Positions 1-34,512 of a stretch of DNA of 34,512 nt are shown piece after piece (the first letter of the stretch is position 1; each line of letters opens with the position of its first letter). The stretch lies in NCBI GenBank assembly GCA_026461385.1, contig JAPJNB010000024.1:1-34512 (forward strand), in the 5' to 3' direction. The position numbers were made by a program, and so were the translations under genes. The notes beneath the pieces were generated by a model that had not been told where the DNA came from, made no database searches, and was given only the letters and a program-made list of their open reading frames with translations. The DNA comes from Akkermansiaceae bacterium (lineage in GTDB: Bacteria; Verrucomicrobiota; Verrucomicrobiia; Verrucomicrobiales; Akkermansiaceae).

Positions 1-1
1 C

Positions 2-706
2 GCCCGATTCACCTACCGGATGCACAACCTCAGCGAGTTCATGAAGACGTTGCTGCAACGGTTCACGCGGTGGTTCAACCGAACCCACCAGCGCAGCGGT
101 ACGCTGTGGGAGGAGCGCTACAAGAGCGTGATCGTCGAAAGCGGGGTCGCCGCGCGGACGATGGCGGCGTACATCGACCTGAACCCCGTCAGAGCGGGCA
201 TGGTCGCAGATCCAGCGGAGTATCGGTGGAGCAGCTACGGCGAAGCCGTGGGCGGTGGACGGAAGGGAAATGGCAAGAAATCGCGTGAAGGCCTGGTGCG
301 AGCGTGCATGAGCAACCACGGAGCGGGATTTGAGGCGGAGAAATGGAGGGACGTGTCGCGGATTTATCGGCGGACCTTGGGGCTGGCGCTTGAACGCAAG
401 AACGGTCGGGCCGAGGTTGAAAAGGGCGTGGTGAGACCGCAGATGAATGAAGCGGAGGCATTGGAAGCCGCGGATAATGGCACCGTTTTGCCGGACTTGA
501 AGCTGGCGACGATGTTGCGGTGCCGGGTGAGGTATTTCACCGATGGTGCGGTGATTGGCAGCAAAGCTTTCGTGAACGAAGCGTTTGCGGCGGCGCGCGA
601 GCGTTTCACCGACAAGCGGAAAGATGGCGCTCGGCGGCTGAAGGGGAGCGGTAAAGCCGCGGCTGGGGTGTTGTGGAGCGTTAGGGATTTGAGAGTCCGA
701 GTGTAA
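2..706 (+). CDS. REP-associated tyrosine transposase (RAYT, IS200-like Y1 family), 5'-truncated by the window edge
   Basis: The frame is open from the first base, so the N-terminus with the HUH metal site lies outside the window. The visible N-terminal part carries the RAYT-type stretch RFTRWFNRTHQRSGTLWEER followed by YKSVIVE and AAYIDLNPVRAGMV, ending in WSSY. This is the conserved block of REP-associated transposases (single-strand transposases linked to REP palindromes). A further ~140-residue tail includes LLRCRVRYFTDG-like (here MLRCRVRYFTDG) and GSKAFVNEAF, which I associate with the long RAYTs of Verrucomicrobia. No frameshift or stop is visible in the part seen, so it may be intact. 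The last ~25 codons plus ~95 bp of downstream DNA recur at 2790-2963 as a decayed copy. Family assignment is confident; activity cannot be judged. Confidence 0.85.
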   Translation, partial: ARFTYRMHNLSEFMKTLLQRFTRWFNRTHQRSGTLWEERYKSVIVESGVAARTMAAYIDLNPVRAGMVADPAEYRWSSYGEAVGGGRKGNGKKSREGLVRACMSNHGAGFEAEKWRDVSRIYRRTLGLALERKNGRAEVEKGVVRPQMNEAEALEAADNGTVLPDLKLATMLRCRVRYFTDGAVIGSKAFVNEAFAAARERFTDKRKDGARRLKGSGKAAAGVLWSVRDLRVRV

Positions 707-968
707 TCCGGTCGTGTGCGGCGAGTGATTCTGGCATTGCGGACTTGGGTCACCTGTTCCGCCTTTGCGTCGTTAGGCCGTACTGCCTGAATTCACTCCG
801 ATATTGTCACCCGATTCGCTTCTTCCTAAGTTTCCCATTTTGAATTAGACGATTCACGGGCGGCCATTGGCCATTGGCCTATTTGGACAATGCTGCGACC
901 ACCCAGAGGCCCCGCATGGTTCTTGATGCCTCGCGGCATGACTACGAGGCGATTCATTCGAGCATCTC
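661..968 (+). repeat. Left copy of a ~300 bp imperfect direct repeat (RAYT 3' end plus sufS 5' end)
   Basis: This segment aligns to 2824-3124 with a constant offset of 2163 bp up to the sufS codons. A 7 bp insertion in the left copy, a tandem duplication of CCATTGG near 864-877, then shifts the offset. By hand I count 23 mismatches over the first ~209 aligned bases and about 9 over the next ~88, so roughly 89-90% identity. A 40 bp block at 721-760 is identical in both copies. The repeat joins the 3' end of a RAYT gene, the sufS leader and the first ~50 codons of sufS. It ends abruptly near 968, just before the phased repeat array. Confidence 0.9.
801..968 (+). pseudogene. Broken 5' fragment of sufS (cysteine desulfurase)
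   Basis: This is the left-copy equivalent of the first ~50 codons of the intact sufS at 2964. The start codon is ATA instead of ATG (801-803), codon 16 is TAG instead of CAG (846-848), and a 7 bp tandem duplication shifts the frame after the GATTCACGG at ~863. Downstream of the shift the sequence reads YLDNAATTQRPRMVLDASRH, clearly the SufS N-terminus, but in another frame. Homology stops near 968. It therefore cannot make a product. The most direct reading is a partial duplication of the RAYT-sufS border that has drifted since. Confidence 0.92.
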
Positions 969-993
969 ATACAAAATCCCACAAAAAAGTATG

Positions 994-1144
994 GTTTTTC
1001 GCCTCTCCGGTGTCGTTTTCGCCTTCTCAAAGTTGTTTTCGGCCACTCTAGAGTCGTTTTCACTATCACCAGTTTCGTTTTCACGGCCTCCAAGTCGTTT
1101 TCGGCGTCTCCCGACCCGTTTTCTCCTTCTCACCGTTCGTTTTC
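994..1144. repeat. Phased T-tract array: eight degenerate 20-21 bp units
   Basis: A CGTTTTC core (first unit GTTTTTC, second-to-last fully conserved) recurs at 994, 1014, 1034, 1055, 1076, 1096, 1117 and 1138, so spacings are 20, 20, 21, 21, 20, 21 and 21 bp. The 13-14 bp between cores are variable but pyrimidine-rich, often with a TCTC/CTC stretch. On the minus strand the core reads GAAAACG. The mixture of 20 and 21 bp spacings breaks any single reading frame, so this is unlikely to be a coding repeat even though short open frames cross it. Spacing near two helical turns puts all T-tracts on one face of the helix, which could cause intrinsic bending. It sits between the sufS fragment and the secreted-protein gene. 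Function unknown. Confidence 0.8.
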
Positions 1145-1349
1145 CCGAATCCCAGCCATGATTTTCCAATCCGCCACCTATTTTACCAGACCAAGTGAAA
1201 CTGGAGTTGCGCTCCGGTGCTCTACGCTGCCGAAGTTGTTTTCAGAGACATCGCGAGACGGGATGTCAGACCGAGTATCAACGGCAAAAATATGCGCCGC
1301 ATCGCAGACATTAGCGAACTCCAGATTTCGGGCTTATTGGCTTGTTGCG

Positions 1350-2663
1350 ATGTGGAAGAAGTATATGCAGTGCAGCGTGAAAACGATACTGATATTGGCT
1401 TTTGTATCCTTCCAAATCTCCCTGCCACTGTCGGGCGAACCGATCCGCCCCGAGGACGCTAAGAAACATGCCGGAGAGGTCATGGAAGTACGGGGAGAGG
1501 TGAAAGGTTTTACGACCGGTGGTGGCATGACTTATATCAACTTCGGTGATGCTTACCCGAGACAGGCCTTTACCATCGCTGTGGACGAAAAGAAGATACT
1601 CGACCGAAAGCGGCTCGGTCCCTCCTTCGGTAGGGAAATCGTGGTGAAGGGACGGATCGAAAACTATAAGAATCGACCGCGCATTGTCTTACAGGATATT
1701 GGCGACATTCGTTATCTGCCGGTGGACGAGAAATCCGCCATCGAAGAGCCGATCGACGGCGCTGCGGCGCGGGGACGCTATGTCGCGGCATGGCACCAGA
1801 TCTTGATGAGGAATGACTTTGAAAAGATCGAGAAACAGGCGGCTGCGTTCGAGAAGAAGGAGGAGATATCGATGGAAGGAATGTGGCTGAGCTTGCGATT
1901 CTTTGCGGCACTGGAAACGCCGGATGACTTAAGCGAAGGCGGGTGGCAGGCTGCTTTCCAACGGGTCGAGCGCTGGCAAAAGGCTTTTCCCAATTCGTCG
2001 ACCGCGCTTCATGCGAAGGCCGGCCTTCTTGTCAGTTATGCGTGGGCAGCACGTGGTTCCGGCTTCGCAGACAAGGTGACGGAAGAAGGTTGGGAAAAAT
2101 TTCGTGAACGGATTCGAGCTGCGAGTGTTGTGCTGGAAAGCATTCCGGAAGGTGCCAAGCGCCCGTATTTTTACGATACACGCCAGACGGTCGCCATGGC
2201 ACAGGGTTGGCCCAAAGAAAGGGTCCTGACGAATCTGCGGGCTTCGCTCGATCATTTTCCCGGGTGCTTTGAAATCTATTTTGCAGTCTGCATTCATCTA
2301 CTTCCCAGATGGCATGGAGAGGACCAGGAGTGGCAAAAGTTCATTGAGGAGCAGACGAAGGAGGAGACTCCGTTTCAAAACGAACTCTACGCAAGGGTAT
2401 GTTGGGCGATGACCGACTATTATCCGAACGCTTGGAATGAAACAGGAATCTTGTGGCCGCGCTTCAAGGCCGGTTTCGAAGAAATGGAACGCCGCTATCC
2501 AGCGAGCATGTGGAATTTGAATCATTTCGCGAGGTTCGCGAAGATAAATGATGACAAAGAAACATGCGCGAGGCTGCTCAAGAAGACCGAAGGCCGGGAG
2601 GACATGCAGGTCTGGCTCCGCTGGAACCACTTCGAGGATGCGAAGAGGTGGGTGATGGAATAG
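1350..2663 (+). CDS. Secreted OB-fold / DUF4034-like protein of unknown function
   Basis: This is a protein of 437 aa from ATG 1350; 432 aa from the nearby ATG 1365, which has GGAAG about 7 nt upstream, a rare Shine-Dalgarno-like spacing here. The frame is open back to 1158, but that part lacks any recognisable protein. The N-terminus is a signal peptide (KK, then a hydrophobic TILILAFVSFQ run, cleavage probably near SGEP). A ~85-residue OB-fold-like domain follows (HAGEVMEVRGEV, YINFGDAYP, IVVKGRIENYKNRPRIVL), resembling nucleic-acid-binding OB domains that occur in exported proteins of Planctomycetes and Verrucomicrobia. The C-terminal ~250 residues (WQKAFPNS, YAWAARGSGFAD, SLDHFPGCFEIYFA) resemble DUF4034 and look helical, TPR-like. 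It is an orphan between the two direct repeats. The domain calls are from motif recall and moderate in strength. Confidence 0.7.
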   Translation: MWKKYMQCSVKTILILAFVSFQISLPLSGEPIRPEDAKKHAGEVMEVRGEVKGFTTGGGMTYINFGDAYPRQAFTIAVDEKKILDRKRLGPSFGREIVVKGRIENYKNRPRIVLQDIGDIRYLPVDEKSAIEEPIDGAAARGRYVAAWHQILMRNDFEKIEKQAAAFEKKEEISMEGMWLSLRFFAALETPDDLSEGGWQAAFQRVERWQKAFPNSSTALHAKAGLLVSYAWAARGSGFADKVTEEGWEKFRERIRAASVVLESIPEGAKRPYFYDTRQTVAMAQGWPKERVLTNLRASLDHFPGCFEIYFAVCIHLLPRWHGEDQEWQKFIEEQTKEETPFQNELYARVCWAMTDYYPNAWNETGILWPRFKAGFEEMERRYPASMWNLNHFARFAKINDDKETCARLLKKTEGREDMQVWLRWNHFEDAKRWVME

Positions 2664-2791
2664 GCGTGGATGCTTGAGCTTCTAATTTGTTGCCTAGTTC
2701 AGTTCATTTTTCACAAGGTCCCATCCAAAAAAGACGGTTTCCGCATGGCTGGCTTGGAGCGATAGGATGGGGTACGAGCAGTCAGCGGTGT

Positions 2792-2869
2792 CATTGGCGG
2801 CTTAAGAGAAATGGTTAGGCCGTAGGCGGGGTGCTTTGGAGTGTGAGGGATTTGAGAGTACGGGTGTGA
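2792..2869 (+). pseudogene. Remnant of a second RAYT transposase C-terminus
   Basis: Reading in the frame that ends at TGA 2867-2869 gives RLKRNG-stop-AVGG followed by VLWSVRDLRVRV. The intact gene at 2-706 ends RRLKGSGKAAAGVLWSVRDLRVRV. The last 12 residues are identical, and an in-frame TAG (2816-2818) interrupts the remnant. Upstream of about 2790 the similarity is lost, and 2664-2790 contains nothing I can identify. This shows that the piece duplicated with the sufS leader included the end of a transposase gene. Confidence 0.85.
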
Positions 2870-3124
2870 TCCGGTCGCGTGCGGCGAGTGATTCTGGCAT
2901 TGCGGACTTGGGTCACCTGTTCCACCTTGGTGCCGTTGGGCCGTACCGCCTGAATCCACGCCAATGTTGTCACCCGATTCGCTTCTTCCTGAGTTTCCCA
3001 TTTTGAATCAGACGATTCACGGTAGGCGGTTAGTCTATTTGGACAATGCAGCGACCACCCAGAAGCCTCGCGTGGTCCTTGATGCCTCGCGGCATTACTA
3101 CGAGGCGATCAATTCGAACATTCA
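2824..3124 (+). repeat. Right copy of the ~300 bp direct repeat; includes the leader and first codons of intact sufS
   Basis: Partner of 661-968 (see there for the alignment). The part from 2870 to 2963 is the leader of sufS, so any sufS promoter probably lies inside the repeat. The 40 bp identical block is at 2884-2923. I see no convincing sigma-70 promoter or Shine-Dalgarno sequence in it. Confidence 0.9.
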
Positions 3125-4181
3125 CCGAGGAACTCACCATCTCGCTCGGCAGGCGACCGAAGCATTCGAACTCGCCCGCCAAACGGTTGCGTCTTATCTC
3201 AATGCCACCACCTCCGACGAGGTGATTTTCACCGCTGGCACGACCGATGGGATCAATCTCGTTGCCAACGTTCTCGCGCTTTCGGGACTCATCCAATCGG
3301 GCGACGAGGTGCTTATTTCGACCCTAGAACATCACTCCAACATTGTGCCGTGGCAGATGCTTTGCGAACGGACTGGCGCGATTCTTAAGGTGATTCCTTG
3401 TGACGAAGACGGGGTCCTCGACCAGGCGGCATACGGTGCGCTTCTGAACGAGAGGACCCGTGTCCTTTCGCTGACGTGGATTTCCAATTCGTTCGGCACC
3501 GTCAATCCGGTCGTCGAAATGGCAGCCGCGGCAAAAGCGGCCGGAGCACTTGTGATGCTAGATGCTGCCCAAGCGGTCGCTCACACGCAGATCGACGTGC
3601 AGGCTCTGGACATCGATTTTTTGGTGTTTTCCGGCCACAAAATTTATGCGCCCACCGGCATCGGCGTCTTGTGGGGACGGGCCGCGTTGCTGGATCGCTT
3701 GCCGCCATGGCGGGGTGGGGGGGAAATGATCAAAGAGGTCACTTTCGAGAAGACCAGCTACAACGTGCTCCCATTTAAGTATGAGGCGGGCACGCCCAAC
3801 ATCGAGGGGGCCATCGCGCTTGCAGCGGCAATCGACTTCGTCAATGGCCTTGGCTTGGAGGAAATCGAGGCGCACGAGCACGCATTGATTCGCTCGGCGG
3901 CGTCGGCGCTCTCGACGATTTCAGGCATCCGTTTCTTTGGTCCAGACGACCGCGCGGGCGCGCTATCCTTTCAGGTGGAAGGCATCCATCACTACGATCT
4001 TGGCACACTGCTCGACCAGATGGGCGTGGCGGTCCGGACGGGTCATCATTGTTGCCAGCCGCTCATGGCGCGATTTGGAATGACGGGCACCGTGCGCGCA
4101 TCGTTTGCCGTCTACAATTCTCAGAACGACATCGATGCGCTGGCCGCAGCCACCACCAAGGCGGTCGCCATGCTGCGCTAA
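2964..4181 (+). CDS. sufS: SufS-type (group II) cysteine desulfurase
   Basis: 405 aa, the normal length for SufS. It is a PLP enzyme that takes sulfur from cysteine (to alanine) as a persulfide for Fe-S cluster assembly, or selenium from selenocysteine. Visible motifs are the N-terminal YLDNAATTQKP, the substrate/PLP region EHHSNIVPWQ, DAAQAVAH, the PLP-lysine K226 in FSGHKIYAPTG, and the catalytic cysteine C363 in RTGHHCCQPLM (the first of two adjacent cysteines). The GxGVLWG and ASFAVYN stretches also fit group II. ATG 2964 is supported by alignment of the N-terminus with the family and by homology to the broken copy, although no Shine-Dalgarno is present. The other suf genes are not in the window; coaC follows 45 bp downstream. 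Confidence 0.95.
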   Translation: MLSPDSLLPEFPILNQTIHGRRLVYLDNAATTQKPRVVLDASRHYYEAINSNIHRGTHHLARQATEAFELARQTVASYLNATTSDEVIFTAGTTDGINLVANVLALSGLIQSGDEVLISTLEHHSNIVPWQMLCERTGAILKVIPCDEDGVLDQAAYGALLNERTRVLSLTWISNSFGTVNPVVEMAAAAKAAGALVMLDAAQAVAHTQIDVQALDIDFLVFSGHKIYAPTGIGVLWGRAALLDRLPPWRGGGEMIKEVTFEKTSYNVLPFKYEAGTPNIEGAIALAAAIDFVNGLGLEEIEAHEHALIRSAASALSTISGIRFFGPDDRAGALSFQVEGIHHYDLGTLLDQMGVAVRTGHHCCQPLMARFGMTGTVRASFAVYNSQNDIDALAAATTKAVAMLR

Positions 4182-4226
4182 GGATCTGTTCTTGAGAGGC
4201 ACTCAGAGAAAGCACAGACTCATTTC

Positions 4227-4775
4227 ATGAAAATCGTCCTCGGAATTTCTGGATCGATCGCGGCCTACAAGGCGGCCGATCTCGCTTCGCAGTTGGTCAA
4301 GCAGGGACATCAGGTTCATGCTGTCATGAGTCGCGCTGCCGTCGAGTTCATCACGCCACTCACGCTGCAGACGCTCACGCGGAACCCCGTGCTCGTTTCG
4401 TTAGAAGACGAAAAAAATTCATGGAAGCCAGGTCACATCGAGCTCGCCGATCAGGCGGATCTTTTCGTAGTGGCGCCGGCAAGCGCAAATCTGTTAGGGC
4501 AACTCGCGCACGGGCTTGCGACCGACCCGGTTTCCTCGATCTATCTCGCGCTTCCTCGGTCGACTCCAGTGGTGATCGCTCCCGCGATGAATGGCAAGAT
4601 GTGGCTTCATCCGGCAACGCAGCGCAATTTTGCCCAGTTGGTGGCCGATGGTTGCTCGTTCGTTGGTCCTGCGGAAGGCGGGCTTGCCTGCGGTTACGAA
4701 GGGGTGGGTCGCTTGGCTCCCGTGGATGAAATTTTATTAGAAATTGCCAAGCGCGCGGGTGCTTCTGGTGTTTAA
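4227..4775 (+). CDS. coaC: Phosphopantothenoylcysteine decarboxylase, stand-alone CoaC (flavoprotein)
   Basis: 182 aa, equal to only the N-terminal flavoprotein half of the usual CoaBC fusion. It decarboxylates 4'-phosphopantothenoyl-cysteine to 4'-phosphopantetheine using FMN in coenzyme A synthesis. Visible are the FMN-binding start GISGSIAAYKA, the catalytic histidine H70 in GHIELA (equivalent to the family's conserved His), VVAPASANLLG, the PAMN motif (119-122) followed by MW, and the substrate-clamp cysteine C155 in GGLACGYEGVGR. No CoaB (ligase) domain follows, because the frame ends 20 residues later and the next gene is unrelated. CoaB is therefore presumably encoded elsewhere. A UbiX/Dfp-type relative is possible, but PAMN plus the Cys motif argue for CoaC. 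Confidence 0.88.
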   Translation: MKIVLGISGSIAAYKAADLASQLVKQGHQVHAVMSRAAVEFITPLTLQTLTRNPVLVSLEDEKNSWKPGHIELADQADLFVVAPASANLLGQLAHGLATDPVSSIYLALPRSTPVVIAPAMNGKMWLHPATQRNFAQLVADGCSFVGPAEGGLACGYEGVGRLAPVDEILLEIAKRAGASGV

Positions 4776-4808
4776 TTTGATCGAATAATCTAACTGAATC
4801 CGAGATCG

Positions 4809-5285
4809 ATGATTCCGTCGCCTCATCAAATTTTCATGAGTTTCGAGCGCGGTGAAATCGAGCGTGATGAAATGCATGCCTTGATGGCGTTGCACGCCCG
4901 CGAGTTGATTTCGGAAATGGAGGAGGACTATCAAAATCCAGCGGCTGCTTGGATTGAAACGCTTTTGGCGCGGCGGGCAGCCAGTCGATTGCAGCGCCGC
5001 CATGGAGCCTCGTTGATCCGGCAAATTCTAGCAGCTCTCGCGGAAGTTGCCGATTTTCCACCTAGCCGGTATTTTTGGAATGCAGACCATCCAGACGTGC
5101 CGCTTCATTGTTTTTTCCGAATCCGCCGCGAGCCGGTATTTCGGATTTTAGACATCCAGTCGAATGATTTGGAAATCAAGGTGCTGGTTGAGCACGGCGC
5201 GGCAGCACGAGGCAAGGCGAAGCGTCAAAATTTCATGTTCAAGCGTGACGCGCACTGGAGGCTCAGGGCGGAGTCACGTGGATGA
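4809..5285 (+). CDS. Hypothetical protein, 158 aa
   Basis: Not recognised with confidence. It is a soluble, charged protein with no signal peptide or membrane segment. The N-terminal half (MIPSPHQIFMSFERGEIERD, then HARELISEMEEDYQNP) looks helical. The second half (FPPSRYFWNADHPDVPLHCFFRIRREPVFRIL, EIKVLVEHG) looks like alternating beta strands ending in a basic tail with FMFKRDAHWRL. It lies 33 bp after coaC on the same strand, so it is probably co-transcribed. Its last 23 bp overlap the 3' end of the convergent nuclease gene. The codon use resembles its neighbours and it fills the gap exactly, so I regard it as real, probably lineage-specific. Confidence 0.7.
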   Translation: MIPSPHQIFMSFERGEIERDEMHALMALHARELISEMEEDYQNPAAAWIETLLARRAASRLQRRHGASLIRQILAALAEVADFPPSRYFWNADHPDVPLHCFFRIRREPVFRILDIQSNDLEIKVLVEHGAAARGKAKRQNFMFKRDAHWRLRAESRG

Positions 5286-6108
5286 AAGCCTTGATTTTTT
5301 CGTAGGTTGATGCGCCCATGCCCTTCACGTCTTTGACTGCCTCGGGCGAGTGAAATGGTCGAGCTTGGATGATGTTCGTTGAGGTTTTCTCACCGATCCC
5401 AGGCAAGGTCATCAATTCATTGCGGGTTGCGTGGTTGAGATCGACCGGCTTGTTCTCGACCGCTTTGCCGGTCCCTTTCGCCATTTGGAGCTCGGCAGTT
5501 TCCGCGCGTGCTTCTTTGCGAATGCTCGCCAGTCTTTTCCAATCGGTCTTCGCCCATGCGCCTCTTCCTGCTTGCGCAGCGGTGAGTTCAAGATCGGCAA
5601 GTTCGTCTTTCCATTCGCTTCCGCTGGTGCCATTCGCAAGCTGGCGCACCACACCGAAGGCCCGTGCGAGACCCTGTGAAACAAGCCACTCCGAAAGGTT
5701 TTGCCCCTCCGAGGTCTCAATGAATCCATAAACCCGCTCGAACCTCTCATCTCCCCGTCCATCAGCGAAGGCAGTCACCACGGTGAAGGGCTTGGCGAGC
5801 AGCTTGCAGGTTTCTTCCTTCGCCGCCTCACCTAATGATTTTGCAGTTAGAATTTCATCGATCCCGAAATAACGCCGTTGGTCTCGCAGGCGTCGCGCAT
5901 TGGAATCGTCGCCGTTGATGTGCATTTCGATGCAGTCGGCGCCATACAGCCGGATCGTGCGCTCCTTGCCATCGGGAAATCTAACAGAAAAACTATCACC
6001 ATCCGACCACTCGGTTGGGACCAGCACGCAGCCGGTGAATTTGAGGAGTTCCTCGTTTGCGTGGCAAGTGAGTAGGGTCATCAAGAGGATAAGAACGCAA
6101 CGAATCAT
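5263..6108 (-). CDS. Exported staphylococcal-nuclease-like protein with C-terminal helix-hairpin-helix
   Basis: 281 aa. The N-terminus (MIRCVLILLMTLLTCHANEE) is a signal peptide, so the protein is probably exported. Residues ~25-170 form an SNase (thermonuclease, OB-fold) domain: DGDSFSVRFPDGKERTIRLYG with the catalytic Arg, DCIE with the expected acidic residue, and GDERFERVYGFI with the second catalytic Arg. Thus all three usual SNase catalytic positions seem occupied. A charged linker (KEARAETAELQMAKG) leads to a ComEA-type helix-hairpin-helix (VDLNHATRNELMTLPGIGEK, then KGMGASTYEKIKAF), a non-specific DNA-binding module. The start is 2 nt after the stop of the MATE gene, so the two are one transcript. 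A role in degrading or scavenging extracellular or periplasmic DNA is inference. Confidence 0.88.
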   Translation of the reverse strand: MIRCVLILLMTLLTCHANEELLKFTGCVLVPTEWSDGDSFSVRFPDGKERTIRLYGADCIEMHINGDDSNARRLRDQRRYFGIDEILTAKSLGEAAKEETCKLLAKPFTVVTAFADGRGDERFERVYGFIETSEGQNLSEWLVSQGLARAFGVVRQLANGTSGSEWKDELADLELTAAQAGRGAWAKTDWKRLASIRKEARAETAELQMAKGTGKAVENKPVDLNHATRNELMTLPGIGEKTSTNIIQARPFHSPEAVKDVKGMGASTYEKIKAFIHVTPP

Positions 6109-6110
6109 GC

Positions 6111-7442
6111 CTAACGGTTAGCATGACGAGTTCGTTTCCACAAGCGCGGGCTTAAGGTCAGGCAGGCAACCCCGAGTCCGGCGGCGAGGCCCCACCAAAC
6201 CCCGAGAGCCCCGAGTTTCAGGCCGAAGGCCAAGCCTGCGGCGACCGGCAAACCCACCAACCAGTACGATACAAAGCCCATGACTGCTGGAATCCTTGCG
6301 TCGCTCAGGCCACGCAGCATCGATGCCGATGCCACTTGGAGGCAGTCACATAGCTGGAAAACGCCGACAATCATCAACATCGATCCCGCGAGTTCGATGA
6401 CATCAGGTGCATGAATGAAAAGTGAAGCGAGGAATCTGCCGAATACCAAAAGCGTGCTTGCGGCGACGAGTCCATACCCGCCACCGAGCAGCCATCCCGA
6501 CGCGACAATCGGGCGCAAGCGTGCGATTTCGCCGGCACCATCGGCCTCGCCAATCCGGACAGTGAGTGCCATCGAAAGCCCAAGCGGAACCATGAATGCG
6601 GTGGCGGCGAGCGTGATCGCGATCTGGTGCGACGCCATTGCAGCTGGCCCGAAGCGGCCCATGATGAGGCCGGCCAACGAGAAGGCGGAAACTTCAGAAA
6701 TCATCTGCAGACTTGCTGGAAATCCGACGGATAGAAGGCGGCGGAGGTCTTTGAAATCCGGTGCTCGCAGCCAGTGATGAGGCACCCAATCCCGCAGCCC
6801 GTTCGCGCGGGTCAACCAAAACAGCATCGCCATTAGAATCGCCACACGAGCCATGAATGTGCCCCACGCAGCGCCATTCAAGCCCAGTGCGGGACAGCCA
6901 AGATTCCCATAAATGAGCACCCAGTTCAGTGCGGCATTCAAGCCAACGCCTCCGAGGAAAATCCAAAATGGCGGCCATGCGCGACCGAGGGCATCGGCAT
7001 GGTTTTTCAGGGAGATCGATCCCAATGCGGGAATCGCCGAGGCCATGAGAATCAGGAAAAAGCTCTTGGCTCGTTGCGAGACCTCTGCCGGTTGTTGGAA
7101 AATTTCTAACCGCATCGAGATCAGCCATGCGATGGCGAAAAGTACGAGTCCAAGTGCCAGTGCAAGATAGAGTCCGTGTCGGCAACTGCCACGCGCGCCC
7201 GCTGGATCGTTCGCGCCACGCGAGCTTGAGGTGAAAACTGAAATGCCGGTCAGCAGTCCGATCCCAAACACGAAGGGCACGTAAAACAGCGAGTTTGCAA
7301 ACGTCAGTGCCGCGAGATCAGCGACGCCGAGATGTCCGACCATCAAGGTGTCCACCACGCCCATGAGCATTTGGCTCAGTTGCCCGATCATCAACGGGAC
7401 GGCTAACCGAAGGGTCAGGCGGGATTCGTGCAGAAGGTTCAT
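6111..7442 (-). CDS. MATE-family multidrug/cation efflux transporter (NorM-like)
   Basis: 443 aa with about 12 hydrophobic segments in two halves, the normal MATE size. Family features are the N-terminal RLAVPLMIGQLSQMLMGVVDTLMVGHLG, followed by ALAALTFANS-like residues, the GANDPAGA loop, and in the second half GFPASLQMISEVSAFSLAGLIMG with ASHQIAITLAA. MATE proteins export cationic drugs and metabolites in exchange for Na+ or H+; the substrate cannot be read from sequence. It is the first gene of a two-gene minus-strand unit with the exported nuclease (2 nt apart). The promoter should lie in 7443-7568, shared with hisF in the other direction. No Shine-Dalgarno is visible. Confidence 0.92.
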   Translation of the reverse strand: MNLLHESRLTLRLAVPLMIGQLSQMLMGVVDTLMVGHLGVADLAALTFANSLFYVPFVFGIGLLTGISVFTSSSRGANDPAGARGSCRHGLYLALALGLVLFAIAWLISMRLEIFQQPAEVSQRAKSFFLILMASAIPALGSISLKNHADALGRAWPPFWIFLGGVGLNAALNWVLIYGNLGCPALGLNGAAWGTFMARVAILMAMLFWLTRANGLRDWVPHHWLRAPDFKDLRRLLSVGFPASLQMISEVSAFSLAGLIMGRFGPAAMASHQIAITLAATAFMVPLGLSMALTVRIGEADGAGEIARLRPIVASGWLLGGGYGLVAASTLLVFGRFLASLFIHAPDVIELAGSMLMIVGVFQLCDCLQVASASMLRGLSDARIPAVMGFVSYWLVGLPVAAGLAFGLKLGALGVWWGLAAGLGVACLTLSPRLWKRTRHANR

Positions 7443-7568
7443 GGTTTGTCGCGGGTGGCTTTGGTCGAGGACTTAGTTTTTCCATGATCTCGTGCGGCGA
7501 GCGATGATTTAATGGTCGATGCGCCCCTTTTTCTTGGCGTGGGCGCTGGATCAGGCTTTGCTTCGGGC

Positions 7569-8333
7569 GTGCTTGCGAAACGAATCATCCCTTGCCTCGA
7601 TGTTACGGCTGGTCGCGTCGTTAAGGGCGTGAATTTTGTGGATCTCATCGACGCCGGTGACCCAGTGGAATGTGCGATTGCCTACAACCTTCAGCAGGCG
7701 GACGAGTTGGTGTTTCTCGACATCACGGCATCGTCCGACAATCGCAAAACGATGGTCGACGTCGTTCGGCGCACGGCGGAAAAATGCTTTATCCCGCTGA
7801 CGGTGGGTGGCGGGATTCGCAGCGTAGAAAACATGCGCGAAATGCTTCTGGCTGGGGCCGATAAGGTCGGGGTGAATACTTCTGCGGTGACCAACCCCGG
7901 ATTGGTCGATGAGGGAGCGAAAGCATTCGGCAGCCAGTGCATTGTGGTAGCGATCGATGCCAAGCGGGAAGGCCCGGGCAAGTGGGGGGTTTACACGCAC
8001 GGTGGCCGCACGCCGGTCGGCTTGGATGCCGTCGAGTGGGCCAAGGAAGTCTGGCGGCGAGGCGCTGGTGAGATTCTTCTAACAAGCATGGATTCTGACG
8101 GCACCCAAACCGGTTACGACATTGAGCTCACCGCTGCAGTTTCATCGGCGATCGGCATTCCAGTCATTGCGAGCGGGGGTGCTGGAAATCTTGATCACAT
8201 GGTGGATGTGCTCAATGCCGGCAAGGCGGACGCCGTTCTAGCAGCAAGTATTTTTCACTTCGGAAAACACACCGTGGGCGAGGCAAAGCGGCATTTTGCA
8301 GCGCGCGGTGTGCCTGTTAGACCGATGGTTTGA
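7569..8333 (+). CDS. hisF: Imidazole glycerol phosphate synthase, cyclase subunit HisF
   Basis: 254 aa from GTG 7569, which gives the canonical N-terminus (M)[11 protein letters not shown] with catalytic D11. An in-frame ATG at 7512 would add 19 residues ([12 protein letters not shown]) with no family counterpart, so GTG is preferred. HisF, with HisH, forms imidazole-glycerol phosphate and AICAR in histidine synthesis. The (beta/alpha)8 barrel is visible as [45 protein letters not shown] (second catalytic Asp), [20 protein letters not shown] and [14 protein letters not shown]. It stops 3 bp before the convergent histidinol-phosphatase-like gene. hisH and hisA are not in the window, so the his genes are scattered here. 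Confidence 0.93.
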
Positions 8334-8336
8334 GGA

Positions 8337-9155
8337 TCAACGCAGGGAAGCGAGTGCATCATCGATGGACACCGATTGGCGCTGCCGGTCGATGAAGAAG
8401 CTGACCTCTGAGTAACCGACCTCGTGCAAGAGTTGCAGGGCGAATGCATAGCCGTCGCCGACGCGTTCTGCGACATGTGCGTCTGCACCGATCACCACGG
8501 GGATGTGCCGTTCTAACATCATCGCGAGTTGTGATGGAGATGGATTCATCTCCGGCAATGCTTTTTGAAGGCCACTGGTGTTCAGTTCCATGGCCACGCC
8601 TGTCGCGGCGATGCGGTCGAGCGCCCGCGCGATGTCTGGCTGGATTCGCGCAAAATTCCATTCGTCGGGAGATTCGTTTTTCACGAGATCCGGGTGAGCG
8701 AGGGTGTCGAATAGCCCGCTCTCGGCGGATTGTGCGAGGTGGTCATAGTAGAGTTGCTGGTAGCTGAAAGTGTCGCCGGTGTAGAACCGCTTGCGATAGT
8801 CAGAGACTTGGTAATGGATCGATCCAAGCACGTGACTCAAGGGCACGCGTGAGTGGAGTTCGGTGAGCCATGGCTCGACTCCCGGATAGAAATCGCTTTC
8901 CAGTCCGAGTCGCACATCGAGCTGACCCGCGAAGGCTTCGCGCGTGGCGGCGACCATGGCCACATAGTCGTCGAACTGGTCAGGTGACATCCGCACGTTG
9001 GCAGAAAATCCATCGGGCAGAGGGCAGTGGCAGGTGAAGGTGATGCCTTTAAATCCGCGCGCCAATGCCACCGCTGCGTAATTGTCGGTCGTTCCGAATG
9101 CGTGTTTGCACAAGGTCGTGTGGCAGTGTGATTCGTAAAGGAGTGGGGTAGACAT
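8337..9155 (-). CDS. PHP-domain histidinol-phosphatase (HisJ/HisK type)
   Basis: 272 aa, the usual length for the HisJ-type histidinol phosphatase, which dephosphorylates histidinol phosphate in histidine synthesis. The PHP metal-binding motifs are visible: SHCHTTLCKHA at the N-terminus, GITFTCHCPLP, LGLESDFYPG, GSIHYQ, DTLAHPDLVK, ELNTSGLQK and IGADAHVAERVG near the C-terminus. It starts 5 nt after the end of opcA and so is probably the last gene of the rpiB::glyA-zwf-opcA transcript. It ends 3 bp from hisF, which runs the opposite way. The neighbouring hisF supports a histidine role, although PHP phosphatases of other specificity cannot be excluded. Confidence 0.87.
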   Translation of the reverse strand: MSTPLLYESHCHTTLCKHAFGTTDNYAAVALARGFKGITFTCHCPLPDGFSANVRMSPDQFDDYVAMVAATREAFAGQLDVRLGLESDFYPGVEPWLTELHSRVPLSHVLGSIHYQVSDYRKRFYTGDTFSYQQLYYDHLAQSAESGLFDTLAHPDLVKNESPDEWNFARIQPDIARALDRIAATGVAMELNTSGLQKALPEMNPSPSQLAMMLERHIPVVIGADAHVAERVGDGYAFALQLLHEVGYSEVSFFIDRQRQSVSIDDALASLR

Positions 9156-9160
9156 CGAGA

Positions 9161-10225
9161 TTAGGCTTCGAGCATCGCGCGGAAAGCGGGAAGAATTTTC
9201 TGATAGAGCGAGTTGCGTCCACCGCGTGCGAGTTGGACGGCGACGAGTTCGGCGGAGGTGGTGGGATCGATGGGGGAGAGTGAGGTTGCGTGGTATGCTC
9301 CAGCATCTAACGTGCGCTCGACGTGAGATGCGCCAGCCTTTTGGGTGACTTGAACTTGGGTTGCTCCCGCACGGATGGTGACAGCGGACAACGGTGGCGA
9401 TGCTGGATTCGCGTGGAGCGCCACGGTGATCGCGGATCCGGCGCTCGACTCGAGTGCGATGGTACCTTTGTTAGAAATGATTTTCCAACCCGCTTGGACT
9501 GCAAGCCACGCGAGGACCTGCAACGCGGTGTTGCGGTGATCTGGGTGGTGGATGATCTCGACCTCTTGGATGTGAGGCAAGGCTTGCAGTGCCACTGGGT
9601 CATCAAACAGGCCGGCGATCCCCACTCGGAATTGCCACGAGCGTGTCCATGCGTGGTCCTGAATGATTAGATCTGGGTTGCTGCCGGAAACCTCCTCGAT
9701 TATGGCAAATGAAGCGGCTGGATTTACCCATGCGGAGCTGTCGATGATGAATCGATCGATCACCCGGACAAGGCTCTCCGTTAGAATATCCGACAGCTCA
9801 CCCTGCCACCAGAAGACGAGTGGCAAGTCCGAGTTCAGATGGGCGAAAACCGTGTTGCGGAAGCGGCCGGTGACGCGGCCTGTTAGGTAAAACGCGATCT
9901 GCTCGCAACACACCGATTTTCGTCCATCGGCAAGGTGGCAGTGAGCGGTGATCCAAGCACGCAGGCTAGGCGTTGGCTCGGTGCGATCGATGCCCACTAG
10001 AATCGCCCGACAGGCGTGATCGCGGGTGAGCGAGCGGATGATCTCCGAATTTTCAATGAGGGCTCCGGGTTTCTCCGAATAAACCACCAGATTCATCAAC
10101 GAAGCATTCGTTCGTGCATCATCCTGTTCCCAGAGTTTGCGCAGCTCGAGGTCGATCGCAGCCACGGGTACGGCGACCCCAAGCTCGGGGCAGACGTCTG
10201 GGATGGGATCGGTGGATGGGCTCAT
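9161..10225 (-). CDS. opcA: OpcA-like glucose-6-phosphate dehydrogenase assembly/activator protein
   Basis: 354 aa from ATG 10225 (MSPSTDPIPDV). The frame is open further upstream into the zwf 3' end, but the added residues are low-quality and overlap zwf. OpcA binds and activates or assembles glucose-6-phosphate dehydrogenase; it is best known in Cyanobacteria and Actinobacteria. Visible family features are an N-terminal ARTNASLMNLVVYSE with RDHACRAILVGID, the central SDLPLVFWWQGEL stretch, IDSSAW, and the DLIIQDHAWTRSWQFRVGIA region. It lies 52 bp downstream of zwf on the same strand, which is strong contextual support. The last ~100 residues (GATQVQVTQKAG) resemble the C-terminal OpcA domain. 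Assignment is good, activity inferred. Confidence 0.85.
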   Translation of the reverse strand: MSPSTDPIPDVCPELGVAVPVAAIDLELRKLWEQDDARTNASLMNLVVYSEKPGALIENSEIIRSLTRDHACRAILVGIDRTEPTPSLRAWITAHCHLADGRKSVCCEQIAFYLTGRVTGRFRNTVFAHLNSDLPLVFWWQGELSDILTESLVRVIDRFIIDSSAWVNPAASFAIIEEVSGSNPDLIIQDHAWTRSWQFRVGIAGLFDDPVALQALPHIQEVEIIHHPDHRNTALQVLAWLAVQAGWKIISNKGTIALESSAGSAITVALHANPASPPLSAVTIRAGATQVQVTQKAGASHVERTLDAGAYHATSLSPIDPTTSAELVAVQLARGGRNSLYQKILPAFRAMLEA

Positions 10226-10277
10226 GTCGGTCGTGCTGGAGGATGGTTTCACTGGCACTCTGTTAGAATGATGTAGA

Positions 10278-11816
10278 TCAAAGTCTGCGCCATGCATTGC
10301 CGTCGCCGTGTAGGAGGTCATCTGCCTCCTTGGGGCCCCATGAACCGGCGACAAACTCCGCCATCGGTGGTGGGTTCGGTGATTGGTGCCATGCGCGCTC
10401 GATGTGATCGATGAATTTCCATGCTTCCTCCACTTCGTCGCGGCGGGCGAAGAGCGTGGCATCCCCCGCGACGGCATCTAACAGAAGTCGTTCATAGGCT
10501 TCTGGGCTGCCTTTGCCAAAGCTGGTGGCGTAGTGGAAATCCATTTTCACAGGCTCGAGGCGGAGGCTCGTTCCTGGGATCTTTGAAACCATGCGCAGCG
10601 AGATGCCTTCGTCGGGTTGGATGCGGATGACGAGCACATTGCTGCCGGGAACACCACCGCTGATGGCATTGAAAAGCACGCAAGGCGCTTCCTTGAAATG
10701 GATGGAAATTTCGGTTGAGCGCTTCGGCAGGCGTTTGCCCATGCGGATGTAGAATGGCACGCCGCTCCAGCGCCAGGTGTCGATGAGAAGGCGGACGGCG
10801 ACGTAGGCCTCGGTGTTCGATTGCGGGCTCACGCGGTCTTCCTCGCGATAGCCTGGGACTGGGTTGCCATCGACATGGCCAGCGGTGTACTGGGCGCGGA
10901 TCACATTTTGTGCGACCTTTTCAGGGGTGTCCCATTGGCGAAGGGATCGGATGACCTTCACCTTTTCGTCGCGCACGCCATCGGCGCTGAGATCCGTGGG
11001 TGGTTCCATCGCCACGAGGCTGAGAAGTTGGAGGAGGTGATTTTGCACCATGTCACGGAGCGCGCCGGATTTCTCGTAATACCCGCCGCGGCCGCCTTCC
11101 ATGCCCAGATTTTCTGAGCAGGTGATTTGAATGTGGCTGATGTATTTGCTGTTCCAGAGTGGCTCAAAAATCGCGTTGGCGAAGCGCAGCACCATGAGGT
11201 TCTGTGCGGTTTCTTTGCCAAGGTAGTGGTCGATCCGGTAGGTGTCCCGCTCCTGGAACGTGTCGTTTACCACCTCGTTGAGGTGCTTCGCGGTGGCGAG
11301 ATCGGTGCCGAAGGGTTTCTCGACAATCACGCGTGCCCAACAACCCGGCTTGGACTCGTTGAGGCCCGCATTTTTCAGATTCACTAGAATTTCATCAAAG
11401 AACTCCGGGGCCGATGCGATGTAAAACAAGCGGTTGCCCTTGCCTCCGTGATCGGCGTCGATGGCATCGAGCTTTTCCGCAAGGCTGCGGAAGCCGGCGG
11501 GATCCGAAAACTCCGAGGTGTGATAGGAGACGTTTTGAATGAAATTTCCCCAGATTTCGCTGTCGTGACCCGAACGAGAAACTTTGCGGTTGAGCTCTTC
11601 GAGACCACTGCGGAAATCGGCGTCGGATTTGTCGCGCCGTGCAAACCCGATGATCTTGACGCCCGTCGGCAGCTCTCCATCGACCGCGAGGTTGTACAAC
11701 GCAGGGATCAGCTTGCGGTGCGTGAGATCGCCAGTGGCTCCGAAGATCACAATGCTGCAAGACTCGGCACGCGAGCGTGAAACGAGGTCTTCGCGGAAGG
11801 GATTGGGCGTGGTCAT
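10278..11816 (-). CDS. zwf: Glucose-6-phosphate 1-dehydrogenase
   Basis: 512 aa from ATG 11816 (MTTPNPFRED). An in-frame ATG 45 bp earlier adds MCGLDFQTSSHDPSF, which has no family counterpart. The enzyme oxidises glucose-6-phosphate to 6-phosphogluconolactone with NADP+, the entry to the oxidative pentose-phosphate pathway. Visible are the nucleotide-binding IVIFGATGDLTHRKLIPALY, the EKPFG motif, the catalytic RIDHYLGKE motif, NVIRAQYTAG and IRMGKRLPKR. The gene is 82 bp after rpiB::glyA and 52 bp before opcA, all in one direction. The cluster joins oxidative (zwf/opcA) and non-oxidative (rpiB) pentose-phosphate steps. Confidence 0.96.
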   Translation of the reverse strand: MTTPNPFREDLVSRSRAESCSIVIFGATGDLTHRKLIPALYNLAVDGELPTGVKIIGFARRDKSDADFRSGLEELNRKVSRSGHDSEIWGNFIQNVSYHTSEFSDPAGFRSLAEKLDAIDADHGGKGNRLFYIASAPEFFDEILVNLKNAGLNESKPGCWARVIVEKPFGTDLATAKHLNEVVNDTFQERDTYRIDHYLGKETAQNLMVLRFANAIFEPLWNSKYISHIQITCSENLGMEGGRGGYYEKSGALRDMVQNHLLQLLSLVAMEPPTDLSADGVRDEKVKVIRSLRQWDTPEKVAQNVIRAQYTAGHVDGNPVPGYREEDRVSPQSNTEAYVAVRLLIDTWRWSGVPFYIRMGKRLPKRSTEISIHFKEAPCVLFNAISGGVPGSNVLVIRIQPDEGISLRMVSKIPGTSLRLEPVKMDFHYATSFGKGSPEAYERLLLDAVAGDATLFARRDEVEEAWKFIDHIERAWHQSPNPPPMAEFVAGSWGPKEADDLLHGDGNAWRRL

Positions 11817-11898
11817 GAATGATGGGTCATGGCTGGAAGTCTGGAAATCAAGGCCGCACATGACCGATCATCCGCGCTTCGTGAACCATGACATGGAG

Positions 11899-13572
11899 TT
11901 ACCAAGGCAGTGGGAAGCTGCGATTGAAGGCAAACACCCGATCGCGGATGGCGTGAAGTTTCTCAAGGTTAGTGTGATCGGATAGAGCTTCGTGGATGAA
12001 ATCGGCGACCTGTTCCACGTCGGCTTCTTTCATGCCGCGAGTGGTGACCGCTGGGGTTCCGATGCGGATGCCGCTTGGCTTCATCGGGCTGCCGGTGTCG
12101 AAGGGGATACCATTTTTATTCGCGGTGATGCCCGCCTCGTCCAGTGCGTGCGAAGCGTCGGTGCCGTTGAGGTTTTTGTTGCGGAGGTCGACCAGCATGA
12201 CGTGGTTGTCGGTGCCGCCAGAGCAGATCCGGAATCCATGATGGGTGAGTCGGGTGGCGATGGCTTGGGCGTTCTTGACGACCTGTGCTGAGTACTCCTT
12301 GAACTCAGGCTTGAGCGCCTCGCCAAAGCAAATGGCCTTGGCGGCGATGACGTGCATCAACGGGCCACCTTGGATGCCTGGGAAGACTTGGGAATCGATC
12401 TTTTTCGCAAATTCTTCTTTGCAGAGGATGATGCCACCCCGTGGACCGCGCAGCGATTTGTGAGTGGTGGAGGTGACGAAATCCGCATGCGGAAATGGAC
12501 TCGGATGCACCCCTGCCGCGACGAGTCCGGCGATGTGTGCCATGTCGACGAAAAGATAGCAGCCGATTTCACGGGCGAGCTTGCCCATGCGCTCGAAGTC
12601 GATGATGCGGGAGTAGGCGGAGGCACCCACTGTGATGAGCGCGGGCTTCAACTCGCGTGCGGTTTTTTCTAACTCATCGTAGTTGATCCGTTCGTCATCT
12701 GGGCTCACCCCGTAGTGCGTCACATCGTAGAAACGGCCTGAGAAGTTTGCCTTGTGGCCGTGGGTGAGGTGACCACCGTGCGCGAGGTCCATCGTGAAAA
12801 TTTTATCACCCGGCTTCAGCACCGCAAAATAAACGGCGGTGTTTGCCTGTGAACCTGAGTGGGGTTGGACGTTTGCATGTTCTGCGCCAAACAATTCTTT
12901 CGCGCGATCGATCGCGAGCTGCTCCACCACGTCGACATTCTCACATCCGCCGTACCAACGTCTGCCGGGATATCCTTCGGCGTACTTGTTGGTTAGAAGC
13001 GATCCCTGCGCTTCCATCACCGCAGGCGACGCGAAATTTTCCGATGCGATCAACTCGATGTTATTTCGCTGGCGGCGCTCTTCCGCGGTGATTGCCGCGT
13101 AGATCGCAGGATCGGTCTCGGAAATGCGGCTGCCGGATGATTTGCAAATACGCGCCTCGTGACGGCCGCCTTCAAATGCGGTGGTTAGAAATACATCGGC
13201 CATCGCCGTGGCGGTCGCGGCGTCGGTGAACTTGCCGCTGAGGCAAAGGACGTTGGCGTCATTGTGCTTGCGGGTGGTGATCGTCTCGTCGACCGAGCGC
13301 ACGCTGGCGGCGCGCACGTGGCGGTGGCGGTTTGCGGCGATCGACATGCCGACGCCGGAGGTGCAGGCCAGAATGCCGAAATCATAGGTGCCGTCGGCCA
13401 CGCAGCGGGCCACGAGATTGGCATAATCCGCGTAGTCAACAGGTTCGCCCGTGTCCGGTCCGAAGTCGCGCACCTCGTGACCTGCGGCGATGAGGTGTGC
13501 CACCACGGCGTTTTTGAGATCGAAGGCACCGTGATCGGCTCCAATGGCAATGCGAAGTTTTGGTTGGCTCAT
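11899..13572 (-). CDS. Fusion protein: ribose-5-phosphate isomerase B (N) - serine hydroxymethyltransferase (C)
   Basis: A single uninterrupted frame of 557 aa. Residues 1-~145 are a complete Rpi[30 protein letters not shown], the catalytic C70 in [30 protein letters not shown] and the family ending [10 protein letters not shown]. Residues ~152-557 are a complete GlyA (SHMT): [75 protein letters not shown] and the PLP lysine K372 in [13 protein letters not shown]. The linker is ~8 residues. There is no ATG, GTG or TTG codon in frame between residue 124 and the conserved SHMT N-terminal block, only two ATT codons. RpiB interconverts ribose- and ribulose-5-phosphate; SHMT makes glycine and methylene-THF from serine. 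Both feed purine synthesis. It heads the zwf-opcA cluster. No Shine-Dalgarno is seen. Confidence 0.93.
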
Positions 13573-13758
13573 GAATGACCGAATTAAATCCCTGATCGCT
13601 CACTTGCAAACCGCAAAGTTCGACGAAATGCCAAATTGCCTCGCGAAAATGAAAATTCCCGCAATTTCCGCTGGGGGGGGTGGCCACTCGTGATTTAGCT
13701 CGCCCGCAACCCAGCGCCGAGATCCATTTCTGTCGCTCGCCAAAAAAACTCACTTTTT

Positions 13759-13772
13759 TGTTCGAGTGAACA
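13759..13772. promoter_or_regulatory. Putative LexA (SOS) box upstream of recA
   Basis: The 14-mer TGTTC-GAGT-GAACA is a perfect inverted repeat with a 4-nt spacer, 81 bp upstream of the recA start. From memory, TGTTC-N4-GAACA is the LexA-binding motif described for Verrucomicrobia. It is the inverse arrangement of the Gram-positive GAAC-N4-GTTC box. A possible promoter lies just downstream (TTGCAT at 13782, TAAATC at 13804, spacing 16), so the box would abut the -35 element. That promoter is weak. The region 13573-13758 towards the divergent rpiB::glyA shows nothing else I recognise apart from a G8 run at ~13673. Confidence 0.75.
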
Positions 13773-13852
13773 TCTTTTTTCTTGCATCGAACACCAAGGG
13801 CTGTAAATCCTTTGGCGACACGAAATATCAATCCAAACCACAACACACTCCC

Positions 13853-14896
13853 ATGGCCACCAAACAATCCGCCGAAGAAACTGCCACCGAAAAACTCAAC
13901 GAAGCCCGCAAGCGCAACCTGGATCTGGCCATTTCCCATATTCAGAAGGAGTTCGGTGAGTCTGCCATCATGCGCTTGGGCGATGACCGTTGCGTCGATG
14001 TGGATGTGATCCCGACCGGCAACTTGCTCATCGACCGCGCCCTCGGAGTGGGCGGATTTCCGAACGGCCGGATCGTCGAGGTGTTCGGCCCCGAATCTTC
14101 GGGTAAGACAACGCTGACCCTCACGGTGATCGCCCAAGCGCAAAAACGGGGCGGCTTGGCGGCCTTCATCGACGTTGAACACGCGCTCGACCCTCAGTAC
14201 GCTCGCAAGCTCGGCGTGAATCTCGACGATCTTCTGGTCTCTCAACCCTCATCAGGTGAAGAAGCCCTCCAAATCTGTGAGGCCTTGGTGCGCTCCAACG
14301 CGATTGCGGTCATCGTGCTCGATTCGGTGGCGGCCTTGGTGACGAAGCAGGAACTCGACGGAGAAATCGGAGATTCCACGGTCGGTGCCCAAGCGCGCTT
14401 GATGAGCGCCGCGATGCGGAAGCTCACGGCTTTGATTTCGAAGGCGCAAACGGTCTGCATCTTCACCAACCAGATCCGCGAAAAAATCGGTGTGATGTTC
14501 GGAAACCCTGAAACCACTCCTGGTGGACGCGCACTCAAGTTCTTCTCCTCGGTCCGGGTGGACATCCGCAGAATCGGCGCCATCAAGTCGACCGATGGCA
14601 CGGTGACCGGCAACCGGACCAAGATCAAGATTGTGAAAAACAAGGTCGCAGCTCCTTTCACGGAGGCCGAATTTGACATCATGTACAACGAGGGGATCTC
14701 GTCCACGGGTTCCTTGCTCGATCTCGCCCTCGAAATGGAAATCGTCCAAAAGCGGGGTTCTTGGTTCAGCTACAATGGCACGCAACTCGCTCAAGGCCGT
14801 GATGCTGCCAAGGAGTTGCTCAAAGGCGATCCCGCTCTTTACGCCGACATCGAGGCCAAGGTGAAGGAAGGCCTCGAAGCGAAAAAGAAGAAGTAG
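13853..14896 (+). CDS. recA: Recombinase RecA
   Basis: 347 aa from ATG 13853 ([14 protein letters not shown]). The frame is open 29 residues further (to 13766), but that part overlaps the SOS box and lacks similarity to RecA. RecA forms ATP-dependent filaments on single-stranded DNA for recombination and for LexA self-cleavage. Visible are Walker [10 protein letters not shown] (79-87), [24 protein letters not shown] (Walker B), the LoopL1/L2 region [10 protein letters not shown] and [27 protein letters not shown], and a lysine-rich C-terminus (EAKKKK) instead of the usual acidic tail. The 25 bp between this and the convergent GT9 gene has no clear terminator. Confidence 0.98.
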
Positions 14897-14920
14897 GCGA
14901 CCACCGTCTGGTTTATCGAG

Positions 14921-15949
14921 TCAGCTCAGCAGGCGGTCCCAAGCTGCTAGAAAAGTCGCTGTGGGCAGACGGGTTAGGCAGACATTGGATCTGCATGCGC
15001 GCATAGATTTTGTGCCGAGGCAGAATTGGCAGGGTGCTTGACCGAGAACGACCTCGATGCGTCCCGATCCTCGCGGCGCGTAGATGCGTGGATCGCTTGG
15101 CCCGAAGACCACCATCAGCGGGCACCCCACCGCTCCGGCGATGTGCGCTGGGCCGGTGTCTACCGAAACCGTGGCGGTGCATGCCGCCAGAACTGATGGC
15201 AATTCGCCAAGACCGATGCATCCCGTCCAGTCGATCACGTTCGAGCGCAAGTCTGGAGGCATGGCCCGTTGAATTGCCCGAGCCTCGCGTCCTTCAGGGG
15301 CCGAGCCTAGGAGAACCACGCCATCGACGGCCCCCCGTTGGAGTAGCACACCGATCAAGTCCGCCCACTGAGTCGCGGAAAGACCCTTGTGATTTGGCCG
15401 ACGACGTAGCCAGCGATGAGTGAGAGAAGAACCCGCCTGAACCGCGAGAACGCGTTTGCCGAGCGCTGCAACCTTTGCTTCTGCGGTAGCCCTCTGCGCA
15501 TCGAGCACGGTTAGCATCGGCACGGCATCGTAATCATCCAGCTCAAATCCAGCAGCGGTCAATTGCCCGTTCACCGCATCGACTTTGTGCATGCCCTTGG
15601 TTGCCATCGGGATTTCGACGACTCGAACCCCTGGGAGGTGACGTTTTAGGGCGTTCATGATGGTCGAGCGCTCTCTGGCAAATACAAGCAGCTCTTGGAC
15701 GCCGCACCTCGCAAGTTCAGCCGAAACTGAGTGAAGTTCGTTTCCAAGCATGCGTGAAGCCAGCCAGTCTCGGTTCGGATTCCTTACCCCGTGTACCCCT
15801 GCCAGCCAGGGTTCATGATTGAGTAGGGGATGGCCCCAAGACCGGCAGACCAAGTGGAGAGGGCCTGAGCGGGCAAGGTGACGGAGCATTGGGGTTGCCA
15901 GTACGAGGTCTCCCACTCGGGCGAAATTGACGATGGCGCGACGAGTCAT
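14921..15949 (-). CDS. Glycosyltransferase family 9 (ADP-heptose:LPS heptosyltransferase-like)
   Basis: 342 aa, GT-B fold. The N-terminal ARVGDLVLATPMLRHL matches the usual IGDxxLxTP start of WaaC/WaaF/WaaQ enzymes. The C-terminal domain has VLAVQAGSSLTHRWLRRRP, VVLLGSAPEGREA, the LGELPSVLAACTATVSVDTGP segment followed by AHIAGAVGCPLMVVFGPSDP, which is the family's nucleotide-sugar binding region, and a short cysteine-containing tail (CQFCLG, CRSNVCL). GT9 proteins usually add heptose to the lipid A-core of LPS, implying an outer membrane. The exact acceptor is unknown. It is a single gene, convergent with recA and divergent from uvrA across 215 bp with no recognisable site. Confidence 0.87.
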   Translation of the reverse strand: MTRRAIVNFARVGDLVLATPMLRHLARSGPLHLVCRSWGHPLLNHEPWLAGVHGVRNPNRDWLASRMLGNELHSVSAELARCGVQELLVFARERSTIMNALKRHLPGVRVVEIPMATKGMHKVDAVNGQLTAAGFELDDYDAVPMLTVLDAQRATAEAKVAALGKRVLAVQAGSSLTHRWLRRRPNHKGLSATQWADLIGVLLQRGAVDGVVLLGSAPEGREARAIQRAMPPDLRSNVIDWTGCIGLGELPSVLAACTATVSVDTGPAHIAGAVGCPLMVVFGPSDPRIYAPRGSGRIEVVLGQAPCQFCLGTKSMRACRSNVCLTRLPTATFLAAWDRLLS

Positions 15950-16164
15950 AAGGAGTGGAGCGTATCGGCAGGTATTTGAAAGCCAATGAAAATCAACGCC
16001 CTCGCGGACATGGGTGTTAGGTGGAGAGTTTCACTAGCCTGGATCTGTAGTCCAAGCGCGTTTTCCTAGGTACACGGGCAATCTGCTCGGTCTCGGATGA
16101 GCCGAATTTGTAGTTCTGCGCATGGTTCCTCTGGCGGACTGCCAATTCTTGCTTAACCTGCGGC

Positions 16165-19100
16165 GTGCCTAAAGCAGTCAAGAAGTCGAATCCGCTCTCG
16201 TCGCAACCCGTGATTTCGCTCAAGGGGTGTCGCCAACACAATCTCCAAGGGTTTGACCTGGATATCCCACTCGGCAAACTCACGGTGGTCACCGGACCCT
16301 CGGGCTCTGGGAAGTCGTCGTTGGCATTTCACACGCTCTATGCCGAAGGTCAGCGCCGATACGTGGAGACCTTCTCGCCTTACGTCCGGCAGTTTTTTGA
16401 CCGCATGGACAAGCCGGCGGTGGATCAGATCGATGGCATTCCGCCAGCCATCGCGATCGAGCAGAAAAATCATGTGCGCACGACGCGCTCGACCGTCGGT
16501 ACGCTCACGGAGATCAATGACTACTTGAAGCTGCTTTTTGCCCGTCTTGCGATTGGTTATGATCCGAAAACGGGTGAGGTCATCCAGCCAGATTCTCCTG
16601 AGTCCGCCGCAGCGTGGGCGCATGAAAATCTAGCGGGAAAGCAAGTTCATGTGACTTTCCCGATTCCGGTACCGCATGGCACATCGGCGGATGAGTTGTT
16701 TCCATTTCTCAATGCGCAAGGCTATCTCCGAGTCATCGTTGCGGGTCAGGTGCATCGCACGGACGAGGTTCCTCAGAAGGGTGTGGGTCGCCTTTCAGGC
16801 TCCGTTCAGGTTCTCCAAGACCGCCTAACGGTTTCGAAGCAAACCCAGTCTCGCTTGCTCGAGGCGTTAGAAGCGGCCTTCACGCTTGGCAAGGGCCATG
16901 CGGCAATCCACGCGGTGGATGCGGCTGACTCGAAAAAAGCGGGTTCGCCGCTCTCTCAGGCGTTCTCCACCAGTTGGACGAATCCGAAAACCGGCTTCAC
17001 CCTGCGTCCTCCGACGGCAGCGCTTTTTTCATTCAATTCGCCGGTCGGGGCCTGTCCGAAATGCCGTGGGTTCGGGCGAATCATCGGAATCGATTTGGAA
17101 AAGGCGGTCCCCGACAAGTCGCTTTCGATCGCGCAGGGAGCCATCAAGCCATTTCAGGGCGAGCGTGGCGATGAATGCCAGCGCGACCTGATTCGCAACT
17201 GCCGTGAACACGGTGTGGATATCCGCTGCCCCTTCGAAGATCTATCCGAAGACGAGCAGGAGTGGATCTACTACGGAGACCGTAGAGCCGGTGATCTATC
17301 GCCCGAGGAGCTTGAGAGCATTTGGGAATCGGGCGAATGGTATGGGGTGAAGGGGTTTTTTGATTGGATGGAGACGAAGGCATACAAGATGCATGTTCGC
17401 ATTTTTCTATCGAGGTTTCGCTCTTACACGGCGTGCTCGACCTGCCGGGGAAAACGCCTGCAACCGCAAGCGCTCTGCTTCAAGGTGAATGGCAAGACGG
17501 TTCCAGAAGTGGGTGCGCTTGCGATCTCGGAACTCCTGCCGTGGTTTTCAAAGCTCAACGATGACCGACGGGCCTCTGCGAAAGCGGCAGACCCCACGCT
17601 CGATCTGGTACTCACCGAAATCACCTCGCGGCTCTTTTATCTCGATCAGGTGGGTCTCGGTTATCTCACACTTGACCGCGCGACCCGCACGCTTTCCGGC
17701 GGGGAGGTGGAGCGGGTGAATCTCACCACCTGTCTCGGCGCGGCGCTTACCGGTACGCTCTTCGTGTTAGACGAACCCACGGTGGGACTCCACCCCCGCG
17801 ACATCGATCGCCTGGTGGGCGTCATGCACGATCTTCGCGACAAGGGGAACACCTTGGTGGTCGTCGAGCATGAGCAAACGGTGATGCAGGCTGCCGATCA
17901 CCTCGTCGACATCGGCCCTGGCGCGGGTTCATTTGGCGGCACTCTCATCTATCAGGGACCGCCTAAGGCCGCAGCTTCCAAGCACAACACAGGCACCTTG
18001 CCGTGGATCACGGGCCAGCGTTCGATCGTCATTCCCGCGACGCGCCGCAAGCCGAGTAAGCAAATGCTCTCCATCAAGGGAGCCTCACGACACAACCTCA
18101 AGAAGTTGGATGTTGAGATTCCGCTTGGCCTTTTCACGGTCCTAACTGGAGTTTCTGGGTCGGGTAAATCGACGTTTGCACACGATGTCCTCTATCTGAA
18201 TCTTGCGAGGAAGTTAGGCCAAGAAGTCGAGGGTGATGCCGCGCCGATTCATGACCTCAAAGGCGCTCAGCACCTTGGAGGCGTGGAGCTGGTGGATCAG
18301 ACGGCGGTGGCGCGGACCCCGCGCTCGACTCCAGCGGTTTTCCTCGGTGCATTCGATCCCATCCGGCAACTTTTTTGTGACACCGATAGTGGCAAGTCTG
18401 CCGCGCTCAAGCCCGGTTTTTTCTCATTCAATGCGGGCGATGGGCGTTGTGACCGTTGCGCGGGCAATGGGTTTGAAAAGGTGGAGATGCAGTTCCTCTC
18501 TGATCTGTATGTTACCTGTCCAGATTGCGATGGTAGGCGCTACAAGTCATCGACCCTCGACTATACCTACCTTGGGAAATCGATTGCCGATTTACTCGAT
18601 CTAACCGTTGCTGAAGCGGTGGTGTTTTTTGTGAGCGACGCATCTTTCGCCAAGAAAGAAATTCGGCTGATTGAGCAGATTCATGCGGCCTTGGACCCGC
18701 TCCTTCAGGTTGGACTGGGTTACCTCAGGCTGGGTCAGCCGCTCAACACGCTTTCGGGAGGTGAGGCGCAGCGGCTCAAACTTTGCCAACTTCTTGTAGC
18801 AAATGTGCAGTCGGCAACTTCTCCGAGAAAGTTGCTTATTCTTGATGAGCCGACGACCGGCTTGCATTTCTCAGACATCGAGAACCTGCTAGGTGTATTC
18901 CAAAAGTTGGTGGATTCAGGTCACTCGCTCTTGGTGATTGAGCACAACATCGATGTGATTAAATCTGCTGACTGGATTCTCGATCTCGGCCCGGAGGCGG
19001 GCATGCATGGAGGCAAGCTCGTGGCCAGTGGACCACCCGAAGCCGTTGCTCTAACCAGCACTCCGACGGCGCATTTCCTCAAGCAGGTTTTGGCTGTAGA

Positions 19101-21840
19101 TGCACCTCATGCGAGTCGTTTGTTAGAGCGTCATGCGCCACGTTCCAAGCGGCCTAATGCCGTCCAATCATCGATCACCCTTCGCGGTGCTCGCCATCAC
19201 AATCTGAAGAATATCTCACTCGATATTCCGCGGGATCAGCTGGTGGTCATTTCTGGTCTCTCGGGTTCGGGCAAGTCGACGCTCGCGTTCGATATCCTTT
19301 TTGCTGAGGGGCAGCGTCGGTTTCTTGATTCGATGTCGGCTTACGCTCGGCAATTTGCGGAGCAGTTAGAAAAACCGGAGATCGACCAACTTGCAGGGCT
19401 TCCGCCAACAGTTGCGATCGAGCAACGAGTCTCACAGGGCGGCGGAAAATCCACGGTGGCCACGGTGACCGAGCTGTGGAATTTCATCCGTTTGCTCTAT
19501 TCAAAGTTAGGCACACTGTATTGCCCGGATTGTCAGGTGCCGGTGGAGCGTCAATCTCTAGCAGCGATAGAGAACACCATCCGTGGGCACTTGAAAAAAG
19601 GCGCTGTGACGCTGTTGGCGCCGATCATTCGTGGGAAAAAAGGCTATCACAACGAGATTGCCGAATGGGCACTCAAGCAGGGTTTTTTAACCTTGCTCGT
19701 CGATCGGCAGTTCAAATCCGCTGAGGGCTTCGTGCGCTTGGAACGATTTAAGGAACATGACATCGACGTGGTTGTCGCCGAGATTGCCAAGACGGGTGGG
19801 CAGCAACTCCAGGCGGTGCTTGAGCGGGCGCTCATCATTGGCAAAGGGATGGTGAGGCTCTTCACTGCCGATAAAAAATTCATCCTGCTTTCGACCGAGT
19901 CGAGTTGCCCGTCTTGCCGTCAATCGTTTGAGGAGCTTGATCCTCGGCTTTTTTCATTCAACTCCCCGCATGGTTGGTGCACGGAGTGTCGCGGTCACGG
20001 GCGGGTGCCAAAGCGCCGCCAGCATCTCGACGTTGCTAGTTTCGACTCGGTGTTAGCAGCGGAGTTGGATGCCGATCGTGCGATGGATCGCATGGATGAC
20101 GTGGAGCTGGCGGAATGTCCGAGTTGCCATGGATCCCGACTCAATCCGACGGCCTCGGCGGTGCAACTCAAGGGCACGCCGGTGGCAGACCTTGGGAGTT
20201 TATCGATCGATGCAGCATCGAAGCATTTCGAGAAAATCGCCTTCACGGGTTCTCGGGAGCATTTGATTGCGCGCGACATTTTGCCGGAAATCCGTCAGCG
20301 CTTGGCGTTTCTCGGTGAGGTGGGGCTGGGTTACTTGCAGCTCGATCGTTCGGGCAACACGCTTTCCGGTGGAGAATCCCAGCGGATTCGTCTAGCAGCT
20401 CAGTTGGGCTCGAATCTCCGAGGTGTGCTTTACGTTCTCGATGAGCCGACGATCGGCCTGCATCCCCGCGACAACGCTGCGTTGTTGAAGACGTTGATCG
20501 CCCTCCGTGACCAAGGCAATTCGCTCATCATTGTGGAACATGACGAGGACACGATCGCTGCGGCAGATCATTTGATCGATCTTGGGCCAGGTGCTGGCCG
20601 GCTTGGTGGCGAGATCGTTTACCAAGGCAAGCCCCCGAAGATTCCGCAAGGGAAGGCTAAGGCGAAACCTTCCGCCGCGAAGTCTGCGAAAAACGGGAGT
20701 TCTAGAGGGTTCGATCTCACCAAGTCGCCGACCTACCGGGCGCTCACCGCGGTGATGCATCATCCGATCCGTGGCTCGCGCCGTGCGGTTCCCAAGGGGC
20801 ACGCTCACATCACTCTCGCGGATTGCCGTGCTAACAATCTTAAGAGTATTGATGTGGCCATTCCCTTGGGCAGGCTCACCGTTCTAACAGGAATTTCAGG
20901 ATCGGGAAAATCATCGTTGATGCACGCGTGCATTGCCGAGCTTTTCCGCAACGAGGCGAAGACGACCCGGGTGAAGAAGGCCAGCTTGCCTTTCGGAAAG
21001 ACCACGGGGGAGAAGCAGATTAAGGCCTGTTTTGAGGTTGATCAGTCGCCGATCGGGAAGACCTCACGTTCCTGTCCGGCGACCTATGTGAAGGTGTTTG
21101 ATCACATTCGTGAGTTGTTTGCCCAGTTGCCGGATGCGCGCATGCGTGGCTTCGAGGCCTCGCGGTTTTCGTTCAACACCGAGGGTGGAAGATGCCCGGA
21201 GTGCAAGGGCAACGGCCGTGTGAAGCTCGAAATGGATTTTCTGCCGAGCACCTGGGTTCATTGCGAATCCTGCAACGGCCGACGCTACAACCCCGCAACC
21301 TTGGAGGTGACCTTCCGCCAGAAAAACATTGGTCAAATCCTTGCCATGACGATCGATGACGCGGCCGCGTTTTTCGAGTCCCAACCACGCATCGCGCATC
21401 CGCTGAAGCTGATGGCAGACACGGGGCTTGGGTATCTCCAGCTTGGCCAGCCATCGCCCACGCTATCAGGTGGTGAGGCGCAACGCATCAAGTTGGTCTC
21501 TGAGTTGACCAAGGGCCGCGGTACGCGCGCGACCCTCAACAACGCCGCTCTCACTCAACGGAACCTCTACCTCATCGAAGAGCCGACGGTCGGTCTCCAT
21601 CTTGAAGATGTGCAGCGGCTCATCGATGTCCTTCACCGCCTCGTCGATGAAGGGCACACCGTGGTGGTGATCGAGCACCACATGGCCGTGGCCGCCGAGG
21701 CAGACTGGATCCTCGACATCGGCCCGGAGGCGGGCGAGGGCGGAGGGAAGATCATCGCCCAAGGCCCGCCGGAAAAAGTCGCCCAGTCCAAGACCTCACG
21801 CACCGCGCCATTTTTAAAGGTGGCATTGGGGTGTTCTTGA
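16165..21840 (+). CDS. uvrA: Tandem-duplicated UvrA (excinuclease ABC subunit A), 1891 aa
   Basis: Two complete UvrA-like halves in one chain, giving four ABC ATPase domains; normal UvrA is ~940 aa. UvrA finds bulky DNA lesions and loads UvrB. Half 1 (~1-985) has Walker A at 44-51 (GPSGSGKS) and 662-669 (GVSGSGKS), with signatures LSGGEVERV (510-518) and LSGGEAQRL. Half 2 (~1000-1891) has Walker A at 1031-1038 and 1576-1583, with signatures LSGGESQRI and LSGGEAQRI. The UvrB-contact region [20 protein letters not shown] is present in half 1 and its equivalent in half 2. Half 2 has all zinc CxxC pairs (YCPDC, CPSC, CTEC, CPSC, CPEC, CESC). Half 1 has lost the first pair: GYDPKTGE stands where YCPDC is expected. 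The last Walker B reads LIEEP, not LDEP. Start is GTG. Chlamydia UvrA is similarly double. No SOS box found upstream. Confidence 0.95.
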
Positions 21841-21882
21841 GGTCTGCGGTAGGATCCGCAAGCGGTGATAGATTCTAGTAGA

Positions 21883-21896
21883 TTAGAAATTTCTAA
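21883..21896. other. 14 bp perfect palindrome TTAGAAATTTCTAA between convergent uvrA and fic
   Basis: The AT-rich palindrome lies in the 60 bp gap between the two convergent stops. A second, weaker hairpin, TGCGG-N6-CCGCA at 21845-21860, precedes it, without a T-tract. Either could serve as a bidirectional transcription end, but neither is a classical intrinsic terminator. Confidence 0.4.
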
Positions 21897-21900
21897 AATT

Positions 21901-22941
21901 CTACGGGCACTTCGTGGAGGTGCTCGGCTCTGGTTTTGTTTGTTTGAGTGAGTACCGTCCGGTTTTCTTGCCGCCGATCTTTTCCACTAGCCCGGCTTCC
22001 AAAAGCGGACGGAGCAAATCCATCGCCCCTTGCCTGGAAACCGCAAGCTCAGCCCAAAGTTCGGCGGGCGTCATGCTCCCGTGGTCGCGCAGTAGCTTTA
22101 GAAGCAACTCCTGCCTAGGACGCAGCACCAGTTTCTCGGTTGATTTCACGTTGTAGGCCTGCACCCGCAGCCAGACTTGCTCCAAGGTCTGCCTCACGCC
22201 CTCGGCACAGTACTCCAGCCAACCGGTGAGATCCTCGTCTGCCACTCGCACGGCATCCAATGCGGCGTAGTAGCCTGGGCGGTCTTCCCAGTAGTATTCA
22301 TCCACGGAGAAAATGTGATGGCTATCGAATCCGCGTCGATAGAGCTCCCACAGCGCCAGCGCTCGACCTGTTCTACCATTGCCATCGGCGAAGGGATGGA
22401 TGTTCTCGAACTGGTAGTGCAAAATTGCGGAACTCAGTACGGGAGACAACTCCGTGGATTGTTTGTTCCACCATTCCAGCAGCTCAAACATCAGCCCCGA
22501 GACATCTGCTGCGGCGGGCGGGAAATGATTGCCCACCCTGACCTGAATCGTCCGATAACACCCGGCCGTCCCCTGATCCATCACGCTGTCTGCCAAAATT
22601 CGGTGGAGCTCAAACAGGTCTTCGTGACGGATGGCTTTCTTCTTGGCGTGCTTTTCCACGTAGCGTAGCCCCGCGAAATAATTCAGCACTTCTCGGGTGG
22701 ATCTCGTATCGGAAGCGACCAGTTCCCGCCCCTCCTCGAGCGCCCGCACCTGCTCCAAGGTCAACGGATTACCCTCGATGGCGGTGGAGGCATGGCCGTT
22801 GCGGGTGCGGGTGTCCTTTTGTAGCGCCGGAATCCAAGAAAGCTCCACCGCCGCCCCGAGAATCCGCTCGCGCAAGGCCGCGATCATCTCCACCAGCGAA
22901 AGCAGGCGAGTGCTGATCGTGAATTGCGGTTCGTAGGCCAC
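21901..22941 (-). CDS. Fic-domain AMPylator (class II, N-terminal inhibitory helix) with C-terminal winged helix
   Basis: 346 aa from GTG 22941. Fic enzymes transfer AMP (or other NMPs) to target hydroxyl groups. The catalytic motif is complete: HPFADGNGRTGR at 182-193 (HxFx(D/E)GNGRxxR). The inhibitory motif (S/T)xxxE(G/N) is present N-terminally as STAIEG (52-57), with E56 as the expected regulatory glutamate, so this is a self-inhibited class II Fic. Other family features are ALEEGRELV, the DLFELHRILADSV segment and YRTIQVRVGNHFPP (flap region). Residues ~275-335 (LRPRQELLLKLLRDHGSMTP, SRQGAMDLLRPLLEAGLVEK, GRYSL) form a winged-helix DNA-binding domain, which suggests autoregulation. No separate antitoxin gene is adjacent. 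Confidence 0.93.
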   Translation of the reverse strand: MAYEPQFTISTRLLSLVEMIAALRERILGAAVELSWIPALQKDTRTRNGHASTAIEGNPLTLEQVRALEEGRELVASDTRSTREVLNYFAGLRYVEKHAKKKAIRHEDLFELHRILADSVMDQGTAGCYRTIQVRVGNHFPPAAADVSGLMFELLEWWNKQSTELSPVLSSAILHYQFENIHPFADGNGRTGRALALWELYRRGFDSHHIFSVDEYYWEDRPGYYAALDAVRVADEDLTGWLEYCAEGVRQTLEQVWLRVQAYNVKSTEKLVLRPRQELLLKLLRDHGSMTPAELWAELAVSRQGAMDLLRPLLEAGLVEKIGGKKTGRYSLKQTKPEPSTSTKCP

Positions 22942-22948
22942 GGCGTTA

Positions 22949-22978
22949 AGTCAAGTGTGAGTCAAGTTATGAGTCAAG
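22949..22978. repeat. Three direct AGTCAAG repeats at the fic start (possible operator)
   Basis: AGTCAAG occurs at 22949, 22960 and 22972, spaced 11 and 12 bp, beginning 7 bp upstream of the fic GTG. On the coding strand of fic the units read CTTGACT, so one could overlap a -35-like TTGACT. Helical phasing (about one turn) suggests cooperative binding by one protein. The Fic protein's own winged helix is a candidate, but that is inference. Confidence 0.5.
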
Positions 22979-23128
22979 CGATTAAAGTTTTCTGGTGATA
23001 GCTTGGTGCAGCAGTGACTTCCTCAATGCGTCCGGTGAGGCGTTTTGTTGGGTTGCGGCAATCGATAAAAAACGATTATTTCCTGAACATGACGGCGATG
23101 GGCGCTCAGTCGATGTTCTAACCGCCAA

Positions 23129-23151
23129 AAGACGCCCTTTGCGGCGTTCTT
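23129..23151. other. Stem-loop AAGACGCC-N6-GGCGTTCTT
   Basis: A 6 bp stem (one G-T pair) around a 6-nt loop, with A-rich left and T-containing right flanks. It resembles a weak intrinsic terminator, but the T run is interrupted. It does not follow any gene closely (fic is divergent), so its role is unclear; it may be the remains of a lost gene's terminator. Confidence 0.3.
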
Positions 23152-23338
23152 CATCGGGTTTTGTGGGTGATTGGGGGAGCCCAGCTTGGGGCTTGACGCT
23201 CAGGAGGCTACCTGCAATTCTTTGGGGTCTGGTATTGAGCCTTTGGTTCATTGTCAGCCAGCGAGTGCCAGCCAGAGGATGAAATTCCTGTGAGGATGGG
23301 CTCGATGCCTCCGCTTTCTCATTGATTTATCTGCCTTT

Positions 23339-24847
23339 ATGGATTGGACCTCACCTCTTTGGTATGCCTCTTACATCGTAGTCCTCATCGGGCTTGCGGG
23401 GTATGGGTCGCACCGATTGACCATTGTTTTTCTTTATTTGAAGCACTCGAGGAAGCATCCGACGCCGAAGAGCTTGTTTGCAGAGTTGCCGTTGGTGACG
23501 GTCCAGTTGCCGGTTTTCAATGAAATGTACGTCGTTGACCGTCTTTTGGCGTCGGTGGCGGCGTTGGATTACCCGCAGGATAAGCTGCAGATCCAGCTTT
23601 TAGATGATTCGACCGATGAGACGGTGGAGATTTGTCGGGCTGGGATTGAGCGGTTGAAGGCCCGTGGATTTGACGCTGAGCACCTTCACCGGACGGATCG
23701 CGCAGGCTACAAGGCGGGTGCGCTTGAAAATGGCACCCACTTTGCGAAGGGTGAGTACCTTCTGATCCTCGACGCGGATTTCGTCCCGAATCCGGACCTG
23801 CTTCAGGAGACGATCCATTATTTTTCCGATGATCAGATCGGCATGATCCAGACCCGCTGGGGTCACCTCAACCGGACATTTAACGTTCTGACCCGGATTC
23901 AGGCGATGTTTTTGGATGGTCACCTCGAGTTGGAGCAGACCGCGCGCAACCGCTCTGGCCGATTTTTCACCTTCAATGGCACGGGCGGGATTTGGAGAAA
24001 ATCCTGCATCACCGATGCGGGCGGGTGGGAGCATGATACCCTCACTGAGGACATGGATCTCAGTTATCGCGCTCAACTCAAGGGCTGGCGGTTTGTGTTC
24101 CTCAACGAAGTCGAGACTCCAGCGGAGTTGCCGGTCGACATGGATGGCTTCAAGAGCCAGCAGCATCGGTGGACCAAAGGCTCGATCCAAGTGTGCAAGA
24201 AGGTGCTTCCGGCGATCTGGCGGAGCGATGTGCCGCTTTTCATCAAGATGGAGGCAACGGCGCACCTCACCTCGAATTTCGCCTATCTTTTGCTGATATG
24301 CCTCTGCTTTTTGATTTATCCAAACCAGCAGTTCCAGCCTGATTTCGGGGCACTGACCACCTACATTATCAATGTTCCGATCTTCTTTTTTGCATCGGTT
24401 TCGGTGATTGTGTTCTACATGGTGGCGCAGAAAGCGCTGCGGCCGGGTTCTTGGTGGAAAGAAATTCCCTATCTGCCATTGCTTTTGGCGTTGGGCATTG
24501 GAATGTCCATCAGCAATGCCAAAGCCGTTCTTGAAGCCCTTTTCAATCATCAGTCAGCATTCATCCGCACTCCGAAGTATGGGATCGGCCAGACCAAGCG
24601 CAGCGATTGGAAAAAGAGCAGCTACAAGGCAATGAAGACCCTCACGCCCTTCGTGGAGTTGCTGTTTGGTTTCTTCTTTTTGTTCGTGGTCGTGGAGGCC
24701 GCGATGAAGGCAAACTGGTCTTCGGCCATCCTCTTGCTGCCATTCCCGGTTGGTTTCTTTTACACCTCGCTCTGCTCACTTGTCCGGATGCTGCCATCGG
24801 GATCTGAGGAGCGCATCGTACCAATTATTGATCAAAATTTGCCCTAA
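23339..24847 (+). CDS. Membrane glycosyltransferase family 2, cellulose-synthase-like
   Basis: 502 aa processive-type GT2. One N-terminal membrane segment (~7-33), then a cytosolic catalytic domain: VTVQLPVFNE, IQLLDDSTDET (DD at 89-90), the DAD metal site at 145-147 in LLILDADFVP, TED at 236-238 (catalytic base region) and the QxxRW motif Q274-W278 (QQHRW). The C-terminal part (~290-490) has several membrane segments. The arrangement matches bacterial relatives of plant CslA/glucomannan-type or beta-glucan synthases; the sugar and polymer are not readable. No PilZ domain is seen. It overlaps the next gene by 1 nt (TAATG), so a transpeptidase lipoprotein is translationally coupled to it, suggesting a cell-envelope role. 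Confidence 0.92.
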   Translation: MDWTSPLWYASYIVVLIGLAGYGSHRLTIVFLYLKHSRKHPTPKSLFAELPLVTVQLPVFNEMYVVDRLLASVAALDYPQDKLQIQLLDDSTDETVEICRAGIERLKARGFDAEHLHRTDRAGYKAGALENGTHFAKGEYLLILDADFVPNPDLLQETIHYFSDDQIGMIQTRWGHLNRTFNVLTRIQAMFLDGHLELEQTARNRSGRFFTFNGTGGIWRKSCITDAGGWEHDTLTEDMDLSYRAQLKGWRFVFLNEVETPAELPVDMDGFKSQQHRWTKGSIQVCKKVLPAIWRSDVPLFIKMEATAHLTSNFAYLLLICLCFLIYPNQQFQPDFGALTTYIINVPIFFFASVSVIVFYMVAQKALRPGSWWKEIPYLPLLLALGIGMSISNAKAVLEALFNHQSAFIRTPKYGIGQTKRSDWKKSSYKAMKTLTPFVELLFGFFFLFVVVEAAMKANWSSAILLLPFPVGFFYTSLCSLVRMLPSGSEERIVPIIDQNLP

Positions 24848-25506
24848 TGCCGATCCTTCAGTCGAAAGCGCTCCAATTTCTTTTTCTCGCGTCCCTTGGG
24901 GTTGTCGCGTTGGTTGGCCTCACGAGTTGCGGTTCGAATGGGTTGGCCTTCGGCTATGATGCTCGCAATAAGATGATTGTGAGCGTGAAGGATCAGAAAA
25001 TGTTACTGGTTTGCGATGGAGTGCCGCTGAAATCCTACAAGATTTCGACCTCGAAATTCGGGGTGGGGGATCGTCCTGGTAGCAATTGCACCCCGCTCGG
25101 GCGCATGCAGGTCGCCCAAAAGATCGGCGGGAGTGCCGCGATCGGTAGTGTTTTTAAAAGTCGGCGGCCCACGGGTGAGGTGATCAAGCCGAATGCTCCG
25201 GGGCGAGACCCGGTGGTCACTCGGATTCTTTGGCTGACCGGGAAGGAATCTCGCAACCGGAATGCCTTTGGTCGGACCATTTATATCCACGGCACGCCTG
25301 AGGAAAATCGTTTGGGGTCTCCTGCGTCCTTTGGCTGCATTCGCATGGCTAGCAAGGATGTGGCGGAGCTTTTCAGTAAGGTTGGCAAGGGAGCGGATGT
25401 CTTTGTGATTCGCGATTCCATTAAAGTGGGCAGCGTGAACCAAGCCTCGGCCTCCAGCGGCAAGACGGGCAATTCTCGCAAGCCGGTGATATTCTCTGAA
25501 ACATGA
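24847..25506 (+). CDS. L,D-transpeptidase (YkuD) lipoprotein
   Basis: 219 aa. The signal sequence ends in a lipobox LTSC with C28, so it is a lipoprotein. The YkuD catalytic domain (~42-185) contains the family pattern with H148 in YIHGTPEENRLG and the nucleophile C164 in SFGCIRM with R166. YkuD enzymes make 3-3 cross-links in peptidoglycan or attach proteins to it. The GVGDRPGSNCTPLGRM stretch is also typical (TPxGxF-like). The start ATG overlaps the stop of the glycosyltransferase (TAATG). The C-terminal Ser-rich tail has no known domain. It points to a peptidoglycan-containing wall, consistent with a free-living PVC bacterium. Confidence 0.92.
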   Translation: MPILQSKALQFLFLASLGVVALVGLTSCGSNGLAFGYDARNKMIVSVKDQKMLLVCDGVPLKSYKISTSKFGVGDRPGSNCTPLGRMQVAQKIGGSAAIGSVFKSRRPTGEVIKPNAPGRDPVVTRILWLTGKESRNRNAFGRTIYIHGTPEENRLGSPASFGCIRMASKDVAELFSKVGKGADVFVIRDSIKVGSVNQASASSGKTGNSRKPVIFSET

Positions 25507-25508
25507 GC

Positions 25509-25536
25509 TTGACACCTGCGCTCAAACTCCTATTTT
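25509..25536 (+). promoter_or_regulatory. Sigma-70-type promoter for rpsT
   Basis: TTGACA (25509-25514) and TATTTT (25531-25536) are separated by 16 bp, and the -35 matches the consensus exactly. It begins right after the stop of the transpeptidase gene and gives a leader of roughly 35 nt for rpsT. Confidence 0.65.
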
Positions 25537-25578
25537 CCCCCGCCCGCCCACAAGCGACTGATTTTTTCAAATACAACC

Positions 25579-25842
25579 ATGGCTAACCACAAATCTTCAA
25601 TCAAGCGCGCACGTCAAACCGTAGTCCGGACCGAGCGTAATCGTGCTGAAAAAAGCCGCATGAAGACGCTTCGCAAGAAGGCGCTCGTTGCGATTGCTTC
25701 TGGCGACAAATCCGCAGCCGCTGAGGCGAGCTCCGCATTTTCTTCGGTGGTGGACAAAGCTGCAAAGCGCAACCTGATTCACCCGAACAAGGCGGCGAAC
25801 CTGAAAAGCAAAACCGCCAAGGCATTGGCTGGTATCGCTTGA
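25579..25842 (+). CDS. rpsT: 30S ribosomal protein S20
   Basis: 87 aa, the normal S20 length, basic and alanine-rich. The N-terminus MANHKSSIKRARQTVVRTER is diagnostic, followed by NRAEKSRMKTLRKKA and the C-terminal HPNKAANLKSKTAKALA. It binds 16S rRNA early in 30S assembly. It has its own promoter and an intrinsic terminator, so it is an independent unit. The start ATG has no Shine-Dalgarno upstream (AAATACAACC), even for a highly expressed gene. Confidence 0.97.
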   Translation: MANHKSSIKRARQTVVRTERNRAEKSRMKTLRKKALVAIASGDKSAAAEASSAFSSVVDKAAKRNLIHPNKAANLKSKTAKALAGIA

Positions 25843-25879
25843 TTGGCCTTTTAGCTGGTTTCAATTCAATCCAAGAAAC

Positions 25880-25911
25880 AAGCGGGCCGTGCAAATCGGT
25901 GCCGCTTTTTT
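25880..25911 (+). terminator. Intrinsic terminator after rpsT
   Basis: AAGCGG (25880-25885) pairs with CCGCTT (25902-25907), with an additional inner GCC/GGT pairing around the loop, followed by a run of six T (25906-25911). The stem ends only 12 bp before the start of the zinc-ribbon gene, so that gene depends on read-through or its own very short leader. Confidence 0.8.
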
Positions 25912-25923
25912 CATTTTTCCTCC

Positions 25924-26154
25924 ATGGCTGAATCCTCAAAATCCGATCGCGCCGCCGCCGCCGCAAAGATTGCTGCGCAACCTTCCGGCTACAAAGTTTG
26001 CGAAGGTTGCGATTCGATTATCGGGAGTGGTGCCGCTCTTTGCCCGAACTGCCATAGCTACCGTTTTGATCCCACGCCGGATCGCGTCATTCGGCAGGCT
26101 GGGATTTTAGGATCACGCGAGCAGACCTCGGTGACGGCGGATGACCTTGGATAA
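25924..26154 (+). CDS. Zinc-ribbon microprotein, 76 aa
   Basis: A small soluble protein with two CxxC knuckles, C26-C29 (VCEGCD) and C40-C43 (LCPNCH), separated by 10 residues. It is a compact zinc ribbon framed by an Ala-rich charged N-terminus and a DPTPDRVIRQAGILGSRE C-terminus. Such proteins often bind RNA or ribosomes or act as small adaptors, but no specific function can be assigned. It lies directly behind the rpsT terminator and 19 bp before the DUF1802 gene, with which it is probably co-transcribed. The regular cysteine spacing supports it as a real gene. Confidence 0.8.
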   Translation: MAESSKSDRAAAAAKIAAQPSGYKVCEGCDSIIGSGAALCPNCHSYRFDPTPDRVIRQAGILGSREQTSVTADDLG

Positions 26155-26173
26155 GGCAGGCTCAGAATTCCGG

Positions 26174-26731
26174 ATGAGCGCTCCGATCGGATTTAAAGAG
26201 TGGCAAGTGGTTTGCGATGCGCTTGCGTCGGGTAGGCAAGCGATTCTTCTCCGCAAGGGTGGAATCCACGAGGGGCGGCAGGGATTTTCCTTCGCGCACG
26301 AATCGTTTTTTCTATTTCCCACACGGTTTCATGCCATTGCCGATCATGTGCGCGAGGGCGAGGTGAAGGTGATGCCCGAGTGGCAACCTGGCGATCGCAT
26401 CTGCATCACGCATCAGGTTCAAGCGCGGTGGGCGGTGACCTTGACGGATTGGCGAAAAGTTGCGGCCTTGGAGCCTCACCACGTGTATTCCGAGCAAACG
26501 GTGAGAGATCGCTTTGATTGGGAAGGCAAGGGCATGGCGGCCGGGAGCATCCATGTTGCATTGGTTGAGGTCCGCGAGCTTGCGGAGCCTTGGGAGTTTC
26601 CCTACGAGGCGAAGTACGGTGGTTGCCGTAGTTGGGTCAATCTTCCCCAAGCGCCGGAGGACTGGGAGAGTGTCGTGCGTCCGGTGTTAGAGCGGGGTGT
26701 GTTGGATGCACTGGACGCACTCCTCGGGTGA
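26174..26731 (+). CDS. DUF1802 family protein
   Basis: 185 aa from ATG 26174 (MSAPIGFKEW); an alternative in-frame ATG at 26141 would overlap the zinc-ribbon gene. The FKEWQVVCDALASGRQAILLR start with KGGIHEG, FLLFPT-like (here FFLFPTRFH) and the YEAKYGGCRSWVNLP stretch are what I recall for DUF1802, a family of unknown function. No signal peptide. Two neighbouring small genes of unknown role (zinc ribbon, this one) appear to form a unit. It ends 15 bp before the convergent dnaE. Confidence 0.8.
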   Translation: MSAPIGFKEWQVVCDALASGRQAILLRKGGIHEGRQGFSFAHESFFLFPTRFHAIADHVREGEVKVMPEWQPGDRICITHQVQARWAVTLTDWRKVAALEPHHVYSEQTVRDRFDWEGKGMAAGSIHVALVEVRELAEPWEFPYEAKYGGCRSWVNLPQAPEDWESVVRPVLERGVLDALDALLG

Positions 26732-26746
26732 GCGGTTCGGTTGGCT

Positions 26747-29700
26747 TCACTCCTCAATCCAGCGACCAAGTGCTTCTTCGAGGTCATCGCTGCGTCGTAC
26801 CTGAAAGTTTTCGCCTGCAGCGACCGTGATTCTGCGGCCGGCGCTGTTCTGGAAATGGAGGAGAACCGGGGTGGGGCCGGGATGTTGGGTGAGCGCGAGT
26901 TTGATTTCCAGAAGATCGCGATCGCTGTGGCGGGTGGTCCAAAGCGTGAGTTCGAGTGGGCCGTTTTGATTCGCGGCGGTCCGCTTGGGTTTGAGCTCGG
27001 CGAGCTCGTAGCCGGTGATGCGTCTGCCGCCCGTGCGCTCGTCGACTTGGATGTTGCCCTTGAGTCGGATGATTTTGCCTGATTCTAACAAACCGGCATC
27101 GCGAGCTGGAACAAAGGTCTCACCCCAGAGCATGATTTCGCTGCTGCCGGTGAAATCCTCAAGCACCAGCACGCCGAATGGCTTGCCTGTCTTGGTGGTT
27201 TTTGCATCGAGCGAACGGACCATGCCAGCGAAGGGAAATCGTTCGCGGGGATTGGATAGATCGAGATCGTCCATCAGCCCGAGCCTGCGATACTTGTTCG
27301 AATCGATCACCTTGCGGAATTTGTCGAGTGGGTGACCGGTGACATAGAACCCTAACAGTTCTTTTTCATGGGTGAGGCGTTCATCTTTACTCCACTCTTC
27401 GATGGTGGGTCCTGAGGAGCGCTTGGATTTGGACTTGGCTGCGGGCGAGGCGAAGTCCATCGAATCAAACATCGAAACTTGGCCTGAGGCGCGGTCGCGT
27501 TGCGCGGAGGATGCCGAGGCCACAACTTGTTCGAGCCGTGCGAACATACCGGCGCGGGTATCGGTGGTCCAATCGAGTGCGCCCGCTTTTACGAGATTTT
27601 CGAGGATGCGTTTGTTGACCACCTTCGAATCGAGCCGTGAGGCAAAATCATCGAGCGAGCTGAATGAGCCGTTTTTCTCGCGTTCCTCGATGGCGATGGC
27701 CATCGCGCCCTCGCCGCAGTTTTTGATGGCGGCAAGACCGTAGCGAACGCCCTTGGCACCGTTCGGGGTGATTTCGGGTGAAAACCTGAGATGAGAGGCA
27801 TTGAGATTGGGCGGGAGAATTTCCAGCCCCATCCGGTGGCACTCCGAGACAAAGACGCCGATCTTGTCGGTGTTGTGAATTTCGTTAGAAAGCAGTGCGG
27901 CCATGAACTCGACCGGGTGGTTTGCCTTGAGGTAGGCAGTCCAGTACGAGATGTGGCCGTAGCAGGCGGAGTGGGACTTGTTGAAGCCGTAGCCGGCGAA
28001 CATTGCGATCTTATCGAAGATTTGGTCCGCAAGCTTCTTGCCGATATTGTTAGTTTTTTCTGCGCCTTCGACGAATTTCGCCCGCTGCTTCTCCATCTCC
28101 ACCGGATCCTTCTTGCCCATCGCCCGACGCAGGAGGTCGGCGCCACCGAGTGAATAGCCCGCGAGGACTTTCGCGGCATTCTGAACCTGCTCCTGATAGA
28201 TCATCACGCCGAACGTGTCGCCGCAGACTTGTTCTAGCAGCGGGTGTTCGTACATCGCCCGCGTGCGGCCTTTTTTCACATCGAGCATTTGGTCGATGAA
28301 TTGCATCGCGCCGGGGCGGTAGACGGCGAGAAGGTCGATGATGTCGTCGATTTTCTCGATGGCATATTTGCGGCACGTTTCTACCATGCCGCCCGATTCT
28401 AACTGGAACACGCCCATGGTTTCACCGCGGTTGAGCAGTTCAAAGGTTTTCCAGTCCTCGAGAGAGACCGACTCGATCGAAAATTCCGGCGTGTGTTTGC
28501 GGATGTTTTGGACCGCTTCATGAATTACGGTGAGGTTCTTCAGTCCGAGGAAATCCATCTTGAGGAGGCCGACGTCGGTGATGGCCTTCATGTCGTATTG
28601 GGTGACGACTTCTCCTTCATTTCCACGGGTGAGTGGGACGTGCTCGTCGAGCGGGCGGTCTCCAATCACGACGCCGGCTGCGTGAACCCCGACGTTTCGG
28701 GCGAGTCCTTCAAGCTTGGTCGCGTAGCTCCAAAGTTGTTGGTAGGTGCTGCTGCTCTCGATGAGTTCCTTCAGTTCGGGCTTGGCGTCGTACTCGGCTT
28801 GGAGTTTTGTGTCCGGTTTCGCCTCGATCATTTTCGCGATGCGATCGCCCTCGCCGTAAGAAATCCCCATCACGCGGCAGACGTCTCGCAGGACGCTTTT
28901 TGCGCCGAGTTTGCCGTAGGTGATGATGTGGGAAACGCTGCGCTCGCCGTATTTTTTGCGGACGTAGGCGATCACTTCCGTGCGGCGGCTTTGGCAGAAG
29001 TCGATGTCGACGTCGGGTGGGCTCACGCGTTCCGGGTTGAGGAATCGTTCGAACAACAGGCCGAAACGCATTGGGCAGATGTCGGTGATGCCCATGGCGT
29101 ATGAGGCGAGCGAGCCGGCAGCAGAGCCCCGACCCGGGCCGACAGGGATGTCATGATCACGTGCCCACTGGATGAAGTCGGCGGTGATGAGGAAGTAGGA
29201 GGCGAAGCCGAGTTGGTTGATGGTATCGACCTCGTATTTCAGGCGGTCGGCAATTGCTGGGGATGCGGCGTGTTCGGCACCGTAGCGCTTCACGAGGCCG
29301 TCGCGGCAGACCTTCATGAGGTATTCCTCGCGTGGGCTGCCATCGGGTGTGCCGAATTGCGGGTACTTCTCGGAGCTCGTCGAGTCGAGCGTGATCGTGA
29401 CGTTGCAGCGCTCGGCGATTTCGAGGGTGGCATCACAAGCGCCGGGCACATCGGCGAAGATCTCGCGCATTTGTTCTGCCGTCTTGAAGTAGACTTCTGG
29501 CGAGTAATGCATCCGGTTTTCGTCGATCACGAGGTGACCGGTGCCGATGCAGATCATCACGTCGTGGGCCTCGTGGTCAAATTTGTTGAGGAAATGGACA
29601 TCATTCGCGGCGACCACCTTCAAGCCGAGTTCGTTGGCAAATTTGAGGAGCGAGGGGGTGACAAGGCGCTGGGGTTCGAGGCCGTGGTTGTGGATCTCCA

Positions 29701-30226
29701 CGTAGGTGTTGTCCTTGCCATAGATGTCGACGATTTCGATGAGTGTTTCGCGGGCCTTCTCTTCGTCGCCGGCGCGGAGCCATTCGTTGACGGGCCCCGA
29801 GATACATCCGGTTAGACAGATGAGACCTTTGGAAAACTCTCGGAGTGTCTCGCGGTCGACGCGGGGTTTGCCGTAGTAAAGCCCTTCGAGATTGCCTTTG
29901 GAAACCAGCTTGCTGAGGTTATTCCAGCCCTCGTTGGTTTCTGCGAGGAGCGTCATGTGGGTCGCGCGCTTGCGGCCTACGACCTCGCGTTTGTCCTCCA
30001 TCGAGCCTGGGGCGAGGTAAATTTCGCATCCGAGGATCGGTTTGACGCCGACTTTGTGGCAGTCCTGATAGAATTTGATGGCCCCGTAGAGATTTCCGTG
30101 GTCGGTCATGGCCACGGCGGGCATGTCGAGTTCCTTGGCGCGTTTGGCAAGATCCTTGGTGCGGATCATCCCGTCGAGTAGCGAAAACTCGGTGTGAAGA
30201 TGAAGGTGGACGAAGGAGTCAGACAT
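26747..30226 (-). CDS. dnaE: DNA polymerase III alpha subunit (replicative)
   Basis: 1159 aa from ATG 30226 (MSDSFVHLHLHTEF), essentially the length of the E. coli protein. The N-terminal PHP domain has H7-L-H9 and DHGN. The catalytic palm shows GPGRGSAAGSLASYAMGITD and the active-site aspartates D405, D407 and D409 in PDVDIDF, then YGKLGAKSVLRDV. Further on are MDFLGLKNLT, QLESGGM, the YRPGAMQFIDQ finger region, GYGFNKSHSACYG, a helix-hairpin-helix region and a C-terminal OB domain (FPFAGMVRSLDAKTTKTGKP). This is the DnaE1 type. It is 78 bp downstream of ychF, so likely co-transcribed with it. Confidence 0.97.
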   Translation of the reverse strand: MSDSFVHLHLHTEFSLLDGMIRTKDLAKRAKELDMPAVAMTDHGNLYGAIKFYQDCHKVGVKPILGCEIYLAPGSMEDKREVVGRKRATHMTLLAETNEGWNNLSKLVSKGNLEGLYYGKPRVDRETLREFSKGLICLTGCISGPVNEWLRAGDEEKARETLIEIVDIYGKDNTYVEIHNHGLEPQRLVTPSLLKFANELGLKVVAANDVHFLNKFDHEAHDVMICIGTGHLVIDENRMHYSPEVYFKTAEQMREIFADVPGACDATLEIAERCNVTITLDSTSSEKYPQFGTPDGSPREEYLMKVCRDGLVKRYGAEHAASPAIADRLKYEVDTINQLGFASYFLITADFIQWARDHDIPVGPGRGSAAGSLASYAMGITDICPMRFGLLFERFLNPERVSPPDVDIDFCQSRRTEVIAYVRKKYGERSVSHIITYGKLGAKSVLRDVCRVMGISYGEGDRIAKMIEAKPDTKLQAEYDAKPELKELIESSSTYQQLWSYATKLEGLARNVGVHAAGVVIGDRPLDEHVPLTRGNEGEVVTQYDMKAITDVGLLKMDFLGLKNLTVIHEAVQNIRKHTPEFSIESVSLEDWKTFELLNRGETMGVFQLESGGMVETCRKYAIEKIDDIIDLLAVYRPGAMQFIDQMLDVKKGRTRAMYEHPLLEQVCGDTFGVMIYQEQVQNAAKVLAGYSLGGADLLRRAMGKKDPVEMEKQRAKFVEGAEKTNNIGKKLADQIFDKIAMFAGYGFNKSHSACYGHISYWTAYLKANHPVEFMAALLSNEIHNTDKIGVFVSECHRMGLEILPPNLNASHLRFSPEITPNGAKGVRYGLAAIKNCGEGAMAIAIEEREKNGSFSSLDDFASRLDSKVVNKRILENLVKAGALDWTTDTRAGMFARLEQVVASASSAQRDRASGQVSMFDSMDFASPAAKSKSKRSSGPTIEEWSKDERLTHEKELLGFYVTGHPLDKFRKVIDSNKYRRLGLMDDLDLSNPRERFPFAGMVRSLDAKTTKTGKPFGVLVLEDFTGSSEIMLWGETFVPARDAGLLESGKIIRLKGNIQVDERTGGRRITGYELAELKPKRTAANQNGPLELTLWTTRHSDRDLLEIKLALTQHPGPTPVLLHFQNSAGRRITVAAGENFQVRRSDDLEEALGRWIEE

Positions 30227-30304
30227 CGGGCGGATCAAGGATTGGGAACCCATCCGGCGGAGTGCAAGCCGGGTGATTTTTCGCTGAGTGGTGGGTCTTT
30301 CGCG

Positions 30305-31420
30305 TCACACGTTGAACCGGAATTCCACGACGTCGCCGTCTTTGACGACATACTCCTTGCCCTCGATGCGGACCTTGCCGGCGACCTTGGCGGTAGCTTT
30401 ATTTCCTGCGGCGACGAGGTCGTCGTAGTGGACGACTTCTGCGGCGATGAAGCCACGCTCGAAATCCGAGTGAATCACGCCGGCGGCGGCGGGGGCCTTG
30501 TCACCGGCAATGATCGTCCAGGCACGGGTCTCTTGGACTCCGGTGGTGAGGTAGGTGCGGAGGCCTAACAAGTGATAGACCGCACGGATGAGACTTGAGA
30601 CTCCGGAGTCGGTGACGCCCATGTCGGCGAGGAATTCGTCGGCCTCTTCGGGCGGCATTTCGCTGAGTTCCTCCTCGATGCGCGCGGAGATCACGACGGC
30701 CTCAGACCCGCTGTGTTCGGCGGCAAATTTCCGGACGCGGGCGACTTGGGCGTTCGAGTCTGGGTTTTCGATGGCGGCCGCCAATTCGTCCTCGGCGACA
30801 TTGCAGGCGTAGATGGTTTTCTTCGACGAAAGCAGGAAAAACTCGCGGACGATTGCTTGGTCGTCATCGCTGAAATCGAGGGTCAGTGCGGGGTTGCCTT
30901 GGTCGAGGTGAGGAAGGATGATGTCGATTAGTTCGACTTCCTTTTTGGCTTCCTTGTCGCCGCCTTTGGCCTTTTTTTCGCGGGATTGGCGGCGTTTTTC
31001 CAGCGACGCCATGTCGGCGAGGATCAACTCCGAGTTGATGATTTCGATGTCACGGATCGGATCGACCGTGCCGAGTTCGTGGATGATGTCGTCGTTTTCA
31101 AAGCAGCGGACGACTTGCACGATGGCGTCGGTTTCGCGGATGTTGGCAAGAAACTGGTTGCCGAGGCCGGCGCCTTCGGATGCGCCTTTGACCAAGCCAG
31201 CGATGTCGACAAACTCGATTGCGGTGGGGACCAATTTCTGTGATCCCGAGATTTTCGAAAGCACGGCGAGACGTGGGTCTGGCACGCTGACGATACCGAC
31301 GTTTGGGTCGATCGTGCAAAATGGATAATTGGCAGCCTCCGCCTTGCGGGTGCGGGTCACCGCGTTGAAGAGTGTCGATTTTCCGACGTTGGGTAGTCCT
31401 ACGATTCCAGCCTTGAGCAT
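30305..31420 (-). CDS. ychF: YchF/Obg-like ATPase (OLA1 family)
   Basis: 371 aa, normal length. The G1 motif GLPNVGKST starts at residue ~8, followed by NYPFCTIDPNVGIVSVPD, the G3 region FVDIAGLVKGASEGAGLGNQFL, a coiled-coil segment (ASLEKRRQSREKKAKGG) and a C-terminal TGS domain with IHSDFERGFIAAEVV and the end GDVVEFRFNV. YchF hydrolyses ATP rather than GTP, binds ribosomes and is tied to stress and translation quality control. It is first in the ychF-dnaE unit and divergent from the S11 peptidase homologue. Confidence 0.97.
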   Translation of the reverse strand: MLKAGIVGLPNVGKSTLFNAVTRTRKAEAANYPFCTIDPNVGIVSVPDPRLAVLSKISGSQKLVPTAIEFVDIAGLVKGASEGAGLGNQFLANIRETDAIVQVVRCFENDDIIHELGTVDPIRDIEIINSELILADMASLEKRRQSREKKAKGGDKEAKKEVELIDIILPHLDQGNPALTLDFSDDDQAIVREFFLLSSKKTIYACNVAEDELAAAIENPDSNAQVARVRKFAAEHSGSEAVVISARIEEELSEMPPEEADEFLADMGVTDSGVSSLIRAVYHLLGLRTYLTTGVQETRAWTIIAGDKAPAAAGVIHSDFERGFIAAEVVHYDDLVAAGNKATAKVAGKVRIEGKEYVVKDGDVVEFRFNV

Positions 31421-31540
31421 TGCGGTGGAAGCGTGGGGGAGAGGCGGGTCCTAGGACGAGGAAAAAGTTTCAGATCCGTTCGCTTCGAGCATTTTCTGGG
31501 TGGTTTGCGTTGCGATTGGTGTGACTTGTCCTGTTTGGGA

Positions 31541-31568
31541 TTGAGTTGTGAAGTCAGCGGGGTAATCT
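31541..31568 (+). promoter_or_regulatory. Candidate promoter for the S11 peptidase-like gene
   Basis: TTGAGT (31541-31546) and TAATCT (31563-31568) are 16 bp apart. The -10 element ends 16 bp before the ATG, giving a very short leader. The match is fair only and other start points in 31421-31584 are possible. Confidence 0.4.
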
Positions 31569-31584
31569 GCGGGCGCTGCTAGTC

Positions 31585-32550
31585 ATGAAGAACTATAAGA
31601 TACTCAAAGTACTTTCGCTCATTGCCATTTTGCTGTCGCCTCCCTTGTTTGCGCAGGCTCCGGAGAGCGTGATGGTGGTTGAGGCCTATTCTGGAAAAAT
31701 TCTCCTTGCGAGCAACGCGACGGTGAAGCGGCCTGTGGCGAGTCTCAGCATCATCGGCACTGCGGCTGTTGCGGTGGACTGGGCGACCGCGACCGGCGCT
31801 GACATTGCGACGACCAAGATCACGGTTCCACAGACGGTCACGCTGATTGGTGGGCCAAATCCCATGAACTTGCAGCCTGGGGATCAGCTGACCCTGCGCG
31901 ATGCGCTGTACTCCGCTTTGTTGGGATCCGACAACCTCGCCGCTTTCAGCATTGCGGATCATGTGGGGAGAGAAATTCTCAGCCGCCGTGGGAAAAGTGG
32001 TGACTCGATCGCGACGTTTGTCGGGGAAATGAATCAGCTCGCCAAGGCGCTGGCGATGACCCAGACGCGATTTGGTTTTCCCCATGGGCTGGATCGTCCG
32101 GGATCGCGGGCATTTTCAACGGCGGCGGACATGGTTCGGCTTTCGGCCTACGCGATGAAGCGCAATGCATTCAATTTCATCGTCCGCCAGAAAGATCGGA
32201 ACATCAGCGTGGCCACTTCTAGTGGGAAACGGAGTTTTCTAATCAAGAACTCGAACGACCTGATCGGGGAGCCGGGGATTCTCGGGGTGAAAACGGGCAC
32301 AACGCCCGCAGCCGGACCTTGTGTCTCGGTCTGCATGGATCGCGAGCCGCTTGTCCGGACCAAGGCCGACGGCACCAAAGGTGCGACGCCGCGCCGGATC
32401 CTGGTGGTGGTTCTCAACAATCCAGATCGTTTCAATCGGGCCCGTGGGCTCATTCGTGAGGGCTGGTCGATTTATGATGCGTGGCTGGGTTCGGGGGCGC
32501 AGGTGCTCAAACGAGACCAGGAAATCCTCAGCATGCCAATGCCACTTTGA
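31585..32550 (+). CDS. Peptidase S11 (D-Ala-D-Ala carboxypeptidase) homologue lacking the SxxK lysine
   Basis: 321 aa with signal peptide (LSLIAILLSPPLFAQA). The fold-specific motifs of low-molecular-weight PBPs are recognisable: MVVEAYSGKILLASNA, the second motif SDN (115-117) in LLGSDNLAA, PHGLD with STAADMVRLSAYAM, and KTG (236-238) in ILGVKTGTTPAAG. However, where the family has ASLTK this protein reads ASLSI (S53-L-S-I56), so the catalytic base lysine of SxxK is missing. The surrounding sequence is normal and in frame, so a point-change or pseudoenzyme is more likely than a frameshift. It could bind peptidoglycan without cleaving it. It is 30 bp upstream of pfkA on the same strand. Confidence 0.85.
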   Translation: MKNYKILKVLSLIAILLSPPLFAQAPESVMVVEAYSGKILLASNATVKRPVASLSIIGTAAVAVDWATATGADIATTKITVPQTVTLIGGPNPMNLQPGDQLTLRDALYSALLGSDNLAAFSIADHVGREILSRRGKSGDSIATFVGEMNQLAKALAMTQTRFGFPHGLDRPGSRAFSTAADMVRLSAYAMKRNAFNFIVRQKDRNISVATSSGKRSFLIKNSNDLIGEPGILGVKTGTTPAAGPCVSVCMDREPLVRTKADGTKGATPRRILVVVLNNPDRFNRARGLIREGWSIYDAWLGSGAQVLKRDQEILSMPMPL

Positions 32551-32580
32551 TTTGGAGACGAGGCGCATCACTTCAATTTC

Positions 32581-33654
32581 ATGAAAATCGGTATTCTTAA
32601 TAGTGGAGGTGATTGCCCTGGCCTCAACGCAGTGATCCACGGGGTCGTGGGTGCGGCGGATCGGCTGGGTTGGGAGGTCATCGGGTTCCGTGACGGCTTC
32701 GAAGGTCTCTTGCCGCCCGGGAATTTTACGGTGCTGCGGCCAAAAGATACCATCGGCATCCTGAAAATGGGTGGCACGATTTTGGGCACGACGAACAAAG
32801 GGCACTTTGCGGCAAAGGTCGGTAAGGGGGACATCGCCGAGGTGCCGAAGGAGATTGTCGCCAAGGCCAAGCAGACGATGGATGAGCTGGGCGTGGGGGC
32901 TTTAGTCATTGTGGGGGGGGATGGGTCGTTGACCACCGGGCTGCAACTTTACCGCGCTGGGTGGCCGGTCATCGGGGTGCCGAAGACCATTGACAACGAC
33001 CTCAGTGCCACGGCGTTCACGTTTGGATTTGATAGTGCGGTCTCAACGGTGGTCGATGCGCTCGACCGATTGCACACCACGGGGGAAAGTCACAAGCGGG
33101 TGATGGTGTTAGAAGTCATGGGGCGCCACGCAGGTTGGATCGCCTTGTGGGGCGGCATCGCGGGTGGTGCGAATGTGGTGCTCATTCCCGAGATGCCATT
33201 TTCAATGGAGAAGGTTCGCGACTTCATCAACCAGCGAGATGCCCAAGGATATCACAGCACCTTGGTCGTGGTTGCGGAGGGGGTTCGGATGCAGGATGGT
33301 GATTTCGTCACCTTGGATTCCAATGAGGGTGGCGAATTTCGCCTCGGTGGTATCGGCGATCGAGTGGCGGCGAAGCTTCAGGAATTGACGGGAAAAGAGA
33401 CTCGTGCGTGTACCTTAGGTCACCTTCAGCGGGGCGGAGCGCCCACTGCGTTGGATCGTATTTTGGGCATGCGTTTTGGAGTGATGGCGGTGAAACTCGC
33501 GGAAGCAGGTTCATTTGGCCGAATGGTGAGCTATCAATCGTATCACGTGGACTCCGTGCCGATCGAGGATGCGGTCAATCAATTGCGCCTCGTTGAGCCA
33601 CAAAGCGAGTTGGTGCTGGCCGCCAAGGCGATTGGAATCTGCCTTGGTGACTGA
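32581..33654 (+). CDS. pfkA: 6-phosphofructokinase, probably ATP-dependent (group III type)
   Basis: 357 aa. It phosphorylates fructose-6-phosphate at C1 in glycolysis. Visible are the N-terminal ILNSGGDCPGLNAVI, VIVGGDGSLTTG (G112-S116), GVPKTIDNDL with catalytic D138, VLEVMGRHAGWIAL and the C-terminal TLGHLQRGGAPTALDR. The donor-determining positions are G115 (equivalent to E. coli G104, ATP-type; PPi enzymes have Asp) and K135 (E. coli G124; Lys in PPi enzymes and in group III ATP enzymes). The Gly/Lys pair fits group III ATP-PFK, but PPi use should not be excluded without assay. It is likely co-transcribed with the S11 homologue, and the Lrp-type regulator follows 80 bp later. Confidence 0.94.
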   Translation: MKIGILNSGGDCPGLNAVIHGVVGAADRLGWEVIGFRDGFEGLLPPGNFTVLRPKDTIGILKMGGTILGTTNKGHFAAKVGKGDIAEVPKEIVAKAKQTMDELGVGALVIVGGDGSLTTGLQLYRAGWPVIGVPKTIDNDLSATAFTFGFDSAVSTVVDALDRLHTTGESHKRVMVLEVMGRHAGWIALWGGIAGGANVVLIPEMPFSMEKVRDFINQRDAQGYHSTLVVVAEGVRMQDGDFVTLDSNEGGEFRLGGIGDRVAAKLQELTGKETRACTLGHLQRGGAPTALDRILGMRFGVMAVKLAEAGSFGRMVSYQSYHVDSVPIEDAVNQLRLVEPQSELVLAAKAIGICLGD

Positions 33655-33734
33655 TCGAGGTGAGTTTGGGATTGAGCGCTTGCGGTGTGGAGGTAAGACT
33701 CGACTTGCAACTCGATAACTCTCAATTTCAATCC

Positions 33735-34220
33735 ATGTCGTCTGCTCCATTGCTCCAACTTCTTCGTCGTAAGGCTCGTTTCACGAACCAAGAACTCGCA
33801 GATCTGCTGAGTCTGGATCCCACCATGGTGGCAGGACTCATCGCTGGCTGGGAAGCGGATGGTACGATTTTGGGTCATCACGCGGTGATCAATCCAGAGG
33901 CGATCGGCGACACCACGGTTTCTGCATTCATCGAGGTGAAGGTCACGCCAGAGCGTGGGGGTGGATTTGATCGACTTGCCATGCGGATTGCGCGATTTGA
34001 CCAAGTCGTTTCCTGTTATCTTGCGAGCGGCGGATACGATCTGATGGTGGTCGTGGAAGGTGGCGACCTCCGCGAGGTGGCACGCTTCGTCTCGGAAAAA
34101 CTGAGTTCGTTAGATGGGGTGATTTCCACCGCCACTCATTTTCGGCTCAAGACCTACAAGGAAAATGGATTTCTGTTTGAGCGAGAAGTGAGCTCAGAGC
34201 GTTTGGCGGTTTCGCCCTAA
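33735..34220 (+). CDS. Lrp/AsnC-family transcriptional regulator
   Basis: 161 aa from ATG 33735 (MSSAPLLQLLRRKARFTNQE). The frame is open a further 25 residues upstream, but these lack similarity to the family. An N-terminal HTH (~10-60: FTNQELADLLSLDPTMVAGL, GWEADGTILGHHAVIN) precedes a RAM ligand-binding domain with VSAFIEVKVTPE, VSCYLASGGYDLMVVVEGGD and the EKLSSLDGVISTATHF stretch. The STATHF...LKTYKENG end resembles Lrp members that sense amino acids. The ligand is unknown. It is convergent with a transglutaminase-like gene (10 bp gap). Confidence 0.88.
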   Translation: MSSAPLLQLLRRKARFTNQELADLLSLDPTMVAGLIAGWEADGTILGHHAVINPEAIGDTTVSAFIEVKVTPERGGGFDRLAMRIARFDQVVSCYLASGGYDLMVVVEGGDLREVARFVSEKLSSLDGVISTATHFRLKTYKENGFLFEREVSSERLAVSP

Positions 34221-34230
34221 CTTGTTGCGC

Positions 34231-34512
34231 TCATGCGAGGGTGATCGCTGCATGAAGGTCGGTCAGATCCGCTTGCGTGATCGGGACAAAATCGTCATCA
34301 AGACAGGTGCAGGTGACTCGGCTCAACATGAGTTCGGGATTGCCAAAAATCGTGCAGATGGCGGCATCCGCAGCATCGCGGCCGGTGGCGATTCGGATGA
34401 GACCATTGAGAGGGGCGAGACCGGTGGGATCGAAGGTATACCAAACCCCGCCGATGAAGGCCTCGAAGCAGGCATGGAAATCCTGAGGATTGAGCTGGTA
34501 TGCGTAGAATGA
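34231..34512 (-). CDS. Transglutaminase-like protein, C-terminal part only (runs off the right edge)
   Basis: The minus strand is open from the window edge to a TGA at 34231-34233, giving 93 residues and no start. It reads YAYQLNPQDFHACFEAFIGG, then VWYTFDPTGLAPLNGLIRIATGRDA with DAAICTIFGNPELM. This matches the His/Asp part of the transglutaminase-like (papain-fold) catalytic triad: H in DFHACFEA and D in FDPT; the cysteine would lie beyond the edge. Bacterial relatives are cysteine peptidases or transferases of uncertain substrate. An overlapping frame on the plus strand at 34222-34512 is the shadow of this gene. The gene is likely intact, cut only by the window. Confidence 0.85.
   Translation of the reverse strand, partial: SFYAYQLNPQDFHACFEAFIGGVWYTFDPTGLAPLNGLIRIATGRDAADAAICTIFGNPELMLSRVTCTCLDDDFVPITQADLTDLHAAITLA

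Follow-up and report, generated by a model that had tools for sequence, protein, structure and literature searches.

Tandem arrays with a period of two helical turns are, we are nearly certain, associated with two families of genes, A and C, in the order to which this bacterium belongs, and the array of phased T-tracts in the window (the whole 34,512-bp stretch analysed here) is very probably, judging from its alignment, homologous to the arrays that lead family-A genes. The window array is as follows.

996 to 1166, + strand: phased array of nine TTTTC cores, very probably a displaced copy of a leader array from family A (unit-by-unit alignment)

The TTTTC cores begin at positions 996, 1016, 1036, 1057, 1078, 1098, 1119, 1140, and 1162, at steps of 20, 20, 21, 21, 20, 21, 21, and 22 bp (mean 20.57 bp over the first eight cores). 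The eight phased T-tract units at 20-21 bp described in the sequence-only reading are present, and a ninth core follows 22 bp further on. The CGTTTTC motif that it had assigned to all eight sites is exact at 1014, 1055, 1076, 1096, 1117, and 1138, but the site at 994 is GTTTTTC and that at 1034 TGTTTTC. Its spacers, said to be degenerate, are so only in part: CTC recurs about one turn past each T-tract, and arrays at other loci can be matched to them one unit after another. Counting TTTTC spaced 19-22 bp apart, the window has at most nine in an unbroken series, whereas 300 first-order Markov simulations never exceeded two. Within the array, no more than 3 consecutive columns fell under 0.5 bit. 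As regards a REP/RAYT element, in which palindromic REPs lie beside a RAYT gene, the window has a RAYT-like ORF at 2-706, and the dyad symmetry of the array unit was not significant (p 0.125). When the 3.8-Mb genome that carries the window was searched for the exact pattern TTTTC-N14-16-TTTTC-N14-16-TTTTC, all six matches fell inside the window array, and the idea of an own-genome family of TTTTC arrays was therefore rejected.

A pattern search in 99 relatives led to genome G032, in which contig C47 carries an array that is built of these units, but longer, directly upstream of a gene of 233 aa, a member of family A. The window's own genome has a gene 87% identical to it (C137:59734-60432). 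This gene too has such an array, truncated where the contig ends, and the window array is 78% identical to this C137 leader. Arrays from the window, C137, G229, and G032, the last three lying directly upstream of family-A genes, could be aligned unit by unit; the G032 array is longer by about 63 bp (three units). Between the window array and its three homologs, the T4 positions mismatched at 0/28, 1/32, and 0/32 sites, and the remaining positions at 29/109, 30/128, and 34/123 (23-28%). Similarity of the window copy to the family-A leaders fades about 25 bp ahead of the family-A start codon, and no family-A gene stands behind it, an unrelated DUF4034 gene being there instead. Because the leader array aligns with the window and the gene is absent, the window appears to hold a stray leader copy; the family-A gene would here have been lost or not carried along, and what remains would be a relic array with its T-tracts still in phase. 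The sequence-only reading had staked itself on there being either another copy or predicted curvature, and copies exist.

The features around the window array are these.

2 to 706, + strand: ORF of a Y1/IS200-like (RAYT-like) transposase, truncated where the contig begins (PF01797 at E 0.0035, which does not reach the Pfam cut-off)
633 to 965, + strand: incomplete second copy of the first sufS codons and the region upstream of them, together with the end of the transposase-like ORF (85% identity over 334 columns to ~2796-3121)
1158 to 2663, + strand: ORF of a secreted-looking DUF4034 protein (PF13226, E 1.4e-9; hydrophobic leader in the translation)
2964 to 4181, + strand: intact class-V aminotransferase, SufS/Csd-like (PF00266, E 7.4e-143)

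The dead sufS copy noted ahead of the array is real, but at 333 bp (633-965) it is longer than had been stated and includes the tail of the transposase-like ORF. It forms, with 2796-3121, a pair of direct repeats on either side of the array and the DUF4034 gene, and these repeats may mark how that block was inserted. The nearest named relative of the window's SufS is from a Verrucomicrobiaceae MAG (L036, 71%), which points to Verrucomicrobiales as the origin of the window. The true start of the DUF4034 ORF is likely at 1350, about 190 bp past the array. Relatives of the DUF4034 gene were found in 13/69 genomes, the window's own included, and none of the nine loci that were fetched had an upstream array at a threshold of 0.6, so that the proposed tie between the array and the secreted-protein gene was rejected. 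Nor was a role of the sufS junction supported, the earlier reading having asked whether copies occur at similar junctions: homologous arrays precede family-A genes, not such junctions.

Association of the arrays with families A and C was assessed by counting upstream regions in which, within 600 bp, an 84-bp window was at least 60% self-identical at a lag of 10-70. Arrays were found upstream of 38/65 family-A genes (34/60 plus 4/5 further) and 34/41 family-C genes (30/35 plus 4/6 further), leaving 27 and seven regions, respectively, without one at this threshold. The lag was 21, 42, or 63 in 37 of the 38 family-A arrays (one 41 and one 43 being counted), with 66 in the remaining one, and in 33 of the 34 family-C arrays, with 44 in the other. 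Control ORFs from random stretches gave 7/882 (1/121 in the window's own genome, G000; 2/168 in G032; and 4/593 in G004), and both G032 positives flank a family-C array. The 600 bp downstream had an array in 6/57 family-A and 2/35 family-C cases; four of the six family-A arrays had lags that are multiples of 21, all in members lacking an upstream array (L192, L193, L195, and L201). Upstream regions shorter than 100 bp (L138, L190, L200, L337, and L342), duplicates with identical last 100 bp, and matches without the N-terminus were excluded from the counts, and as the loci share ancestry, nominal p-values for these counts overstate their independence. The arrays comprise about 6-21 units (medians 13-14 in the two families). 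From the array end to the start codon the median distance is 68 bp in family A and 171 bp in family C, and the A+T content of this gap exceeds that of the array. One family-A locus, L205, has upstream a 66-bp higher-order repeat of about 22-bp subunits with variable steps.

In G032, a scan of stretches, some picked around family-A genes, one around a TTTTC array, and the rest at random, revealed arrays upstream of all seven family-A genes and of two other ORFs of about 225 aa, which represent families B and C:

L117:6284-6958: family B, about 225 aa, array upstream in G032
L252:4474-5163: family C, about 225 aa, array upstream in G032

These nine array loci have eight distinct units, all of about 21 bp. 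Family B has one weak relative in the phylum, and its array rests on the one locus, where the gene and array lie between an ORF that reads as LRR-type and a TIR/NB-ARC/TPR protein (L117:2742-5717 and 7180-9588). Family A, of about 230 aa, is undescribed: it had no match in Pfam, NCBIfam, or PHROG; PADLOC and PDB gave no relative of weight, with no solved structure below E 0.04; and defence-system models gave none that was convincing. Its 17-member profile matched 28/288 sampled genomes of the order, with seven copies in G032 and seventeen matches in G084, and, across the phylum, 4/337 genomes, one of them from another order, in which the array was not found. No homologs were found on plasmids, and none on viral contigs save a chance match (L254) that the family profile did not confirm; no neighbor gene recurred, and what did recur were frames antisense to the family-A gene and frames of the array. 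Family C, likewise without a Pfam match, reads as having a helical start and a beta-rich, FN3-like end. It occurs in 41/189 genomes of the order, including the window's own, where a member with an array lies on C240, and in 6/337 across the phylum, two of them outside the order. Profile comparison of A and C detected no homology.

Across these loci the period is constant and the letters vary. In 42 fitted arrays, hand-picked on their scores (fits that scored poorly were left out, as were L205 and L157, whose steps are irregular), the 554 steps averaged 20.96 bp: 481 were of 21 bp, 53 of 20 or 22, eight of 19 or 23, and six of 18 or 24, in a fit that allowed periods of 20-22 only and whose per-base gap cost disfavors three-base changes. 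The 30 family-C arrays that passed the threshold, out of 35, gave 307 steps of 21, 65 of 20 or 22, and eight of 18 or 24 among 398. These numbers bear on the possibility that the arrays encode heptad repeats, 21 bp being seven codons. Open frames do run across many arrays, the window's included, but one-base changes outnumber three-base changes (53 vs 6 and 65 vs 8, with an alignment penalty that favors small gaps), the window array and its C137 homolog differ by a one-base gap, and the variation has no common third-position pattern; we regard a coding function as exceedingly improbable. The earlier claim that the target of selection is the helical spacing, not a protein, is upheld by this excess of off-by-one over off-by-three steps and by the conserved T4 positions. 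That T-tracts are the essence of the arrays did not hold up: they are limited to the window's subfamily, and the units of most related arrays are different. With the unit nearly always about 21 bp and the letters changing from gene to gene, it is probably the helical spacing that matters.

A second reading is that the DNA is intrinsically curved or wrapped, its phased bends used by nucleoid proteins or RNA polymerase in the absence of a specific ligand. Selection on shape should yield just this, one helical period shared by arrays whose sequences are private. When curvature was predicted by a wedge model and compared with shuffled sequences, 18/30 arrays exceeded 95% of shuffles, including the three closest homologs of the window array (0/300 shuffles as curved); the window array itself was modestly curved, 7.7% of shuffles equalling it. 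The other 12 arrays, including all five family-C arrays tested, did not surpass 95%, and L145 and C_L261 were predicted to be straight. Moreover, bends add up in any two-turn repeat, which makes a positive prediction weak. The arrays resemble phased A-tract DNA, as treated in two reports (PMC3940949, PMC4060949), in that T-tracts of the window's subfamily are in helical phase and many arrays are predicted to be curved; they differ in that most have no A-tract, and some are predicted to be straight. A/T-tracts in helical phase characterize the window, C137, G229, and G032 arrays and not most others. Dyad symmetry is no more general: the units had it in 16/30 family-C arrays and in 0/36 of the set comprising families A and B and the window. 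The family-C units, in the upstream regions L303-L332, often contain an inverted repeat, for example GGGATnCATCCC, GGTAGCGCTACC, and GTGGACnnGTCCA. As neither curvature nor dyads are common to all arrays, the property that they share is the two-turn period.

Within one genome the units differ completely from locus to locus, yet similarity of units correlated with similarity of proteins across genomes (Mantel r 0.51, 0/2000 permutations, N 31), and among the 386 pairs below 40% identity r was 0.36. One unit, TCCAAAT...CGGTCGG, is common to family-A genes that are 37-39% identical and come from different families of the order. Such sharing is more than shape needs, and curvature as the whole explanation seems unlikely to us; the sharing would also exceed what drift should leave of a neutral repeat. 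The correlation can, however, come from plain co-inheritance with slow change.

Arrays also occur away from the families. G003 and G034 have many TTTTC arrays and no family-A gene, and those of G040 are distant from its family-A genes. The L118-L128 loci from these three genomes include many nearly exact 21-bp TTTTCC arrays upstream of ordinary genes, with one unit shared among several contigs and by two species; in L118 the array edge carries an inverted unit (GCTTTTCCAACGCGTTGGAAAAGC), as do some other edges in this set. In the window's own genome, a 21-bp array of the CTTAAGCCTCCGTAATCGACG type lies at a contig start before a glycosyltransferase-like ORF (L180:1-80, G000:C170). Such cases demonstrate that arrays may be moved elsewhere or persist after their gene is gone, which is the situation in the window. 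They also favor the view that the arrays are neutral or selfish minisatellites, made by slippage, which gather in tolerant intergenic space and spread: some arrays exist without family genes or away from them, a unit is repeated on several contigs, two arrays in the window's own genome (the window's and that of L180) precede unrelated genes, and near-identical units within some arrays imply expansion. Yet slippage has no preference for 21 bp that would recur at dozens of loci whose units are unrelated, and repeats of other kinds in these samples show periods of, for example, 12, 14, 15, 36, and 45. Because arrays crowd upstream of A and C, and T4 positions are conserved even in the stray copy, we consider a minisatellite origin distinctly unlikely.

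The position of the arrays, ending a median of 68 or 171 bp before the start codon, would suit an RNA-level element, either a transcribed leader of 21-nt repeats or guide-like RNAs as in TIGR-Tas, and the dyads frequent in family-C units fit as well. TIGR arrays (PMC12045711) consist of two alternating repeats with variable spacers of about 9 nt and an associated Nop-domain protein; like the arrays here, they are tandem, mostly of 5-15 units, locus-specific in sequence, and adjoin a single-gene protein. Ours have a 21-bp unit and no 9-nt variable spacers: runs of columns under 0.5 bit were at most 5 in 63/63 arrays. No Nop domain was found by Pfam: at E up to 1, none of 17 family-A members matched (sequence profile only). 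Membership in TIGR-Tas was rejected on these two grounds, and since RNA function leaves a two-turn B-DNA period unexplained, we give the RNA-level explanation only a slim chance.

We tentatively favor, at somewhat short of an even chance, a cis-acting array on which protein bound to one helix face controls the adjacent gene. The array would present one short motif on the same face of the DNA every two turns; a protein would bind cooperatively along it and bend or stiffen the region, and this would set the expression of the gene behind. In favor of this model are the alignment with family-A leaders in three genomes, the crowding of arrays upstream of A and C against few in control ORFs and downstream regions, the near-constant 21-bp step, units that are distinct within G032 yet track protein similarity between genomes, the conserved T4 positions, the dyads of family C, and the gap richer in A+T. 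The reader might be the product of the locus itself or a co-inherited partner, and the observation that unit sequence tracks protein subfamily, not genome, hints that one of these is the most likely. Recognition of the array by its own gene product is nonetheless rather unlikely. The proteins of both families are acidic (median pI 5.6 in A and 5.3 in C), and domain and profile searches found no DNA-binding domain in either, which speaks against the gene product as reader; the lack of detectable homology between A and C makes a shared mode of self-binding doubtful. Also against the model are the upstream regions that have no array, the arrays of G003 and G034, where family A is missing, and the lack of dyads in units of family A, family B, and the window.

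The repeat of the H. pylori sialic-acid adhesin is a simple sequence repeat, not one of two-turn units. What is proposed here resembles that rheostat in that a repeat controls the gene that it adjoins, a repetitive DNA element being described as regulating the adjacent gene (PMC4081817).

Similar in form are the iteron, operator, and centromere arrays, direct repeats beside the gene of their binder, such as plasmid iterons with Rep and parC with ParR. Our arrays share with these the helical-turn spacing of direct repeats, borne out by the mean step over 554 steps, the position beside one gene, and a unit private to the locus. They differ in being chromosomal with many loci per genome, in the acidic proteins lacking a recognizable DNA-binding domain, and in the absence of recurrent neighbors for family A. 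It is possible, though we doubt it, that these loci constitute a new array-gene class, in which several unrelated orphan families carry private, self-addressed two-turn arrays, each read by its own product or partner. The letters of such arrays could change freely as long as the unit stayed at two turns, and one genome would thereby maintain many mutually distinct loci, as with the eight units at nine loci of G032.

Searches of published papers, largely those outside subscription journals, returned no description of such arrays. If our interpretation is correct, an unannotated architecture precedes two undescribed multi-copy families, present in 28/288 (A) and 41/189 (C) sampled genomes of the order, and would offer the first functional handle on both orphan families. 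The dozens of arrays with common helical spacing and unlike sequence would then be a rare natural experiment, in which what phase contributes to a DNA-protein array can be told apart directly from what the letters contribute.
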